From positions 620,001-684,000 of the forward strand of contig NZ_JALAAD010000001.1 in the NCBI RefSeq assembly GCF_022984075.1: DNA of 64,000 nucleotides, in the 5' to 3' direction. The notes beneath the pieces are model-generated. The model made no database searches and was not told where the DNA came from. It was given only the letters and a program-made list of their open reading frames with translations. The position numbers were made by a program, and so were the translations under genes. Shown piece after piece: positions 1 to 64,000 of the stretch. The DNA comes from Synechococcus sp. C9 (GTDB lineage Bacteria; Cyanobacteriota; Cyanobacteriia; Gloeomargaritales; Gloeomargaritaceae). How positions within the stretch are numbered: the stretch's first letter is position 1; each line of letters begins with the position of its first letter.

Positions 1-417
1 CGGGTGCAGGGGTTGGATGCGGGGGCGGATGATTATTTGGTCAAGCCTTTTGCGTTTGCGGAATTGGCGGCGCGGGTGCGGGCGTTACTGCGGCGACCTT
101 TGGCGGGCACCACCCCGACCCGTTTGCAGGTGGGCACCCTGGTTTTGGAGCCAGAACAACGTCTTGCCTATCGGGGAGCGCGGCAAATTGTTTTATCGGA
201 AAAAGAGACCCAACTTTTGATGCTGTTGATGCAACATCCGGGGCAAATTTTGTCCCATGCTCAGCTATTGGCGGGGCTATGGCCGGGGGAATCCCAGGCG
301 GATCGCAATCTTTTGGCGGCGCAGGTGCGGCTGTTGCGGCGAAAATTGGAATGCCCCCCGGAACCGCCCTTGATTCAAACGTTGTATGGACGGGGCTATG
401 GGCTGATCCCCTCCTAA
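1..417 (+). CDS. OmpR/PhoB-family response regulator, C-terminal part (5' truncated)
   Basis: The frame is open from base 1, so this is the 3' part of a gene that begins outside the window. It starts inside the receiver domain: GLDAGADDYLVKPF contains the conserved Lys of the last receiver strand, followed by helix 5. A linker then leads to a winged-helix DNA-binding domain ending in the family signature around YGRGYGL. The protein would act in the cytoplasm as a two-component transcription regulator phosphorylated by a histidine kinase. No kinase lies downstream; any partner must be upstream. The target genes cannot be inferred from what is visible. Confidence 0.9.
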   Translation, partial: RVQGLDAGADDYLVKPFAFAELAARVRALLRRPLAGTTPTRLQVGTLVLEPEQRLAYRGARQIVLSEKETQLLMLLMQHPGQILSHAQLLAGLWPGESQADRNLLAAQVRLLRRKLECPPEPPLIQTLYGRGYGLIPS

Positions 418-1071
418 CAGTCCTTGGCGGGCATCCGGTAGCCATCCACCCTGGAATGGTCAGGAAAAAATTTGATATTTTATAGTCATTTTGATTTAGA
501 ATGCGACACTTTTTAGATATTTGTAATCGCTCTATTTCCTGGGTAGCTCTATCAATTCAAAGTTAGCAGTCGCAGGGGGGCACCCCCGCCCTTGGTTCTG
601 GAGAATTCTTGTTTGTTAATCAAGTAGGATCGCTATAACGCTAATCAAATAGGACTGCTATAGTCTGTTCACCAATTACAGGATGCAAAATTTAGTGCTA
701 ATGAGGTGAGAACAAGTGGGTTGACAGCCCTATCCCGTAACCCCTTAAAAGGCTGTAAGGCTCGTAGGGGCATGATCCCCGTTATTGGTTCTGGGGAATT
801 TCTATTGGTTAATTGAGTCGGTTTATCATAGGGCAAATCTTGCAAAAATTTTAGGGGAACAGGCACGCCCGCTCCCCTATCGGATTTAATTAGATTCAGA
901 ACCTTTATGGGCTGGTTCCGTTATAAATTGAGATTAAGGTTAAGAACCTAATGGGCTGGTTCCTAAATAAATCACATTTTTACTATCGCATCTCCCTCAA
1001 CCTGGGTAGGGATTCCTTAATTATTTCTTTATATTGCTGACTGATGGCGAGATGTTAACCGCTGTTACGTT
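418..1071. other. Gene-free interval with repeat copies
   Basis: No convincing gene is seen in these 654 bases between the response regulator and the convergent dnaJ. The interval holds two degenerate copies of the dispersed GTCGCAGGGG...CTTGGTTCTGG repeat (about 549-663 and 759-831). It also holds two copies of a short GAACC...GGTTC hairpin (899-918 and 944-963). A 65-codon minus-strand frame at 669-866 lies across repeat material and is not accepted as a gene. Confidence 0.6.
549..663 (+). repeat. Dispersed repeat, family-1 end
   Basis: The copy contains the core GTCGCAGGGGGG...CCCTTGGTTCTGG and ends with ATCAAGTAGGATCGCTATA. A second, near-identical end (AATCAAATAGGACTGCTATAG) follows immediately, so the terminus is doubled. 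The same core and terminus recur near 4.4, 12.4, 39.1, 46.5 and 51.7 kb. Confidence 0.7.
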
Positions 1072-1959
1072 TTATAACGAAGTCGGGGTGGTTGGTTGGC
1101 GGGGATTAAAGCGTTCGATTTGGCGAATTTGTTCATACAGTTGCAGTTCTTGGGGGCTGAGTTCGGTGGGGACTTGGATCAGGAGTTCTACGATTTGGTC
1201 GCCCCGGGTTTGGTCTTCCCGCAGGTAGCCCCGACCGGGCAGGCGCAGGCGTTGGTGGTTTTGCACCCGGGGGGGGATGACCATTTTCACGGGACCGTCC
1301 AGGGTGGGGACTTGGACGTGGGCACCGAGGATGGCTTCGCTGGGGGTGATGGGCAGGGTGCAGTAGATGTCATCCCCTTGCAGGCGCAGGTGTTCGTCGG
1401 GGGTCACTTGGATATTTAGGTACAGGTCGCCGCCGTTGTCCCCTTGTTTTTTCAGGCGGATGCGTTGACCCGTGACCATGCCGGGGGGGAGGTTGATTTC
1501 CAGGGTGCGTTCCCCCAGGCTGAGCCGATGCCGACCCCCTTTGTAGGCTTGCTGGAGGGATAAATTCAGGCGGGCTTCGATGTCGCCGGGGGATTCCCAG
1601 GGTTCGGGGCGGGGTTCACTGCGGCGGGTAAAGCGGGTCAGGAGTTGGTCTAAAAAGTCCTGGAAGTCCAGGAAGCGGCTGTAGTCAAAGTCCGGGCTGG
1701 GGCGGGGGGGGGCTTCGCCCTGGAAGCCTTTTTGTTGCCAGTATTGCCCAAACCGGTTGTATTCCGCCCGTTTTTGGCTGTCGGAGAGGACTTGGTAGGC
1801 TTCGCCGATGATTTTGAATTGTTCTTCGGCGGTTTTGTCGCCGGGGTTGAGGTCCGGGTGGTAGCGGCGGGCGAGTTGGCGGTAGGCGCGTTTGATTTCG
1901 GCGAGGCTGGCGTTGCGGTCCACCCCCAGGATTTGGTAATAATTGCGGAAATTACGCAT
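1072..1959 (-). CDS. dnaJ: DnaJ/CbpA-type Hsp40 co-chaperone
   Basis: This J-domain co-chaperone stimulates the DnaK ATPase and delivers unfolded clients. The N-terminus ([17 protein letters not shown]) opens a J domain carrying the HPD tripeptide in [11 protein letters not shown] linker rich in Phe, Asp and Arg follows, and then the two beta-rich C-terminal substrate-binding subdomains ([21 protein letters not shown]). There is no CxxCxGxG zinc finger, so this is a type II (CbpA-like) Hsp40. The chosen ATG at 1959 gives 295 residues; a longer frame would run into dnaK. The gene follows dnaK with only 4 nt between stop and start, which indicates translational coupling and a matched DnaK-DnaJ pair. 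No grpE is adjacent. Confidence 0.93.
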
Positions 1960-1963
1960 GGTA

Positions 1964-3871
1964 TTACCAGTTTTCATCGTCCCATTCCCGGCGACGGGGC
2001 GGGTTGTCATCCAGGCGGCTCCAGGGGGGGGAGAACCAGGGCACTTCGTCTTCCTGCTGTTGTTGCCGGACGAGGGCGAGCAGTTCCGTCAGTTGTTCTT
2101 GCAGGCGACTGCTGAGGCGATCCACTTTGACAAAATCGTTGGCGGCTAAACTCCGGCGCAGGGCTTGGATCAGTTGTTCGATTTTCTGACGGCGTTCCCG
2201 CACAAATAGAAAACCGTAGTCCAGGGTCACCTGCCGCAGTTGCCGTTCCGCCCGTTGAATCAGGGCTTCCGCCTTGTGGTATTGCTCCACCCGTTGTTTT
2301 TGGGCTTGGTCCATTGGGGCGGCCCGTTCGGCTTCCGCCAGCATTTTTTGTACCTCCGCCTGGGTCAAACTGGCGGCATCCTGCACCGTCACCGTATGTT
2401 GCCGCCCAGTCTGCCGGTCTTGCGCCGTGACCTGCAAAATGCCGTTGGCATCAATGTCAAACGCTACCTGCACCTGGGGTAGCCCCTTGGGCGCGGGGGG
2501 AATGCCGGTCAACCGGAACCGCCCCAGGGATTTATTGCCGCTGGCGAGGGGACGTTCCCCCTGGAGGATGTGAATTTCCACCGCACTTTGGTTGTCCTCA
2601 GCGGTAGAAAAGGTATCCGAGCGGCGCACCGGCACCGGTGTATTGCGGGGAATCAGGGTTTTCATCATCCCCCCGGCGGTTTCCAAACCCAGGGATAGGG
2701 GGGTGACATCCAACAGCAGGACATCCCGCAGTTCCCCCGCCAGCACTGCCCCTTGAATGGCCGCCCCCACCGCCACCACCTCCTCCGGGTTCACCCCCTG
2801 GCAGGGTTCCTGATGCAGGAGTTCCCGTACCAACTGGCGCACCATCGGCATCCGGGTCGCCCCCCCCACCAACAGCACCGCATCAATATCCTGGGGGGCC
2901 AAACCGCTGTCGCTGAGGGCTTGATCCACCGGCAGGCGCAGGCGGTCCAGCAAATCCCCACAGAGGGATTCAAACGTACTGCGGCTCAATTCCGTTTCCA
3001 AATGCTGGGGGCCCTCCTCGGTGGCGGTAATAAACGGCAAATTGACCAGGGTGCTTTTCACACTGGAAAGTTCAATTTTGGCCTTTTCGGCGGCTTCCAA
3101 TAACCGTTGAAACGCCTGCCGTTCCCGGCGCAGGTCAATGCCCGTCTCCTTTTGAAATTGCTCCGCCAGCCAATTCACCAGCCGCTGGTCAAAATCCACC
3201 CCCCCCAACTGGGTATCCCCGCTGGTCGCCCGCACCTCAAAGACCCCTTGGCTAATTTCCAGGATGGACACATCAAACGTGCCGCCCCCCAAATCAAAGA
3301 CCAGGATGGTTTGTTCCTCTTTTTTATCCAACCCATAGGCCAAAGCCGCGGCGGTGGGTTCATTCAAAATCCGTTTCACCTCCAACCCCGCCAACCGCCC
3401 CGCATCCCGGGTGGCCTGCCGCTGGGCATCATTAAAATAGGCGGGTACCGTGATCACCACATCCGTCACCGGTCGCCCCAACACCTGCTCCGCATCATCC
3501 GCCAATTTCCGCAAAATCATTGCCGACAATTCCTCCGGGGCATATACCTGCTCCATGCGGGGACAAACCACCTCTACCCGGTTGCGCTCCCCCCGTCGAA
3601 TCGTGTAGGGCACCCGCCGTGCCACCGCTGGCAATTCATCGTAGGTCATCCCCATCAACCGTTTCACCCCATAAAACGTATTTTTGGGGTCCAGTACCGC
3701 CTGTCTGCGTGCCAACTGCCCCACCAGCCGCTCCCCTTCCCGGGAAAATCCCACCACACTCGGCGTGGTGCGACTCCCTTCACTGTTGGGGAGTACCACG
3801 GGTTTGCCCCCTTCCATCACCGCCACTACCGAATTCGTTGTTCCCAGGTCAATTCCCACCACGCTGGTCAT
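1964..3871 (-). CDS. dnaK: Hsp70 chaperone DnaK
   Basis: This ATP-dependent cytoplasmic chaperone has 635 residues, the normal size for DnaK. The nucleotide-binding domain starts with [13 protein letters not shown] and contains [11 protein letters not shown] and [11 protein letters not shown]. The substrate-binding domain includes [14 protein letters not shown]. The helical lid ends in an unusual Trp-, Pro- and Arg-rich acidic tail ([15 protein letters not shown] through WDDENW). That ending does not look like the EEVD-like tail of the housekeeping cyanobacterial paralogue, so this is probably one of the extra DnaK copies (inference). It is the first gene of a dnaK-dnaJ operon. No CIRCE inverted repeat was found in the 142-bp upstream gap. 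Confidence 0.96.
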
Positions 3872-4013
3872 GGGCTACCCTATCCACCTAACAAGAAGTT
3901 CCCTGTATCCTATCTTACTGTGAACCCAACAGCAGTCCGGATTCCCCTACTCCTATCCGACCTGAGCTAGTCTAATATGATAGCAATTCAATAATTATCC
4001 CTAAATTATCCCT

Positions 4014-4376
4014 ATGAGCGATTCATCCCCAAACTTTTGGCAAAAAGCCAAGGCGAAACTGCAGGACATCACCACCAGCCCCCCGGCGCAACAGGTGAAA
4101 AAATTAGCCCAAACTGCCGCCCAACAAATCGGGGAAACTGCCCAGGAACTCCAACAGCAGACGGAAGAATTGCTCCAAAGCGAACGGGTCAAGCATCTGC
4201 GTCAGAATGCCACCCAAACCGCCCAAAAAGTTTCCCAACAGACCAGCACGGTTTTGGGACAGGTGACAGAAACCATCAAAACCACCACCGCTGACTTGGT
4301 CGATCAGGCGAAAAAACAATTGGATGCTTCCTCTTCAAAACCTGATGCCAACGAAACAGATTTGCCCGGCTTCTGA
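4014..4376 (+). CDS. Small amphipathic-helix protein of unknown function
   Basis: I do not recognise a named family for this 120-residue protein. It is hydrophilic and rich in Gln, Thr, Ala and Lys. Long predicted amphipathic helices or coiled coils run through most of the length (for example ELQQQTEELLQSERVKHLRQ), with no signal peptide, Cys or membrane segment. The composition resembles LEA-like or apolipoprotein-like helical proteins that coat membranes or protect proteins. The gene is divergent from dnaK across a 142-bp gap, so a shared stress-responsive promoter region is possible (inference). The ATG at 4014 is the only sensible start. Confidence 0.7.
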   Translation: MSDSSPNFWQKAKAKLQDITTSPPAQQVKKLAQTAAQQIGETAQELQQQTEELLQSERVKHLRQNATQTAQKVSQQTSTVLGQVTETIKTTTADLVDQAKKQLDASSSKPDANETDLPGF

Positions 4377-4413
4377 ACCACTAATCATACAATCCTCAAC
4401 CAAAATGGTATCA

Positions 4414-4484
4414 AGGTCCTAGGCATACTGCCCCCGAGCTTGGGTTTACAAAATTTTTGTTTGTGAATCAAGTAGGATTGCTAT
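4414..4484 (+). repeat. Degenerate family-1 repeat end
   Basis: The stretch ends in GAATCAAGTAGGATTGCTATAG, the same terminus as the dispersed repeat at 51.7 kb. The preceding core (CATACTGCCCCCGAGCTTGG) is strongly eroded. It lies just upstream of the Uma2-family gene, and its terminal TATAG could contribute to that gene's promoter. Confidence 0.55.
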
Positions 4485-4526
4485 AGAATTGTCGTCTGAG
4501 CATCAATAATAATCAAATAAGTTTTT

Positions 4527-5099
4527 ATGCAATCTCTCACCAATACCAAGCAGTTAACCGTTGAGGAATTTCTCACCCTTCCCACTGGCGATATCACCTA
4601 TGAGTTAGTAGAGGGAAAAGCGGTACCCAAGGATAAACCGATGTCACCCCAGCGTTTTCATGCCTCTTTACAGAAATGCTTGCTGTGGATTTTGGATGGG
4701 TGGTGCCGAGGGAAGGGAGATGTTTATACAGAATTAGCGGTGCAACTCCAACGCCAGGGGGATGTGTGGGTGCCTGTACCGGATTTAACCTATGTTTCTT
4801 TTGAGCGTTGGCCGGAGCAATTAACCAGTGATGGCCTTTGTCCAGTCGCCCCTGAATTGGTGGTTGAAATTATTTCTCCGACCCAAGGTTTTGGGGAAAT
4901 GGCACAAAAAGCGGGCGATTATTTAGAGGCTGGGATTCTGCGGGTATGGATCGTTGATGCGGTCGCCAAAAGTATCACCGTGTTTTACCCCGACCGCCGC
5001 CCCCACACATTTACCAAATCCCAAAGGATGACAGATGATTTATTCCCAGACTTGGTGATCATTCCCGAAGATATATTTGCCCAGGCACGCATTCCCTAA
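4527..5099 (+). CDS. Uma2 family (DUF820) PD-(D/E)XK nuclease-like protein
   Basis: Proteins of this family are very abundant in cyanobacteria and have a restriction-endonuclease-like fold. Their cellular role is not established. The 190-residue protein has the family layout: VEEFLTLPTGDITYELVEGKAV at the N-terminus (conserved Glu), VPVPDLTYVS (catalytic-type Asp), then APELVVEIISP with the E-x-I/V pair. A downstream basic and aromatic segment (AGILRVWIVDAVAKSITVF) completes the core. The gene is monocistronic and flanked on both sides by copies of the dispersed repeat, which fits an accessory, mobile gene. Confidence 0.85.
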   Translation: MQSLTNTKQLTVEEFLTLPTGDITYELVEGKAVPKDKPMSPQRFHASLQKCLLWILDGWCRGKGDVYTELAVQLQRQGDVWVPVPDLTYVSFERWPEQLTSDGLCPVAPELVVEIISPTQGFGEMAQKAGDYLEAGILRVWIVDAVAKSITVFYPDRRPHTFTKSQRMTDDLFPDLVIIPEDIFAQARIP

Positions 5100-5514
5100 G
5101 CCTAGCGGTAGAAAATCACCCATTGATTTAATCGTGAGAGGGCACTTCTATAAATTCAAAGTTAGCGGTCGTAGCGCCCTTGGTTCCGGGGAATATAGGC
5201 ATTCCCACGATGGGATTTATGATTGGTTCAAATAAAATAAATAGAGATTCCCTGAAAATAGAATAGGGGTCGCAGGGGGGCACCCCCCGCCCTTGGTTCT
5301 GGGGAATATGGGTATGCCAACGATGGGATTTATGATTGATTCAAATTCAAATAAATAGAGATTCCCTGAAAATAGAATAGGGGTCGCAGGGGGACACCCC
5401 CCGCCCTTGGTTCTGGGGAATATGGGTATGCCAACGATGAAATTTTTGCTTGGCTCAAATAAATAGAGATGCCCTATAAACCGTAACATTCATCAAGTAG
5501 GATAGCGATAGGGT
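5100..5514. other. Gene-free interval filled by a repeat element
   Basis: The 415 bases between the Uma2-family gene and the convergent solute-binding-protein gene consist almost entirely of the expanded repeat at 5139-5475 and a trailing family-1 end near 5490-5511. A 90-codon minus-strand frame at 5217-5489 is produced by the repeats themselves and is not a gene. Confidence 0.65.
5139..5475. repeat. MITE-like repeat with internal tandem duplication
   Basis: The element begins with AGGGCACTTCTATAAATT and ends with AAATAGAGATGCCCT, which are imperfect terminal inverted repeats. Inside, the unit starting GGTCGC or GGTCGT occurs three times, at 5167, 5268 and 5382, with spacings of 101 and 114 bp. 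Removing two internal units gives an element of about 122 bp, close to the 130-bp copies at 44589-44718 and 51572-51701. The expansion therefore looks like internal tandem duplication in a single copy. Confidence 0.7.
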
Positions 5515-6327
5515 TTAACCGGGTTCTGCTAATAACTTTTCCGTTGTTAATGTCCCATACTCTAAAGTTAGATATTGATTCACCAAATCCCGTAAATTGT
5601 AGCTATTCCAAGGCAAAAGTACCGCCCGCAGATTGCGGCTATCACTCACCACCGCTGTTTTCAAATAGAGGGCTAATTTCGGTTGATTTAAGACCAACTG
5701 ACGCACTTCTAATTCATCCCGAAATGCCGCGATAACTGCACCCTGTTCTACGGCTGTCACCACATCCCGCCAGTGGGGATATTCGATGATCTGCGCCTGG
5801 GGAAACCGACGACGGGCAATGCGAGCGTGGGCTGTCTCGGTAATCACTCCCAACCGCCCTGAAAATTGCCGAATGTAGTTCACCAAGGCATCCTGATTTT
5901 GGAGTCCCTGTTGCGCCAGTTGCAAACGATTGAGTAGGAGGGCATCCCGCATCACCAGGTAGGGTTGGGAAAATAAACCCCTCGTGGCACGTCCGAGGGT
6001 AACGGTCAGTTTGGAAATCGCCACATCCGCCTGGTTGGTGTACACCAGTTCCGCTACCTGGTCAAAGGTCTGCGCCGTGCGGATAAATTCGGGTTTTACC
6101 CCCAGGGTGGCCGCTAAATTTCGGGCTAAATCCACATCCACACCCGTCAGTCGCCCTTGAGCATCCTGGGCAAAAAAGGGGGGGTTGTCCTGTCCGAGCA
6201 TCGCCACCCGTAGGATACCCCGCTGTTGGATGGCTTGAATATCCGGTGCTAAGGCTAAAGCCGGGTCAATCCCCAGGATGCCCCATCCGAACACCACCAC
6301 CAATAGGCAACAGAGATAGTTCCACAT
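5515..6327 (-). CDS. Periplasmic amino-acid-type solute-binding protein
   Basis: The protein resembles the type 2 periplasmic binding proteins (SBP_bac_3) that capture polar amino acids or similar solutes for ABC importers. From the ATG at 6327 it begins with a signal peptide (MWNYLCCLLVVVFGWGILG, then a DPALALA cleavage region). The mature part starts with IQAIQQRGILRVAMLGQDNP, the family's typical opening. It continues with DVDLARNLAATLGV and NQADVAISKLTVT, the ligand-pocket strands. A start at 6414 would add 29 residues before the signal peptide; GAGG upstream of 6327 supports the shorter form. No permease or ATPase gene is adjacent, so it may serve a transporter encoded elsewhere or act as a sensor. 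Confidence 0.82.
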   Translation of the reverse strand: MWNYLCCLLVVVFGWGILGIDPALALAPDIQAIQQRGILRVAMLGQDNPPFFAQDAQGRLTGVDVDLARNLAATLGVKPEFIRTAQTFDQVAELVYTNQADVAISKLTVTLGRATRGLFSQPYLVMRDALLLNRLQLAQQGLQNQDALVNYIRQFSGRLGVITETAHARIARRRFPQAQIIEYPHWRDVVTAVEQGAVIAAFRDELEVRQLVLNQPKLALYLKTAVVSDSRNLRAVLLPWNSYNLRDLVNQYLTLEYGTLTTEKLLAEPG

Positions 6328-6884
6328 CCAGACGCCTCGATGATTTGGGAATGAGTGGGTGTAGGGGCGGAACCCCCCGGACTGATTTTTCCAGAATTTC
6401 AGCATCTTGAGCATGGAAGTTTTTGCTGGTTCTGAATTAATATACCAAGCTGGAAAGCACCTTTATTCTATTTTTGAGAGTTTCACTTTACTAATGTTGG
6501 CATGGGACATAATTTTAACAAACCTCTCTCCCTGAAAGGATTTTGGGCGTTGATCATCATACGACATCATTATTTACTTAAAACTCTCTTTTTTATTATG
6601 GGTTATGTAGTGATCCTGCTTGATTTACATTAGCTTGCGTGCCGTAGGCATACAAAAATTTTCCAGAACCATACACCGCAGGTGCTGTTTTTACGGGGAT
6701 ATTCCCCGTACAACCCCTATTCCATTTGCATTTGTCTATTCTCATTTAGGATTACTGTATATCCTCGGCGGGGACATTTTTAATCTCGTACCAGTATTCT
6801 CAACGTTATTTCTGCACCACTTCACTTTTGGCTTTTTCCCTGCAATCTTCTGGCATCATAGGAAGGGGGCTACCCTGGGAAACT
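6328..6884. other. Gene-free interval upstream of nadK
   Basis: These 557 bases separate the divergent solute-binding-protein and NAD kinase genes and must hold both promoters. A partial dispersed repeat lies at 6611-6671. A perfect 7-bp hairpin with a 5-nt loop (TACGGGGATATTCCCCGTA, 6692-6710) follows and may belong to the nadK leader. I see no other coding signal. Confidence 0.5.
6611..6671. repeat. Partial dispersed repeat copy
   Basis: The segment TTTACATTAGCTTGCGTGCC and the following GTAGGCATACAAAAA...TTCCAGAACCA are nearly identical to 51592-51641, the left half of the 130-bp element at 51.6 kb. Only that half is present here, so this is a truncated copy. Confidence 0.75.
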
Positions 6885-7811
6885 GTGCAGTTACAGCAGG
6901 TCATTATCACCTACAAGGCCAACGACCCGGAGAGTAAACGCTGGGCGACTCGCTGTGAGCAGGAATTGACCGCTCGGGGGGTGCGGGTGTTGGTGGGGCC
7001 GAGTGGACCGAAGGACAACCCCTACCCGGTGTTTTTGGCTTCGGCGCATCAGGGGATTGATTTGGCGATGGTGCTGGGGGGGGATGGGACGGCCTTGGGG
7101 GCGGCACGGCATCTGGCCGGGGAGGGGATTCCCCTGTTGGCGGTGAACATCGGCGGGCGGTTGGGGTTTCTCACGGAACCGGCGGAGGTACTCTACGACA
7201 CCCAGACCGTCTGGGAGCGGTTGGCGCAGGATCGCTATGCGGTGCAAAAACGGATGATGGTGCAGGCGCAACTGTTTCAGGGCAATCAACGACCAGGGGA
7301 ACCCACCAGCGAGGTGTTTTGGGCGTTGAATGAAATGGCGGTGAAACCGGCGAGTGTGGAACGGCTCCCCACCTGCGTTCTGGAAATTGAAATTGACGGG
7401 GAACTCATTGACCAGTACCAGGGGGATGGGTTGATCGTGGCCACCCCTACGGGTTCCACCTCCTATACCCTCTCGGCGGGCGGGGCAATTATGCACCCAG
7501 GGATGGAGGCCCTTTCCGTCGTGCCCATCTGTCCCTTGAGTTTATCCAGCCGCCCCTTGATTTTGCCCCCGGCGTTTGTGGTCAGCATTTGGCCCTTGCA
7601 GGACCGGGAGTTGAGTACCAAACTGTGGATGGATGGGGTACTGGCCACCAGCATTTGGCCGGGACAACGGGTGGACGTGCGGCGGGCCCAGAAGGATGCC
7701 CAATTTATCATCCTGCGGGAAAATTACTCCTACTACCGCACCCTCCGGGAAAAGTTGCAGTGGGCGGGGGCATTGGTGCCCTATCCCAATAACCACCGGG
7801 TCTGGTCCTAA
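6885..7811 (+). CDS. nadK: NAD kinase
   Basis: The enzyme phosphorylates NAD to NADP, supplying cofactor for photosynthetic electron transfer and biosynthesis. The protein contains the hallmark LGGDGTALGAARHL (GGDG motif), VNIGGRLGFLTE and the substrate segment ALNEMAVKPASVERL (NE motif). It also has GDGLIVATPTGSTSYTLSAGG, the conserved NADK region 2. The GTG at 6885 gives 308 residues, the usual size; an alternative TTG at 6828 would add 19 unconserved residues. The gene opens a same-strand run with the small lipoprotein and malic enzyme genes. The malic enzyme is NAD(P)-linked, so the grouping is metabolically sensible. Confidence 0.95.
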   Translation: MQLQQVIITYKANDPESKRWATRCEQELTARGVRVLVGPSGPKDNPYPVFLASAHQGIDLAMVLGGDGTALGAARHLAGEGIPLLAVNIGGRLGFLTEPAEVLYDTQTVWERLAQDRYAVQKRMMVQAQLFQGNQRPGEPTSEVFWALNEMAVKPASVERLPTCVLEIEIDGELIDQYQGDGLIVATPTGSTSYTLSAGGAIMHPGMEALSVVPICPLSLSSRPLILPPAFVVSIWPLQDRELSTKLWMDGVLATSIWPGQRVDVRRAQKDAQFIILRENYSYYRTLREKLQWAGALVPYPNNHRVWS

Positions 7812-7815
7812 ATGT

Positions 7816-8217
7816 ATGCGGCGATGGCTCTGGGTGGTGGTCGTTTTGGCAGGCTGTGGCGATGCGGTGGATTCCCCGGAACAGGCGGTGCGGGAATTTT
7901 TACGCTACGGCCCAGGCAGTCCCACCCCCAGTTATACCCAAATCCAATCCCGCCTATGTAACCGGGTCGTGGACGGGGTACCGCTCCCCCAACGGATACT
8001 GCGTTTGTACGACACCCTCGATGACCTGGAATTAACCGTGGATTACGCGGGCGTGGATTTGACCACCCAGATCAGCGGCAATCGGGCGACCGTGCGGGTA
8101 ACGGGTTCCGTAAAACGTACGGAAAAAGGGGTGGTGACGACCCAGCAATTGACCGGAGAAGACCAGGTTTTGACCCTGATACGCACCGGGGGACGGTGGC
8201 AAATTTGTCCTCCCTGA
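7816..8217 (+). CDS. Small predicted lipoprotein
   Basis: The 133-residue protein starts MRRWLWVVVVLAGCGD, a short positively charged and hydrophobic leader with an LAGC lipobox, so it is predicted to be lipid-anchored at the periplasmic face. The mature part (QAVREFLRYGPGSPTPSYTQ through QVLTLIRTGGRWQICPP) looks like a small alpha/beta domain of the NTF2-like or DUF4878 type, in which GGRWQI is a typical last strand. That family assignment is tentative. It begins 4 nt after the nadK stop and is probably co-transcribed. The function is unknown. Confidence 0.7.
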   Translation: MRRWLWVVVVLAGCGDAVDSPEQAVREFLRYGPGSPTPSYTQIQSRLCNRVVDGVPLPQRILRLYDTLDDLELTVDYAGVDLTTQISGNRATVRVTGSVKRTEKGVVTTQQLTGEDQVLTLIRTGGRWQICPP

Positions 8218-8285
8218 ACGACCCCTTGGGGCAAACTATGGTACGGTTGCTTATTACCAAATCATTGCCCAGAACGGAAACCCCT

Positions 8286-9677
8286 ATGACCAGCCTTACC
8301 CCCAGTCCCAGCTTCAGTCTGACCGTGCGCCTGGAAATTCCCAACCGGGCGGGGCAGTTGGCCACCATTTTGCAGGCGATTGGGGAGGTCGGCGGCAACC
8401 TCGGCCCGATTAACCTGGTGGACCAGACCCGGCACATGGCGGTGCGGGAAATTACCATTGAGGCCACCAGCCCGGAACACGAAGAACGGATCATTCAAAC
8501 CCTCAAGGGGTTGCCCCAGGTGCGGGTGCTGAGCGTGGACGACCGTACCTTCAAGCTCCACCAGGGGGGCAAAATTCATTTGCAAAGCAAAATTCCGCTG
8601 AAAAATCGGGCGGATTTGGCGATGGCCTACACCCCCGGCGTGGGACGGGTATGCAGTGAAATTGCCCAAAATCCCGACCAGGTGTACCGCTTGACGATCA
8701 AACAAAACTGTGTGGCGATTGTCACCGATGGCAGTGCGGTATTGGGGCTGGGGAATCTGGGGGCGGCCGCCGCTTTGCCGGTGATGGAAGGGAAAGCCAT
8801 GCTGTTTAAGGAATTTGCGGGCATTGATGCCTTTCCGATTTGCCTGGCCACCCAGGATACGGATGCGATTGTCAATACGGTGAAATACCTGGCACCCGTA
8901 TTTGGCGGGGTGAATTTAGAAGATATTAGTGCGCCCCGCTGTTTTGAAATCGAACAGCGACTGCAACAGGAATTGGATATTCCGGTCTTTCACGATGACC
9001 AACATGGCACGGCGGTGGTCACCCTGGCGGCTTTGCTGAATGCCCTGCGCTGGGTCGGCAAATCCCTGGAACGGGTGCGGGTGGTGATCAATGGCGCCGG
9101 AGCCGCCGGTTTAGCAGTGGCCAGCCTCTTGCAACGGGCGGGTGCCCAGGGGTTAATTCTGTGCGATTCGCAAGGCATTGTCAGTACCAGCCGTTTCGAC
9201 CTCCACCCCACCAAAGCCAGCTTTGCCGTTGAGCAAACCGGTACCTTGGCCGATGCCCTCGTGGATGCGGATGTGTTTCTGGGCTTGAGTGTCCCCGGTG
9301 CGGTCACCCCGGAAATGGTGATGCGGATGGCCCCCGACCCGGTGGTGTTTGCTATGGCCAACCCGGTGCCGGAAATCCAACCGGAATTGGTGGAAGACAA
9401 GGTAGCCGTCATGGCGACTGGACGCAGTGACTACCCCAATCAGATTAACAATGTGCTGGCCTTTCCCGGCATTTTCCGGGGGGCATTAGACAGCCGGGTA
9501 CGCCATCTCACCCCTGACTTGTATCTGGCCGCCGCCCGTGCCATCGCCAGTTTGGTCGCCCCCCAAGAATTACAACGGGAGTACATTATCCCTTCCGTAT
9601 TTGATTCACGGGTGGTGCAGGCCGTTGCCCAGTCCGTGAGCCAGTGCGCCCGGGAATGCGGCTTGACCCAGTCCTAG
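8286..9677 (+). CDS. ACT-domain malic enzyme
   Basis: Malic enzyme oxidatively decarboxylates L-malate to pyruvate with reduction of NAD(P). The N-terminal 80 residues form an ACT-type regulatory domain (LTVRLEIPNRAGQLATILQA). The catalytic part follows: AMAYTPGVGRVC with the conserved Tyr, LPVMEGKAMLFKEFAGIDAFP with the catalytic Lys, and FHDDQHGTAVVTLAAL with metal-binding acids. A Rossmann NAD-binding segment (VVINGAGAAGLAVASLL) and AMANPVPEI complete it. Starting at the ATG at 8286 gives 463 residues, matching cyanobacterial malic enzymes. In-frame GTG at 8196 and ATG at 8238 are possible but extend before the ACT domain and overlap the lipoprotein gene. Confidence 0.93.
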   Translation: MTSLTPSPSFSLTVRLEIPNRAGQLATILQAIGEVGGNLGPINLVDQTRHMAVREITIEATSPEHEERIIQTLKGLPQVRVLSVDDRTFKLHQGGKIHLQSKIPLKNRADLAMAYTPGVGRVCSEIAQNPDQVYRLTIKQNCVAIVTDGSAVLGLGNLGAAAALPVMEGKAMLFKEFAGIDAFPICLATQDTDAIVNTVKYLAPVFGGVNLEDISAPRCFEIEQRLQQELDIPVFHDDQHGTAVVTLAALLNALRWVGKSLERVRVVINGAGAAGLAVASLLQRAGAQGLILCDSQGIVSTSRFDLHPTKASFAVEQTGTLADALVDADVFLGLSVPGAVTPEMVMRMAPDPVVFAMANPVPEIQPELVEDKVAVMATGRSDYPNQINNVLAFPGIFRGALDSRVRHLTPDLYLAAARAIASLVAPQELQREYIIPSVFDSRVVQAVAQSVSQCARECGLTQS

Positions 9678-9681
9678 GGAC

Positions 9682-9711
9682 TTGTAATTTCCCGCATCAG
9701 GGGCATATAAT
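9682..9711 (+). promoter_or_regulatory. Candidate sigma-70 promoter for rpmI-rplT
   Basis: TTGTAA at 9682-9687 and a perfect TATAAT at 9706-9711 are separated by 18 bp. They lie just after the malic enzyme stop codon and 25 bases before the rpmI start, where a ribosomal-protein promoter would be expected. Confidence 0.55.
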
Positions 9712-9735
9712 AAAAGACCGTGACTTTCTAATATC

Positions 9736-9936
9736 ATGGCAAAAACCAAACTCAAAACCCGTAAAGCGGCGGCTAAACGGTTCCAGGTGACGGGAAGCGG
9801 CAAAATCCTGCGGCGCAAAGCGATGCGTAACCACCTTTTGCAAAAAAAATCCAGCATCCGCAAGCAACGGCTGGCCCACAAGGTGGAAGTGAACGAGCGG
9901 GATTTGGAAAATATCCGGTTAATGCTGGCGAGTTAG
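9736..9936 (+). CDS. rpmI: 50S ribosomal protein L35
   Basis: This small basic protein of the large ribosomal subunit has 66 residues, the usual length. The sequence [20 protein letters not shown] at the start, [17 protein letters not shown] in the middle and a C-terminal helix ending RLMLAS are typical of L35. It is followed 28 bp later by rplT, the normal bacterial order. infC, often upstream, is not here. A candidate promoter lies immediately upstream. Confidence 0.98.
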
Positions 9937-9964
9937 TTTTTTAGGTTTCTAGCGAGGGAACACC

Positions 9965-10318
9965 ATGCGAGTCAAACGGGGTAATGTCGCCCGCCAACGG
10001 CGCAAGAAAATCTTAAAACTGGCGAAGGGGTTTCGGGGAGCGGCATCTCTGCTGTTTCGCACCGCCAACCAACGGGTGATGAAAGCCCTGCGGAACGCCT
10101 ACCGGCACCGACGGGAGAAAAAACGGGATTTTCGCCAACTATGGATCGCCCGGATCAACGCTGCCGCCCGCACGGAAGGCCTATCCTACAGCCAACTGAT
10201 CGGCCAACTGGCCAAGGCGAAGATCACCCTCAACCGTAAAATGTTGGCGCAGATGAGTATTTTTGACCCGGACACCTTTGCCCAAATTGCCCAAGTGGCG
10301 AAAACCAACCCCAGCTAA
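9965..10318 (+). CDS. rplT: 50S ribosomal protein L20
   Basis: L20 binds 23S rRNA early in large-subunit assembly. The protein has 117 residues, the standard length. It has the very basic N-terminal extension [20 protein letters not shown] and the globular domain with [16 protein letters not shown] and [11 protein letters not shown]. It is co-transcribed with rpmI. A 7-bp perfect hairpin (AACCCCA...TGGGGTT, 10307-10326) overlaps the stop codon. It lacks a T-run, so it is at best a weak transcription end. Confidence 0.98.
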
Positions 10319-10319
10319 T

Positions 10320-10490
10320 TGGGGTTCTCCAGTCTCGCCGTCAGGATACCTAGCCATCTCGCCTGAGTATGGTGAGGCTATGCCATCGTCAGGACGGTGC
10401 TTCCAGGGGCGCAACCCGCTGGTGAAAAACCAGTTCACCCACCCAATCAGGTTACCAAAGTACCGGTTTTCAGCCGCCCCAAGGGGAAAT
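10320..10490. other. Hairpin-rich non-coding stretch, possible structured RNA
   Basis: The gap between rplT and the convergent petL is G+C-rich and can form nested stems. CCGTC near 10339 pairs with GACGG near 10395. Inside that, TAGC..CTCGCC pairs with GGTGAG..GCTA with a 7-nt loop. Downstream CTGGTGAAAAACCAG forms a hairpin that competes with GGTGAA...TTCACC. None of the 6S, tmRNA, SRP or RNase P signatures is present. Strand and function are unknown. Confidence 0.3.
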
Positions 10491-10492
10491 TC

Positions 10493-10588
10493 CTAGAGCA
10501 GTTTTACCTTTTGCAGGAGAATTTTGCTTCCCACAGCGAAAGTAACCAGACCGCCCAGCAGGGCAAAATAGGTGAGAACGCTTGTCAT
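10493..10588 (-). CDS. petL: Cytochrome b6f complex subunit PetL (predicted)
   Basis: This 31-residue reading frame encodes MTSVLTYFALLGGLVTFAVG followed by SKILLQKVKLL. It is a single transmembrane helix with a short basic C-terminus ending in KLL. Length, hydrophobic profile and the K-x-KL(I/L) ending match PetL, the small peripheral subunit that stabilises the cytochrome b6f complex in the thylakoid membrane. The ATG at 10588 is chosen because upstream sequence in the same frame is not hydrophobic or conserved-looking. The gene is convergent with rplT. Other single-helix photosynthetic subunits (PetM, PetN, PsbM) fit less well. The assignment rests on a very short sequence. Confidence 0.6.
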   Translation of the reverse strand: MTSVLTYFALLGGLVTFAVGSKILLQKVKLL

Positions 10589-10802
10589 AACTGCCCGTAT
10601 TTTTGCAACAAGATTTACTATAGCAAAGCCTGAGCCGCTTGTCCTCAGGTTTGTCCGTCCGGGGTATCCCGCTGTGGTCAAGTCTTATATTTTTATTAAA
10701 AATTACCATTATCCCCGCCAATCGCCCCGTTCTGGTAACCTGCGGCACTGGATTTTTGCTAAAACCAGGGTAGCCTGATGTCATTGGTTAACTTCTCCGC
10801 CC

Positions 10803-11957
10803 ATGAGCCTAGACCAGGTAGAACTCAGCGAGGTGCCCTCAGCCTCCCCCAGCGGAACGCAGGATTTAGTCCGGCTGTATTTGCAAGAGATTGGCCGGGT
10901 GGAACTCCTCAGTCGGGAGGAGGAAGTCGCCGAAGCCCAGCGGGTACAGCGATACGTGCAATTGCTGGAATTTGCCCAGGGGGTGGCCCAGGGCAGGCAT
11001 ACGGCTACCCCGGCGCAACAGGCGCTTATGCAGAGGTATTGGCAACTCAGGCAACTGCGGGATCACCTCACTGCCCAGTATGGCCATCGCCCCACCCCGC
11101 AACAATGGGCACAGGCGGCGGGCATCCCGGCGGCGCATCTTAAACAAACCCTGACCCAGGCACGCAGTTTGTGGGCAGACTTGGCGGGTTTGACCCCGGA
11201 AGCCTTGGGACAAATTGAACAGGAGGGGTTACGGGCGAAAAACCACATGATTGAGGCGAATTTGCGCCTGGTGGTCTCGGTGGCGAAAAAATACCAAAAC
11301 CGGGGTTTGGAACTGTTGGATTTAATCCAGGAGGGCACCCTGGGGCTAGAACGGGCGGTGGATAAGTTTGACCCCACCAAGGGCTATCGTTTCAGCACCT
11401 ACGCCTACTGGTGGATACGCCAGGGGATTACCCGTGCCATTGCCACCCAGTCCCGCACCATCCGTCTGCCGGTACACGTGATTGAAAAGTTAAATAAATT
11501 AAAAAAAGCCCAACGGCAGGCCGCCCAAGTCCAGGGACACACCCCCAGCCTGCGGGAAATTGCCCAGGAGATGAACATGACCCCGGAACAGGTGCGGGAA
11601 TTGCTGGCCTGTATTCCCCGGGCGGTCTCCCTGGAAACCCGGGTGGGACGGGAGCGGGATACGGAACTGGGGGAATTGCTGGAAGCCGCCGAGGTATCCC
11701 CAGAAGACCAGTTGGTCAGCGAATCCCTGCACCAGGACTTACTGGAATTGATGAATGACTTAACCCTGCGGGAACGGGATGTGATCACGATGCGCTACGG
11801 TCTGGGGGACGGTCATGTGTATTCCCTGGCGGAAATTGGCCGTGCCTTGAATTTATCCCGGGAGCGGGTGCGGCAAATTGAATCCAAAGCCATGCAAAAG
11901 TTACGGCAACCCAAACGGCGCAATCGGATGCGGGGGTACCTAGACTCCCTCAACTGA
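10803..11957 (+). CDS. Group 2 sigma-70 factor (RpoD-like)
   Basis: The protein directs RNA polymerase to promoters. It has 384 residues and no long region 1.1, as in cyanobacterial group 2 sigmas. Region 1.2 begins DLVRLYLQEIGRVELLSREE. Region 2 contains NLRLVVSVAKKYQNRGLELL, DLIQEGTLGLERAVDKFDP and FSTYAYWWIRQGITRAI. Region 3 follows, and region 4 has the helix-turn-helix SLAEIGRALNLSRERVRQIE. The insertion between 1.2 and 2 (QRVQRYVQLLEFAQGVAQG) is compatible with the SigC-like subgroup, but I cannot fix the paralogue. The ATG at 10803 directly precedes the conserved part. A repeat array follows downstream. Confidence 0.93.
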   Translation: MSLDQVELSEVPSASPSGTQDLVRLYLQEIGRVELLSREEEVAEAQRVQRYVQLLEFAQGVAQGRHTATPAQQALMQRYWQLRQLRDHLTAQYGHRPTPQQWAQAAGIPAAHLKQTLTQARSLWADLAGLTPEALGQIEQEGLRAKNHMIEANLRLVVSVAKKYQNRGLELLDLIQEGTLGLERAVDKFDPTKGYRFSTYAYWWIRQGITRAIATQSRTIRLPVHVIEKLNKLKKAQRQAAQVQGHTPSLREIAQEMNMTPEQVRELLACIPRAVSLETRVGRERDTELGELLEAAEVSPEDQLVSESLHQDLLELMNDLTLRERDVITMRYGLGDGHVYSLAEIGRALNLSRERVRQIESKAMQKLRQPKRRNRMRGYLDSLN

Positions 11958-12661
11958 GTTAACCCCAGCCGGTAGGGCTATGGCAATCCGAAATGAAATG
12001 TGAGAATATCGGTCGCAGGGCACCGCCCCGCACTTGGTTCTAAGAAATTTCTGTTGGTCAATTGCATGGGATGGCTCTATTGAGAAAGCCAGGGGGTCGC
12101 AGGGCACCGCCCCGCCTTGGTTCTAAGAAATTTCTGTTGGTCAATTGCATGGAATGGCTCTATTGAGAAAGCCAGGGGGTCGCAGGGCACCGCCCCGCAC
12201 TTGGTTCTAAGAAATTTCTGTTGGTCAATTGCATGGGATGGCTCTATTGAGAAAGCCAGGGGGTCGCAGGGCACCGCCCCGCCTTGGTTCTAAGAAATTT
12301 CTGTTGGTCAATTGCATGGAATGGCTCTATTGAGAAAGCCAGGGGGTCGCAGGGCACCGCCCCGCACTTGGTTTTAAGAAATTTCTGTTCACTAATCAAG
12401 TCGGATTGCTATATATAGTCGTTTCACAAGAGAATACAACACTTTGAGGCACTGGTAATCACTGTATCCCCTTCTAGGAAAGGGTTTACAGGTAAAGGGG
12501 AATGTCGCAAACTTGCTTGAAATTACTATATCCATGCCACACAAGCGATCCGTTTTACTTTCATCCATCCTGAACCATACCCCAAGTTGTTGAGAACGAT
12601 TTTACAAACCGGCCCTATTTAGCTATCAATAATTAGGGGTGTTTTGGGGACACAGATAACC
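11958..12661. other. Gene-free interval with a tandem repeat array
   Basis: About 400 of the 704 bases between the sigma factor and the small membrane protein are a tandem array (12012-12417). The remaining part, 12418-12661, is unremarkable AT-rich sequence that probably carries the promoter of the downstream gene. A 65-codon minus-strand frame at 12077-12274 is created by the array. Confidence 0.6.
12012..12417. repeat. Alternating A-B-A-B-A' tandem array of the dispersed repeat
   Basis: Five units begin with GTCGCAGGGCACCGCCCCG at 12012, 12096, 12179, 12263 and 12346. Units 1 and 3 are 84 bp (CGCACTTGG and GCATGGGATGG variants). Units 2 and 4 are 83 bp (CGCCTTGG and GCATGGAATGG variants). 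The array is therefore a duplicated 167-bp dimer plus a terminal A-type unit, which runs into the usual family end ATCAAGTCGGATTGCTATA. Identity between equivalent units appears complete. It is not a CRISPR, because there are no variable spacers. Confidence 0.85.
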
Positions 12662-13024
12662 ATGTATTTCCGACCGGGATTGTTTATGGCATTGCTGGGA
12701 GGCATCCTGATCCCAGGGGTTATGGGTTTAATCCTGTTGGGATTGCCCGGTTTATTTCTCTACGATTTCGTGATTGGACTATTGGGCTGGCCGAGCCTCA
12801 AAGACCTAGACCAATCCACTAGCCCGCCCGGCACAGTCTATTGGGGGGTGGGATTGGTGCTATCTTTTCTCTGGCCGTTTGGTATCCCCGTGGGTTACGC
12901 CCTCGCCACACTGGCACCTTTACCCCGGCTGTGGATGCGCTGGGGATTCGGCATGGTGGTTTTTTGCCTGTGGTGTGGGCTGGCTGTGATCATCCTCCAT
13001 CAACGCACCCTGGCTGGAAAATAA
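12662..13024 (+). CDS. Small integral membrane protein of unknown function
   Basis: The 120-residue protein starts at the ATG at 12662 (MYFRPGLFMALLGGILIPGV). It contains about three hydrophobic segments: residues 7-40, roughly 60-85 (VYWGVGLVLSFLWPFGIPVG) and 95-115 (FGMVVFCLWCGLAVIILH). A short polar loop with WPSLKDLDQSTSP lies between the first two. I do not recognise a family. A TTG start at 12644 would add six residues. Neighbours (repeat array and convergent murA) give no functional hint. Confidence 0.65.
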   Translation: MYFRPGLFMALLGGILIPGVMGLILLGLPGLFLYDFVIGLLGWPSLKDLDQSTSPPGTVYWGVGLVLSFLWPFGIPVGYALATLAPLPRLWMRWGFGMVVFCLWCGLAVIILHQRTLAGK

Positions 13025-13119
13025 ACATAGCAATTTCAAACAATCTATGGGAGCTGAAACCCTTGACTTTTTGCGTAAAAGGTTTTATCTCACAATTCAA
13101 GTGTGATGGCTATAGAATT

Positions 13120-14412
13120 TCAAGCCGCCACCCGTACCAAATCCGCCCCCAACCCCCGCAATTTTTCCTCCAACCGTTCATAACCCCGATCCAGATGGTG
13201 CAATCCGCTGATCACCGTTTCCCCCTGCGCCGCCAACCCCGCCAACACCAACGCCGCCGAAGCCCGTAAATCCGTCGCCGTCACCGGTGCCCCGGAGAGA
13301 AATGGCACCCCCTGGATCACCGCATGGTTGCCCTTCACCCGGATATTCGCCCCCAACCGTTGCAATTCCGCCACATGGCGCAGGCGATTCTCAAACACGG
13401 TTTCCGTCACCACACTGCTCCCCTCACTCAGGGTCAATAGAGCCATAAACTGCGCCTGCATATCCGTCGGAAAGCCGGGAAAAGGCAGAGTTTCAATATC
13501 CGTGCCCACATACACCCCCGCCCCTGGTTGCACCCGCACCGCATTGGGAGCTTCCACCGTCACCTGAAAACCAATCTCGTTCAATTTGGCAATCACCGGG
13601 GTCACATGCTCAGGAATCACCGGCGTAATCCACACCTCCGAACGGGTAATCGCCGCCGCCACCATAAACGTCCCCGCCTCGATCCGGTCAGGAATAATGC
13701 TGTACTCGGTACTGTGCAAACGGGGTACCCCCACCACCGTAATCGTTTTGGTGCCCGCCCCCCGGATTTTCGCCCCCATAGTGCGGCAGAAATTCGCCAA
13801 ATCCACCACCTCCGGCTCCTGGGCGGCATTTTCGATCACCGTTTCCCCCTCCGCCAACGTCGCCGCCATCATCAGGGTTTCCGTCGCCCCCACACTGGGG
13901 TAATCCAGATAGATACTTGCCCCTTTCAACTTGCGGGCATAGGCGTGCACCATCCCATGTTCAATCTGCACCACCGCCCCCAGCGCCTGCAACCCCCGCA
14001 CGTGCAGTTCCACCGGGCGCGCCCCAATCGCACAGCCCCCCGGCATCGGCACCCGCGCCACCCCCAACCGGGCGAGCAGGGGACCAATCACAAAAAAACT
14101 CGCCCGCAATTGGCTGACAACCTCGTAGGGCGCCAGCGAACGGTGTAAATGGGTCACATCCAAATCCAACGCCCCCCGGTCATAACGCACCTTCACCCCC
14201 AGGGCGGTCAACACCTGCCCCATGCGATGCACATCCACCAAGTTGGGCACATTGCGAATCCGGCATTCCTGGGAACACAGCAACGCCCCCGCCATAATCG
14301 CCAGGGCAGAATTTTTCGCCCCATTCACCGCCACTTCCCCCCGCAGAGGCACACCCCCCCGGATACGCAGAACCGCATCCGCCTTGAGCAATTCCCCAAC
14401 CTGGCTGGTCAT
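13120..14412 (-). CDS. murA: UDP-N-acetylglucosamine 1-carboxyvinyltransferase MurA
   Basis: MurA transfers enolpyruvate from PEP to UDP-GlcNAc, the first committed step of peptidoglycan synthesis, in the cytoplasm. The 430-residue protein has [15 protein letters not shown]-type N-terminal residues ([15 protein letters not shown], with the conserved Lys-Asn). The catalytic loop [14 protein letters not shown] carries the fosfomycin-reactive Cys. [15 protein letters not shown] holds the catalytic Asp-Arg. The start at 14412 precedes the conserved domain by the usual margin. It lies 81 bp downstream of ndhD1 on the same strand and may be read from the same transcript or its own promoter. Confidence 0.97.
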
Positions 14413-14493
14413 ATTTTTTACTCCTCAACACCCAATCACAACGGTTTTGCTTCCACCCACCCTGGTCTCATCTTACCCCAAACCGCCATAAAA

Positions 14494-16056
14494 TCAAGGG
14501 GTAGGGGGGGATGCGGGTATGGTCAACATACCAACAGGTGGCTGGAGACGGGGCACGGATTGTCGCACCAAGGCAGTGAGCGCAGTGGTCTTGGCATCAT
14601 AAATACTGGTCACCAAGCGGGGATACAGCCCAATGCCAATGATCGGCACCAGCAGACAGGCGATGATAAACACCTCCCGGGGTTCCGCATCAACCAGTTT
14701 TTCATGGCTGACCAGTTCCTCGTTCTCTGGTCCGAAGAAAATTTGCCGCAACATGGACAGCAGATAAATGGGCGTGAGAATCACCCCCACCGCCGCCAAC
14801 AACAGCACCAACGCCTTAAACGGCAACGTATAGGCATCGCTAGTGGCAAACCCAATAAACACCATCAATTCCGCCACAAACCCACTCATCCCCGGCAGTG
14901 CCAAGGAAGCCAGCGAGCAAGCCGTAAACATGGCGAAAATTTTGGGCATTTTTTGCCCCACCCCGCCCATCTCCTCCAGGATCAGGGTGTGGGTACGGTC
15001 GTAGGTTGCCCCCACCAGGAAAAACAAACTCGCCCCGATTAACCCATGCGAGACCATTTGCAGTACCGCCCCGCTCAAACCCGTGGTGGTAAAAGAAGCA
15101 ATCCCCAGCAGGACAAACCCCATGTGGGAAATGGACGAATAGGCAATTTTGCGCTTCAGATTCCGCTGGGCAAAGGAAGTCAGCGCCGCATAGATGATAT
15201 TCACCACCCCCAAAATCGCCAACACCGGCGCAAACAACGCATGGGCATCCGGGAGCATCCCCATATTCATCCGCACCAGGGCATAGCCCCCCATCTTCAA
15301 CAAAATCCCCGCCAGCAACATATGCACCGGCGCCGTGGCTTCCCCATGCGCATCCGGCAACCAGGTATGCAGGGGGAAAATGGGCAGTTTCACCGCATAG
15401 GCAATCAAAAACGCCGCATAACACCACAACTGCAACGCCAGGGGATAGGACTTGAGTGCCAAATCCCGCATATCAAAACTGATATTTTCCCCATAAAACG
15501 CCATCGCCAGTGCCGCCACCAGGATAAACAAAGACCCCACCGCCGTATAGACAATGAACTTATTGGCTACATACTGCCGTTTTTTCCCACCCCAAATCGC
15601 CAGCAGGAGATACACCGGGATCAATTCCAACTCCCACACCAGGAAAAACAGCAGAATATCCTGCACCGCAAACACGGCAATCTGCCCGCCGTACATCGCC
15701 AGCATCAGAAAATAAAACAGGCGGGGTTTCAAGGTCACCGGCCAAGCCGCCAAAATCGCCAGGGTCGTAATAAACCCGGTCAGCAGTACCAGCGGCATGG
15801 ACAACCCATCCACCCCCACCGACCAATTCAGACCAATTTGGGGCAACCAGGCATACCGTTCCACCAACTGCAATTCCGCCGAATCCAGGTCATACCCCTG
15901 CCAAAACGCATAGGTAATCAGGGCAAAATCCACCAACCCCACGGTCAGGGCATACCACCGCACCGTCCGCCCGTCCTTATCCGGCAGTACCGGGATCAGC
16001 AAGGATGCCACCACCGGCAGGAGAATCACCGTCGTCAACCAGGGAAAATCCGCCAC
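14494..16056 (-). CDS. ndhD1: NDH-1 complex subunit 4, NdhD1
   Basis: NdhD is a proton-pumping antiporter-like membrane subunit of the thylakoid NDH-1 complex (respiratory and cyclic electron flow). The 520-residue protein is hydrophobic throughout with about 14 transmembrane helices. It shows the NuoM/NdhD patterns [40 protein letters not shown] (conserved Glu) and [18 protein letters not shown]. It is directly downstream of ndhF1 with a 23-bp gap. The pairing of a full-length NdhF with this NdhD suggests the NDH-1L-type D1/F1 set rather than the CO2-uptake set. Confidence 0.94.
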
Positions 16057-16079
16057 GCCCTACCTCCACCAAAGGGTTA

Positions 16080-18080
16080 TCAACTCAAGCCGGACACCAA
16101 CACCAAACCCAGCACCGCCAACAAAATCACCAGGGCATAGGTCTGCACCCGCCCATTATTCACGTATTTCAACCCCTCCCCCGTCACCAAGGTCACCAAA
16201 CCGGTCAAATTCACCAGCCCATCAATGATCCGGTAGTCCGTTTCCAGGGCTTGCCGAGCCAACCGGCGCAAAGGCAGGGCAAACCACCGTTCGTACAACT
16301 CGTCCAGATACCACTTGTGCAGGGAAAATTCGTACAAAGCTAGGAACCGCTCCGCCAGGGGTTCCACCCCCGTAAACTTGCCCCCATAGCTAACAAACGC
16401 CAGGGTGATGCCAATCAACCCAATCCCCACCGACGACCCCGCCATCAGCAGAAACTCGCCCCAATCAAACCCCGCCAACTCCGGCACCACCTGCAACGCC
16501 GACCCCGGCTTCTCCAGAAAATGCTCAAAGTAATTGGCAAAGGGCACACCCACCAACCCCACCAGCACCGACGGCACCGCCAGAATGACCAACGGCAAGG
16601 TCATAGTCAAGGGGGACTCATGGGGTTCGGAAGCGTGACCGTGGGTATCCGTATGGGCTAACTCCTCCACCTGCATGGCTCCCGGTCCAAAGGCTAAGCC
16701 CCGAAATTCCCCACCAAAGGTGAGCAGGTACATCCGAAACATATAAAACGCCGTCATCCCCGCCGTCAGCCAACCCACCAGCCACAAGCCCCAATTCGCC
16801 TCAAACGCCACGTGGAGAATTTCATCCTTCGACCAAAATCCCGCAAACGGGGGTATCCCACAAATCGCCAGCGTACCAATTAAAAACGTCGCCGCCGTAA
16901 TCGGCATATATTTCCGCAGTCCGCCCATATTCCGCATATCCTGCGCCTTAATCGGGTCATGCCCCACCACCGCTTCCATCCCGTGAATCACCGACCCAGA
17001 GCCAAGAAACAGCATCGCCTTGAAGTACGCATGGGTCATCAGGTGGAACATCCCCGCCGCCGGAACCGCCACCCCCATCGCCATCACCATGTAGCCCAAC
17101 TGGGAAATGGTGGAATAGGCTAACCCCTTTTTAATATCATTTTGGGTCAGGGCAATCGTCGCCCCCAAAAACGCCGTAAACGCCCCCGTCCACGCCACCA
17201 CCTGCAGGGTCACCGGCAAATGTTCGTACACCGGCATCATCCGTGCCAGCAAAAACACCCCCGCCGCCACCATCGTCGCCGCATGGATCAACGCCGAAAT
17301 CGGGGTCGGACCTTCCATCGCATCCGGCAACCACACGTGCAGAGGCACTTGCGCTGACTTGGCTACTGGTCCCAAAAACACCAAAATCCCAAACCCCGTC
17401 GCCACCCACACCGGCAAGGCACCCGTTGCCAGCAATTCCGCCACCCGGTCGGCAATCCCGGTAAATTCCAACTGCCCCGTCGCCCAATAGAACCCCAAAA
17501 TCCCCAGCAACAAGCCAAAATCCCCTACCCGGTTGACCACAAACGCCTTTTGCGCCGCCTCCCGTGCCGCCACCCGGTCATACCAAAACCCAATCAACAG
17601 GTAGGAACACATCCCCACCAATTCCCAAAACACATACACCTGCACCAAATTGGGACTCAGCACCAGCCCCAACATCGAGGCACTGAACAAACTCAAATAG
17701 GCAAAAAAGCGGGAATAGCCTCGGTCATGCGCCATGTAACCATCGCTGTAAATCATCACCAGCAACGCCACCGTGGTCACAATCACCAGCATCAAACTGC
17801 TCAAGCGGTCCACCACCAACCCCATCTCCAGGTGAAACGGTCCCGCCACCGCCCAGGTGAAATTCCACGTATAGGGGTCATGCCCCAAAACTTGACTCCA
17901 GAACAACGCCACCGACAGGGTCAAGGACACCCCCATCAACAGCAAAATCAACACCGCATTCCCCCGCCGCAGGCGACTAGTCCATTCCCCGAAGGTAATC
18001 AGCCCGGTGCCCACCAGGGTTGCCCCCAATAAGGGAAGGACGGGAACCAACCAGGCACATTGGTAAAGCACTTGCTCCAT
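16080..18080 (-). CDS. ndhF1: NDH-1 complex subunit 5, NdhF1
   Basis: NdhF is the distal proton-pumping subunit of NDH-1 and carries a long lateral helix. The ATG at 18080 (MEQVLYQCAWLVPVLPLLGA) gives 666 residues, normal for NdhF1; upstream in-frame sequence is not hydrophobic. Typical segments are FFAYLSLFSASMLGLVLSPN, FWELVGMCSYLLIGFWYDR and VPLHVWLPDAMEGPTPISAL (channel Lys nearby). TQNDIKKGLAYSTISQLGYM and the C-terminal extension after residue 520 complete the fold. It is the first gene of an ndhF1-ndhD1 operon, followed by murA. Confidence 0.94.
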   Translation of the reverse strand: MEQVLYQCAWLVPVLPLLGATLVGTGLITFGEWTSRLRRGNAVLILLLMGVSLTLSVALFWSQVLGHDPYTWNFTWAVAGPFHLEMGLVVDRLSSLMLVIVTTVALLVMIYSDGYMAHDRGYSRFFAYLSLFSASMLGLVLSPNLVQVYVFWELVGMCSYLLIGFWYDRVAAREAAQKAFVVNRVGDFGLLLGILGFYWATGQLEFTGIADRVAELLATGALPVWVATGFGILVFLGPVAKSAQVPLHVWLPDAMEGPTPISALIHAATMVAAGVFLLARMMPVYEHLPVTLQVVAWTGAFTAFLGATIALTQNDIKKGLAYSTISQLGYMVMAMGVAVPAAGMFHLMTHAYFKAMLFLGSGSVIHGMEAVVGHDPIKAQDMRNMGGLRKYMPITAATFLIGTLAICGIPPFAGFWSKDEILHVAFEANWGLWLVGWLTAGMTAFYMFRMYLLTFGGEFRGLAFGPGAMQVEELAHTDTHGHASEPHESPLTMTLPLVILAVPSVLVGLVGVPFANYFEHFLEKPGSALQVVPELAGFDWGEFLLMAGSSVGIGLIGITLAFVSYGGKFTGVEPLAERFLALYEFSLHKWYLDELYERWFALPLRRLARQALETDYRIIDGLVNLTGLVTLVTGEGLKYVNNGRVQTYALVILLAVLGLVLVSGLS

Positions 18081-18218
18081 AGGTATCCTGCACGCTGGGA
18101 CAAAACCGTTAACATTGTGCCATAAGTCTAGGGTAGCCTCTGTGCCCAAAGAAACCGTTAGGGCGGCTCACCCAGGGATGCTACAGGGATTTTCTTGAGA
18201 ATTTTACCCCTGACTCCA

Positions 18219-19679
18219 TTAGGAATCCCTTAAGAATTGCCCCCAGGGAATGCACTCCGCCACCGTTTGGGTGAGTTGTTGCAACATCTGCCGCCGCTGG
18301 TGGGGAAAATCCGGCACGTTGAGGGATAAAGGGGCTAATCCCCGCTGGGAACGGAGTTGATTTAACCAAGCTCTACGCCATGCCCCATTTTCCCATATCC
18401 CATGCAAATAAGTGCCCCAAATGCGCCCAGTACCATCTACATAGCCCAGATGGGGATCAGTCAATAAGGGGTTAATTTCACCAATAACTTGGGTAAAACC
18501 CTGATGAATTTCATAACCCCTAACCATTAAATTGGGTATGGGAGCAACTGATAAAACCTCCCGTTGTTGTGTGATTTTAGCCCCAGTAATCGTGGTTTTG
18601 ATGGGTAATAGTCCCAGACCTTGCCCCTGGGTCAAATCACTTTCTAAACGATCCGGGTCACACACATCCATTCCTAACATCTGCATCCCGCCACAAATTC
18701 CTAAGACCCATCCCCCCTTTTGGTAATAGGTTTTGAGCCGCTCTGCCAAACCTATTTTGTGCAACCAATCTAAATCTAAAAGGGTAGTTTTACTCCCAGG
18801 AATCATCACCGCATCCGGGGTACCAAAATCTTGCTCTGAGTGAATGTAATGTACCTGCACGGTCGGCTCGAAAATTAAGGGGTCAAAATCGGTAGAGTTA
18901 CTCATTTTAGGTAAATGGATAATCCCAATCTGTACATCCGTGTTAGTTTTCTGCCGATTGAGTAAACTCAAGGAATCTTCCGCCGGTAATGCCGATTCCA
19001 GCCAAGGGATCACACCCAACACAGAAATTCCGGTGGTATTTTCCAACCAATCTAATCCCGATTGCAGAATAGACAATTGTCCCCGAAATTTATTGATAAT
19101 CAAACCTTTAATTAATGCCCGTTCCTCTGGTTCCAACAACGCCAACGTGCCAAGGATATGGGCAAACACACCCCCTGGATTTATATCCCCTACCAAAATC
19201 GTTTTTGCCTGGAGATATTTAGCGACCCGCATATTGGTTAAATCCCGATGCTTGAGGTTAATTTCCGCTGGCGAACCCGCCCCTTCACACACGATGTAAT
19301 CGTATTCCCGTTGCAATGCCGCCAATGCCTCAGTGATTGCCTGCCACCCCCGCTCAAAGTAATTTTGGTAATAATCCGCCGCCCGGGTTACGCCCACCGC
19401 CCGCCCCCGGATGATGACCTGGGAAGTCATATCTCCTTGGGGTTTCAGCAGGATCGGATTCATCGCAGTCGTCGGAACAATGTCTGCCGCCCATGCCTGC
19501 ACCGCCTGAGCGTAACCCATTTCGCCCCCATCCGCCGTGACATAGGCATTCAGCGCCATATTTTGCCCCTTGAACGGAGCGACCCGATAGCCCTGTTGCG
19601 CCAACCAACCGCACAATGCTGTAACTAACAGGGATTTCCCCGCATTCGACGTACAACCAACCACCATCAAAGCAGGCAT
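18219..19679 (-). CDS. cobQ: Cobyric acid synthase CobQ
   Basis: CobQ amidates side chains of adenosylcobyrinic a,c-diamide with glutamine in cobalamin (pseudocobalamin) synthesis. From the ATG at 19679 (MPALMVVGCTSNAGKSLLVT) it has 486 residues, the normal length. The N-terminal part is a P-loop-like dethiobiotin-synthetase-type ATPase with FKGQNMALNAYVT and ILLKPQGDMTSQVI. The C-terminal part is a class I glutamine amidotransferase with the nucleophile in GICGGMQMLG. Extending to 19724 would overlap the divergent nuclease gene. The neighbours are unrelated, so this is an isolated cobalamin gene. No cobalamin riboswitch was recognised upstream. Confidence 0.95.
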   Translation of the reverse strand: MPALMVVGCTSNAGKSLLVTALCGWLAQQGYRVAPFKGQNMALNAYVTADGGEMGYAQAVQAWAADIVPTTAMNPILLKPQGDMTSQVIIRGRAVGVTRAADYYQNYFERGWQAITEALAALQREYDYIVCEGAGSPAEINLKHRDLTNMRVAKYLQAKTILVGDINPGGVFAHILGTLALLEPEERALIKGLIINKFRGQLSILQSGLDWLENTTGISVLGVIPWLESALPAEDSLSLLNRQKTNTDVQIGIIHLPKMSNSTDFDPLIFEPTVQVHYIHSEQDFGTPDAVMIPGSKTTLLDLDWLHKIGLAERLKTYYQKGGWVLGICGGMQMLGMDVCDPDRLESDLTQGQGLGLLPIKTTITGAKITQQREVLSVAPIPNLMVRGYEIHQGFTQVIGEINPLLTDPHLGYVDGTGRIWGTYLHGIWENGAWRRAWLNQLRSQRGLAPLSLNVPDFPHQRRQMLQQLTQTVAECIPWGQFLRDS

Positions 19680-19715
19680 AATGGGAACGTATCTTGCGAA
19701 TTTTCCCCTACCATC

Positions 19716-21185
19716 ATGGAGCATTTAACCAAATCCCGTTACATGAAAGGCGTACAATGCCCCAAATCCCTATGGCTAGATTTTCATGACCCCAGCAAAG
19801 CCAGCCCTCCCTCGGATACCCAAAAAAGCCAATTTCAACAGGGAACTGAGGTCGGTATCTTGGGACGCACCTATTTTCCTGGGGGAGTATTAGTCACTGG
19901 ATTTGGCAACCAAAAATGCCAAGAAAAAACCGCACATTTACTTGCCCAACGGGTGGAATGTTTATTTGAGGCAACCTTCAAATGGGAAGAAATTATCGTT
20001 AAATGCGATGTACTCCGTAAAATTAATGCCCAGGACTGGGAAATCATTGAAATTAAATCCAGTACCAAGCCCAAAGATGAGCATATTGAAGATTTAGCGA
20101 TTCAATGGTATGTGGTTTCCATGAATGGCATTCATTTAACTAAAGCCCAGGTCATGCACATCAATAGTCAAGATTGTTTTTATCCCGATTTGAGCAATTT
20201 ATTTACCCAGACAGATGTTACCGAACAAGTACAAAAAATTGTTGCCCAAATGCCCCAACGATTACAAACATTTCAGGAATTATTGCGCCAACCTACGGAA
20301 TTAGAATATCCCATTGGGGATCATTGCACCCAACCCTACACCTGCAATTTTAAGGACTACTGCTGGCGAGAAGTTCCCGAAGTATCTATCTTTCAAATTT
20401 CCCGATTAGATAAGAAGAAAAAAGAGGCGTTAATTGCCGAAAAAAACTTTCATATTGAACGGTTATCACCGGATTTTATTAGTACTTTATCCGTACCCCA
20501 GCAGACATTCATCCATCGGTATCTTCAGCGGGAAATTTATATCAACCATAACGAGATTAAAAAACTACTCAGTGAGTTGGTTTATCCCCTGTATTTCTTT
20601 GATTTTGAAGCGACTAATCCTGCTATTCCTAGATTTAACGCAACCCGTCCTTACCAACGTATTCCCTTCCAATTTAGCTGTCACATTTTAACGGAAACAG
20701 GGGAATTGAGCCACTGTGAATACCTGCACACGGATCGGGAAGACCCCCGCCCACCGCTCACCCAAGCCCTCGTGCGTGCCATTGGGGAGCAGGGTTCCAT
20801 CATTGTTTACAATCAACCCTATGAAAAGTCGGTTTTACGGGAATTAGCGGAATTTATCCCAGAATGTGCACCCCAACTTCACAACATGGTCAACCGCCTG
20901 TGGGATCAAATGGTGATTTTTCAACATCATTATCAACACCCGGATTTTTTGGGTTCCATATCCTTGAAAAAAGTTCTACCCGTTCTCATTCCCCATTTGA
21001 GCTACAAAGACCTAGCGATTAATCAAGGGGATATGGCAAAAAATCGTTGGGAAGCTGCTATAAACTCTGGGGATTTAATAATTCAGGCGCAAACCTGGCA
21101 AGAACTCAGGGAATACTGCTATCAAGACACCTTAGCAATGGTGGAAATTCATCGTCATTTAACCCATCTGATCCAGAACTATTAG
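19716..21185 (+). CDS. DUF2779 protein: Cas4/RecB-like nuclease fused to an RNase H-fold exonuclease domain
   Basis: The 489-residue protein looks like a two-nuclease fusion. The N-terminal half has a PD-(D/E)XK (RecB/Cas4-like) core: VKCDVLRK and EIIEIKSSTKPKDEHIEDL carry the expected Asp and Glu-x-Lys. Four possible Fe-S cysteines are present, one near residue 14 (GVQCPKSLWL) and three in HCTQPYTCNFKDYCW. The C-terminal half (DUF2779) starts PLYFFDFEATNPAIPRF, an exonuclease Asp-x-Glu motif. It continues with IVYNQPYEKSVLRELA and YCYQDTLAMVEIHRHL, fitting a DEDD exonuclease. It is divergent from cobQ, 36 bp away. The next gene (HAD) follows closely. A role in DNA repair or defence is an inference. 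Confidence 0.8.
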   Translation: MEHLTKSRYMKGVQCPKSLWLDFHDPSKASPPSDTQKSQFQQGTEVGILGRTYFPGGVLVTGFGNQKCQEKTAHLLAQRVECLFEATFKWEEIIVKCDVLRKINAQDWEIIEIKSSTKPKDEHIEDLAIQWYVVSMNGIHLTKAQVMHINSQDCFYPDLSNLFTQTDVTEQVQKIVAQMPQRLQTFQELLRQPTELEYPIGDHCTQPYTCNFKDYCWREVPEVSIFQISRLDKKKKEALIAEKNFHIERLSPDFISTLSVPQQTFIHRYLQREIYINHNEIKKLLSELVYPLYFFDFEATNPAIPRFNATRPYQRIPFQFSCHILTETGELSHCEYLHTDREDPRPPLTQALVRAIGEQGSIIVYNQPYEKSVLRELAEFIPECAPQLHNMVNRLWDQMVIFQHHYQHPDFLGSISLKKVLPVLIPHLSYKDLAINQGDMAKNRWEAAINSGDLIIQAQTWQELREYCYQDTLAMVEIHRHLTHLIQNY

Positions 21186-21241
21186 GTGCATCCGTGCCAT
21201 TTCTGGGCTACCCTAAAAGAGAACAAATTTCCCCCCAATTT

Positions 21242-21982
21242 ATGCCAACCATCCTATTCAATGGTATCCCATTTCCCCATATTTCAGCCGTCATCTGGGA
21301 TAAAGATGGCACCCTGGCGGACACGGTGGAATACTGGCGGGTGGTCGGACATCAGCGGGTACGGCGGTTGGATGCCCAAATTCCGGGGATAGGGGCACCT
21401 TTGCAAGCCGCCTTTGGATTGAGCGATGGCACCCTGGCACCAGGGGGACTGCTAGCGGTGGGCAGTCGCTACGAAAATGAAATTGCCGCCGCCGCCTACA
21501 TCGCTGAACAAGGGTGGGACTGGCGTAGTGCCTTGAAAATGGCGCAGGACGTATTTCGCCAGGTGGAGCAGGAATGCCCGCAGATCAAAACTATCCCCAT
21601 TCATTTAGGTGCGCGAAAGATTTTAGGGCAAATCGCCCAAGCGGGGTACAAACAGGCAATTCTCTCGGCGGATTTAACCGTCAATGTTCAGGCTTTTGTA
21701 CAGCACAACGAATTACACGACCTATTGGATTACCACACAGGTATTGATACAGGACCAACGAAACCTGACCCGGAACCTCTGTACAAAGTCTGTACTGCCC
21801 TGGGTTTAGAACCTGCTGAGGTGGTGATGGTGGGGGACTCGCCGGTGGATTTGGAAATGGCACGACGGGCAGGTTGTGCTGGAGCCATCGGGGTGAGTTG
21901 GGGGTTCCATCCCAGCCAGGGTTTAGCCCCCCTTTCGGACACGGTGATCACCGATTGGAGCCAAATTCAGGTTTTGCCTTAA
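21242..21982 (+). CDS. HAD-superfamily phosphatase (phosphoglycolate phosphatase-like)
   Basis: The protein has all four HAD motifs. AVIWDKDGTLADTVEYW is motif I with the nucleophile Asp. LSADLT is motif II. The Lys in GPTKPDPEPLYK is motif III. VVMVGDSPVDLEMARRAG is motif IV. The cap between motifs I and II is helical (type C1), as in phosphoglycolate phosphatase and related small-molecule phosphatases, but the substrate is not determined by the sequence. The ATG at 21242 gives 246 residues; the frame extends upstream into the nuclease gene, which ends 56 bp before. A second, different HAD gene follows. Confidence 0.85.
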   Translation: MPTILFNGIPFPHISAVIWDKDGTLADTVEYWRVVGHQRVRRLDAQIPGIGAPLQAAFGLSDGTLAPGGLLAVGSRYENEIAAAAYIAEQGWDWRSALKMAQDVFRQVEQECPQIKTIPIHLGARKILGQIAQAGYKQAILSADLTVNVQAFVQHNELHDLLDYHTGIDTGPTKPDPEPLYKVCTALGLEPAEVVMVGDSPVDLEMARRAGCAGAIGVSWGFHPSQGLAPLSDTVITDWSQIQVLP

Positions 21983-21994
21983 ATGCCTGTGTAG

Positions 21995-22055
21995 TTATAT
22001 AGTAACCCCATACGAGGGTGGTGACCCTGCGACCCATTTTTAGAAGTGGTCTTAA
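21995..22055 (-). repeat. Eroded dispersed-repeat copy
   Basis: Read on the minus strand, CACTTCTAAAAATGGGTCGC matches the left part of the repeat at 39020-39045 (ACACTTCTAAAAACGGGTCG). The remainder has diverged. It lies in the leader of the next HAD gene. Confidence 0.5.
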
Positions 22056-22095
22056 GTCCGTGTGTCACGGTTTTCACCCCTAGGGAGGGCAAGCC

Positions 22096-22791
22096 ATGGG
22101 AAGGATCACGCTATGCACCGATTTTGATGGCCCGGTGGTGGATGTATCCGAACGTTATTACCAGGTGTACCGTTTTTGCCTACACAAAGTCCAGCAAAAT
22201 GACCCCGATATAGTTCTAAGAGTGTTAAGCAAGGCAGAATTTTGGGCGATGAAACGAGCCAAGGTATCGGAGGTTGAAATTGGCAGGCAGTCTGGGTTGA
22301 ACCCCGCCCAAGCCCAGGAATTTAGCCAATGCCGTCGGGCAACGGTGCATACTTTTCCCTATTTTGAGTTTGACCAAATCCTGCCTGGAGTCCGGGAAAC
22401 CCTCATGGACCTGCGCTCCCAGGGGATAGCACCCCATATCATCACCATGCGCCGCCAGCGGGAACTCACCTTTGCCCTGGCACAATTCCAGTTGAGCGAC
22501 CTGTTTGCCCCGGATCACCGCCACTGCATTGGGGATGATTTTGTCAAAACCCAAGACCATCTGGACAAACCGGTGTTGATGGCACAAGCCCTGGCGCAGA
22601 TCGCCCCGGCTGACCCCGTGTGGATGGTGGGGGATACGGAGGCGGATATTATCGCTGCCCAGACCCACGGTATCCCGGTGGTGGCAGTGTTGAGTGGGAT
22701 TCGGGATGAGGAGCGGTTGCGGGACTACCAGCCGGACGTGATCCAACCGGACTTGGCTGGGGCGGTAGCCTGGATTTTGCGCCATTCCTAA
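22096..22791 (+). CDS. HAD-superfamily hydrolase
   Basis: A 231-residue haloacid-dehalogenase-fold hydrolase. Motif I is LCTDFDGPVVDVSERYYQVY; a Gly-Pro-Val replaces the common Gly-Thr-Leu after the Asp pair. HIITMRRQRE supplies the motif II Thr. A Lys in HLDKPVLMAQAL and WMVGDTEADIIAAQTHGIP (motif IV) complete the site. The substrate is unknown. It is a distant paralogue of the HAD gene just upstream, separated by about 110 bp that include a repeat relic. Its stop codon overlaps the convergent uppP stop by 4 bp (CTAA). Confidence 0.85.
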   Translation: MGRITLCTDFDGPVVDVSERYYQVYRFCLHKVQQNDPDIVLRVLSKAEFWAMKRAKVSEVEIGRQSGLNPAQAQEFSQCRRATVHTFPYFEFDQILPGVRETLMDLRSQGIAPHIITMRRQRELTFALAQFQLSDLFAPDHRHCIGDDFVKTQDHLDKPVLMAQALAQIAPADPVWMVGDTEADIIAAQTHGIPVVAVLSGIRDEERLRDYQPDVIQPDLAGAVAWILRHS

Positions 22792-23651
22792 CGCCAATAG
22801 CCCCAGGCCCAACCGATGATAATGATGACCCCCAAAACGATGCGGTAAATAATAAAAATCCGGGTACTGTGGTGTTGCAGAAATTTCAGCAAAAAATCAA
22901 TGGCGAGGTAGGAGAAAATAAACGCCGATAGCGTGCCCCAAACCACGCTCACTAAGCTCTCGGTAGTGAATTGAATTTCCGTCACAAATTCCACAATTCC
23001 TGCTAAAAATAGGGCGGGGATGCCCAATAAAAAAGAAAACCGAGCCGCCGCCGGTCGGTCGAACCCCAACAGCAACCCCCCGGTCAAGGTCGCCCCCGAA
23101 CGGGATACCCCCGGAATCAAGGCCACCGCCTGGGCACACCCCACCCAAAACCCATCCTTGACCCGAATGTCCGCCATCCCCCGCGTGCGACTGCCCACCC
23201 GTTCCGCCCAGCCCAGCACAATCCCCAGACCAATCAATGCCGCCGCAATCACCAGCAGACTCCGGGGCGGCGAACCCACCGTGTATTTAATCACCCCCCC
23301 CGCCAGGAGAAGCGGCAGGGTACCCACCCCAATCCCAAGCAACACCCGGGCTGGGAGCGACTGCCATTGCCGTTTGCGTACTGCCTGGACAAACCCCAAC
23401 CCCACCTGCTGTAAATCCCGGCGGAAGTACCACAACAACGCCACCAAACTGCCCAACTGAATCACCGCACTAAAGGACACCCCAAAGTCCGGCCAGCCCA
23501 AAAAAGCGGGAATAATTCGCAAATGGGCGATGCTACTGATGGGCAAAAACTCCGTGACCCCCTGGATAAAGCCCAGGATGACCGCCTGCCACCAGGAGGG
23601 AATGGCTGGGGTACTCGTCAGGAATAGGGGCAAAACTAATTCTGGTTGCAT
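22788..23651 (-). CDS. uppP: Undecaprenyl-diphosphatase UppP (BacA)
   Basis: This integral membrane phosphatase recycles undecaprenyl diphosphate to the monophosphate carrier used for peptidoglycan and polysaccharide export, and it confers bacitracin resistance. The 287-residue protein is hydrophobic with about eight helices. It carries both BacA signature regions: FIQGVTEFLPISSIAHLRI (the Glu-rich motif; Ile replaces the common Thr after SS) and LIPGVSRSGATLTGGLLLG (the PGxSRS motif). The start at 23651 (MQPELVLPLFLTSTPAIPSW) gives a slightly long N-terminus. It is functionally linked to murA, but the genes are 9 kb apart. Confidence 0.94.
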   Translation of the reverse strand: MQPELVLPLFLTSTPAIPSWWQAVILGFIQGVTEFLPISSIAHLRIIPAFLGWPDFGVSFSAVIQLGSLVALLWYFRRDLQQVGLGFVQAVRKRQWQSLPARVLLGIGVGTLPLLLAGGVIKYTVGSPPRSLLVIAAALIGLGIVLGWAERVGSRTRGMADIRVKDGFWVGCAQAVALIPGVSRSGATLTGGLLLGFDRPAAARFSFLLGIPALFLAGIVEFVTEIQFTTESLVSVVWGTLSAFIFSYLAIDFLLKFLQHHSTRIFIIYRIVLGVIIIIGWAWGYWR

Positions 23652-23802
23652 CGGTTATCCCATCTATAACACTGGTGATCGCATCGGTTCCGTTGGGTAG
23701 GTAAACGCACCAATTTCCCTTTTTGACCACAATTCAGTAAGATACACTTAAAAATGACCGCCTTTGGAGCGGTATCAATGATCCAATCATTCCCCAGGTG
23801 AT

Positions 23803-24840
23803 GTGACGACTTCCGCCGCCTATCTATTGGTAACGACCCCCACCGGCGAGCAGTATATCCCCCTGGTAGGTGGAAATACCTGGAACATTGGTCGGGCAGA
23901 CCGCAATGGCATTGTACTGGCGGATCGCTGGGTGTCCCGCAACCATGCCATGATCCAGCGGTTGGACACAGGGGAATACTATTTTATTGACTTTGGGAGT
24001 CGCAATGGCTCTTTTCTGCGGGGGCGACGGGTGAGCATTCCCATGCCCTTACGGGACGGGGACCAACTGGTGATTGGGGAAACCAAAATGGTCTTCCATG
24101 TCCGCAACTCGATCCAGCCCACGACGGTGCCCCCCCAGTCCCCGGAGGTGAAGGAAAGTGCCACAGAGGTGTTGCACGTCCGCTGTCTGATTTCAGTGCT
24201 GGTGGTGGATATTCGGGAATTTAGTGTGCTGGCTCGGCAGGTGGATGAAGCCCTGTTGTCCCAGGCGATTGGTTCCTGGTTTCGCCAGGTGGGGGAAATT
24301 ATCCAACGGTTTGGCTCCCGGGTGGATAAGTACATCGGGGATGCGGTGATGGCGGTCTGGATTCACAACACCCAAGGTCCCTCCCAAAATGATATGTTGC
24401 GCCTGCTCCGCACGGTTTGGGCGATTGATAAAACCACGGCGAATTTGCATTACCAACATCCCCTGCCGGGACCCTTGCGGATTGGGGTGGGATTGAATAC
24501 GGGCTATGCGATGGTGGGCAACAGTGGCAGCGGTGAACGCCCGGAATATACGGCTTTGGGGGATACGGTCAATACCGCCTTTCGCTTGGAATCCGCCACC
24601 CGTACCTTGGGTTTGGATGTGGCGTTAGGACAAAGTACATTTCGTTACATCGAGGGGATGGATCAGGTGAAGGACTTTTTTACCCCCCACACCGCCATCC
24701 TCAAGGGCTACGAGGAACCCGTGCCCCTGTGGGGAACTTCGTTTAACCATCTGCGCCTGTTTTTGCAACTCCATAACCCGGAAGGGGGCACCCGCAGCGG
24801 CACCTTTACCTTCCCCAGCGGTTCCCCTGATGGGTCGTGA
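23803..24840 (+). CDS. FHA-domain class III adenylate/guanylate cyclase
   Basis: The 345-residue protein joins an N-terminal FHA domain to a class III nucleotide cyclase. The FHA part (residues about 20-95: WNIGRADRNGIVLADRWVSR, then the NHAMI and FGSRNGSFLRG motifs) would bind a phosphothreonine peptide. The cyclase part (about 125-310) shows VVDIREFSVLA and KYIGDAVMAVW, the two metal-binding Asp regions. It also has GVGLNTGYAMVGNSGSGERP and EYTALGDTVNTAFRLES. The expected product is cAMP (cGMP is possible). The start is GTG at 23803 behind an AGGTG. The stop overlaps the next start in a GTGA, so the two genes are translationally coupled. Ser/Thr kinases such as the one at 52.9 kb could be upstream signals (inference). 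Confidence 0.88.
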   Translation: MTTSAAYLLVTTPTGEQYIPLVGGNTWNIGRADRNGIVLADRWVSRNHAMIQRLDTGEYYFIDFGSRNGSFLRGRRVSIPMPLRDGDQLVIGETKMVFHVRNSIQPTTVPPQSPEVKESATEVLHVRCLISVLVVDIREFSVLARQVDEALLSQAIGSWFRQVGEIIQRFGSRVDKYIGDAVMAVWIHNTQGPSQNDMLRLLRTVWAIDKTTANLHYQHPLPGPLRIGVGLNTGYAMVGNSGSGERPEYTALGDTVNTAFRLESATRTLGLDVALGQSTFRYIEGMDQVKDFFTPHTAILKGYEEPVPLWGTSFNHLRLFLQLHNPEGGTRSGTFTFPSGSPDGS

Positions 24841-25730
24841 TCCGGATCGCTGTGGTGGGGGATGTCCACGACCAGTGGCACGCCGGGGATGCCCTCGCCC
24901 TGGAGCATTTGGGGGTAGATTTGGTTTTGTTTGTGGGGGATTTTGGCAACGAGTCCCTGGGGGTGGTGCAACAGGTCGCCGCATTGGCATTGCCGAAGGC
25001 GGTGGTGCTGGGCAACCACGATGCCTGGTACACGGCTACGGATTGGGGTCGCCGCCAATGTCCCTACGACCGCCAGACCGAAGACCGCTTTCAAGCCCAG
25101 TTAGCGGTTTTAGCGGACCTGCACGTGGGCTATGGGGGGCGGGAATTTCCTGATTTGGGCGTAACCGTCGTGGGGGGGCGACCCTGTAGCTGGGGCGGTG
25201 GTGAGTGGAAATTGGGGGAATTTTACCAACGGTACTTTGGGGTGGGTAGCTGGGCGGAGTCCCAAGCTCGGATTACCCAAGCCATCCGGCAGTCCCGGTC
25301 TCGGCGGGTGATTCTGCTCAATCACAATGGTCCCACAGGGTTGGGCGAGGCACCCCAAGCTCCCTGCGGTCGGGATTGGACACCCGTGGGGGGGGACTAC
25401 GGCGACCCGGATTTGCGGGGGGCGATCCAGGAGGCGCAACAGGCAGGCATCCCCATTCCCCTGGTGGTCTTTGGGCATATGCACCGCCAACTCCGGGGCA
25501 ATTTGGGTCAGCGGCAAATGTGCCAAAGGGATGAGACGGGGACAGTGTATTTCAACGCCGCCGTGGTGCCCCGCATCCGTACCGTTGGGGGCGAATCCTG
25601 GCACCATTTTGGGCTGGTGGAATTGGGGGCGCAGGGGGTGCTCAGCGTTGCCCAGGTGTGGGTGCATCCCGCGACAGGCAGGGTGGAACCCGAATGGCTC
25701 CTGCAACCGACGATGTTAGGGCGCAATTAA
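24837..25730 (+). CDS. Calcineurin-like metallophosphoesterase (TIGR04168-type)
   Basis: The 297-residue protein has the five metallophosphoesterase blocks: IAVVGDVHDQWH (D-x-H), VLFVGDFGNE (G-D), VVLGNHDAWYT (GNHD), ILLNHNGPTGLG (H) and VVFGHMHRQLRG (GHxH). Long insertions with CSWGGGEWKLGEFYQRYFG fit the cyanobacterial and plant TIGR04168 family, whose substrate I do not know. It starts with a GTG that overlaps the cyclase stop by 4 nt, so the two are made together. A phosphodiesterase limiting the cyclase product is one possibility (inference). It ends in a 4-bp stop overlap (TTAA) with the convergent arsC. Confidence 0.85.
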   Translation: MIRIAVVGDVHDQWHAGDALALEHLGVDLVLFVGDFGNESLGVVQQVAALALPKAVVLGNHDAWYTATDWGRRQCPYDRQTEDRFQAQLAVLADLHVGYGGREFPDLGVTVVGGRPCSWGGGEWKLGEFYQRYFGVGSWAESQARITQAIRQSRSRRVILLNHNGPTGLGEAPQAPCGRDWTPVGGDYGDPDLRGAIQEAQQAGIPIPLVVFGHMHRQLRGNLGQRQMCQRDETGTVYFNAAVVPRIRTVGGESWHHFGLVELGAQGVLSVAQVWVHPATGRVEPEWLLQPTMLGRN

Positions 25731-26125
25731 GCCGCCAACGTATCAAGCAACTGCACCACCCGTTCTTTCACCTGCTCCCGCACCCGCCGAAACGTGTCCA
25801 ATTCCCCACCTTCCGGGTCTTCCAACTGCCAATCGGCGAAATAATCCCGGGTCAGCCACTCCGGCGGCAAATTCACCCCACAGCCACACAGGGAAATCAC
25901 CGCATCAAAATCTTCGGGCTGAAAATCGCTCAGGGGCTTGGACTGCTGCTGGCTAATGTCAATCCCAACTTCCTGCATCACCTGCACCGTCAACGGGTCA
26001 ACAAAACTCGACTCCAAACCCGCACTCGCCACCTGCACCCGATCTCCTCCCAACGCCCGAGCGAATCCCTCCGCCATCTGGGAACGGCGGGAATTTTTCT
26101 TGCACACAAACATGACCCGCTTCAT
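25727..26125 (-). CDS. arsC: Arsenate reductase ArsC (LMW-phosphatase fold, cyanobacterial type)
   Basis: The enzyme reduces arsenate to arsenite for export. The 132-residue protein matches cyanobacterial glutathione/glutaredoxin-dependent ArsC. It has the P-loop FVCKKNSRRSQMAEGFARAL (C-x5-R), a central LCGCGVNLPPEW with the resolving Cys pair, and the family-specific DWQLEDPEGG. The Cys that usually follows Asn-Ser in the P-loop is Arg here. That position is not one of the three Cys reported as essential in the Synechocystis enzyme, so activity is still expected. A GGAGG 6 nt upstream supports the ATG at 26125 over the GTG at 26131. It follows acr3, 18 bp away, in the same transcript. Confidence 0.9.
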   Translation of the reverse strand: MKRVMFVCKKNSRRSQMAEGFARALGGDRVQVASAGLESSFVDPLTVQVMQEVGIDISQQQSKPLSDFQPEDFDAVISLCGCGVNLPPEWLTRDYFADWQLEDPEGGELDTFRRVREQVKERVVQLLDTLAA

Positions 26126-26143
26126 CATCACCCTCCATTGTGT

Positions 26144-27187
26144 TTACGATGTACTCGGAAAAAACTTGCGGGTGCGATTGGCAAACGCCACCAGGGACAA
26201 CATCACCGGCACTTCCACCAACACCCCCACCACCGTCGCCAACGCCGCCCCCGAATTGAGACCAAATAAACTGATCGCCACCGCCACCGCCAGTTCAAAG
26301 AAATTCGACGTACCGATTAAAGCCGCTGGAGCCGCCACCGCAAAGGGCACCCGCCAGAAATACCCCCAGGCGTAGGCAATGGCAAAAATCCCGTAGCTTT
26401 GGATCAGCAAAGGAATCGCAATCAAAACAATCACCAAGGGTTGTGCCACAATCGTCTGCGCCTGAAACCCAAACAACAGCACCACCGTCGCCAATAGCCC
26501 CACGATGGAGTATGGCTTGATCTGGGCACAAAATTCCGCAATCGCCACCTCATGCCCCCGGGCATCCAACCGCTTCCGGGTCCCATACCCCGCCGCCAAG
26601 GGAATCACCACATAGAGAATTACCGACAGCAAGAGCGTTGTCCAGGGCACCTGCACGTCAGTTACCCCCAGCAACCAGGACACAATCGGCGCAAACGCCA
26701 CCACCATAATCAGGTCATTAATCGAAACCTGCACCAGGGTATAGTTCGCATCCCCCCGCACCAACTGGCTCCACACAAACACCATTGCCGTACAGGGAGC
26801 CGCCCCCAGCAAAATCATCCCGGCAATATATTCTTTTGCCACCTCCGGCGTGACCAACCCGGCAAAAATGTAATTAAAAAATAAAACACCCAGTAATGCC
26901 ATTGTAAACGGCTTAACCAGCCAATTTACCACCAAAGTAATACACAAACCCTTGGGTTTGCGCCCCACCTCCCGAATCGAAGCAAAATCCACGCTCACCA
27001 TCATCGGGTAAATCATCACCCAAATCAGCACCGCCACCACAAAATTCACATTGGCGTACTCCAACCGGGCGATCAATTGAAATAAACCCGGCAACGCCAG
27101 CCCCAATTTCACCCCGATAATGATGCCCAAAGCCACCCACAGGGATAAATATCGCTCAAACACCCCCAACGGCGAAGCGGATTTCAT
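26144..27187 (-). CDS. acr3: Arsenite efflux transporter Acr3
   Basis: Acr3 exports arsenite (and possibly antimonite) across the cytoplasmic membrane using the proton gradient. The 347-residue protein has about ten hydrophobic helices. It contains the family signature [18 protein letters not shown] with the essential Cys, and the conserved C-terminal [20 protein letters not shown]. It starts at 27187 ([20 protein letters not shown]) and is transcribed divergently from arsR across 155 bp. ArsC, the reductase supplying arsenite, lies directly downstream. The arrangement arsR, acr3, arsC is a complete minimal arsenic resistance unit. Confidence 0.95.
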
Positions 27188-27342
27188 AGCAAACCTGCAA
27201 CAACACCTAAACTCTCTGCATCATATCGAATTTCATCTATATTGACAAGATATTGCGAACCCAGGTAGGAACCGGGGAAAAATCAGTACGATGAAATGGA
27301 GTTAGATTTAATGAACTTAATGACCTTATCAAAGCCATCGGG
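27188..27342. promoter_or_regulatory. Divergent acr3/arsR control region
   Basis: This AT-rich 155-bp gap separates the divergent arsR and acr3 genes and must contain both promoters. ArsR-type repressors normally bind such gaps and release DNA when arsenite binds. Short AT-rich partial repeats are present (ATATCGAATTTCATCTATAT, and ATAT-TGACAAG-ATAT), but I cannot define the operator confidently. Confidence 0.45.
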
Positions 27343-27714
27343 ATGTTAGAAGTAACCAGAACCAGGATGTCCGCCCCCCCCCTGTGGCAATGCTGTCCCC
27401 CTTTGTTGGCGGGGAAATTGACCCCAACCGAAGCGGTCGCCTTGGCGGGAATTTTTCGGGTGTTGGGGGACCCGACCCGCTTGCATTTGCTGAGTTTGAT
27501 TGCCGCCCAGCCCCAGCAGGAAGTGCCCGCCTGTGCCCTGGTGGAAACCTTGGGTTTGTCCCAACCCACCATCAGCCACCACCTCAAGGTGATGTACGAG
27601 GCGGGGTTATTGACCAAACAGCGGCGGGGAACGGCGATTTACTATCGGCTGGTGCCAGAATGTTTGGCGACCCTGCGGGATGTCCTAGCGACAACACCAT
27701 TGCCCGTGAATTGA
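27343..27714 (+). CDS. arsR: ArsR-family metalloregulatory repressor
   Basis: This winged-helix repressor releases DNA when it binds arsenite or another thiophilic metalloid. It is short (123 residues). The recognition helix region is VETLGLSQPTISHHLKVMYE, the wing is LTKQRRGTAIYYRLVPE, and FRVLGDPTRLHLLSLIA is the family's helix 2-3 signature. Candidate ligand cysteines are the CC pair in LWQCCPPLLAG and the Cys in EVPACALVETL, where the classic ELCVCDL motif would be. This suggests a binding site with an N-terminal Cys pair. Start codons at 27343 and 27367 are both possible. It is divergent from acr3. Confidence 0.92.
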   Translation: MLEVTRTRMSAPPLWQCCPPLLAGKLTPTEAVALAGIFRVLGDPTRLHLLSLIAAQPQQEVPACALVETLGLSQPTISHHLKVMYEAGLLTKQRRGTAIYYRLVPECLATLRDVLATTPLPVN

Positions 27715-27837
27715 TGGTGAGTTAATTGACAATAGTTTTTATTTAGCTTAAGGTTTGTTGTAAATTGAGAGATGGGATCAATTGGGGTAATTCCGGGCAT
27801 CGCCCCCAAGGTTTGACCCGTTGATAATCGGTCTCAC

Positions 27838-27856
27838 TTAGCTTAAGATAAGCTAA
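27838..27856. promoter_or_regulatory. Perfect inverted repeat upstream of the porin
   Basis: TTAGCTTA-AGA-TAAGCTAA is a perfect 8-bp inverted repeat with a 3-bp centre, 31 bp upstream of the porin start. The same half-site, TTAGCTTA, also occurs near 27744 in the same gap. This pattern suits a dimeric regulator's operator. Confidence 0.5.
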
Positions 27857-27887
27857 TCAGGTGTGTGAGGTATGGGAGATGACGGTC

Positions 27888-29603
27888 ATGAAGAGAAATC
27901 TTTGCGGGTATGTAATTGGCGGTGCCCTGGTGGCGGGGGTGCTGTGGACGGGGGCGGCTGAGGCGCAAGTGAGCAATTCGCGGGAATCCATCAATCAGGT
28001 GCGTCAGTACGGGCGGGATTTGAAAGAAGATAGTGAATTTGGTCAGGTGACATCGGTTTCCGAGTTTGTGGATGTGAAGCCGACGGATTGGGCGTTTTTG
28101 GCTCTGCAATCCCTGGTCGAGCGGTACGGGTGTATTGTGGGTTTGCCGACGAATCCCCCCACCTATCAAGGACGGCGAGCCACCACCCGTTATGAATTTG
28201 CCGCCGGGTTGAATGCCTGTTTAGACCGGATTAATGAATTGATCGCCGCTTCGGTGGAAAATCTGGTCACCAAAGAGGATATGCGGTTGGTGCAACGGTT
28301 GCAGGAGGAATTTGCCGCAGAACTGGCTTTGCTCCGGGGGCGGGTGGATACCTTGGAAGCTCGCACGGCGACTTTGGAAGCGCAACAATTTTCCACGACG
28401 ACCAAGCTCTCAGGGCAGGTGATTTTGAGCGTACAGGGGGCGTTGGGGGGCAATCAGGCGGTGCCGAAAGGGGTTCCCCAAGGGGCTTTGGGTAATATCC
28501 AGGATGCCACGACCCTGGGCTACCGGGTGAATTTGACTTTTAATACCAGCTTTACGGGCAAGGATTTACTGACCACCAATCTGCAAATGGATGATGTGTC
28601 CCTGGGGGCGATTCCGGGGAGCAATGCCTTTGCCACGACCGGAACCAACAGTGCCAGCCTGAGCTATGGCTTTTTGAATGCGGCGACGGGGGGCGGGGTG
28701 GTGCTGGATACCCTCACCTACGAGTTTCCGGTGCTGGGGGACAAGGGGCGGATCACCATTGCCGGTCTGGGGGGAGCGATTTACGACCAGGTGGATACCT
28801 TGAGTCCGTTGGATGACGACGGGCAGGGAGCGATTTCGGCATTCGGGTTACGCAATGCCATTTACAACCAAAATTTGGGGGCGGGGGTCGGAGCCGCTTT
28901 CAGTATTGATTTTTTGGATGATAAGCTGAATTTCACCCTGGGTTACTTGGCGAATGGGGGGGCATTTGCCGGTGCCTATGCGCCGACGGGAACGCCGTTT
29001 GGGACGGAAGGGTTGTTTGGTTCTTCCTATGTTGCCTATGGGCAGTTGACGGGCTATCCCCTGGAAAATTTGGGGCTGAGTTTGCTCTATGTGCGGGGGT
29101 ATAGCGACCTGGATTCGGCTCTGCCCTTGAATTTGGGCGGGGGTGTGGGGACTGCCTCGGTGGATGCCTTGACGGCGGTGGCGGCGACCCAGGCGGACAA
29201 TTTGGGCTTCCAATTCCAGTGGCAACCCCTGCAAAACTTTATCCTAGGGGGATGGTTCGGGGTGACTTGGTTTAACGATGTGGTGGCGGGGCTGAATGCC
29301 TCGGGGACGGCGTTGAACTACGCTTTGGTATTTGCCTTCCCGGATGTGGGCACCAAAGGTTCCCAAGCGCAGATTGTGGTAGGTGCGCCCCCTTATTTGA
29401 GTAGCAGTCGTGGGTTGGTGGGGAATGGGCTGACCTTTGCGGCGGCGGATGATGTGCCCATTTTGGTCGAGGCTTCCTACCGCTTCAAGTTCACCGAATA
29501 CCTCTCCATTACCCCCGGTATCATGGCGATTTTTAACCCCGAAGGCAATGCCGCCAATCCAACGGTGTTTGTGGGGGCGATTCGTTCCACGTTTTCCTTC
29601 TAG
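27888..29603 (+). CDS. SLH-domain outer-membrane porin (OprB/iron-uptake type)
   Basis: This class forms the main outer-membrane channels of cyanobacteria, passing ions and small solutes, with an N-terminal SLH domain binding the cell wall. From the ATG at 27888 there is a signal peptide (MKRNLCGYVIGGALVAGVLW, ending AAEAQ). The SLH domain follows (EFVDVKPTDWAFLALQSLVE, then a YEFAAGLNACLDRINELI helix), then a coiled coil (LRGRVDTLEARTATLEAQQ). A Gly-rich beta-barrel of about 400 residues ends in Phe (RSTFSF). A GGAG lies 9 nt upstream of 27888, but touches the earlier ATG at 27879, so the later start is preferred. An inverted repeat upstream suggests regulation, possibly by iron or another metal given the ars neighbours (inference). 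Confidence 0.9.
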   Translation: MKRNLCGYVIGGALVAGVLWTGAAEAQVSNSRESINQVRQYGRDLKEDSEFGQVTSVSEFVDVKPTDWAFLALQSLVERYGCIVGLPTNPPTYQGRRATTRYEFAAGLNACLDRINELIAASVENLVTKEDMRLVQRLQEEFAAELALLRGRVDTLEARTATLEAQQFSTTTKLSGQVILSVQGALGGNQAVPKGVPQGALGNIQDATTLGYRVNLTFNTSFTGKDLLTTNLQMDDVSLGAIPGSNAFATTGTNSASLSYGFLNAATGGGVVLDTLTYEFPVLGDKGRITIAGLGGAIYDQVDTLSPLDDDGQGAISAFGLRNAIYNQNLGAGVGAAFSIDFLDDKLNFTLGYLANGGAFAGAYAPTGTPFGTEGLFGSSYVAYGQLTGYPLENLGLSLLYVRGYSDLDSALPLNLGGGVGTASVDALTAVAATQADNLGFQFQWQPLQNFILGGWFGVTWFNDVVAGLNASGTALNYALVFAFPDVGTKGSQAQIVVGAPPYLSSSRGLVGNGLTFAAADDVPILVEASYRFKFTEYLSITPGIMAIFNPEGNAANPTVFVGAIRSTFSF

Positions 29604-29661
29604 GTTTTCCTGATTGTTCCAGGAATTTTGCCCCAACTCAGGCAGGGGGAATTTTGGGGTT

Positions 29662-30843
29662 TCATTTCCTATCGCCCTGGGATGGATAGCCATTCCCCGC
29701 TAATCCGGTCAGCAACAGCCAAGCCAGCCCATTGATCCGTCCATCAAATAGAGTCACATCCAGGCAATGAAAGCAGGTGACCGCCAAAAATCCCAACCAC
29801 ATCCCCCCGTAGAGCCAATCCTGGGTCTGGCGCCAGTGTCCCCAACCCTGCACCACCACCCGCCCCACCAAAACCGTGAACAGCCCCGTCACCCACACGC
29901 CCGTCTCCACCAAGAGCATCACCCAAAAATTGTGCGGATGTCCCACCCAACTATTGGTACTTTGTTGGTATAACGTCGGGAAATAACGGAGTCCCCAACC
30001 CCACCAGGGTCGTTGCCCAAACCAATCCCAGGCTAAATGCCACTGCACCGTGCGTAAATCTTCCGCCTGCCCGGAAAGATATTTTGGCAAGCGACCCCAC
30101 AGTAATTCAGGAATCACCGCCCGCCAGCCCTGCCAATCCAACCCCGCCCCCAGAATACCGATGCCGAGCAGGAGCAGGAGTGCCCCCAGCCGGTAACGCC
30201 GGTACAGGAAACTGACCCCGATCCCCAACAGCCAAGTCACCCCCAGCCCATTCAAAGAGCGGGTCAACAGCAAAGCCAGCAGGGTTAACCCGGTTGCCGC
30301 CGCCCAGCCCCACCGTCGCCAGGAACCCGGCGCTGACTTCAGGGTCAAGCCCAATTGCACCGGCAGGGTCATCACGCAGTAGGAAGCCATGACATTGGCA
30401 TCACTAAATACGGAATCCACCCGTCCAGGAATGCGGGGATGCCAATTCAGTTCCAGCCCAAATAACGTCAAAGTGCCCTGCCCGCCCGCCGCCTGCGCTA
30501 CCCCGATGCCCGCCACCAGCACCCCCATTAGCCCCAGGATCACCGCCCACCGCTCCCGCCGCTCCGAAGTCACTTGGGGACGCACTGCTAGGAAAAAGGC
30601 AAAAAAGGGGATAAAATTTCCCAGCCCCAGCAGGGCACCCCCCGGGTCCGGGGATTGCAGGGCACTGATGACCATTAATCCCGTCAGGCAAAGCCACAGC
30701 CAGGTTTCCCGTTGCTGGAGCAAAACCTTGCCCCGGCGCACCCACAGGGTCAGCAAGCCCACCGCCCAGACCGCCAACCCCAGTCCCGACCACCAGGGCA
30801 AAATCCCCAGCCCTACCTCCAGCCAGCCTATGCGGGTGCCCAA
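29662..30843 (-). CDS. O-antigen ligase-like (Wzy_C) membrane protein
   Basis: Members polymerise or ligate surface polysaccharide; the cyanobacterial group also includes IctB-like proteins. The 393-residue protein has about 11 hydrophobic helices. A large periplasmic loop contains WHLAWDWFGQRPWWGWGLRY and VGHPHNFWVMLLVETGVWVT, the Wzy_C/WaaL signature with the conserved His. Earlier, RVDSVFSDANVMASYCVMTL matches the (F)-x-N-x-(N/S)-x-(A/S) segment of the family. The only usable start appears to be a TTG at 30843, giving a 16-bp overlap with the upstream yaaW-like gene. The exact substrate is unknown. Confidence 0.8.
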   Translation of the reverse strand: MGTRIGWLEVGLGILPWWSGLGLAVWAVGLLTLWVRRGKVLLQQRETWLWLCLTGLMVISALQSPDPGGALLGLGNFIPFFAFFLAVRPQVTSERRERWAVILGLMGVLVAGIGVAQAAGGQGTLTLFGLELNWHPRIPGRVDSVFSDANVMASYCVMTLPVQLGLTLKSAPGSWRRWGWAAATGLTLLALLLTRSLNGLGVTWLLGIGVSFLYRRYRLGALLLLLGIGILGAGLDWQGWRAVIPELLWGRLPKYLSGQAEDLRTVQWHLAWDWFGQRPWWGWGLRYFPTLYQQSTNSWVGHPHNFWVMLLVETGVWVTGLFTVLVGRVVVQGWGHWRQTQDWLYGGMWLGFLAVTCFHCLDVTLFDGRINGLAWLLLTGLAGNGYPSQGDRK

Positions 30844-31565
30844 GCCAGGGATTCATCCCGCAGTAAACGAATTTGCGCCAGGGTCAACACCGCCGGGATT
30901 ACCCGGGCATAATTGGTGGCAATGGTACTCCAACCCAACTCCGCCAAAAACCACCCCCACAACACCGGTCCCAGGAGTGCCGTCGCCCCCCGTACCGCCA
31001 CCAGCCGTACCCCCTGCGCCAAGGCTGTCCGGGTCAGATGTACCGCCGTTGTATAACCCGCTAATTTGCGGATCAGCACCGCCCGCAGGACAGACCCAAC
31101 CGCCACCACGCTCCCCTTTTGTAATAACATTTGCAGGGCTTCCCGTTGCCAGGGTCCCGCCAACTCCTGCGCCAGATGGGCTTGCAATTCCCGCTGTTGG
31201 TGGGCAGGGAGTTTTTCCCAGGAGCGTTGCAGGACATGGAGAAAAATTTCCGATTCCAGGTCCAGGACACTTAAATCCTCCGTGCAGGGGAGTTTGAGAT
31301 AACGGCACACCTGCCAGAGAATTTGCTGATAGGTCATCTGCCCCGCCCGCCCCTGTAGAACCGTCATGCCATCGGCGGCTAAAAACCGCAAACGGGCTTC
31401 CAGGGTATCCAACCAATCCTGTCTCTCCTGGGCTTGCACCACCGCAGGGGAGGGGGTACACAGGTAATCCAGGGGGTTAAGGCGGCGACCGAACAAAATC
31501 CGGGTCAAATCCTCTAGCTCTTCCACCGTTGCCAGTTCCAATACCCTACGCAGGTCATCAGCCAT
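30828..31565 (-). CDS. YaaW-like (UPF0174/DUF3944) protein
   Basis: The 245-residue protein resembles the YaaW family, whose biochemical role is not known. The N-terminal part is soluble and helical: MADDLRRVLELATVEELEDL, then a segment typical of DUF3944 with LTRILFGRRLNPLDYL. The C-terminal third (GSVVAVGSVLRAVLIRKLAG through LLGPVLWGWFLAELGWSTIA) is Gly/Ala-rich and hydrophobic, as in other YaaW proteins. It overlaps the O-antigen-ligase-like gene by 16 bp and probably shares its transcript. The family assignment is from overall pattern and is moderately secure. Confidence 0.6.
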   Translation of the reverse strand: MADDLRRVLELATVEELEDLTRILFGRRLNPLDYLCTPSPAVVQAQERQDWLDTLEARLRFLAADGMTVLQGRAGQMTYQQILWQVCRYLKLPCTEDLSVLDLESEIFLHVLQRSWEKLPAHQQRELQAHLAQELAGPWQREALQMLLQKGSVVAVGSVLRAVLIRKLAGYTTAVHLTRTALAQGVRLVAVRGATALLGPVLWGWFLAELGWSTIATNYARVIPAVLTLAQIRLLRDESLAWAPA

Positions 31566-31763
31566 GAGCGAGTGCCAACGATTTGCTAAAAATAGTTTAC
31601 AAATTATCCTTCATCATACTATCGGTCTGGGGCGTTGGCGACTGGGAACCTGGAAAATTGGCGTTTTAGCCAGCCCCCTTGGCTCTGGTACTTAGCTCCT
31701 CGATGTACCGCCGCCAGGAAAATCATGGGACAATAAAAAACCAGCACAATCATTGCACACCCT

Positions 31764-33590
31764 ATGAACCAATGGATTTTGGCTACGGCTTGGTTGATCC
31801 CCATCTATGGTTTGCTGGGGGCAATGGTGACTTTGCCCTGGTCGTTGGGGTTGATTCAGCGCACCGGGTCACGCCCAGCCGCTTATTTGAACATTTTGGC
31901 TTCGCTTTTGGCGTTTTGGCATGGATGGTGGGCATTAATGATCCAGGGAAATGCGCCGCCCCAGGAACTCACCTTTCATTGGTTGCGGGTAGCGGATTTA
32001 GATTTAACCCTAGCTTTGACCCTATCCCCCCAAAGTTTACTGGCATTGACGACCGTAACCATTCTCACCTTATTAGCCCAAGTCTTTGCCTTGGGATATA
32101 TGGAAAAGGATTGGTCCTTGGCACGTTTTTATGGATTAATGGGATTTTTTGAAGCCGCCTTGGGGGGAATTGCCCTAAGTGATTCGCTGATTTTGAGTTA
32201 TATGTTATTAGAATTACTCACGTTATCTACCTATTTATTGGTGGGTTTTTGGTATGCCCAACCCCTGGTGGTCACGGCGGCTCGGGATGCGTTTTTAACC
32301 AAACGAATTGGGGATGTTTTATTTCTGATGGGGGTGGTGTCCCTATCGAGTTTGGGGGCGGGTTTGACGTTTACAGAAATCAATCAGTGGGCAGGGACGG
32401 CGAACCTCTCCCCTGGGGTTTGGGGGTGGTTGGGTTTGGCGTTGATTGCGGGACCGACGGGGAAATGCGCCCAGTTTCCCTTGCATTTGTGGTTGGATGA
32501 GGCGATGGAGGGTCCCAATCCGGCTTCGATTTTGCGAAATTCCATCGTGGTATCGGCGGGGGCTTATGTTTTAATCCAATTGGAACCGGTACTCGCCCAT
32601 TCGCCCATTGCTTTGGAGGCGCTGGTGCTTTTGGGTACGGTGACGGCGGTGGGAACCTCCCTGATGGCAATTGCCCAAATTGATATCAAACGCACCCTCT
32701 CCCATTCCACGAGTGCCTATTTGGGATTGGTCTTTGTTTGTGTGGGTTTGCAACAACAGGAATTAGCCTTTCTTTTCCTATTTGCTCATGGGGTAGCTAA
32801 AGCCCTTTTATTTATGAGTGCTGGTGCGATTATTTCAATCACTGCCAGTCAAGATATTACGGAAATGGGGGGAATATGGCGACGTTTGCCGGTAACAACG
32901 ACGAGTTTTGTGGTGGGTGCGTTGGGATTAGTTGGTTTATTTCCGATGGGAATGTTTTGGGTGTTTTGCCGCTGGTTTGCTACTATGCCAGCCTGGGTGT
33001 TGGGACTGGTTTTAGTGGTGAATTTTTTCAGCAGTTTGAACCTCACCCGGGTGTTTCGATTGGTCTTTTTAGGGACAACCCAACCCAAAACCCGCCGCAC
33101 GCCGGAGGTGGCTTGGGCGATGGCAGTACCGATGGTGGCGATGATTGTCATTACGTTGTTAACACCCATATTGCTAAATAGCTGGCAACCGCCGGTGGTT
33201 TGGGGGAGTTGGCAACGGGGGGAAGTGATTTTGATGATCACCAGTAGCGGCTTGGGGTGTTGGGTGGGGGCAACCTTGGGGTTACAGCGGCGGGGGCTCC
33301 GTTCGACGCAACCCCTGTGGCGGTTTGGGCAGGATTTTTTAGCCTACGATTTTTACATGGAGCGGGTGTATCAGGGGACGGTGGTGCAATGGGTACGGCA
33401 AATGTCCCGCCTTACAGACTGGCTAGACCGCTATGTGGTGGACGGTTTGGTGAATTTGGTGGGGGTTTCCACCATTTTCAGTGGGCAATTGCTCAAATAC
33501 AGTGCCAGCGGTAAATCGCAAATTTATTTATTAACGGTTTTAATCGGGGTATTGGTGGGGGTTGGATTGTTCCTGAATGGTTGGAAATAA
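31764..33590 (+). CDS. NdhF3/NdhF4-type NDH-1 subunit 5 (CO2-uptake class)
   Basis: This proton-pumping subunit belongs to the NDH-1MS/MS' complexes that hydrate CO2 together with NdhD3/D4 and CupA/CupB. The 608-residue protein is shorter than NdhF1 (666). It begins AWLIPIYGLLGAMVTLPWSL and contains FALGYMEKDWSLARFYGLMG, ELLTLSTYLLVGFWYAQPLV and GKCAQFPLHLWLDEAMEGPN. These features fit the CO2-uptake group better than the respiratory NdhF1. The channel Lys and Glu positions are kept. No ndhD3/D4, cupA or cupB is next to it, although these usually follow in an operon, so its partners must be elsewhere. Downstream is a PsiE-like gene. The F3 versus F4 choice is unresolved; the lone location slightly favours F4. 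Confidence 0.85.
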   Translation: MNQWILATAWLIPIYGLLGAMVTLPWSLGLIQRTGSRPAAYLNILASLLAFWHGWWALMIQGNAPPQELTFHWLRVADLDLTLALTLSPQSLLALTTVTILTLLAQVFALGYMEKDWSLARFYGLMGFFEAALGGIALSDSLILSYMLLELLTLSTYLLVGFWYAQPLVVTAARDAFLTKRIGDVLFLMGVVSLSSLGAGLTFTEINQWAGTANLSPGVWGWLGLALIAGPTGKCAQFPLHLWLDEAMEGPNPASILRNSIVVSAGAYVLIQLEPVLAHSPIALEALVLLGTVTAVGTSLMAIAQIDIKRTLSHSTSAYLGLVFVCVGLQQQELAFLFLFAHGVAKALLFMSAGAIISITASQDITEMGGIWRRLPVTTTSFVVGALGLVGLFPMGMFWVFCRWFATMPAWVLGLVLVVNFFSSLNLTRVFRLVFLGTTQPKTRRTPEVAWAMAVPMVAMIVITLLTPILLNSWQPPVVWGSWQRGEVILMITSSGLGCWVGATLGLQRRGLRSTQPLWRFGQDFLAYDFYMERVYQGTVVQWVRQMSRLTDWLDRYVVDGLVNLVGVSTIFSGQLLKYSASGKSQIYLLTVLIGVLVGVGLFLNGWK

Positions 33591-33672
33591 ATGGCTAGAA
33601 ATAGGCGGTCCTGGTACTTGTGAAACGAGCGGCTCCCTGGGCTGGTATCATTGCCGCAAGGGGGGTATGGGG

Positions 33673-34131
33673 ATGAAACGATTTTGGCGATGGTTGGCTC
33701 ATTATTGGCGGGATGAACCTTTTTTGGGCATTATTGGGGGGATTGAATCGGTTATTGCCCGGTTGCTTTCCCTGGCAATGATGCTGGTCATTATTGTCGC
33801 TACTGTTGACCTGATTCGGCTGTTAATTAGTGATTTAAGTGCGGAACCCAAAGGTTTTTTTAGTCAGAATTTATTTGCCATATTTGGGGCATTTTTGAAT
33901 GTTTTGATTGCTTTGGAAATCCTCGAAAATATCACCGCCTATCTACGCAAACACGTATTTCAAGTGGAATTAGTCATTGCCACATCCCTGGTCGCCGTCG
34001 CTCGAAAAATTATTATTTTAGACTTGGATAAAACGCCGGGGTTGAGCTTGATTGGGTTGGCGTTGGCGGTTCTGGCTCTCGCCGTAAGTTATTGGATCAT
34101 CCGCCGGTCAAACCCTCGCCGGGAGGGGTAA
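33673..34131 (+). CDS. PsiE-like small membrane protein
   Basis: The 152-residue protein looks like the phosphate-starvation-inducible PsiE family, of unknown biochemical role. It has a basic amphipathic N-terminus (MKRFWRWLAHYWRDEPFLGI) and four hydrophobic helices. The characteristic IALEILENITAYLRKHVFQVE segment is followed by VARKIIILDLDKTPGLSLIG. The ATG at 33673 is preferred; one at 33667 is two codons upstream. It lies 82 bp after the ndhF gene on the same strand. Its 3' end overlaps the convergent clpB by 24 bp. Confidence 0.75.
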   Translation: MKRFWRWLAHYWRDEPFLGIIGGIESVIARLLSLAMMLVIIVATVDLIRLLISDLSAEPKGFFSQNLFAIFGAFLNVLIALEILENITAYLRKHVFQVELVIATSLVAVARKIIILDLDKTPGLSLIGLALAVLALAVSYWIIRRSNPRREG

Positions 34132-36729
34132 ATGGGGTTCGGAAAGGGGCGATAAATGCAGTTTTCCCCCCTGCACATCCACCATAATTTGCATGGGGTT
34201 CGCTTGATTTTGACTGAGGATAAAATCCGCCAAAGCATTTTCTAATTCCCTTTGGATGGCACGGCGCAGGGGACGGGCACCATAGGCAGGGTCGTAGCCC
34301 ACTTCGACCAAATACTCTTGAGCCGCTACGCTCACTTCCAACGTCACATTTTGTTCTGCCAGGAGTTGTTGCAATTGGGCGATTTGCAAATTCACAATCT
34401 GCCGGAGTTGTTCCCGGTTTAAGCAGTGAAACAGGATAATTTCATCAATGCGATTCAGAAATTCTGGGCGAAATTGGCTGGCGAGGAGTTGGCGAATTTG
34501 GGGTTCTAAAAATTCTGGGGTTTCCGTGCCTTCTAAAATCAATTCACTCCCCAAATTGCTGGTCATCACAATAATGGTATTGCGAAAATCCACCACCCGC
34601 CCCTGGGAATCCGTCACCCGCCCATCGTCCAAAATTTGCAAAAGCACATTGAAAATATCCGGGTGGGCTTTTTCGATTTCATCTAATAATACCACGGCAT
34701 AGGGACGACGGCGAATCGCTTCCGATAATTGCCCCCCTTCCTCATAACCCACATACCCCGGCGGTGCCCCCAACAACCGGGAAATGCTCTGTTTTTCCAT
34801 ATATTCCGACATATCTAAGCGCACCAGGGCGTGTTCGCTATCAAATAGGGCTTCGGCAAGGGTGCGGGCCAGTTCCGTTTTGCCGACCCCAGTTGGCCCC
34901 AAAAATAGAAACGAACCGATGGGACGGCGGGGGGATTTTAAGCCCGCCCTAGTGCGACGAATCGCCGCCGCAACCGCTTTCACCGCCTGTTCCTGACCAA
35001 TCACTTTTTGGTGCAAATACTGTTCCAAATGCAGGAGTTTTTGCCGTTCCGATTCCAACAAACGCCGCACCGGAATGCCTGTCCATTTGGCAACAATTTC
35101 CGCCACATCCGCTTCCGTGACTTGCTCCCGCAGTAGGGTCGAATTCCGGGCTTGAATTTCCGCCAGGGACGCTTCTTTGTCCTCTAATTCCTGGTGCAGG
35201 GATGCCAACCGGCCAAATTTCAACTGTGCCGCCCGATTCAGGTCGTAATTCCGTTCCGCCTGTTCAATTTGTACCCGAATTTGTTCTTCTTCCTGTTTCA
35301 GGGCTTTGATCGCCTCTAAAATCTGTTTTTCCCCCTGCCATTGTTGATTCAATTCCGCCTGTTTTGCACTCAGGGTGTTAATTTCCTGGTCAATTTTCCG
35401 CAGGCGTTCCTGACTGATGCGATCCCGGTCTTCTAAGAGGGACAATCGCTCCATTTGCAGTTGCATTAACCGGCGGTCTAGGGCTTCTAATTCTTCCGGT
35501 TTCGAGGTAATTTCCATCCGCAATTTCGCCGCCGCTTCGTCAATCAGATCAATGGCTTTATCCGGCAAAAATCGCTCCGGTAAATAACGAATGGAAAGTA
35601 CAACGGCAGAGACCAAGGCCGCATCGGCAATTTTCACGCCGTGATGTACCTCGTAGCGCTCCTTCAAACCCCGCAAAATGGCGACCGTATCGTCTAAACT
35701 GGGTTCTTCCACCCGGATGGGCTGGAACCGCCGCTCCAAGGCCGCATCCTTTTCAATGTACTTACGATATTCATCCAAGGTCGTGGCCCCGATACAGCGC
35801 AATTCCCCCCGGGCCAGCATGGGTTTGAGCAGATTACTGGCATCCATCGTGCCCTGGGTGGCGCCGGCCCCCACCACCGTATGCAGTTCATCCACAAAGA
35901 GAACGATTTGCCCCTCCGCCTGGGTGACTTCCCGCAGAACCGCCTGCAACCGCTTTTCAAAGTCCCCCCGATAGCGGGCACCGGCCACCAAACTGCCCAA
36001 GTCCAAAGAAATCAGGCGGCGATTTTTCAGGGATTCCGGCACGTCCCCGTTGACAATCCTCTGCGCCAGACCCTCGGCAATGGCGGTTTTCCCCACCCCC
36101 GGTTCGCCGATCAACACCGGATTGTTTTTCGTGCGCCGGGACAAGACCTGCACCACCCGCCGAATTTCCTCATCCCGCCCAATCACCGGGTCAAGTTTCC
36201 CCGCCCGAGCCTGCTCGGTCAAATCCCGCCCATAGCGTTCCAGGGCTTGGTAATGGGATTCGGGGCTGGCATCCTGCACCCGTTGGTTGCCCCGGATGGC
36301 TTTGATGGCGGTGATCAGTTGCTCGGTGGTCACCCCCAACCCCTGGAGTAACCGACGACCCAGGCGTTCATCCTCGCTCAACCCCAGCAAAAAATGCTCA
36401 ACGGAAATCAATTCATCATTCCAGGTCAAGCGCTGTGCTTCCGCCCGGTCCAGCAGTAGGTCCAAAAACCGCCCCAGATACAACTGCCCACTCCCCTGAT
36501 TTACCTGGGGTTGGCGACGGGCAAAGGTATCCAGTTGTTGGGTGCATTGCGCCAGGTCACAGCCCGCCTGTTCCAGCATCTTGGCGGCAAAATCGTTCTG
36601 CTCCAGCAGGGCTAACATCAGATGCTCGACTTCCAGTTGTTGTTGCCGGTAGCGCCGGGCGATGTCCTGGGATTTGACGACCGCTTCCCAGGCTTTTTCG
36701 GTAAATTTATTCGGGTCAGTGGGTTGCAC
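34108..36729 (-). CDS. clpB: ATP-dependent disaggregase ClpB
   Basis: ClpB extracts and reactivates aggregated proteins with DnaK-DnaJ. The 873-residue protein is full length. It has an N-terminal Clp repeat domain ([24 protein letters not shown]) and a first AAA+ module with Walker [16 protein letters not shown] and Walker [15 protein letters not shown]. The long middle coiled coil (M-domain, about residues 410-525) distinguishes ClpB from ClpA and ClpC. The second AAA+ module has [19 protein letters not shown] and [19 protein letters not shown]. The C-terminal D2 end carries [20 protein letters not shown]. It is convergent with the PsiE-like gene and overlaps it by 24 bp. Confidence 0.97.
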
Positions 36730-36819
36730 GGGAACTCGCTCGAAACCTGTCTTAATTTAGTGTACGGGTGGGTTAGCTCAATTTTAACGATTCCCAGTCC
36801 CCTGGGCAGAATGGTTAAG

Positions 36820-37755
36820 TTACCACAGCCCTGCCCCAAACAACACCAACCACAGGGGCAAGGTCACCAGCAACAGCCCCAACCCCAGCCCAATCGCACT
36901 CACGGTCAAACCCGGTTCCAGCCCATACGCTTCGGTTAACACCAGCGTTGCCAGGGCAGGGGGCATTCCCGCTTGCAGTACCAGGAGTAACCGCAAACTA
37001 GCCGCCAGGGGAAAGAATTGCAACACCAGCCCCACCAACAGAGGCACCACCAGCATTTTGATCCCCAAACTCGCCCACACCGCCTGGAGTTTGCCCCACT
37101 GCCGGATTTGCCCCAGCCGCACCCCGGTCAACACCAGGGAAATCACCACCACGCCCCAGGCGAGGGTTTTCAGTCCCCCATTCAGCCAGTCCGGGCGAGC
37201 CACTGGGTAAAGGAGCAACGCCAGCAGTGCCGACCAGAGGATAGGATTTCGCACCACCGCCAACCAGGGTCGGGCTGACCGTTCCCCCAACCGAGCCGCC
37301 AACCACACCCCCAACCCGTAGGAACCGCTGAGGGTATTCGCCAAATCAAACACCACCGCCCAGGCGAAATAGGTCTGCCCCAGGAGAAACAAACACACCG
37401 GATACCCCACATAGCCCGTATTGCCCGCCATCGAGGTGAGAAGAAAACTGCCCTTGCGGGGAGACGACCAATGTTTGCCCCAGCCCGCCAACCAGAGTTC
37501 TCCCAGCCCCCATGCCCCACCAAACGCCAGCACCGACACCAACCCCGCCCACCACACGCTCCAGTCCAACTGCACATTCAGGACAAAACCCAAAACACTC
37601 ACCGGCATCCCCACCCAAAACAAAAACTGCCCCACCCGGTGCAACCACTCCCGATGCACATAGGCACTGATCCCCCACCCCAAACCGATGCAAATGGTCA
37701 AGGTGCTGTACAATTTAATGAGCGCGACCAATTCCGCAGGCATGGGCAGGAACAT
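36820..37755 (-). CDS. AEC-family (auxin efflux carrier-like) permease
   Basis: The 311-residue integral membrane protein fits the bile/arsenite/riboflavin-related AEC family, whose bacterial members export or import small organic acids. It has about ten hydrophobic helices. The AEC half-repeat features are visible: SMAGNTGYVGYPVCLFLLGQ in the first half and LVLQAGMPPALATLVLTEAY in the second, both near the central broken helices. The substrate cannot be inferred. The start is ATG 37755, with ATG 37743 (MPAELVALIK) as an alternative. It is on the same strand as clpB but has its own 90-bp upstream gap. Confidence 0.8.
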   Translation of the reverse strand: MFLPMPAELVALIKLYSTLTICIGLGWGISAYVHREWLHRVGQFLFWVGMPVSVLGFVLNVQLDWSVWWAGLVSVLAFGGAWGLGELWLAGWGKHWSSPRKGSFLLTSMAGNTGYVGYPVCLFLLGQTYFAWAVVFDLANTLSGSYGLGVWLAARLGERSARPWLAVVRNPILWSALLALLLYPVARPDWLNGGLKTLAWGVVVISLVLTGVRLGQIRQWGKLQAVWASLGIKMLVVPLLVGLVLQFFPLAASLRLLLVLQAGMPPALATLVLTEAYGLEPGLTVSAIGLGLGLLLVTLPLWLVLFGAGLW

Positions 37756-37794
37756 TGCCGGACGCTTTTAGTGTAACGGCCAGTCCCCCAAAAC

Positions 37795-38934
37795 TCAGAA
37801 TTCCCCAGCGGGCAAAAGATAAACCACCGGAGCGGCCAAATCCTTTGGCAGTTGCCAACTTTGAAATTCCCGGAAGCTCACCCCTTGGGCTTGTAAGGCT
37901 TCTACCCCTAATCCATAGCCCAGAAATCGTTGGTCAGTTTCGATCAAAGACTCAATGTTATCAATGGTTTTTTTCAATTTGTTAAAAACCTTATCCCTAC
38001 CTTTAGTCGTCACACCAAGTAAATTTCTCTCAATATCTGATTGGGGTAAAATAGCAGGGGGTAGCGCATCAATCCAATGACCAATATTGACATCATCATT
38101 AGCATCTAAATTTAGGGTGTTGCGTAACATTTCAAAAGTCGTGTTTTCGTCTATATATTTCGCCTGATTCTTCCATTGAAAGATGCGGGTAAGCCGAGTT
38201 AAATCTACCTCTGGTGATAATTTGGGATGTAAATAAATAATTGGTTTGTCCGTGAGCAGAATATCAATATATTGACGCAGGCGTTTGTTAATTTCCTGAT
38301 GCCCAAATTGGAATCGTTGTACGGCTGTCTCTAATTCCTCCAATTCTAAATAACAGCGTGCTTCCATCAGATAGGCAAGATAAAGGGTCTGTAAATAGGC
38401 GGCAGTTATCCTCGATTTATAGGGTATTTGTTGATCCACCAAATCAGTATAGATATGTTGCGCTTCCAAAAAACGATTGATCGCCGCCATGGCACTGACC
38501 TGCCGATTATCCGACCGTTGCATACTAAAAGCATTTTGCGCCAAGTTAACCGCCGCCCGGAAATTGGCATAAAAACCCAAATCAATTTTATAATTAATAC
38601 TTTTTAGCTGTGCTTGCATCAATTGCAAGGTTTTTTCTATCTGATTGAGTTTATCAATCACAATCGCAAACCCGACGACTGCCACCCCCACATGGAGTAA
38701 GCTGGCCGCTGTCGTCATCCCTAAAAGTGTATTCGCTGGCGTTGCCCCCGTATCCCGCAACCACATGACCACCTGTTTGGTATCCACATCCCGCACCACC
38801 CCGCCAATCCGCTCCAAACTGCCATTGCTCAAACCAGCCAAGATGTGGGCAGGCGCCTCAACCATTAAATTTAGGGCAACCATAGGCTTGGAAAAATTGG
38901 GGAATTGGCGACAAAACGACACCTGCTCATTCAT
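37795..38934 (-). CDS. AT-rich orphan protein of unknown function
   Basis: I do not recognise a family for this 379-residue protein. Around residues 70-90 there is one hydrophobic segment (LLHVGVAVVGFAIVIDKLNQ). A coiled coil follows (IEKTLQLMQAQLKSINYKID), then a helical region with LAYLMEARCYLELEELETAV reminiscent of TPR-like helix pairs. The C-terminal part is mixed alpha/beta and ends PVVYLLPAGEF. Base composition is clearly more AT-rich than the neighbouring AEC and clpB genes. Dispersed repeats lie upstream at 39.0 kb, so recent acquisition is plausible. No signal peptide or Cys cluster is seen. The one-helix plus coiled-coil arrangement could mark a membrane-tethered sensor, but this is speculation. 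Confidence 0.65.
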   Translation of the reverse strand: MNEQVSFCRQFPNFSKPMVALNLMVEAPAHILAGLSNGSLERIGGVVRDVDTKQVVMWLRDTGATPANTLLGMTTAASLLHVGVAVVGFAIVIDKLNQIEKTLQLMQAQLKSINYKIDLGFYANFRAAVNLAQNAFSMQRSDNRQVSAMAAINRFLEAQHIYTDLVDQQIPYKSRITAAYLQTLYLAYLMEARCYLELEELETAVQRFQFGHQEINKRLRQYIDILLTDKPIIYLHPKLSPEVDLTRLTRIFQWKNQAKYIDENTTFEMLRNTLNLDANDDVNIGHWIDALPPAILPQSDIERNLLGVTTKGRDKVFNKLKKTIDNIESLIETDQRFLGYGLGVEALQAQGVSFREFQSWQLPKDLAAPVVYLLPAGEF

Positions 38935-39019
38935 TTATACTTCAAACAGGGCGATCTACATGGCAATCTCCAAGCATTTGCAAGACAAGTTAACAAGTTA
39001 ATAAAATAAGGACACTTCT

Positions 39020-39157
39020 AAAAACGGGTCGCACGCCCTTGGTTCTAGGGAATCTCACTTCTCACTCCTTACTCCTCACTGCTCGTCGCAGGGGCACCGC
39101 CCCCGTATTTGGTTCTGGGAAATTTCTATTCGTTAATCAAGTAGGATCGCTATATAT
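39020..39157 (+). repeat. Compound dispersed repeat (family-1 end)
   Basis: Two cores follow each other: GGGTCGCACGCCCTTGGTTC and, after a CTCACTYCT-rich stretch (TCTCACTTCTCACTCCTTAC), GTCGCAGGGGCACCGCCCCC. The end is AATCAAGTAGGATCGCTATA, the family-1 terminus. The CT-rich filler is unlike other copies. Confidence 0.65.
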
Positions 39158-39207
39158 CAGCCATTTTAGCGCTCAAAATTATATTAGCGTCGATGTGAAA
39201 TAGGGGG

Positions 39208-39654
39208 CTAGGCAGTGGCAACGGCGGTGAGATATTTACGCAAAAAGAGGCAGTTCTGCTGTTGTTCTGAATGGCGTTGGTAGTCCACTTCGTCGGCAAA
39301 TTTTTGTAAAAAGACCAAGCCCATGCCGCCCTCTGGTTCCGGGTCTTGGAGCGTTTGGTCGAGTTCCTGCAATTTGCGGTTGAGGTCAAACCCAGCCCCC
39401 TGGTCCCAAATCCGCATTTCAATCCTGTCCGTAAATACATTGACTTCGACGGTGATGGGTGTGGCGGGGGGCAAATCCCGATGGGCGTGACGCACCGCAT
39501 TGGTAAAGCCTTCCGTCAAAACCAACTGGCAAAACCACCACACTTCGTAGGTCAAGGGGGGCACATTAAACTGGGCAAACCAATCCAATACCTGGGTTAA
39601 GGCATTTATGTCCGAGTTGACCACAATCCGGCTGGTACTCAGGGCAGGAGTCAC
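39208..39654 (-). CDS. RsbW-like ATP-binding regulator (HATPase_c_2)
   Basis: The 148-residue protein resembles the anti-sigma-factor/serine-kinase ATPase domains (RsbW, SpoIIAB) of partner-switching systems. The N-box is VLTEGFTNAVRHAHRDLPPA with the conserved Glu and Asn. The G1 box is WDQGAGFDLN and the G2 box is GGMGLVFLQKFADEVDY. The start is GTG at 39654. It is divergent from the receiver-SpoIIE phosphatase gene, separated by 56 bp. RsbW-type kinases and PP2C phosphatases act on the same anti-sigma antagonist, so the pair very likely forms one regulatory module, though no antagonist or sigma factor is adjacent. Confidence 0.88.
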   Translation of the reverse strand: MTPALSTSRIVVNSDINALTQVLDWFAQFNVPPLTYEVWWFCQLVLTEGFTNAVRHAHRDLPPATPITVEVNVFTDRIEMRIWDQGAGFDLNRKLQELDQTLQDPEPEGGMGLVFLQKFADEVDYQRHSEQQQNCLFLRKYLTAVATA

Positions 39655-39710
39655 AAGTTTCCCAGGAAGCGTTTCAAGCGACAGTAAATATTTCGGCTAT
39701 CGTAGATTAT

Positions 39711-40812
39711 ATGGCAAAAGTCCTAGTGATTGACGACGACCCCACGATGCGCTTGGTGTTGCAACGCAATCTCAAGATGCAGGGGCATGAGGTGACGGTG
39801 GCGGCGGATGGGGTGCAGGGGTGGCACTTCGCTCAGGAGCTACAGCCAGCGTTGGTGATCTGCGATTGGATGATGCCGGGGATGACGGGTTTGGAGGTGT
39901 GTCAACGGGTGCGCCAGTCCCCGGAGTTGGCGACGACCTTTTTTATCCTGCTCACGTCCCGGGATCAGGTGGCGGACCGGGTGCAGGGGTTGGACAGTGG
40001 GGCGGATGATTTTTTGGTCAAACCGGTTGATCCTAGTGAATTGCAGGCGCGGGTGCGGGCGGGGTTGCGGTTACACCAGTTGAATCAGGATTTACAAGAC
40101 CAAAAACAACGCTTGGAACAGGAATTGGCGGAGGCGGAAAGCTATGTGCGCTCCCTGTTGCCTGCCCCCCGGCGGACGGGAGACATTACCACCGAATGGG
40201 TGTTTGTGCCTTCGACGGAGTTGGGGGGGGGATTGTTTTGATTACTTTGATGTGGATGAACATCGCTTTGTTTTTTATGTGATTGATGTGGCGGGGCATG
40301 GGGTGGGGGCGGCTTTGTTGTCCATTTCGGTGTTGAATTTGTTGCGCTCGGGTTCGGTGGCGGATGTGACCCAACCGGCGGCGGTGTTGGCTTTATTAAA
40401 CCGGTTTTTCCCGATGGAACAGCACAAGGATAAGTATTTCACCGCTTGGTATGGGGTCTATGACCGTCGGAGTCGCTGTTTGACCTATGCGAGTGCGGGG
40501 CATCCGGCGGCGGTGCTGTGGCATGGACAGGGGATCGAGGTCCTGCCGGGACGGGGGTTGGCGGTGGGAATGTTCCCGGAGGTCACCTACCAAACCCAGG
40601 AACGGGTGATGCCGCCCGGGGCGAAGGTGTACCTGTTTAGCGATGGGGTCTATGAGATTCCGGTGGAACCCCAGGGGGAATTGTGGGGGCGGGAAGCCCT
40701 GCATCAACTGCTGGCGACCGGGATTTCCCCCCAGGCACTCCTCCCGAAAATTCCTCGCCCTGCCGGTGGGTGGCCGGATGACCTGTGTTTGTTGCAGGTT
40801 GGTTTTGCCTAG
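39711..40812 (+). pseudogene. Response regulator-SpoIIE (PP2C) phosphatase, split by a G-tract frameshift
   Basis: The first frame (to 40241) encodes a receiver domain: VLVIDDDPTMRLVLQRN, phospho-Asp in LVICDWMMPGMTGLEV, Lys in DDFLVKPVDPSEL. A coiled coil follows, and then the start of a SpoIIE phosphatase (PSTELGG), before a stop appears. The phosphatase resumes in another frame as DCFDYFDVDEH, VIDVAGHGVGAALLSISVLN and YASAGHPAAVLWHGQG, running to 40812. The break is in nine consecutive G (40223-40231). With eight, a 366-residue protein with the usual GGDxFD metal site results. This is either an assembly error, a phase-variable tract, or a real mutation. The activity would be dephosphorylation of an anti-sigma antagonist under receiver control. 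Confidence 0.85.
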
Positions 40813-40837
40813 ACCTTGCCGGGAGATGGGAAAAGTT

Positions 40838-40851
40838 ATGGGAATTCCCAT
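40838..40851. repeat. Perfect 14-bp palindrome after the phosphatase gene
   Basis: ATGGGAATTCCCAT is a perfect palindrome 25 bp after the phosphatase stop. As RNA it could form a short stem but has no U-run, so it is not a clear terminator. A degenerate dispersed-repeat relic (TTTCTAAAAATGGTTCGCAG) follows near 40900. Confidence 0.4.
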
Positions 40852-41062
40852 GTTTACTCCCCCGGTGACTGCCCGATGATACTAGGTGAATTAAAACATT
40901 TCTAAAAATGGTTCGCAGGGGCGTAACGGTGTATGGTTCTCGATAGCCTGCGTATTCGAGCGACATAACCGGCAATGGTTGCAAGAGATGCCCTGGTGAT
41001 AATTATGAATTAAATTGTTAAGTTAAATATCTTAGAATGATGGAATCCAGCCAGCCCCACCT

Positions 41063-42100
41063 ATGACCGAGCTTAGCCCTAGCTTGCGCCTGCGCCTGCA
41101 AACTCCCCTGCGGATTGGGGAGGTGGTGGTACACAGCCGGGTGTTCCAGTCCCCTTTGTCGGGGGTGACGGATTTGGTGTTTCGCCGGTTGGTGCGGCGG
41201 TTTGCCCCGCATTCGATGCTCTACACGGAGATGGTGAGTGCGACGGGGTTGCATTATATGCGCCAACTGCCCCGGTTGATGGAGTTGGACCCCGGGGAAC
41301 AGCCGGTGGCGATTCAGTTGTTTGATTGTCGCCCGGATTTTATGGCGGAGGCGGCCCAGCGGGCGGTGGCGGAAGGGGCGGCTTTAGTGGACATTAACAT
41401 GGGGTGTCCGGTGAATAAAATTACCAAAAATGGGGGGGGGTCGTCCCTCCTGCGACAACCGGAGTTGGCGGCGGCGATTGTGCAAGCGGTGGTGCGGGCG
41501 ATCCCAGTGCCGGTGACGGTGAAAACCCGGATTGGCTGGAATGACCAGGAAATCAATATCCTGGAGTTTGCCCAAAGGATGGAGGATGCGGGGGCGCAGT
41601 TGCTCACGGTGCATGGGCGCACCAGGGCGCAGGGCTACCAGGGGTCGGCACGCTGGGAGTGGATTCGCCGGGTGAAGGAGGTGGTGCGGATTCCGGTGAT
41701 CGCCAATGGGGATATTTTTTCGGTGCCAGCGGCGGTGGCCTGTCTGGAATTGACGGGGGCGGACGGGGTGATGTGCTCCCGGGGCACCCTGGGTTATCCC
41801 TTTTTGGTGGGGGAAATTGACCATTTTCTCCGCACGGGTCAGCAGTTGCCCGCCCCTACGCCGGTTCAGCGGTTGCAATGCGCCCGGGAGCATCTGTTGG
41901 CACTCTGGGAGTACAAGGGGGAGATGGGGTTGCGGCAAGCCCGGAAGCATTTGGCCTGGTACGCCCGGGAGTTTCCGGGGGCCGCCCAGTTGCGGCAGGC
42001 GGTGGCGCAGTTCCCAACCCTGGCGGAGGGGCTTGCCCTATTGGATCAGGCGATGGAGCGGTTGGCGGTACTGCCCCGGGAGGAACGGTTATGCGCGTAG
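41063..42100 (+). CDS. dus: tRNA-dihydrouridine synthase (DusB/NifR3 type)
   Basis: The FMN enzyme reduces specific uridines in the tRNA D-loop. The 345-residue protein begins with SPLSGVTDLVFRRLVRRF. It contains the catalytic-loop Cys in DINMGCPVNKITKNGGGSSL, FMN contacts VTVKTRIGWNDQ and LTVHGRTRAQGYQGSARWEW, and phosphate binding at VIANGDIF and GVMCSRGTLGYPFL. The C-terminal helical domain has RKHLAWYAREFPGAAQLRQA. The last 10 bp overlap the downstream transporter gene. Confidence 0.95.
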   Translation: MTELSPSLRLRLQTPLRIGEVVVHSRVFQSPLSGVTDLVFRRLVRRFAPHSMLYTEMVSATGLHYMRQLPRLMELDPGEQPVAIQLFDCRPDFMAEAAQRAVAEGAALVDINMGCPVNKITKNGGGSSLLRQPELAAAIVQAVVRAIPVPVTVKTRIGWNDQEINILEFAQRMEDAGAQLLTVHGRTRAQGYQGSARWEWIRRVKEVVRIPVIANGDIFSVPAAVACLELTGADGVMCSRGTLGYPFLVGEIDHFLRTGQQLPAPTPVQRLQCAREHLLALWEYKGEMGLRQARKHLAWYAREFPGAAQLRQAVAQFPTLAEGLALLDQAMERLAVLPREERLCA

Positions 42101-43161
42101 TGGCGCAGATTTCCCCCTGGTTGACCTGGGGGTTGGCCTTGCCGCTGGTGGTGTTGAATGGCTGGCTGTTGCTGACGGCGGTCAATTACCTGCAACCCTT
42201 GGTGAACATTTTGGTCATTGCCACGGTGCTGTCGTTTTTGCTGGATTATCCCATTAAACTCCTGCAATCCTGGGGGATTCGCCGTTCCTGGGCGGTCTTG
42301 GGGGTGTTGTTGGTGGCTTTGAGTGGCTTGACGGTGGCGGGCATTACCCTGGTGCCGGTGCTCCTCAAGCAGGGGAATGAACTGGTGGTGCGGCTCCCCA
42401 ATTGGTTGGCTTCCGGGACGGCGCAGTTGGAGGTGGTGGAGGCTTGGGCGCAGGCGCATCGGGTGAATTTGGATTTGAGCGGTTTGGCGGAACAGTTCAC
42501 CACCGGGGTGTCCCGACAGTTGAAAACCCTGACGACGCAGGTATTGGGCTTGGCGGTGGATACGGTGGGCTGGGCGGTGGATGTGTTGGTGACACTGGTA
42601 CTAACACTATACTTAGTTTTATTTGGGGAACGCCTGTGGTCGGGGTTGTTTTCCTGGTTTCCGGCCCATTTGGGGCTGTTGATCCGGGAGTCACTGCATC
42701 GCAATTTTTACAACTATTTCCTGGGGCAGGCCACGATTGCGGTGATTTTGGGTACCCTGATGACCCTGGCGTTTGTGCTGTTGCAGGTGCCTTTGGCCTT
42801 GTTATTCGGCTTGATTATTGGGGTGGCGAGTCTGGTGCCTTTTGGGGGGGCGGTGGGAATTGTGGTGATTAGTTTATTAATTACGTTGCAAAATGTGTGG
42901 CTGGGGTTGAAGGTGTTGGCGACGGCTTTGGTGTTGGGGCAAATGAATGAGCATCTGGTGGCGCCCCGGATTTTGGGGAATGTGGTGGGCTTGAATCCGG
43001 TGTGGATCGTGCTGTCTTTGTTGTTGGGGGCAAAATTGGCGGGGCTGTTGGGGTTGTTGATTGCCGTGCCGGTGGCGGGTTCGATCAAAAACGTGGCGGA
43101 CAGTTTGCGCCAGCCCCGTCCCCCGGAAGCCCAACCCGTGCGGGAACCGGTGGTGGTTTAG
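42091..43161 (+). CDS. AI-2E family transporter
   Basis: The 356-residue membrane protein belongs to the AI-2 exporter-like (UPF0118, TqsA/PerM) family. It has about eight hydrophobic helices. The long soluble loop between the third and fourth contains VEAWAQAHRVNLDLSGLAEQ. The conserved C-terminal block has GVASLVPFGGAVGIVVISLL and LVAPRILGNVVGLNPVWIVL. Substrates are diverse (AI-2, ions), and cyanobacteria usually lack LuxS, so AI-2 export should not be assumed. The ATG at 42091 follows a strong GGGAGGAA, and the start overlaps the dus stop by 10 bp. The stop overlaps the convergent oxidoreductase by 4 bp (TTAG). Confidence 0.88.
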   Translation: MRVVAQISPWLTWGLALPLVVLNGWLLLTAVNYLQPLVNILVIATVLSFLLDYPIKLLQSWGIRRSWAVLGVLLVALSGLTVAGITLVPVLLKQGNELVVRLPNWLASGTAQLEVVEAWAQAHRVNLDLSGLAEQFTTGVSRQLKTLTTQVLGLAVDTVGWAVDVLVTLVLTLYLVLFGERLWSGLFSWFPAHLGLLIRESLHRNFYNYFLGQATIAVILGTLMTLAFVLLQVPLALLFGLIIGVASLVPFGGAVGIVVISLLITLQNVWLGLKVLATALVLGQMNEHLVAPRILGNVVGLNPVWIVLSLLLGAKLAGLLGLLIAVPVAGSIKNVADSLRQPRPPEAQPVREPVVV

Positions 43162-44192
43162 GGCAACCGCAGGGATTTTTCCAGCCCCACCAGGTTTTCC
43201 TGCCAAGCCTGACTGTCCAGGGCAATCTGTTCAATCCGGGTGGCTAACCGCAGGGCTTTCAGGGCTTGTTCGCCGCCGACGGAGGGTTGATTGCCGCCCC
43301 GCACACATTGGACAAAATGTTCCAATTCGGCGTGCAGGGGTTCGATATTGCTGGTGTACACCCGTTCCACCAATTCATCCTGGCGGTAGAGGACTTGCCC
43401 CGCTTTTTGGCTGTGGCGATGGATGAGAATTTCGTTGTTCAAAAAATCCGCTTCCGTGAGGGAATTTTTGCCATGAATGGTCAAGCGCCGTACCTTGCGA
43501 TGGGTGACTTTGCTGGCGGTGAGGGAGGCAATCGCCCCATTGGCAAAATTCAAGGTGGCGGTGACGTAATCCAAATAACCGGAACCGGAGGCATGGGTGC
43601 CGCTGGCGGTCAATTTTACCACCGGGGCTGCCGTCAATTCCAACAGCAAATCAATATCGTGGATCATCAAATCCAAGACCACGGACACGTCATTCGCCCG
43701 CTGGGAATAGGGGCTGAGGCGATGGGCTTCCAAAGCCAGGATTTCTTCCTGCTGGATCACCTTTTGCAATTCCAAAAAGGCCGGATTAAACCGCTCAATG
43801 TGCCCCACCTGCAAAATGCAATCGTATTCGGCGGCGGCATTCACCAGTAATTCCGCTTCGCTGATACTGGCGGCAATCGGTTTTTCCATCAAAATATGCA
43901 CCCCTTGGCGCATACAGGTCATGCCCACCTCGTAGTGCAAGCGGGTTGGCACCGCCACACACACCGCATCCACGTAGGGGAGCAGTTCCCGGTAATCTTC
44001 AAAAAATCGCACCCGATACTTGCTGGCGAGTTCCAAACCCCGCTCCACATTCACATCCGCCACGCCCACCAACTGCACATCCTTGAGAAAACTCAGCACC
44101 CGCACATGATGCTGTCCCATGTTTCCCACGCCAATCACCCCCACCTGAATTGGGCGAATGGCACTCACACCAGCATTGGGGAAGGATGGCAC
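43158..44192 (-). CDS. Gfo/Idh/MocA-family NAD(P)-dependent oxidoreductase
   Basis: The 344-residue protein has an N-terminal Rossmann domain (VGVIGVGNMGQHHVRVLSFL) and CVAVPTRLHYEVGMTCMRQG. The conserved HILMEKPIAASISEAELLVN carries the catalytic-type EKP. The C-terminal domain has the substrate-site HIERFNPAF and DLMIHDIDLLLELT. These last two elements match the nucleotide-sugar group (UDP-GlcNAc 3-dehydrogenase, WbpB-like), suggesting a role in surface-polysaccharide sugar synthesis (inference). It overlaps the AI-2E gene by 4 bp at the stops. Confidence 0.87.
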   Translation of the reverse strand: MPSFPNAGVSAIRPIQVGVIGVGNMGQHHVRVLSFLKDVQLVGVADVNVERGLELASKYRVRFFEDYRELLPYVDAVCVAVPTRLHYEVGMTCMRQGVHILMEKPIAASISEAELLVNAAAEYDCILQVGHIERFNPAFLELQKVIQQEEILALEAHRLSPYSQRANDVSVVLDLMIHDIDLLLELTAAPVVKLTASGTHASGSGYLDYVTATLNFANGAIASLTASKVTHRKVRRLTIHGKNSLTEADFLNNEILIHRHSQKAGQVLYRQDELVERVYTSNIEPLHAELEHFVQCVRGGNQPSVGGEQALKALRLATRIEQIALDSQAWQENLVGLEKSLRLP

Positions 44193-44779
44193 CGGCGGTA
44201 ACTCCTCAAAACACCAAATGCACCGACATCCAGGGTTATCCTAACACATTTCTGTAGGGTACACCGCTGGGCACCCGTGCCGAGGTTTGAGGGGGGCGGT
44301 GGGGTTAAGAATCGGGCAATCCCACTTAAATGATGAGTAAAAATTGCACCCTGAGAGAGCCAATATAGCTAGGTAGGTTAAGGTTGTCGCCTTAAAATTC
44401 ATGGCTACGCCACGCAAGCTATGGGAAACCAATGTGGGGCTACGCCCAGCGACCCATATCATGTCAACCTTTGTATGCTTAGCTATAGTTCCAAGAAATT
44501 CCCCTGTTCTAGTTTTAATTAACTTTTTGATTCCCATAAATTGTCTGAGGTTGCTGTATGGGGGCGCAAATCAGTAACGATTAGATCAAGGGCACCTCTG
44601 TCAATTTTAAGTTAGCGCTAAGTTAGCGGTCACCGGGGGGCCGCCCCCGCCCTTGGTTCTGGGTAAGATGGGTATGCCACGCAGGCTATGGGTTAGCTCA
44701 GATAAATAAAGATGCCCTAAATTTCGATAAATGATCGGATAATAGTAAAACGTGTAAAACCTACCCAAGGGAAACACAG
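44193..44779. other. Gene-free interval with a 130-bp MITE-like repeat
   Basis: The 587-bp gap between the oxidoreductase and DUF4330 genes (divergent) holds repeat fragments (GGCTACGCCACGCAAGCTAT near 44402-44421) and a complete element at 44589-44718. A 98-codon minus-strand frame at 44241-44537, with a lipobox-like segment LAILALSGC, overlaps repeat material and has no ribosome-binding site. I do not accept it as a gene. Confidence 0.55.
44589..44718. repeat. Complete 130-bp MITE-like element, family 2
   Basis: The element begins AGGGCACCTCTGTCAATTT and ends AAATAAAGATGCCCT. These are imperfect terminal inverted repeats (the outer 6 bp AGGGCA/TGCCCT match exactly). The interior carries the core GGTCACCGGGGGGCCGCCCC and CCTTGGTTCTGGG, and then ATGGGTATGCCACGCAGGCT. 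The length equals that of the family-1 element at 51572-51701. Confidence 0.7.
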
Positions 44780-45298
44780 ATGGCCTGGATCGATAACAAC
44801 GGTCGCCTCGGGGGAAAAATCAGTGTGCTTGACCTCGCCGCCTTGGGGGTGGTGCTGTTGGTGGCGGTGGGGATTTTTCTGGTGCCCGGGGGAACCGGGT
44901 CGGTGGCACAGGTGGGGCCCAGTCGGGCGGTGGAAATTGACATGATGGTGCGGGGGTTAAGCATTGCCCGCCCCCAGGAGTTGGTACGCCCAGGGGACAA
45001 AGCCAGTTTCATCGTGCGGAACCAGCCTTCGGGGAGCTTGACGATTAAAAATCTCACCATTTTTCCGCCCCAAGTGGAGGTGCCCCAGCCGGACGGGTCA
45101 GTGAAGTTTGTGGAGGATACCCGTTCCCAAACCCGTTATCTGCGGGACATGATGATCACCCTGACGGGGACGGCGCAGGTGGCGGATGGGGGTGTGGTGG
45201 TGGGCAATAGCAAAATTAAGGTGGGGGTGCCGGTGGAACTGGAAGGGGCACAGTACAATTTGCGGGGTTCGGTCATGGATGTGCGGGTGGGGGCATGA
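44780..45298 (+). CDS. DUF4330-family membrane-anchored protein
   Basis: The 172-residue protein has one transmembrane anchor close to the N-terminus (LDLAALGVVLLVAVGIFLVP) after the polar opening AWIDNNGRLGGKIS. A beta-rich soluble domain follows (IDMMVRGLSIARPQELVRPG through AQYNLRGSVMDVRVGA). DUF4330 proteins are conserved in cyanobacteria but have no assigned function. The stop overlaps the start of the LOG-family gene in an ATGA, so the two are translationally coupled. A GATAAT hexamer lies about 40 bp upstream of the start, outside the MITE-like element. Confidence 0.8.
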   Translation: MAWIDNNGRLGGKISVLDLAALGVVLLVAVGIFLVPGGTGSVAQVGPSRAVEIDMMVRGLSIARPQELVRPGDKASFIVRNQPSGSLTIKNLTIFPPQVEVPQPDGSVKFVEDTRSQTRYLRDMMITLTGTAQVADGGVVVGNSKIKVGVPVELEGAQYNLRGSVMDVRVGA

Positions 45299-46344
45299 AC
45301 GGCGACCCTAACCTGGATTTTGAGGCGCAACTGCTCGCTTGGTGGCGGGAATTGGGTCAGGTCAAACACGGCAAATGGATGCGGCGGGCTTTGGAGGGGT
45401 TGTGGCGGCTTTCCCAGGCGGATTTGGAACGGTTGGACTGGAAAATTATCGCCGGGGCGATCCAGGATATGGAGCAGGGGTTTCGGGTGTTTCAGCCCTA
45501 CCGCCGGGTGCGGAAAATCGCCCTGTTTGGTTCTGCCCGCTTGAGTCCCCAGTCGCCGGATTATGAATTAGCCCGGCAGTTTGCCCGCTGTATGGGGGAA
45601 CAGGGGTTTATGGTGATGACCGGGGCGGGGGGCGGCATTATGCAGGCGGGGAATGAGGGGGCTGGTGCCGACCATTCCTTTGGCTTGAATATCCAATTGC
45701 CCTTTGAGCAGTCCAGCAATGCCTTTATTAGCGATAGTCCTCGCTTGATTGATTTCAAGTATTTTTTCACCCGCAAGTTGTTTTTCATCCGGGAAACTGA
45801 TGCGGTGTGTGCGTTTCCAGGGGGGTTTGGCACGCAGGATGAGGTGTTTGAGGCGTTAACCCTATGCCAAAACGGTCGCTGTCCACCCATTCCCATCGTG
45901 TTACTGGATCATCCGGGCAGTACCTACTGGCGGGCGTGGGATGCCTATGTGCGGGAGTATTTTTGGCGCACGGATTTGATCAGCCCCCAGGATGTGGAAC
46001 TTTACACCCTGACCGATTCTGTCGCCGTCGCCTGTGAGACGATTCGCCAGTTTTATCGGGTCTATCACTCCAGCCGCTATGTGCAGGATTATCTGGTTTT
46101 GCGACTCCGGCAATGGTTGAGCGATGACGTCGTGGCGCAGTTAAATCGGGAATTTCAGGACATTATTATTACGGGGGAAATTGAGCAGAGGTCGGCGTTC
46201 CCGGAGGAATTGGGGGATGATACGGGGGAATTGCCCCGCTTAGCCTTTCGGTTCAATCAACGGGATCACGGGCGACTTTATCAACTAATCCGGCGGGTGA
46301 ATGAATTAGCCGCCAGCGACAATGACCACCCAGAACGACGTTAG
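45295..46344 (+). CDS. LOG-family protein (lysine decarboxylase-like fold)
   Basis: The fold is that of cytokinin riboside 5'-monophosphate phosphoribohydrolases (LOG). The core (about residues 70-230) shows IALFGSARLSPQSPDYELAR, MTGAGGGIMQAGNEGAG and, decisively, CAFPGGFGTQDEVFEALTLC. The last is the PGGxGTxxE active-site motif. The 349-residue length exceeds that of simple LOG enzymes (about 190). The extra N-terminal helical part (LEGLWRLSQADLERLDWKII) and a C-terminal part with VLRLRQWLSDDVVAQLNREF fit the long cyanobacterial subgroup, whose substrate is not settled. It is coupled to the DUF4330 gene by a 4-nt overlap. Confidence 0.85.
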   Translation: MNGDPNLDFEAQLLAWWRELGQVKHGKWMRRALEGLWRLSQADLERLDWKIIAGAIQDMEQGFRVFQPYRRVRKIALFGSARLSPQSPDYELARQFARCMGEQGFMVMTGAGGGIMQAGNEGAGADHSFGLNIQLPFEQSSNAFISDSPRLIDFKYFFTRKLFFIRETDAVCAFPGGFGTQDEVFEALTLCQNGRCPPIPIVLLDHPGSTYWRAWDAYVREYFWRTDLISPQDVELYTLTDSVAVACETIRQFYRVYHSSRYVQDYLVLRLRQWLSDDVVAQLNREFQDIIITGEIEQRSAFPEELGDDTGELPRLAFRFNQRDHGRLYQLIRRVNELAASDNDHPERR

Positions 46345-46373
46345 GGAAATTGGGTAATTTGTAAAGAGATTTA

Positions 46374-46500
46374 AGGGCACCTCTATTTATTATCACCACT
46401 GGAAGATTATTTCGCTAAAATGTCCATACTATCGAGAACCAAGACGGGGGCGGTGCCCCTGCGAGCCCTTGTTCTAAACCCAGTTAGGATTGCTATAGTT
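46374..46500. repeat. Hybrid repeat element at the left edge of the TGT-HerA-NurA island
   Basis: It begins with the family-2 terminus (AGGGCACCTCTATTTATT) but ends with the family-1 terminus (TTAGGATTGCTATAGTT), so it looks recombinant. Bases 46436-46500 are a near-identical direct copy of 51636-51700, in the same orientation and exactly 5200 bp away. The right part overlaps the last codons and stop of the TGT-like gene. Confidence 0.75.
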
Positions 46501-47526
46501 ACTCTGTTCTAGTTCAAGAATTTTATTAATTAGTGGTCTATAGAGTGTATTGTCCAGATGATCTAGAAACCAATTTTCATAATCGCCAGCAACTAGATGT
46601 TCTTGAATTAAACGCACTTCTTCTAAAAGAATCCAAAGGTTATGAGTGGCTCGATTACGAAATCCATGTACTAAATTTGCTGTTAACCCATCAATACCAT
46701 ATCGTTTACACGCTGGACATTTGCACTCAGCGAGCATCTCCCATTCCTTAGCGTCAGGTTTTCGACCCCGCCAACTTCCTAGATTAGCAACCATACGATC
46801 ACCCTTTCCCGGTAATTGTACAATGCCACGTGCAGCCCGATTGCGCCATCCACTAGAATCAACCGAATTGATGCGTAATAATGCCGCAATGTGTAGAGTA
46901 ATGGTTCCGCCAATCCCAAAAATATGGAGTTTTTTATCTCGAAATTCTTGGCGTATATGTATCAGCTTCTCCAAAATTTTCTGGGGGTGCATTGCTTTCG
47001 GAGCTTTAAGCAAGTTAGGCACAATTCCTCCTAATGCAATCACTCCTTTTTCCAGAAGAGACTTATGGGACTTAAAGCGGCTAAGATAATCTTCTAAAAG
47101 CGGACTGATATGCACAACAGGTATATAGTTCCCCTGTGAATAACAAATGTTCATATCCATTGTGCGATCAAGACACTTTTGTTGCTCTTCTAGGGTCATT
47201 TTAGGTGTGGGAATAAAATCTTGAGGAATGGGAAACCAATCAGGCTGAGCATTCTTGACAAACTCTGTATATTCCTCCACAGGTGTCTCACCCCCATGAG
47301 TAATGAAGTAGAAAGCTCCATTATCCAGATAGATTTTGATGTGACTGGGAACACCTAAGTAGTTATGGAGTCCTTGATCCATTGCCTTCCGTCTAAGAGC
47401 AGGCTTTTTATGAAAATCGGCATAGGAAATCATAATTGCTGTTAGTTCAGGCAAATAGTATTCAGAATCAGGATTCCAAACATCTGGCTTGAGCGAACTC
47501 AGAGTAGTTCCGGCAACTATTTGCAC
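46474..47526 (-). CDS. Divergent tRNA-guanine-transglycosylase-like enzyme (DpdA/archaeal-TGT type)
   Basis: TGT-fold enzymes exchange guanine for a 7-deazaguanine base in tRNA or, in the DpdA group, in DNA. The 350-residue protein keeps the key elements: YLDNGAF (residues 66-72, Asp68), IALGGIVP (163-170), FGIGG, and VDSSGWRNRAARG (Asp223, the nucleophile position). A zinc site is Cys268-x-Cys270-x2-Cys273 with His295 in RATHNLW. It is less like bacterial queuosine TGT (GGFQVF, GGLSVGE are absent) than like the DpdA or archaeal groups. The start is GTG at 47526 with GAGG 8 nt upstream. It is the last gene of the operon with NurA, HerA and DUF6884-like genes. Residues 342-350 are encoded by the repeat. 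Confidence 0.85.
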   Translation of the reverse strand: MQIVAGTTLSSLKPDVWNPDSEYYLPELTAIMISYADFHKKPALRRKAMDQGLHNYLGVPSHIKIYLDNGAFYFITHGGETPVEEYTEFVKNAQPDWFPIPQDFIPTPKMTLEEQQKCLDRTMDMNICYSQGNYIPVVHISPLLEDYLSRFKSHKSLLEKGVIALGGIVPNLLKAPKAMHPQKILEKLIHIRQEFRDKKLHIFGIGGTITLHIAALLRINSVDSSGWRNRAARGIVQLPGKGDRMVANLGSWRGRKPDAKEWEMLAECKCPACKRYGIDGLTANLVHGFRNRATHNLWILLEEVRLIQEHLVAGDYENWFLDHLDNTLYRPLINKILELEQSNYSNPNWV

Positions 47527-47536
47527 AAGCTTTGCC

Positions 47537-49156
47537 TCAAGTCAGTTGCGAGAGATAAGATATATAACGAGCCATAATCCGGTCTTCTGTCTGCTCAGTT
47601 ATGAATTCTCCAAGATTCTTAGAGAAGTTATGTGCTTGAAGTGTTACGCTGGGGATTAAAAACATGACTGGTTCATCTTTTTTGTCAATCATAAATGAAT
47701 GGTCTTCATCAATATCAGGAGTAGAGTACTGAAGAGAGTAGAAAATCTTTTTCATTATTGATTCAGGTGAACCGAGGGAGTCATGGTAAAAGAAATCATA
47801 TCGAGGCAAAAGCAGTTCTGGACTTTTGCAGTGTCCCATGAAAAACATATAAAGATGACCAAGGTCACATAATTGACGAAAAGGTTGTATATTAAAACTA
47901 GATAAATTTTCATAGTGTGAGAAATAGGAATTCAAATCATTTAGATCGGCTTTTGTATTTAGATTTGCTCTTGTGGTAAATGAGCGACGAATCATACAAG
48001 TACAAATTGTTTCCCGCAAATTATCGCTTATAACCGACGGAGAAGAAAGAAGTAGTGTCATTGCTTGCCCGTCATTTAGTGTGTAATTCCCAGCTACCCA
48101 TCTCTTATCTATGTATTTGCTTATGTACCAATCAACTAGCGCACTATAAACTTTTAGTTGAACACTTTTAGCAACACCGCAATAAATGATTCCAGCATCT
48201 CTGGCAGAAGTGAGGCAGTTTATAAGTTCACGAATTGCTTCACGAGTAAATTCTCCTCTTCTGTTAGCAAGGATAAAGTTATCTAAATAAGCATCTTGAG
48301 GAAAGAGACTACCATCTCTAAGAATGATATTTGGTGGTTTGTAATCGGGTTTCAAAAGGTATCGGTGATCAAACTTATATTGACCTACATCCATTGCAGA
48401 AGCAAGGCATCTTTGATAGTGTTCGGGTTCTAGTTCTTCCTGATAGGAAGGGTCTATTAACATCCATTGTAGTAATTCATCATCAGGTCGAGGATCAAAC
48501 AAAGCTTCATACTCAGGTTTGCCCTGTTCTACTTTCAAAAGAGTACCGGCAGAATTATTAAGTACAAATGGAACTCGGCGCCTAAAGAAAGGAGCAGGGA
48601 TAGGTACAGCACTTCGATGTTGGCTGACGTCAGACGATCCAATTAAGGGAACTACACCATTCCATATAGAATCATCTGCAGAAATTAAATTGAGAAAATA
48701 CTTTCCTACAATATGTTTTTCAAGATGAGCACTAATCGATTCTTTATTGAAAGGGTCAACCCTCCATCCGGTTCCTCCCTGACGGGGATTATGTACTCGT
48801 ATTTGCTCATAAGTCATACCAAAACCACGGATAGCAACCTGTTCGAGAAGACGTGATAATCGAGGTGCTTTAGTTGAGTCTTGCTCAATAGTACCTTTTA
48901 GGTCTGTTAGAAACTCTAAATATAGCTCTCGTGGATCTTTTTCCAGTAGTTGATTCCGAGCTAATTCGATTGTCGTATTCCAAGCCCTTTCAGAATCAAC
49001 AATCCGACTCATAATATCAATTGTTCTAGTCACTGGATCGTAACTAGCCAAATCTTCACGACTAAAAACTGTAGCAGATTTAATAATTGAGCCAAAATCC
49101 AACGATAACTGCTCCGTGTTTTGAGATTCTTGCTGAGGGTTACGTCTTCGAGGCAT
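47537..49156 (-). CDS. NurA-like nuclease
   Basis: NurA is a nuclease that works with the HerA translocase on DNA ends. The 539-residue protein fits the long bacterial NurA-domain group. A first acidic motif is PLIGSSDVSQHRSAVPIP (around residues 170-187, Asp176). The second is NIILRDGSLFPQ (Asp281 in the DGS). The segment IIYCGVAKSVQLKVYSALVD and a C-terminal region ending ARYISYLSQLT complete the domain. The family call is by motif and neighbour, not by overall similarity. The ATG at 49156 overlaps the herA stop by one base (TAATG), favouring it over an ATG at 49201. The gene is AT-rich, unlike the flanking core genome. Confidence 0.7.
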   Translation of the reverse strand: MPRRRNPQQESQNTEQLSLDFGSIIKSATVFSREDLASYDPVTRTIDIMSRIVDSERAWNTTIELARNQLLEKDPRELYLEFLTDLKGTIEQDSTKAPRLSRLLEQVAIRGFGMTYEQIRVHNPRQGGTGWRVDPFNKESISAHLEKHIVGKYFLNLISADDSIWNGVVPLIGSSDVSQHRSAVPIPAPFFRRRVPFVLNNSAGTLLKVEQGKPEYEALFDPRPDDELLQWMLIDPSYQEELEPEHYQRCLASAMDVGQYKFDHRYLLKPDYKPPNIILRDGSLFPQDAYLDNFILANRRGEFTREAIRELINCLTSARDAGIIYCGVAKSVQLKVYSALVDWYISKYIDKRWVAGNYTLNDGQAMTLLLSSPSVISDNLRETICTCMIRRSFTTRANLNTKADLNDLNSYFSHYENLSSFNIQPFRQLCDLGHLYMFFMGHCKSPELLLPRYDFFYHDSLGSPESIMKKIFYSLQYSTPDIDEDHSFMIDKKDEPVMFLIPSVTLQAHNFSKNLGEFITEQTEDRIMARYISYLSQLT

Positions 49157-50781
49157 TATTCCCCACCTTGAGTCTTTAGCTCTTCGATTATTTTTATCCA
49201 TTTTTCTTGCATTTCCTCAAAAATATTGGGTGTCTTTCCTCCCTCTGAATCCTCCGTATTTCTCTTTCTGATTCTAACTGGTATGGTATGCTTTACGCTT
49301 TCATAAGTTCCAGAAAGTAAACAAGTTCCTTGAGGCATTTTAGGTAAAGCACGAAGCATTTCATCTGTTGCATCTGCCTTGACACCCTTAATAGCATCAA
49401 GTTGATCTGGCTCTAGTGCAAAGACTAATCTGGTGTTACATTGCCGAATTGTACTTTTATCAATATCCACTGGGCTTTGAGTTAGAAGAACCATACAAAT
49501 TCCATGATGCCTACCAATCCTCACACCTTCCCTGATGATTTGCTTACACGGACTACTTGTACCTTCTGGGACAAATAAATGTGCTTCATCAATCACCGCT
49601 ACATAGGGAGGGATATGATTACGAAGACGTAGATTTTGTAGTTCTCGGAGAACTGCGGTTGCTACAGACTGTAATTGTGAAGATGTAAGTTTTTTGCAAT
49701 TTATAGTGACACATGGATATAAGAATTTTCGCCAATCTGCTACTCCATGTCCAAAAATTTTGAGCTTTGCAAGGGTGCCTAATCTACGCTGTACTGCATC
49801 AATTACTCTTGGAATATCCCCTTCCTTAGCAGTTAGTTCTGCGGATACCTCTGGAATTTTAGCTAAAACATCGTCTAGTGTGAATTTAGCCATATCCTCA
49901 TTGGTCAGTTTAGTTTGAAGTTCACCAAAAGCCTTTGCTACAATGTCACACTGCAAGGGACTTTTTTTCATTGCCTCTGGTAGCAGATCTAAAAGTTCCG
50001 ATTCGGTTAGTGAAGAAATCCGAATACTAAAATCTTTTCCAGGTTCAACAACTACACCACCTAGTTTTTTAACCAACTCGGAATATTCATCCTGAGTATC
50101 AATGAACACAACAGGGAGTTTGTGTTTTTGAACGAGTTCTTCAGTAATAACTCCCATTGCATAACTTTTACCACTACCTGTAGTTCCACAGATAAAAAGA
50201 TGACGCTGAATTGATTGACGCTTTAGGATAATCTTTGAGATGGTTCCACTAGTGGTTTCACCAATAAATAACCCTTGATTTTCGTCTTGTTCAAGTCCTA
50301 ATGTCTGGACTATCTCATTAACATCAGCAATAAACACATCAGCACCTGAATTAGGAAGATTCTGAGGTGCCCTTGTTTCTGTTTTTATTTTCTTTTCACC
50401 ATTTTCAACAAACTCCCGGTTAAAAATCTCTTCAATTAAATCTGCCTCAGCTAAGCGAAAGATTTTTGTGCTGTCTTCTTCTCTCGGATACACCTTTGGT
50501 ATTTTCAAAGCATCACGTACACCAACGCTTTCGACACTCTCATTTGGATTACATTCATAAGCACTACGAATCCGTCCAATAAGAATAGTTTGCTCATTAC
50601 GCATAACTGGAATCCGAACAAGTGTTCCAGGCTTTAAATCTTGACCCGCCTTTAACTTAATCCTAACAGTTTCAAACGTTGGGGTCTCCTGATCAGAAAT
50701 TACCGTGCCAACAACCAGTTGATTGTTGCTATTGGCGACTGTCTTAACTGAGGGATTCTCATCACTAGAAAAACTTTTCAT
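49156..50781 (-). CDS. HerA-type hexameric DNA translocase ATPase
   Basis: HerA ATPases (FtsK/HerA, DUF87 class) form hexamers that translocate DNA and drive NurA. The 541-residue protein has an N-terminal HAS-barrel-like domain (VVGTVISDQETPTFETVRIK, then GTLVRIPVMRNEQTILIGRI). The ATPase core has Walker A at residues 199-206 (CGTTGSGKSYAMGVITEE) and Walker B at 394-401 (VAVIDEAHLFVPEGTSSPC). The sensor segment is MVLLTQSPVDIDKSTIRQCN. A GGAG 9 nt upstream supports the ATG at 50781. It follows the DUF6884-like gene by 22 bp and overlaps NurA by one base. Confidence 0.9.
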   Translation of the reverse strand: MKSFSSDENPSVKTVANSNNQLVVGTVISDQETPTFETVRIKLKAGQDLKPGTLVRIPVMRNEQTILIGRIRSAYECNPNESVESVGVRDALKIPKVYPREEDSTKIFRLAEADLIEEIFNREFVENGEKKIKTETRAPQNLPNSGADVFIADVNEIVQTLGLEQDENQGLFIGETTSGTISKIILKRQSIQRHLFICGTTGSGKSYAMGVITEELVQKHKLPVVFIDTQDEYSELVKKLGGVVVEPGKDFSIRISSLTESELLDLLPEAMKKSPLQCDIVAKAFGELQTKLTNEDMAKFTLDDVLAKIPEVSAELTAKEGDIPRVIDAVQRRLGTLAKLKIFGHGVADWRKFLYPCVTINCKKLTSSQLQSVATAVLRELQNLRLRNHIPPYVAVIDEAHLFVPEGTSSPCKQIIREGVRIGRHHGICMVLLTQSPVDIDKSTIRQCNTRLVFALEPDQLDAIKGVKADATDEMLRALPKMPQGTCLLSGTYESVKHTIPVRIRKRNTEDSEGGKTPNIFEEMQEKWIKIIEELKTQGGE

Positions 50782-50803
50782 GTTCTATTTCTCCTGTAAA
50801 CAA

Positions 50804-51556
50804 CTAAATCTGTGCATCTAAAAGAACTGGAATTCCTAGTTCCCTTAATAATTTCTTTGCATTACCCGTGTGGAAGCTACTCACTGGCAATCCAGTAATT
50901 TGACTGACCAACCATTTTGGGGCTACTCGCAGATCATCAACCTGCACATACCAAGATTGGTAACGGGTGGCTCTCTCATCCTGGGTGGTGAGCGCCTGTC
51001 TGGCAATATCAAGGACTTGCTCTACTGTTAAAGTCACCTCAACGCCTCTAATGCGACCTGTTCCTTTCGTAGAAGCCAAATCCTGCTTGGTCTCCAAACT
51101 GGATGCTCCATAAAGCCAATTGTACAGAACCGACAGCTTTCTGCCCATTCCGCCAGTGGCAACTTGGACTGATAAACTATCTGGGATTATAGTTTCATGG
51201 TCACAGATTACTTCAAGATACTCTTTTCCTAAGCAAATCAAAAGATTTGTATAAGATTTTCTGTTAAGAATTGTTTCTAGCTCCGTGATAACCTGATGGC
51301 GTAATTCATGGACTTGTCCCTTCGTCAGCCTGCGGTCATAGTAGGGTAAGTGGTAGTCAGCAGAGATTAATCCATACTTCGCCGAGAGAATTCTGACATC
51401 AACAGATGGGGTTAAATTCTGGTTTAGGTATCGGCGCAATACACGGTAGGCAGGTCCATCGTAGCGTTCGATTGCCGGTAATAGTTGTTCATCAAACTTC
51501 TTACGCTGAGAACAATTTAGTAACAATAGTCTCGATAAAGTGCTTTCTGCCAACAT
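50804..51556 (-). CDS. DUF6884-like protein with C-terminal extension
   Basis: The N-terminal half matches the DUF6884 pattern, which I regard as related to the DUF5591/YaaA fold. It shows LLLLNCSQRKKF (residues 10-21, the Cys-Ser-x-x-Lys motif) and DGPAYRVLRRYL. VRILSAKYGLISADYHLPYYD (54-74) and LLICLGKEYLEVI follow. The C-terminal third (VEVTLTVEQVLDIARQAL through TGLPVSSFHTGNAKKLLREL) is an extra helical part I do not recognise. In archaeosine synthase, a TGT-like domain is joined to a DUF5591 domain with the same Cys-Ser-x-Lys motif. Finding both kinds of domain in one operon suggests they cooperate (inference). The start is ATG 51556; a TTG at 51562 is possible. It is the first gene of the four-gene operon. 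Confidence 0.65.
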   Translation of the reverse strand: MLAESTLSRLLLLNCSQRKKFDEQLLPAIERYDGPAYRVLRRYLNQNLTPSVDVRILSAKYGLISADYHLPYYDRRLTKGQVHELRHQVITELETILNRKSYTNLLICLGKEYLEVICDHETIIPDSLSVQVATGGMGRKLSVLYNWLYGASSLETKQDLASTKGTGRIRGVEVTLTVEQVLDIARQALTTQDERATRYQSWYVQVDDLRVAPKWLVSQITGLPVSSFHTGNAKKLLRELGIPVLLDAQI

Positions 51557-51571
51557 ATCCAATTAACCAAG

Positions 51572-51701
51572 AAACTATAGCAATCCTACTTGATTTACAT
51601 TAGCTTGCGTGCCGTAGGCATACAAAAAGTTTCCAGAACCAAGGACGGGGGCGGTGCCCCTGCGACTCCTGTTCTAAACTCATTTAGGATTGCTATAGTT
51701 T
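51572..51701. repeat. Complete 130-bp MITE-like element with 17-bp perfect inverted ends
   Basis: The ends are AAACTATAGCAATCCTA (51572-51588) and TAGGATTGCTATAGTTT (51685-51701), perfect inverted repeats of 17 bp. The left interior (TTTACATTAGCTTGCGTGCC) matches 6611-6671. The right interior (CAAGGACGGGGGCGGTGCCC) is the dispersed core on the opposite strand. There is no ORF, so any movement would need a transposase elsewhere. It is immediately upstream of the four-gene island. Confidence 0.8.
51636..51700 (+). repeat. Right 65-bp direct repeat of the island
   Basis: This segment is the direct copy of 46436-46500. Both run from GAACCAAG through CGGGGGCGGTGCCCCTGCGA to TTAGGATTGCTATAGTT, with a few substitutions and compensating single-base shifts. 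The two copies are offset by exactly 5200 bp. Confidence 0.8.
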
Positions 51702-51790
51702 CAAATAAGTTTGCGACAGACGAAGTAAAAGGGATAGAGATTCATGGGTCTTTGTGAGTTAGACATATCGAATTTGATGATTTCATTTCC

Positions 51791-51822
51791 AAAAAATAAG
51801 CTCCCCAGTTGCCCAGGGAGCC
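51791..51822 (-). terminator. Rho-independent-type terminator
   Basis: On the minus strand, a GGCTCCC...GGGAGC stem (GCTCCC 51800-51805 with GGGAGC 51816-51821) is followed by TTATTTTTT. It lies 28 bp beyond the stop of the exported protein gene at 51850-52398 and should end that transcript. Confidence 0.7.
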
Positions 51823-51849
51823 ACGCAAGTTTAGAACTAAAAACCCAAT

Positions 51850-52398
51850 TTAGCCGGGGCAGACGGGAATGTTGTTGGCATTCAACTGCACCTTGCCCGG
51901 GTCGCCATTGATTTGGATGGGCACTTCTTCCTTACCCACTTGCCGGAACATCACCCCCCGTTGCTTGGAGCAGGTGCTGATGGTGCTCGCCCACTTTTTC
52001 AGCAGGTCGTTGAAGTTCTTCTGGTGGGCAGGGATGTCGTCCAGGTTTTGCACCCCATCCCCAGTGTAATCCCGGAAGGGAGGGATTTTGAACTTGTCAC
52101 TCACCGGGGTAGCAGAGGTACCACTGACTTTCTTGATGCCAATTTTGAACGGCTCCATGCTCCGCTCGATGGCGAAGGGATGCTCGTAGTAGGAGGGCTT
52201 GGGAAACTGAATCGTGGTTGTGGGCTGATTCCACAGGTAGGGCTTGGTAAAGGGAGGCCAAGCTTCAGATTTAGCCGCCGTGGTGGTCATCACCGGGGGT
52301 TCGTACAGTTTCGGGGCGGGTTGGGCACTCGCCGGAGCCATTGCCGCCGCCAGCACCGTGCCAGCTACGGACAAGGAAAATAACATTTGGGGACGCAT
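51850..52398 (-). CDS. Exported protein with calcium-loop motif (long paralogue)
   Basis: I do not recognise a family for this 182-residue protein. It has a signal peptide (MRPQMLFSLSVAGTVLAAAM, cleavage at PASAQ). A Pro- and Tyr-rich linker follows, and then FRDYTGDGVQNLDDIPAHQ (about residues 108-126), in which D-x-T-G-D-G-x-x-N-x-x-D resembles an EF-hand or thrombospondin-type-3 calcium loop. The tail has two Cys (CSKQRG, IPVCPG) that could form a disulphide. A ribosome-binding GGAG at 8 nt supports the ATG at 52398 over the ATG at 52404, matching the paralogue 450 bp upstream. That paralogue shares residues 96-140 almost identically. A terminator follows. Confidence 0.75.
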   Translation of the reverse strand: MRPQMLFSLSVAGTVLAAAMAPASAQPAPKLYEPPVMTTTAAKSEAWPPFTKPYLWNQPTTTIQFPKPSYYEHPFAIERSMEPFKIGIKKVSGTSATPVSDKFKIPPFRDYTGDGVQNLDDIPAHQKNFNDLLKKWASTISTCSKQRGVMFRQVGKEEVPIQINGDPGKVQLNANNIPVCPG

Positions 52399-52597
52399 AG
52401 CCATAACTCCTCAACAGTTAAACGATTTGATGCGATGAAGCCAAAATCCACCACAAAAATTTGTGGCGAAGTTAACCAAATTTTAGCAGGAAATACCCAG
52501 GATTTGGCTAACGGATTCCCAACTTTAACCTGGTGATAACCTGGGGCTGGGAAATTCCTTCTTGAGTGTGGCGAATCTCGTCCCAGAAGTCAAGGCT

Positions 52598-52849
52598 TTA
52601 GAGGGAGCCACCCGTACCGCTGATGCGTGCCGCCCATTGTTTCAGCAAGGTGTTGTAGTTTTTTTGGTGGGCAGGGATGTCGTCCAGGTTTTGCACCCCA
52701 TCCCCGGTGTAGTCCCGGAAGGGGGGGATTTTGAACTGATCGGTGATGGGGGTATTGCTGGTGGTGACTTTGGCGGGGGTTTGCGCTAGGGCGGGAGCCG
52801 TCAGAGCGGTGAGGCATAGGGTGGTCAGCATCCAAAGGTGGGGACGCAT
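52598..52849 (-). CDS. Exported protein with calcium-loop motif (short paralogue)
   Basis: The 83-residue protein consists of a signal peptide (MRPHLWMLTTLCLTALTAPA, cleavage near LAQ) and a single conserved module. That module is FKIPPFRDYTGDGVQNLDDI, followed by PAHQKNYNTLLKQWAARISG. It has no Pro/Tyr linker or C-terminal Cys region, unlike the longer neighbour at 51850-52398, to which it is nearly identical over the loop. The same GGAG, then 8 nt, then ATGCG arrangement at both starts shows that the two genes, leaders included, arose by duplication. The likely role is periplasmic or extracellular calcium-dependent binding (inference from the loop only). Confidence 0.65.
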   Translation of the reverse strand: MRPHLWMLTTLCLTALTAPALAQTPAKVTTSNTPITDQFKIPPFRDYTGDGVQNLDDIPAHQKNYNTLLKQWAARISGTGGSL

Positions 52850-52908
52850 GGGGCAACTCCTCAAAAATGGGGTGAAAAGGCTGGGGAATGCCCTATTTTA
52901 TCCCTGGC

Positions 52909-54609
52909 TCACCCCTGGATCAAGCGGCGGGCGGTTTCCACCAGCCAACGGCTACTTTGGGCGAGGAGGGAGGGTTCGGGGTCAGGGGGCATGGGGGTGA
53001 GGATTTCCGTGTCGGGGGTGTCGGGGATGGACACCTGTTCCAGGGCTTTGAGGACATCGCTGGTTTTGGCGTAGCGTTCCCAGGTCTGTTCGCATACCAT
53101 CTTGTCAAGTACCTGAGCGAGGTCTGCCGGTACGTCCGGGCGGTGGTCTCGCCAGCGCAGTTGCCCCGTACCGTCCTGGGCTTGCCATTGGCTGGGGGGT
53201 AAACCGGTCAGGGCTTGGATGGCGATGATGCCGACGGCGTAGATGTCACTGCTGAACCGGGGGCGACCCGCATATTGCTCGCTGGGGGCATACCCCCGGG
53301 TACCGACGGCGATGGTTTCCTGTTTTTGGTTGGCACCCCGGCATTGTTTCACGGAGCCAAAGTCAATCAGGACGAGTTTGCGATCCCGGCGGCGGCGGAT
53401 GATATTGTCCGGTTTCAAATCCCGATGGATCACCTGATGATGATGCACAAAGGCGAGGATATTGAGAATTTCTTGGATAAGTTGGATCACCCGCTGGGGA
53501 TGGCAGGGGGCGGTTTGCGCCAGTTCCTCGCTCAGCAGTTGACCGTCAATGTACTCCTGCACCAGGTAAAAATCCTCGTCCTGCTCAAAATACGCCAGCA
53601 GGGCAGGGATTTGGTCGTGTTTGCCCAGCACTTCCAGGGTTTCCGCTTCGGCTCGAAACAGACGGCGGGCCACGTCCATGCGGGTGGGGTTGTCCCGGGC
53701 GGGTTGGAGTTGTTTGACCACACAGGCGGGGGTGCCGGGGCGTTGCAGGTCTTCGGCTAGGTAGGTGTGCCCAAACCCACCGGTGCCCAGGGTGCGTAAA
53801 ATCCGATACCGTCCGCCCAAATACCGATCCAAATTCACCCGCAGGCGTTCTTCCTGGAGTTTGTCGGCGTGGGCGCGGGCATTGCTGATCGCCAGGGCGG
53901 CTTGGGCGGCAAGTGCCATCAATCGCTTCAGGTGGCTGGCGGTGTACTCCACCGGGGTCTCGCTGGTGACGTTGATCACCCCAAGCACCCCGGCTTTGGT
54001 GGTTAGAGGGGCACACATCAGGGCATGGATGGGGATCAAACCGGGCACAAACCGGGCATCTTGGCTGACATCGTTGACAATTTCCGCCCGCCCCGTCTGG
54101 AACACATGACCGGCAATCCCCATCCCCGGCGGGAAATAGGTCTGCTCAACCGGGGGACCATAACTGCTGACCACCTCTAAGACCTGCGTATGGGGATTGT
54201 AGAGCATCAAACAGCCCTGGGTGCCCCCCAACAGGGCTTGGGTTTCCCCGATCACCAAATCCGCCAGGGCTTGCAAATCCAGGGTGGCGTGCATTTTTTC
54301 CGCCAAATCATAGAGCAGATTCACCTCCCGGTAGCGGTCGAGGGTCTCCTGCGCCAGGGTGCGCTTGGCTTGTTCCTGGTTGACAACGTACTGCAACCAC
54401 CGAGCCAGGAAGGTCGCCTGGGAACCGTACACCCAGCCCAGAATTTCCCCTTCGTTGTGAATTTTTGCCGCCGTGCCGCCAGTTAAGGTGCCTGCGAGGA
54501 GATTGCCGCTGGCATCGGTCACACCCCACGCCTGCCCCTGGGTCATTTCCCCCAACAGTGCCGCCAATTCCGGCTGGTGGAGGAGTTTTTTGAGCTTGAC
54601 CTGCGTCAT
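52909..54609 (-). CDS. GAF-domain Ser/Thr protein kinase
   Basis: The 566-residue protein has an N-terminal segment (QAWGVTDASGNLLAGTLTGG) and a GAF sensor domain (about residues 100-245: LVIGETQALLGGTQGCLMLY, FPPGMGIAGHVFQTGRAEIV). A Hanks-type kinase domain follows (about 265-525). The kinase has the Gly loop LGTGGFGHTYLAED, the Lys in ACVVKQLQPA, the catalytic loop HRDLKPDNII and metal-binding DFGSVKQ. The activation segment ends in GTRGYAPSEQYAGRPRFSSD. The GAF ligand is unknown. It could phosphorylate FHA-binding partners such as the cyclase at 23.8 kb (inference). No partner gene is adjacent. Confidence 0.92.
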   Translation of the reverse strand: MTQVKLKKLLHQPELAALLGEMTQGQAWGVTDASGNLLAGTLTGGTAAKIHNEGEILGWVYGSQATFLARWLQYVVNQEQAKRTLAQETLDRYREVNLLYDLAEKMHATLDLQALADLVIGETQALLGGTQGCLMLYNPHTQVLEVVSSYGPPVEQTYFPPGMGIAGHVFQTGRAEIVNDVSQDARFVPGLIPIHALMCAPLTTKAGVLGVINVTSETPVEYTASHLKRLMALAAQAALAISNARAHADKLQEERLRVNLDRYLGGRYRILRTLGTGGFGHTYLAEDLQRPGTPACVVKQLQPARDNPTRMDVARRLFRAEAETLEVLGKHDQIPALLAYFEQDEDFYLVQEYIDGQLLSEELAQTAPCHPQRVIQLIQEILNILAFVHHHQVIHRDLKPDNIIRRRRDRKLVLIDFGSVKQCRGANQKQETIAVGTRGYAPSEQYAGRPRFSSDIYAVGIIAIQALTGLPPSQWQAQDGTGQLRWRDHRPDVPADLAQVLDKMVCEQTWERYAKTSDVLKALEQVSIPDTPDTEILTPMPPDPEPSLLAQSSRWLVETARRLIQG

Positions 54610-54741
54610 GGTGCGAACCGGATGCTTAAGCCCATCCTAGGGTAAATTTTATTATGTTTCATTGTTACAAATTGTCATAGTTTCGGCGGGGAGCCACCAG
54701 CCCCTAAAATGGGGAAAGCAATTCATACGGGAGCCGCACCA

Positions 54742-54996
54742 ATGTTTTATGGGTCAGCGATTGCCGGAGCTTCTGAAGTCACGGAAGCCAATCAGCGTTT
54801 GTTTCGTTATGAAGTGGTGGGGTTGCGCCAAAGTGACCAGAGCGACCGCCGTAATTTTCCCATCCGCAAAAGTGGCAGTGTGTTTCTTACGGTGCCCTAC
54901 AACCGCATGAATGAAGAAATGCGCCGCATCACCCGTTTGGGCGGCAAAATCGTGCGGATTGAAGCCCTGGGGAGTGCCAACGGTCAGCCGGGGTGA
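54742..54996 (+). CDS. cpcD: Phycobilisome rod-capping linker (CpcD-like)
   Basis: CpcD caps the outer end of phycocyanin rods and ends rod growth. The ATG at 54742, preceded by GGGAG, gives 84 residues, normal for CpcD. The pattern FRYEVVGLRQSDQSDRRNFP followed by IRKSGSVFLTVPYNRMNEEM and RITRLGGKIVRIEAL is the CpcD/ApcC linker domain; the opening MFYGSAIAG fits CpcD. It is coupled to cpcE by a GTGA overlap. No cpcB, cpcA or cpcC lies upstream, where a kinase gene is divergent instead, so the pair is detached from the usual cpc operon. Confidence 0.92.
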   Translation: MFYGSAIAGASEVTEANQRLFRYEVVGLRQSDQSDRRNFPIRKSGSVFLTVPYNRMNEEMRRITRLGGKIVRIEALGSANGQPG

Positions 54997-55760
54997 CGGT
55001 CGAGGAAGCGATTGCCCAACTCCAGTCCCCGGATGTGAGCCAGCGGTACTATGCCGCCTGGTGGTTGGGGCGGTTTCGGGTGAAAGCCGCAGTCCCGGCG
55101 TTGCTCCTTGCCTTGCAGGATGAATCGGACCGCACGGCATTGGGGGGCTACCCTCTGCGGCGGAATGCGGCACGTGCCCTGGGGCAGATTGGGGATCCGC
55201 AGGCAATTCCGGGGTTGCGCGCCTGTTTGCAGGTGGCGGATTTCCAGTTGCGGGGGGCGGCGGCGACGGCTTTGGGGCTGTTGGGGGCAGTACAGGTGAT
55301 TCCCGATTTGGTGGCATTGCTGACCGCTACGGGGATTCCTTCAGCTTTGGGTACGGAGGAATTGCCCCAACCCTATCCGGCGATTCTGCTGGCGTTGGGA
55401 CGCTTAAATGCCCAGTCAGCAATCCCCGCCATTCAACCGTTTCTTGCCCATTCTTTACCCAGAGTGCAGGGGGCGGCTCTCTGTACGATGTATGTACTGA
55501 CCCAGGACACCCAGTACATTGACCAGTTGTTGCAGGTGATCAACGGGGCGGACACCCGGTTACAGCGGGTGCTGTTGGGGGATTTGGGGGAAACGGGCTA
55601 TCTGCCAGTAGCGGCGGCGATGGCGCAAACTCAGGCGGAACCCAGTTTTAAGCTGATGGGTCTGCACCGACTGCTCAGTCAATGGTTAAGCACGCAGTCC
55701 CAACCGCTTGATTGGCAGGCGCTGGGGTCGGTGTTTGCCCTGATGGATGGGTTGCTTTAG
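54993..55760 (+). CDS. cpcE: CpcE-like phycocyanobilin lyase subunit (HEAT repeats)
   Basis: CpcE forms with CpcF the lyase that attaches phycocyanobilin to the phycocyanin alpha subunit. The 255-residue protein is built from HEAT-type repeats and has the CpcE opening QRYYAAWWLGRFRVKAAVPA. It continues with GYPLRRNAARALGQIGDPQA and the family's later blocks (QPYPAILLALGRLNAQSAIP, RLQRVLLGDLGETGYLPVAA). The start is GTG at 54993, overlapping the cpcD stop. cpcF, the expected next gene, is missing here; a redoxin gene converges instead with a 4-bp stop overlap. CpcF must be encoded elsewhere. Confidence 0.9.
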   Translation: MTVEEAIAQLQSPDVSQRYYAAWWLGRFRVKAAVPALLLALQDESDRTALGGYPLRRNAARALGQIGDPQAIPGLRACLQVADFQLRGAAATALGLLGAVQVIPDLVALLTATGIPSALGTEELPQPYPAILLALGRLNAQSAIPAIQPFLAHSLPRVQGAALCTMYVLTQDTQYIDQLLQVINGADTRLQRVLLGDLGETGYLPVAAAMAQTQAEPSFKLMGLHRLLSQWLSTQSQPLDWQALGSVFALMDGLL

Positions 55761-56350
55761 GCGGTTTTGTAATAATCCGGTTCGTTCCCCGGTTTCCATT
55801 TGATGTTGCACCCGATGCTCGCCCGTTGGTCGGTGGGGATGGGCTGACCGCTCAGCAGGGCATCAATGGCGGCACGTAGGTCTTTGCCGGTGACGGGAAT
55901 GGGCGGGTCGCTCTTGGGGCGGCTGTCGTCGAATTGCCCCCGGTACACCAATTTGCGCTCCCGGTCAAACAGGTAAAAATCCGGGGTGCAGGCGGCTTGG
56001 TAGGCTTTGGCAACCGCTTGGGTGGCGTCGTAGCACAAAGGAAACGTAAAACCCAATTCTTTCGCCATTTCTTTGAGAGATTCCGGGCTGTCGTCCGGGT
56101 ATTTTTCCGCATCGTTGGAACTAATCGCCACAATCCCCAAATCTTGATTTTGATAATCCCGTCCCAATTGCGCCAATTGGTCTTGAATGTGTTTCACGTA
56201 GGGGCAATGGCGGCAAATAAACATCACCAACAACCCAGTTTTACCCGCAAAGGTATCCAAACTAATCATGTTGCCAGTAACCACATCCGGCAGGTGAAAT
56301 GCCGGGGCGGGGGTGCCCAAATCAACCATGACTGAGGGGGTGCGTGCCAT
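55757..56350 (-). CDS. Thioredoxin-fold peroxiredoxin-like (redoxin) protein
   Basis: The 197-residue protein has the AhpC/TSA-redoxin opening PAPAFHLPDVVTGNMISLDT and a thioredoxin-type active site FICRHCPYVKHIQDQL (CxxC). It also has VAISSNDAEKYPDDSPESLK and the cis-Pro region ACTPDFYLFDRERKLVYRGQ. These features match the cyanobacterial TlpA-like thioredoxin-family proteins of cytoplasmic type, as no signal peptide is present. The role is disulphide exchange or peroxide handling. The third Cys in GCNIKWKPG near the C-terminus is conserved-looking. Its stop overlaps cpcE by 4 bp. Confidence 0.88.
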   Translation of the reverse strand: MARTPSVMVDLGTPAPAFHLPDVVTGNMISLDTFAGKTGLLVMFICRHCPYVKHIQDQLAQLGRDYQNQDLGIVAISSNDAEKYPDDSPESLKEMAKELGFTFPLCYDATQAVAKAYQAACTPDFYLFDRERKLVYRGQFDDSRPKSDPPIPVTGKDLRAAIDALLSGQPIPTDQRASIGCNIKWKPGNEPDYYKTA

Positions 56351-56391
56351 AATCCCAACTCCTAAACCCGATGGTTTTGCGCTTGCCTTTA

Positions 56392-57285
56392 TTATGCCGG
56401 TTCGGGGGACGGGACGCTAGGACGTTGCAAAGGAAACCCTAGGGCTTCCCGCTGTTGTACATACAGTTGGGCGACCTGGCGAGCCAGCTGGCGAATCCGA
56501 CCAATGTAACGGGTGCGTTCGGTGACAGCAATCACCCCCCGGGCTTCCAGCAAATTAAACGTGTGGGAGCATTTCAAAACGTAATCCAAGGTGGGGGTGA
56601 CGAGTTTTTGGCTAAGTAATTGTTGGGCTTCTTTTTCGTAGAGGGTGAACAATTGAAATAAAATATGGGGGTCAGCGGCTTGGAAATTGTAGGTGCATTG
56701 TTCGATTTCATTTTGCAGATAAATTTCCCCATAAGTTACCTGGTCATTCCAGCGAATATCGGTGATTTTATCCACATTTTGCAGATACATTGCCAGCCGT
56801 TCCAACCCATAGGTAATTTCAATGGCGACCGGATGGCAATCCAAACTGCCACACTGCTGAAAGTAGGTAAATTGGGTGATTTCCATGCCGTCTAACCAAA
56901 CTTCCCAACCCACGCCCCAAGCGCCCAGGGTGGGGGATTCCCAGTTATCTTCCACAAAACGAATGTCGTGTTCTTCGGGGGCAATGCCCAAACAACGCAG
57001 GGATTCCAAATAGGTTTCTTGAATGCCCGGTGGTGAAGGTTTAATTAACACCTGATATTGAAAATAATGCTGAAAGCGGTTGGGATTTTCCCCGTAACGC
57101 CCATCCCCCGGACGACGACAGGGTTCCACATACGCCACCGCCCAGGGTTCCGCACCCAACGCCCGCAAAAACGTGTGGGGACTCATGGTGCCCGCCCCTT
57201 TTTCCACATCGTAGGGCTGGAGAATCACACACCCCTGCGCCGCCCAAAATTGGTGCAATGCCGCCTGTAGTTCCTGAAAATTCAC
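56392..57285 (-). CDS. glyQ: Glycyl-tRNA synthetase alpha subunit
   Basis: GlyQ is the catalytic subunit of the tetrameric bacterial glycyl-tRNA synthetase. The GTG at 57285 ([20 protein letters not shown]) gives 297 residues, normal for GlyQ; the longer frame adds non-conserved sequence across the divergent promoter region. Typical blocks are [40 protein letters not shown] and [12 protein letters not shown]-type ([17 protein letters not shown]), with [14 protein letters not shown]. glyS is not adjacent, as is common in cyanobacteria. Confidence 0.96.
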
Positions 57286-57344
57286 CTGCTCACCCCGTAA
57301 CCGTCTTGTGTCTATACTGAAGGCTTGAGGGTTCCCGTGACAAG

Positions 57345-58664
57345 ATGACCCACCCGAAATTACTGGTTTTGGATGACGACCCCACCGGCTCCCAGACGGT
57401 GCATGGCTGTTTGCTCCTCCTGCGTTGGGATGTGGACACGTTGCGCCTGGCACTGGCGGACGCATCACCCCTATTGTTTATCCTGGGCAATACCCGTGCC
57501 CGAACGCCTGCGGAAGCCGCCCAAATTACCCGGGAAATTTGCCAAAATCTCCGGCAGGTGGTGGGGGAAGATTTATTAAAAAATTACCTGGTCATCAGCC
57601 GTTCGGATTCCACGTTGCGTGGGCATTATCCCCTAGAAATTGACGTGATCAATCAGGAATTAGGCGGGTTTGATGCCCATTTGCTCATTCCGGCGTTTAT
57701 CGAAGGGGGCAGAATCACCCGGGACAGTGTGCATTATTTAATTGTGCAGGGAACGCCCGTGCCGGTGGATCAAACGGAATTTGCTAAAGATTCGGTATTC
57801 GGGTATCGCTCTGCCTATTTACCGGCTTATGTGGAAGAAAAAACCGGCGGTAAGATTCTGAGTAACAATGTGGTGCGTTTTACTTTGGATAAAATCCGTT
57901 CCGGCTGTGATGAATTGTTACTGAGTTTGCACAATAATGCCTGTGGGGTGGTGGATGCGGTGACCCAGGAGGACTTAAATTTATTTGCCCAAGCCCTCTA
58001 TCGCACCCATGCCCAGGGCAAACGGTTTCTCTTGCGTTCTGCCGCCGGAATTATCAGTGCCTTAGCCCAATTGCCCCCCCAACCCGTCGCCCCGGAATTG
58101 ATGTCGAATTATGTCCGAGGCACTTTACCCGGCGTGGTGATTGTGGGTTCCCATGTGCAGTTGTCCACCCGGCAGGTTCAGCATTTATTGCAACAGGAAT
58201 ATGTGCGGGGGATTGAATTAGCGATTACCCAATTACTCCAGGGCAAAACCCCTTTAGAAGTGGTCGAAATTGCCGTTGAATTAATTAACCAAACCCTGAA
58301 TCAAGGTTTAATTCCTGTCATTTATACGCCCCGTGAGGAATTGCAATTTCCTGATACCCAAACCCGCTTAAATTTCGGTCGGCAGGTGGCACAGGTGACC
58401 TCCCTATTGGTGCATCATTTGCCCGCAGAAATTGGCTTTCTGGTCAGCAAGGGGGGGATTACATCCAACGAAATTCTCAGTCACGGGTTGGATTTAACTG
58501 CCGTGCGCTTACTTGGGCAAATTGCGCCGGGAATTAATGTAATTCGCACCCCCAAGGATCACCCCCAATTCCCCAATTTACCCGTGGTGATCGTACCGGG
58601 CAATGTGGGGGACGAGGCAATTTTAACCACGATTGTCCAGCGGTTAAACCCCCGGCAAACCTAA
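57345..58664 (+). CDS. Four-carbon acid sugar kinase-family protein (DUF1537)
   Basis: The family (OtnK/DtnK-like) phosphorylates four-carbon sugar acids such as D-threonate or erythronate; the substrate here is unknown. The 439-residue protein starts at the conserved [15 protein letters not shown]. It contains [17 protein letters not shown] and [20 protein letters not shown]. The C-terminal nucleotide-binding domain has [29 protein letters not shown] and [18 protein letters not shown]. It is divergent from glyQ with a 59-bp gap. Its 3' end overlaps the convergent ybaB by 21 bp. Confidence 0.85.
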
Positions 58665-58988
58665 GCCCCCCGTGAGGTCGTCCATTTTTTGCTTCATCGT
58701 GGCGGTGGACTCATCGTAAGCCGCCTTGAGTGCCGTAAACACCAATTCCGACAGTTCCCCAGCCCCTTTTTCCAGTGCCGCTGGCGCAATCTCGACCCGC
58801 CGGGGTTCCTGGTTGCCGCTCAGCACCACCTTGACCGCCCCTTCGGCTGCTTCCCCGACGATTTCCATGCTGTCCAATTCCTGTTGCATCTGGATGGCGC
58901 CCTCTTGCACCTGTTGCGCCTTTTTGATGGCATCGGCAAATTCCTTCATCTTGCCCAGCCCGAACCCGAACCCTTTCCCCTGAGTCAT
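58644..58988 (-). CDS. YbaB/EbfC nucleoid-associated protein
   Basis: YbaB/EbfC proteins are small DNA-binding dimers linked to nucleoid structure. The ATG at 58988 gives 114 residues. The sequence [20 protein letters not shown] leads into a central beta part ([20 protein letters not shown]). The C-terminal helix is [20 protein letters not shown]. This is the typical EbfC layout, with an N-terminal Gly-rich extension (GKGFGFGLG). An ATG at 59012 would add eight residues. It overlaps the four-carbon acid sugar kinase-like gene by 21 bp and is divergent from secA across about 120 bp. Confidence 0.92.
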
Positions 58989-59109
58989 GTGTCCAAATGC
59001 CTCCACGTTCAAATGCTTTCAGACTACCACACTCGCCCCCCCAATGCGCCCATCCGCCAGTGCTAGGATAAATAATGCCCATTCCTATCCCTCTGTTGGT
59101 CGCACATCC

Positions 59110-61890
59110 ATGTTAAAACTTCTGCTCGGTGACCCCAATCAGCGCCGCATCAACCAGTACAAGCCGCTGGTGGTGGAAATCAACCTGCTGGAAGAGGAGA
59201 TGCAGAGGCTTTCAGACGAGGAATTGCGGGGGAAAACGGCGGAATTTCGCCAGCGTTTAGACCGGGGGGAAAGCCTAGAGGATTTGCTCCCCGAAGCCTT
59301 TGCCGCCGTGCGGGAAGCGGGAAAACGGGTACTGGGACTGCGCCATTTTGACGTGCAGTTGTTGGGGGGGATGGTGCTCCACGAGGGGCAAATCGCCGAG
59401 ATGAAAACCGGGGAAGGGAAAACCCTGGTGGCGACCCTGCCTGCCTATCTGAATGCCCTCACCGGCAAAGGGGTGCATATCGTGACGGTGAACGATTACC
59501 TCGCCCGCCGGGATGCGGAATGGATGGGGCAATTGCATCGGTTCATGGGCTTGAGTGTTGGGTTAATTCAACAGGGGATGGATGCCAGCGAACGGCGCAA
59601 AAATTACGCCTGCGATATTACCTACGCCACCAATAGCGAATTGGGGTTTGATTACCTGCGGGACAACATGGCAACCAGTATCGAAGACGTGGTGCAACGG
59701 AATTTTCACTACTGCATTATTGACGAGGTGGATTCGATTTTGATTGACGAAGCCCGCACGCCTTTGATTATTTCCGGTCAGGTGGGCGACCCGGAAGAAC
59801 GGGAAAAGAAATATATCACCGCCGCCCAGGTTGCCGCCCAACTCCAGCGGGATGAACACTACGAAGTGGATGAAAAAAACCGGAATATTCTCCTCTCGGA
59901 TGAAGGCTTTATCCTGGCGGAAAAAATCCTGGGCGTTACGGATTTATACGACCCGGAAAACCCCTGGGCGCACTATGTCTTCAATGCCATCAAAGCCAAG
60001 GAATTATTTATCAAAGATGTGAACTATATCATTCGTAATGATGAGATTGTAATCGTGGATGAATTTACCGGGCGGGTGATGCCAGGGCGACGCTGGAGTG
60101 ATGGACTGCACCAGGCAATCGAAGCCAAAGAGGGGGTGCCCATTGAACCGGAAACCCAAACCCTCGCCACCATTACCTATCAAAATTTCTTTTTGCTCTA
60201 CCCGAAATTGGCGGGGATGACCGGCACGGCAAAAACCGAGGAAGCAGAATTTGGCAAGATTTACAAATTAGATGTGACCACCATTCCCACCAACCGCCCC
60301 AATGTGCGGAAGGATTTACCGGACGTGGTGTACAAAACGGAGACGGCGAAATGGCTGGCGATTGCGGAGGAATGTGCGGAATTACACGCCCTCGGTCGCC
60401 CAGTTTTGGTGGGGACAACCAGTGTAGAAAAATCCGAACTTTTATCTTCATTACTTCAACAGCGGGGGATTCCCCACAATTTGCTCAACGCCAAACCGGA
60501 GAATGTGGAGCGGGAGGCGGAGATCGTGGCGCAGGCGGGGCGCAAAGGGGCGGTGACCATTGCCACCAACATGGCGGGGCGGGGGACGGACATCATCCTG
60601 GGGGGGAATGCGGAGTACATGGCACGCTTGAAGGTGCGGGAGTATTTTATGCCCCGGTTGGTACTGCCGGAAAGTGAGGATGGGTTGAATGTTTTTGCGT
60701 CCCTTTTGGGGCAAAGCCGGGCTGGGGGTGTGGGGTTTGGCACGGGCAAGAAAATCAAAACCTGGAAAGCATCCCCCAACATTTTCCCGACGGAGTTGTC
60801 CCCCGAAACAGAGCGGGCGTTGCGGTCAGCGGTGGATTTTGCGGTGCAGGTGTACGGGGAGCAGAGTTTGCCGGAGTTGGTGGCGGAGGATAAAATTGCG
60901 ATTGCTTCGGAGAAAGCCCCGACGGATGACCCGGTGATTGCCCGGTTACGGGAGGCTTACAATCTGGTACGCCGTGAGTACGAAGTTTATACCAAAGCGG
61001 AACATGACGAGGTGGTCAAACTGGGTGGGTTACACGTGATTGGCACGGAGCGGCACGAGTCCCGGCGGGTGGATAACCAACTGCGGGGGCGGGCGGGGCG
61101 GCAGGGAGACCCGGGCACCACTCGGTTTTTCCTGAGTTTGGAGGACAATCTCCTGCGGATTTTTGGCGGGGAGCGGGTGGCGGCGTTGATGAATGCCTTC
61201 CGGGTGGAGGAGGATATGCCGATTGAGTCGGGGTTGCTCACCCGGTCTCTGGAGGGGGCGCAAAAGAAGGTGGAAACCTATTATTACGACATCCGCAAAC
61301 AGGTATTTGAATACGACGAGGTGATGAATAACCAACGCAGGGCAATTTATGCAGAACGCAGACGGATTTTGGAGGGGCGAGACCTGCGGGAATTGGTAAT
61401 TCAATACGCTGAAAAAACCATTGATGATATTATTGCCGCTTACATCAACCCGGATTTACCCGCTGAGGAATGGAATTTAGCTGGAGTGGTGGAAAAAGTC
61501 AAACAATTTATTTATTTATTGAGTGATTTAGAGGCGAGTCAATTAGAGGATTTGAGCATTCCAGAAATGCAGGCATTTTTGCACGAACAAGTCCGCATTG
61601 CCTATGACCTAAAGGAAGCCCAGGTGGAGCAAATTCGTCCGGGTTTGATGCGGGAAGCGGAACGATTTTTCATCCTGCAACAGGTGGATACCCTTTGGCG
61701 GGAGCATTTGCAACAGATGGATGCCCTGCGGGAGTCGGTGGGGTTGCGGGGTTATGGGCAACAAGACCCCTTGATTGAATACAAAATTGAGGGCTATGAA
61801 TTATTCCAAGATATGATGACCAATATCCGCCGCAATGTGGTGTATGCCCTGTTCCAATTCCAACCCCAGGTGCAACCGGTCGCCAGTTAG
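59110..61890 (+). CDS. secA: Preprotein translocase ATPase SecA
   Basis: SecA drives proteins through the SecYEG channel in the cytoplasmic and thylakoid membranes. The ATG at 59110 ([20 protein letters not shown]) gives 926 residues, normal for cyanobacterial SecA. It shows [20 protein letters not shown] and [18 protein letters not shown] (Walker A region). [20 protein letters not shown] carries the DEVD Walker [17 protein letters not shown] (motif VI area), [19 protein letters not shown] and the helical scaffold are also present. The C-terminal zinc motif is absent: the protein ends [11 protein letters not shown]. It has its own promoter region of about 120 bp shared with divergent ybaB. 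Confidence 0.97.
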
Positions 61891-61916
61891 TTTTTGTATG
61901 AATCTTAGTAATCATT

Positions 61917-62062
61917 AGGGCACCTCTATAAATTCTTGGTTCTGGGTACTATGGGTATGCCAACGATGAGATTTATGGTTGGCTCCAATAATAGCAGTCC
62001 TAAATGAGAATGGAACAGGGGTCGCAGGGCACCGCCCCGTTCTTGGTTCTCAGTAATCTTAT
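61917..62062. repeat. Dispersed repeat copy, family 2 left end
   Basis: The copy starts AGGGCACCTCTATAAATT and contains ATGGGTATGCCAACGATGAG. It also has the core GGTCGCAGGGCACCGCCCCG and TTCTTGGTTCTCAG. No family end is visible at the right, so this copy is truncated or decayed. It fills the gap between secA and the convergent SDR gene. Confidence 0.65.
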
Positions 62063-62156
62063 GATGCCCAAGAATCTTTTAGCATTGCCGTATAAAAGCA
62101 GTTCGTAATTGTTCAGGGATTGCCCACAGGTTTTGCCCAGACTTTGGACAAAAAAT

Positions 62157-62855
62157 TTAGAAAAAGAGATGGCTTTCCGGTTGGATATTGATTTCCATCG
62201 GCACGGCGGCAGGTTCACTTTGCAGGGCGTAAAGAATCGCTTGGGCGGCAGTTGCCGGGCGCAACATTTTCGTGCGATCTACTTTGAGAGGAATCTCATC
62301 CCAAAAGGGCGTATCCACCCCGCCGAAATAAAATAAAGTAACTTTAATGCTGTAACGGCGCAATTCATCAGCCAAAACTTTGCTCAACCCCACCGCCCCA
62401 AATTTGGACGCACAGTACGCCGCCGCCATCGGCATGGTATGTTTGCCCAAAATGCCAATCACATTGCAAATATGACCAGCCCGCTGGGTTTTCATCACCT
62501 GTGCCGCCGCCTGTAGGGTGTAAAAATTCCCCTGGAGATTCACCGCCAATTGGGTCGCCAAATCCGCCGGTGTCAGCTTGTCCCAGGGTTTGAGAATCCC
62601 AATTCCAGCGGCATTCACCAGTACGTCAATCCGACCAAAGGTAGCCACCGCCTCATTCATCAGGTTTTGCACCTGCGCCGGGTCGGTAATGTCCGTGGGT
62701 ACTTTTAAGCCACCGGGGGCGGATAGAGTGTCCAACGCCTCTGGATGCCGCCCTGCCAAAACCAACTTTGCCCCCAAGGGATGCAACCGCTCGACCACGG
62801 CTCGCCCAATCCCCCCGGTAGCACCCACCACGACAATGACTTTATCCTGCAACAT
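62157..62855 (-). CDS. Short-chain dehydrogenase/reductase (SDR) with altered catalytic serine
   Basis: The 232-residue protein has the classic SDR cofactor loop VVVGATGGIGRAVVERL, the VNAAGIG motif (NNAG variant) and the YCASK active-site Tyr and Lys. The position 13 residues before the Tyr, normally Ser, is Gly within CNVIGILGKH, so normal oxidoreductase activity is doubtful. The C-terminus SEPAAVPMEINIQPESHLFF is short. The cofactor and substrate are unknown. It is convergent with secA and divergent from the anion transporter. Confidence 0.85.
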   Translation of the reverse strand: MLQDKVIVVVGATGGIGRAVVERLHPLGAKLVLAGRHPEALDTLSAPGGLKVPTDITDPAQVQNLMNEAVATFGRIDVLVNAAGIGILKPWDKLTPADLATQLAVNLQGNFYTLQAAAQVMKTQRAGHICNVIGILGKHTMPMAAAYCASKFGAVGLSKVLADELRRYSIKVTLFYFGGVDTPFWDEIPLKVDRTKMLRPATAAQAILYALQSEPAAVPMEINIQPESHLFF

Positions 62856-62937
62856 CTGTTACATTTCTTAAAACTCTGTTCACTATAGCAAATCGGGTGA
62901 GCGTGTCACAATGGGCGGGGAGTAGGGGGCAAAGCGG

Positions 62938-64000
62938 GTGCGAACGGGATTGCTGGTGGCGGTGGTGGTGATGACCTATGTGGGGTTGGGGCTGGGGCGT
63001 TGGCCGGGGGTGGGGCTGAACCGACCGACGATTGCCTGGGTGGGGGTGGCGGGGGTGGTGGCCTTGGGGGGCATGACGGTGCCGGGGGCGTGGCAGGCGG
63101 TGGATGGGCGGACGATGGTGTTTTTGCTGAGCATGATGCTGGTGAATGGGGCGTTGACCGAGGCGGGGGTGTTTGGGTGGCTGTTGCAGGGGTTGGTGCG
63201 CCACAGTCGGCATCCCCTGGGGCTACTGCTGGTGGTGACGGGGGGGACGGGGGTGCTGTCGGCGTTTTTGCTGAATGATACCTTGGCTTTGGTGGCAACA
63301 CCCTTGCTCCTGCGGGTGACCCAAACTTTGGGGGTGAATCCGGTGCCCTACCTGCTGGCCTTGGCGGCGGCAACGAATGTGGGTTCCGTGGCGACCCTGG
63401 GCGGCAATCCCCAGAATATTCTGGTGGGGGGGTTGTCTGGGATCAGTTATGGCTGGTTTGCCCAGGTGATGGTGCCGGTCGCAGTGGTGGGGTTGCTGTT
63501 GGTGGCGGGCTGGGTGTGGCTGTTGTATCCCGAGGTGCGTTCCCGGCAACGGTTTCCGGCGGTGACCTTGGCGTGGACAACACCGGCGCAGGGGTTGGGG
63601 TTCCATCTGCTGGTGACAGGGGGGTTACTGTTGGGGTTGGCGGCGGGGGTGCCCTTGGCGGAAGCGGCGTGGGTGGGGGCGGCGGTACTGCTGTGTCGCC
63701 ACGGACGGCATCCGGAAACCTTGCTGGCGCAGGTGGATTGGGGACTGCTGGTGTTGTTTGGGGGGTTGTTTGTACTCACCCAGACCACCCGGGATTTGGG
63801 AATTCTCCAGCCGTTGGCGGATTTGGCGACCCACCCGTGGGAGTGGCTGGGGGTGACAACCCTACTGTCCAATTTGATTTCCAATGTGCCGACGGTTCTG
63901 CTCCTGTCTGCGGTCATCCCAGCGGCGGATACCCAGGGCTGGCTGTTGTTGGCGGCGGGGGCGACCCTGGCGGGGAATTTGACCCTGTTTGGGGCGGTGG
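62938..64000 (+). CDS. SLC13/ArsB-NhaD superfamily anion transporter (3' end outside window)
   Basis: The frame is open from the GTG at 62938 to the end of the window; an in-frame TAG at 62923-62925 excludes earlier starts. The product is very hydrophobic (MRTGLLVAVVVMTYVGLGLG) with about nine helices in the visible 354 residues. It carries the ion-transporter superfamily pattern GVLSAFLLNDTLALVATPLL and the pore-type segment NVGSVATLGGNPQNILVGGL. A second, related half begins around TTLLSNLISNVPTVLLLS. The SNxP and GGNPQN elements indicate an ArsB/NhaD or SLC13-like carrier. The transported anion (sulfate, arsenite, dicarboxylate or other) is not determined. Confidence 0.8.
   Translation, partial: MRTGLLVAVVVMTYVGLGLGRWPGVGLNRPTIAWVGVAGVVALGGMTVPGAWQAVDGRTMVFLLSMMLVNGALTEAGVFGWLLQGLVRHSRHPLGLLLVVTGGTGVLSAFLLNDTLALVATPLLLRVTQTLGVNPVPYLLALAAATNVGSVATLGGNPQNILVGGLSGISYGWFAQVMVPVAVVGLLLVAGWVWLLYPEVRSRQRFPAVTLAWTTPAQGLGFHLLVTGGLLLGLAAGVPLAEAAWVGAAVLLCRHGRHPETLLAQVDWGLLVLFGGLFVLTQTTRDLGILQPLADLATHPWEWLGVTTLLSNLISNVPTVLLLSAVIPAADTQGWLLLAAGATLAGNLTLFGAV

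Follow-up and report, generated by a model that had tools for sequence, protein, structure and literature searches.

What could a base-exchange enzyme of the TGT superfamily be doing in one operon with a DNA translocase, a nuclease-like protein and a member of the DUF6884 family? The question is raised by a 64,000-nt stretch of DNA (hereafter, the window) from Synechococcus sp. C9, a Gloeomargarita-like genome, in which a collinear and intact minus-strand quartet encodes, in this order, a DUF6884 protein, HerA, a NurA-like protein and a TGT-like protein. The sequences show that a TGT forming its own clade, with intact catalytic residues, is coupled to a DUF6884 protein of the YaaA/DpdC type and to a dedicated DNA-processing engine. 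The operon appears best read as a DNA modification, restriction or anti-phage system, and its features suggest a self-marking anti-virus system that has so far gone undescribed. A search of the openly accessible literature returned no paper combining transglycosylase, NurA, HerA and defense, an absence that is no proof.

Organization of the operon

The genes follow each other closely: 22 bp separate the DUF6884 and HerA genes, the HerA and NurA-like genes overlap by 1 bp within TAATG, and 10 bp lie between the NurA-like and TGT genes. A preliminary description of this DNA had already recognized a four-gene operon on the minus strand, and its coordinates and spacings could be reproduced. Its remark on an AT-rich composition holds as well, the GC content being 40–42% in the operon versus mostly 54–59% around it. 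All four reading frames are open without interruption, so the gene decay that had been raised as a potential objection is not seen. A defence-island context was not found around the window.

A TGT outside the named families

The last gene of the operon (46474..47526, minus strand; 350 aa) belongs to the TGT superfamily according to Pfam (PF01702, 1.2e-7, 31.6 bits with a cut-off of 26.3), to PDB profile matches (1iq8, 6e-9; DpdA 7ui4, 3e-4) and to its position in a TGT tree. Its predicted fold is closest to archaeosine TGT (1iq8, Z 24.6), and a PUA domain was not found in it. The nucleophile D223, the second aspartate D68 and the CxCx2C...H zinc site (C268/C270/C273/H295), all pointed out in the preliminary description, are present and invariant among 13 homologues; D103 is invariant as well, and the dN/dS of the TGT is 0.03–0.28.

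None of the curated NCBIfam cut-offs is reached by this protein, which scores 38.7 bits with archaeal TgtA (TIGR00432, cut-off 350), its strongest NCBIfam score, 28.8 bits with DpdA (NF041059, cut-off 200) and 11.4 bits with bacterial Tgt (TIGR00430, cut-off 306.75); the PADLOC DpdA model matches at 1.6e-8 with partial coverage of the protein. The suggested proximity to DpdA or archaeal TGT holds in rough terms: by the curated cut-offs the enzyme is a member of neither family, and in the tree its companions are DpdA and the phage/viral TGTs (99/97). The doubt, voiced in advance, that it might group with a standard tRNA enzyme is not borne out by the tree. There, it lies outside the DpdA clade, a joint clade with DpdA is not rejected (p 0.10) and no single best sister group emerges, the nearest sequences being the RHEph04 and STSV1 TGTs with weak support; this deep placement depends on long branches. 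Judged by scores and tree together, the TGT is a distinct clade outside every named TGT family. The host encodes a separate queuosine Tgt.

A DUF6884 protein with a YaaA/DpdC-like domain

The first gene (50804..51562, minus strand; 252 aa) starts with TTG, with an ATG at 51556. Its earlier label as DUF6884-like is confirmed by Pfam (PF21818, 3.7e-12, 47 bits with a cut-off of 30); weaker matches are to PF03883 in Pfam (3e-4) and, in PADLOC, to PDC-M57A (8e-9) and, at only 3e-4, DpdC. The N-terminal YaaA/DpdC-like domain (residues 7–155) contains CxxxK (C17, K21) and LSAxxG (59–64) motifs that are seen in the alignment of DUF6884 homologues, and comparison of the predicted structure over residues 6–159 placed AF0587 (2q07, Z 9.8) and YaaA (5caj, Z 9.6) ahead of the next best match (Z 6.3). 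The C-terminal domain (about 165–250) is conserved; scanned alone, it yielded no family and no Pfam match.

The preliminary description held that the partners of this TGT are other than those in Dpd clusters, which is right for HerA–NurA, but it overlooked a link to Dpd, in that the Pfam domain reported for dpdC is DUF6884 (PMC11888242); the dpdC product converts dPreQ0 to dADG (PMC12839542). A natural TGT–DUF6884 fusion exists, the DUF6884 part of which scores 3e-44. DUF6884 is also the fastest-diverging component of the operon, and its divergence looks more like that of a specificity or arms-race component than of a plain hydratase.

HerA and a NurA-like partner

For the second gene (49156..50781, minus strand; 541 aa), the HerA label of the preliminary description stands: the HerA-type DNA translocase matches Pfam DUF87 (1.3e-24, 88 bits with a cut-off of 23.2) and PADLOC HerA (7.5e-32), and has a Walker A motif (GTTGSGKS at 199) and a Walker B motif (VAVIDEAH at 394). 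The third gene (47537..49156, minus strand; 539 aa) runs from an ATG at 49156, at which its homologues also begin, to a stop at 47537, within an open reading frame that reaches back to 49201. Its naming as NurA drew support from its motifs, its HerA partner and its position, but from no profile: this type-A gene has no profile match in Pfam (PF09376 included), NCBIfam, PADLOC, PHROGs or a PDB sequence search, and profile–profile comparison with the type-B NurA described below gave a probability of 0.2%. The motifs GSSDVSQHRS, ILRDGSLFP, GVAKS and P..TLQAHNFSK are conserved in eight homologues and in a distant relative in genome G403 (GSDGS), and make a candidate for the NurA-like order with invariant Asp, Lys and His. 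The type-B nuclease, which occupies the same role, matches Pfam NurA (1e-10, 42.1 versus 21 bits). On the grounds of motifs, HerA partner and position, we label the type-A protein a ‘NurA-like’ nuclease. In G403, the gene 3 relative and HerA sit after a C5-cytosine methyltransferase, indicating that such an engine pairs with another DNA modifier too.

Distribution and engine exchange

In a survey of cyanobacteria, plus plasmids and phages, the operon proved sporadic (4/386 and 12/391 genomes; 1–3% overall). A congener that shares a flank lacks the operon, and decayed copies exist. Recurrent co-occurrence, the check proposed in the preliminary description, was found well beyond chance: high-scoring type-A NurA occurs only in TGT-bearing genomes (3/3 among 373 genomes, Fisher 5e-7), and all six genomes with it in a second sample of 391 carry the TGT. 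NurA-B had no matches in the phylum sample, which contained no known type-B carrier. One copy, in Aulosira, is on a mobilizable plasmid and one TGT remnant sits on a contig with phage genes; most copies are on contigs in which neither plasmid nor phage genes occur. Scanned viral contigs held no intact operon, and IMG/VR returned only a TGT remnant fused to a scrap of HerA-B.

Apart from one near-identical locus, the relatives are several loci on the chromosomes of other cyanobacteria and the Aulosira plasmid; in every complete relative found, DUF6884 comes first and TGT last. Their core operons contain only DUF6884, the engine and TGT. Three engines occupy the middle: type A, as in the window, consists of HerA and NurA; type B of a different NurA and HerA in reversed order; and type C, seen in Aulosira, of a HerA-like protein, Mre11 and Rad50 with accessory genes. 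At one chromosomal site in three congeneric species, DUF6884 (83–95%) and TGT (97–98%) are common to all, and the engine has been exchanged between A and B at the gene borders. The TGT tree needs at least five engine changes, and in two of three type-A pairs the lineages have almost the same NurA stretch (dS 0.011–0.012), but not the same TGT (dS 0.11–0.36). The engine is, on this comparison of genes, exchangeable between otherwise near-identical loci, a property that the preliminary description missed because it was based on one locus. No stand-alone TGT/DUF6884 modifier was seen among the loci, the engine-less L041 and L035 having truncated ends too.

As to preQ0 genes, QueC is present in 14 of 15 carriers, the exception being G116, whose TGT is a fragment where the contig ends, but equally in 21 of 21 non-carriers; preQ0 supply was discarded as a supporting co-occurrence because it is uninformative.

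Relation to known systems

The operon resembles the Dpd islands (dpdA-K) in its TGT with intact catalytic and zinc residues, its DUF6884-type partner, its helicase/nuclease genes and its sporadic, mobile distribution. It differs in its TGT, which scores far under the cut-off for DpdA and branches outside that clade, in its effector (HerA and NurA, or HerA, Mre11 and Rad50) and in the fixed order DUF6884–engine–TGT. In Dpd systems, the DGQHR/ParB-like ATPase DpdB is the partner of DpdA. None of the four operon proteins matches DpdB, and the restriction genes dpdD-K are absent from the operon, which has HerA and NurA-like genes instead; membership of Dpd was rejected because core genes are missing. 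DpdB is reportedly dispensable in some clusters (PMC12839542), and a phage DpdA works without it (PMC6884629).

BREX-Related Capture (BRC) likewise has a TGT alongside a HerA/FtsK translocase in an operon presumed to serve defence, with a core of PglZ, DUF6079, STAND NTPase and DUF4007 and a TGT in only a subset; its authors report no DpdB/DpdC homologues, and the described set is without NurA (PMC12839542). Since none of the four proteins matches PglZ, DUF6079, STAND NTPase or DUF4007, BRC membership was also rejected. The HerA–NurA pair that resects DNA ends in archaea and some bacteria shares the adjoining genes for a HerA translocase and a NurA-type nuclease, but the pair in the operon is dedicated to TGT/DUF6884, variable and exchangeable, with a type-A NurA that has diverged beyond the reach of the Pfam model. 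Haloarchaeal plasmid loci (Haladaptatus L042 and the related Natrinema L057) combine DUF6884 and TGT with a HATPase, a DpdJ-like helicase and PLD; in L042, DUF6884 directly precedes TGT, with DNA helicase/nuclease genes nearby. They differ in engine and in the clade of their TGT, a joint one being rejected (p 0.002), and lack HerA–NurA. Phage DpdA/DpdA2 are similarly DNA-acting TGTs, stand-alone and without DpdB, but serve phage self-protection, come with preQ0 genes and have no nuclease engine (PMC6884629).

Possible modes of action

We lean, if only just, towards a compact modification–restriction system, related in principle to Dpd, with exchangeable nuclease engines. We infer both the chemistry and the state, marked or unmarked, of the DNA that comes under attack. 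The TGT would break the guanine glycosidic bond at certain DNA sites and insert preQ0 drawn from the host queuosine pathway; no DpdA above the cut-off occurs in the 15 carriers, so the insertion would necessarily fall to the operon TGT. DUF6884 might convert the nitrile into the amide, in the manner of DpdC, and/or read the base by flipping, its C-terminal domain perhaps helping to choose sites. HerA–NurA would load on DNA that lacks the right mark, usually that of an invading phage or plasmid, which would be pulled through the HerA ring and then degraded. Counted for modification–restriction were the recurrent operon, the in-place engine swap and the further engine changes on the tree, the tie of type-A NurA to TGT-bearing genomes, the invariant active site, the grouping with DpdA and phage/viral TGTs, the TGT–DUF6884 fusion, the DpdC link of DUF6884, the methyltransferase next to the G403 engine and the sporadic, plasmid-borne distribution; the absence of DpdB, the fast DUF6884 divergence, the long-branch TGT placement, the truncated ends of the engine-less loci and the lack of a defence-island context were counted against it.

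If modification–restriction is right, 7-deazaguanine DNA defence would reach beyond the large Dpd islands, HerA–NurA and Mre11–Rad50 would be tied to modified-base immunity, and a two-protein core of TGT and DUF6884 would be wired to quite different resection engines, swapped in place by nature. Widespread but of unknown function, the DUF6884 domain would gain a testable partner and substrate, and the operon would offer a small, tidy genetic system for studying in what order marking, recognition and degradation take place. For some Gloeomargarita and other cyanobacteria, this reading would also predict a DNA base modification that has gone unreported.

More tentatively, base exchange itself could be the immune trigger, a doubtful idea in which a constant TGT–DUF6884 front end senses, or makes on purpose, exchanged bases or abnormal 7-deazaguanine in DNA and passes this DNA on to any double-strand resection machine at hand (one of two unrelated HerA–NurA kinds or HerA–Mre11–Rad50). 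The sensor/modifier, rather than the nuclease, would define such a modular defence architecture.

It is unlikely that the system is type IV-like, with an unmarked host and with TGT and DUF6884 recognizing or exchanging phage 7-deazaguanines (preQ0, ADG, archaeosine) so that HerA–NurA or HerA–Mre11–Rad50 is loaded on the phage genome. The operon has neither DpdB nor preQ0 genes and its carriers no DpdA, 7-deazaguanine DNA occurs in many phages (PMC6884629), DUF6884 diverges fastest, and its relative YfjM, found among DNA-lesion binders, was modelled flipping a base (PMC11701544), all of which would suit a reader. Yet a TGT-type catalytic site with a DpdC-type partner is what a writer needs, whereas a reader could spare an intact base-exchange nucleophile; moreover, the G403 relative of the engine accompanies a methyltransferase, i.e. 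a writer.

We give little credence to guanine-lesion repair, whereby the TGT would remove or replace damaged guanine, DUF6884 bind lesions and HerA–NurA resect ends. The DUF6884 protein YfjM turned up among lesion binders (PMC11701544), HerA–NurA is a known end-resection machine (PMC9960219), and Mre11–Rad50 takes the same place in Aulosira, but presence in 1–3% of genomes, absence from a close congener, a plasmid copy, decayed copies and repeated engine replacement are unlike housekeeping repair. Equally improbable is a TGT that modifies tRNA or other RNA as a mere passenger or stress-linked partner of the nuclease genes: the archaeosine TGT-like fold and the top TgtA score would fit, but that score is far under the cut-off, the PUA domain is missing, the tree groups the protein with DNA-acting TGTs, its association with DNA translocase–nucleases is dedicated, and the host already has a queuosine Tgt. 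A counter-defence module that marks and protects phage or plasmid DNA, its engine serving replication or recombination, is hardly credible, since the mobilizable plasmid copy and the TGT remnant beside phage genes are set against a majority of copies on contigs without such genes and the lack of an intact operon in the scanned viral contigs.

Repeats at the operon borders

The repeat borders noted in the preliminary description are real, with a pair at 46432–46500 and 51632–51700. The left copy (46432..46500) overlaps the 3′ end of the TGT gene and encodes the last few TGT residues; the right copy (51571..51702) is MITE-like, with 26-nt inverted ends of the IS630 type. Because they are copies of a dispersed small element with IS630-like inverted ends, found elsewhere in relatives, they say little about the operon itself, and a repeat-flanked transposable unit was rejected on the same grounds. 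Several more copies are present in L067/L068, and in L002 a DDE_3 transposase fragment follows the operon.

Operon and its recurrence

Four intact genes called on the minus strand of the window (51562-46474) encode, in order, a DUF6884 protein (Pfam, 47 bits; cut-off 30), HerA (Pfam DUF87, 88 bits), a NurA-like protein and a TGT-superfamily base-exchange enzyme (Pfam TGT, 31.6 bits; cut-off 26.3). They are separated by a 22-bp gap, a 1-bp TAATG overlap and a 10-bp gap, bearing out the preliminary description of a single-strand operon, and have a GC content of 40-42% in surroundings of mostly 54-59%. The host, a Gloeomargarita-like cyanobacterium, has its own queuosine Tgt at a separate site and no further TGT in its genome besides these two; the TGT of Gloeomargaritales VI4D9 is 98% identical to that of the window. 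A small dispersed MITE-like element with IS630-type inverted ends occurs at 46432-46500 and 51571-51702, as well as at L067, L068 and L002 (loci elsewhere), and one copy supplies the final TGT codons.

Recurrence of the four families, a point on which the preliminary description had made its reading depend, was tested in cyanobacterial genomes plus plasmid and phage collections. The operon-type TGT was found in 4/386 cyanobacterial genomes and in 12/391 genomes of one order (the two samples overlap), and in every complete locus whose neighbourhood was read, DUF6884 comes first and TGT last. What lies between, here called the engine, varies. Type A (HerA, then NurA-A) is found in the window, L002, L009, L010, L034, L036 and L038, and with a broken HerA in L040; type B (NurA-B, then HerA-B) is found in L033, L037 and L039, and L003 has HerA-B followed by TGT at a contig end. 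In type C, on an Aulosira plasmid (L012), a Mre11/Rad50-type engine is encoded: between DUF6884 and TGT lie, in order, a sigma-factor-like gene and genes for a 240-aa protein, an ImmA/IrrE-type M78 peptidase, a 352-aa protein, a protein that matches HerA weakly, a Mre11-type phosphoesterase and a Rad50/SbcC-type ATPase. The sigma-factor-like and M78 peptidase genes inside this version (2575-4690) are perhaps a regulatory switch. Two further loci are decayed and lack the engine, one with a stop-interrupted TGT and shortened DUF6884 (L035), the other with truncated TGT and DUF6884 ends (L041).

A dedicated, exchangeable engine

The naming of gene 3 as NurA is tentative. It is not supported by any profile library searched, by PDB sequence search or by profile-profile comparison with type-B NurA, but its motif series (GSSDxS...ILRDGSLFP...GVxKs...P..TxQAHxxsK), its position and a distant GSDGS relative after another HerA suggest a NurA-like protein; in type-B loci, the protein in the same role matches Pfam NurA (1e-10). 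A profile search detected NurA-A in three of 373 genomes, all three with an operon-type TGT (Fisher p 5e-7, indicative because the species are non-independent), and at full score in 6/391 genomes, and these six are precisely the genomes of the sample that carry a type-A TGT; the type-A engine is thus dedicated to the TGT operon. The sole other relative (E 4e-14), in genome G403, is the 748-aa GSDGS protein just mentioned, encoded in a one-strand row (L088, G403:C14, 3887-9084) after a C5-cytosine methyltransferase and a HerA that lies 143 bp downstream of the methyltransferase. This is the same kind of engine adjoining another DNA modifier, possibly another HerA-NurA restriction-modification arrangement.

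The engine has been exchanged in place. Genomes G211 (L010), G472 (L034) and G414 (L033) belong to the same genus and have flanking DNA in common; L033 and L010 share 95% protein identity in DUF6884 and match again from 15 bp before TGT (98%), and where L010 has HerA-NurA, L033 carries an unlike NurA-HerA pair in reverse order (10656-14013). Mapping the three engine types onto the TGT tree takes at least five changes. Within type A, dS is far lower in NurA (0.011) than in TGT (0.11) and DUF6884 (0.14) between the window and L002, and likewise between L010 and L034 (0.012 versus 0.36 in TGT and 0.34 in DUF6884), where a sliding comparison changes in sharp steps. In at least two lineages, intra-operon recombination has therefore replaced the nuclease at a later time than the operon ends. 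L009/L036, the third type-A pair tested, did not have this low-NurA-dS pattern.

The TGT and its DUF6884 partner

TGT residues D68, D103 and D223 and the zinc ligands C268, C270, C273 and H295 do not vary among 13 homologues, and each lines up with its counterpart in archaeosine TGT, DpdA and the host Tgt; following established TGT biochemistry, we take D68 to be the general base, D103 to recognise guanine and D223 to be the nucleophile. dN/dS of the TGT is 0.03-0.28. Its predicted model (mean pLDDT 69) matches TGTs, best 1iq8 (Z 24.6, rmsd 3.3 over 317 residues) and also DpdA 7ui4, and its sequence scores far under the cut-offs of the Tgt, TgtA and DpdA families. The family forms one clade (95/97) within a 99/97 group with bacterial DpdA and Rhizobium phage and STSV1 TGTs. 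In the tree, this group is separate from archaeosine TGT and the small haloarchaeal TGTs. The data do not reject a clade uniting the family with DpdA alone (p 0.10) but do reject one uniting it with the DUF6884-linked haloarchaeal TGT (p 0.002). Because the branches are long, confidence in this deep placement is no more than moderate.

The model of the DUF6884 protein best matches AF0587 (2q07, Z 9.8) and YaaA (5caj, Z 9.6; next 6.3). AF0587 is presumably related to archaeosine synthase ArcS, which, like DpdC, acts on the preQ0 nitrile. DpdC, the enzyme that converts dPreQ0 in DNA to dADG (PMC12839542), is reported to carry the Pfam domain DUF6884 (PMC11888242), and the operon protein has the CxxxK and LSAxxG motifs flagged as a possible active site by Pfam's authors (PMC11701544). 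A natural 448-aa fusion protein that joins a TGT domain to a C-terminal DUF6884 domain (L076, 7235-8581; DUF6884 3e-44, TGT 3e-7) is encoded on a plasmid-like contig with parA/parB (G459:C67:8000-22142), and on a haloarchaeal plasmid DUF6884 directly precedes TGT, adjoining DpdJ-like and PLD genes; it follows from these arrangements that the two functions belong together. The fusion-bearing genome has a type-B operon too. DUF6884 diverges fastest in most locus pairs (L037 vs L038: 49% identity, against 87% for TGT).

Proposed function and relation to known systems

At the level of sequence, the operon is conserved and its TGT site is intact; the TGT is accompanied by a DUF6884 protein, a type of partner physically fused to a TGT elsewhere, and by a dedicated, exchangeable translocase-nuclease. 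In the mechanism we propose, TGT would insert preQ0 into DNA, DUF6884 would convert or read it, and HerA-NurA would destroy DNA in the wrong modification state. preQ0 should in principle be available, QueC being present in 14/15 carriers; as non-carriers have QueC as well, the suggested check of preQ0 genes reveals a permissive condition and no evidence for the mechanism. Carriers have no DpdA over the cut-off, so that the operon TGT must write the mark, if a mark exists. Alternatively, the operon might attack modified phage DNA; self-marking is the preferred reading because a writer depends both on a DpdC-type partner and on an exchange site that is intact.

The nearest published systems found, the 7-deazaguanine modification-restriction islands (Dpd) and BREX-Related Capture (BRC), do not fit, since the operon, when searched, lacked genes that define each of them, and a search of the accessible literature returned no paper combining transglycosylase, NurA, HerA and defense. 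We provisionally file the operon as a variant 7-deazaguanine DNA modification system, not as a Dpd member.

Related loci on plasmids and viral contigs

A small second TGT (307-344 aa) besides DpdA occurs in dpdA islands of a Picosynechococcus plasmid (L058), Paenibacillus pART37 (L060) and haloarchaeal plasmids (L013/L014/L063), which also contain helicase, P-loop NTPase or BrxC/D-like ATPase genes. On an archaeal Natrinema plasmid (L043, 6652-8456), a PAPS-reductase-family gene lies immediately upstream of a DUF6884 gene. Finally, on a viral contig that bears a terminase gene and further phage-like genes (L032, IMGVR_UViG_3300016466_000585), the start of a TGT remnant is fused to a small piece of HerA-B; next to this remnant lie PAPS-reductase-like and RAMP-like genes, which by eye resemble type IV-B CRISPR (csf1/csf2/csf3-like with cysH).
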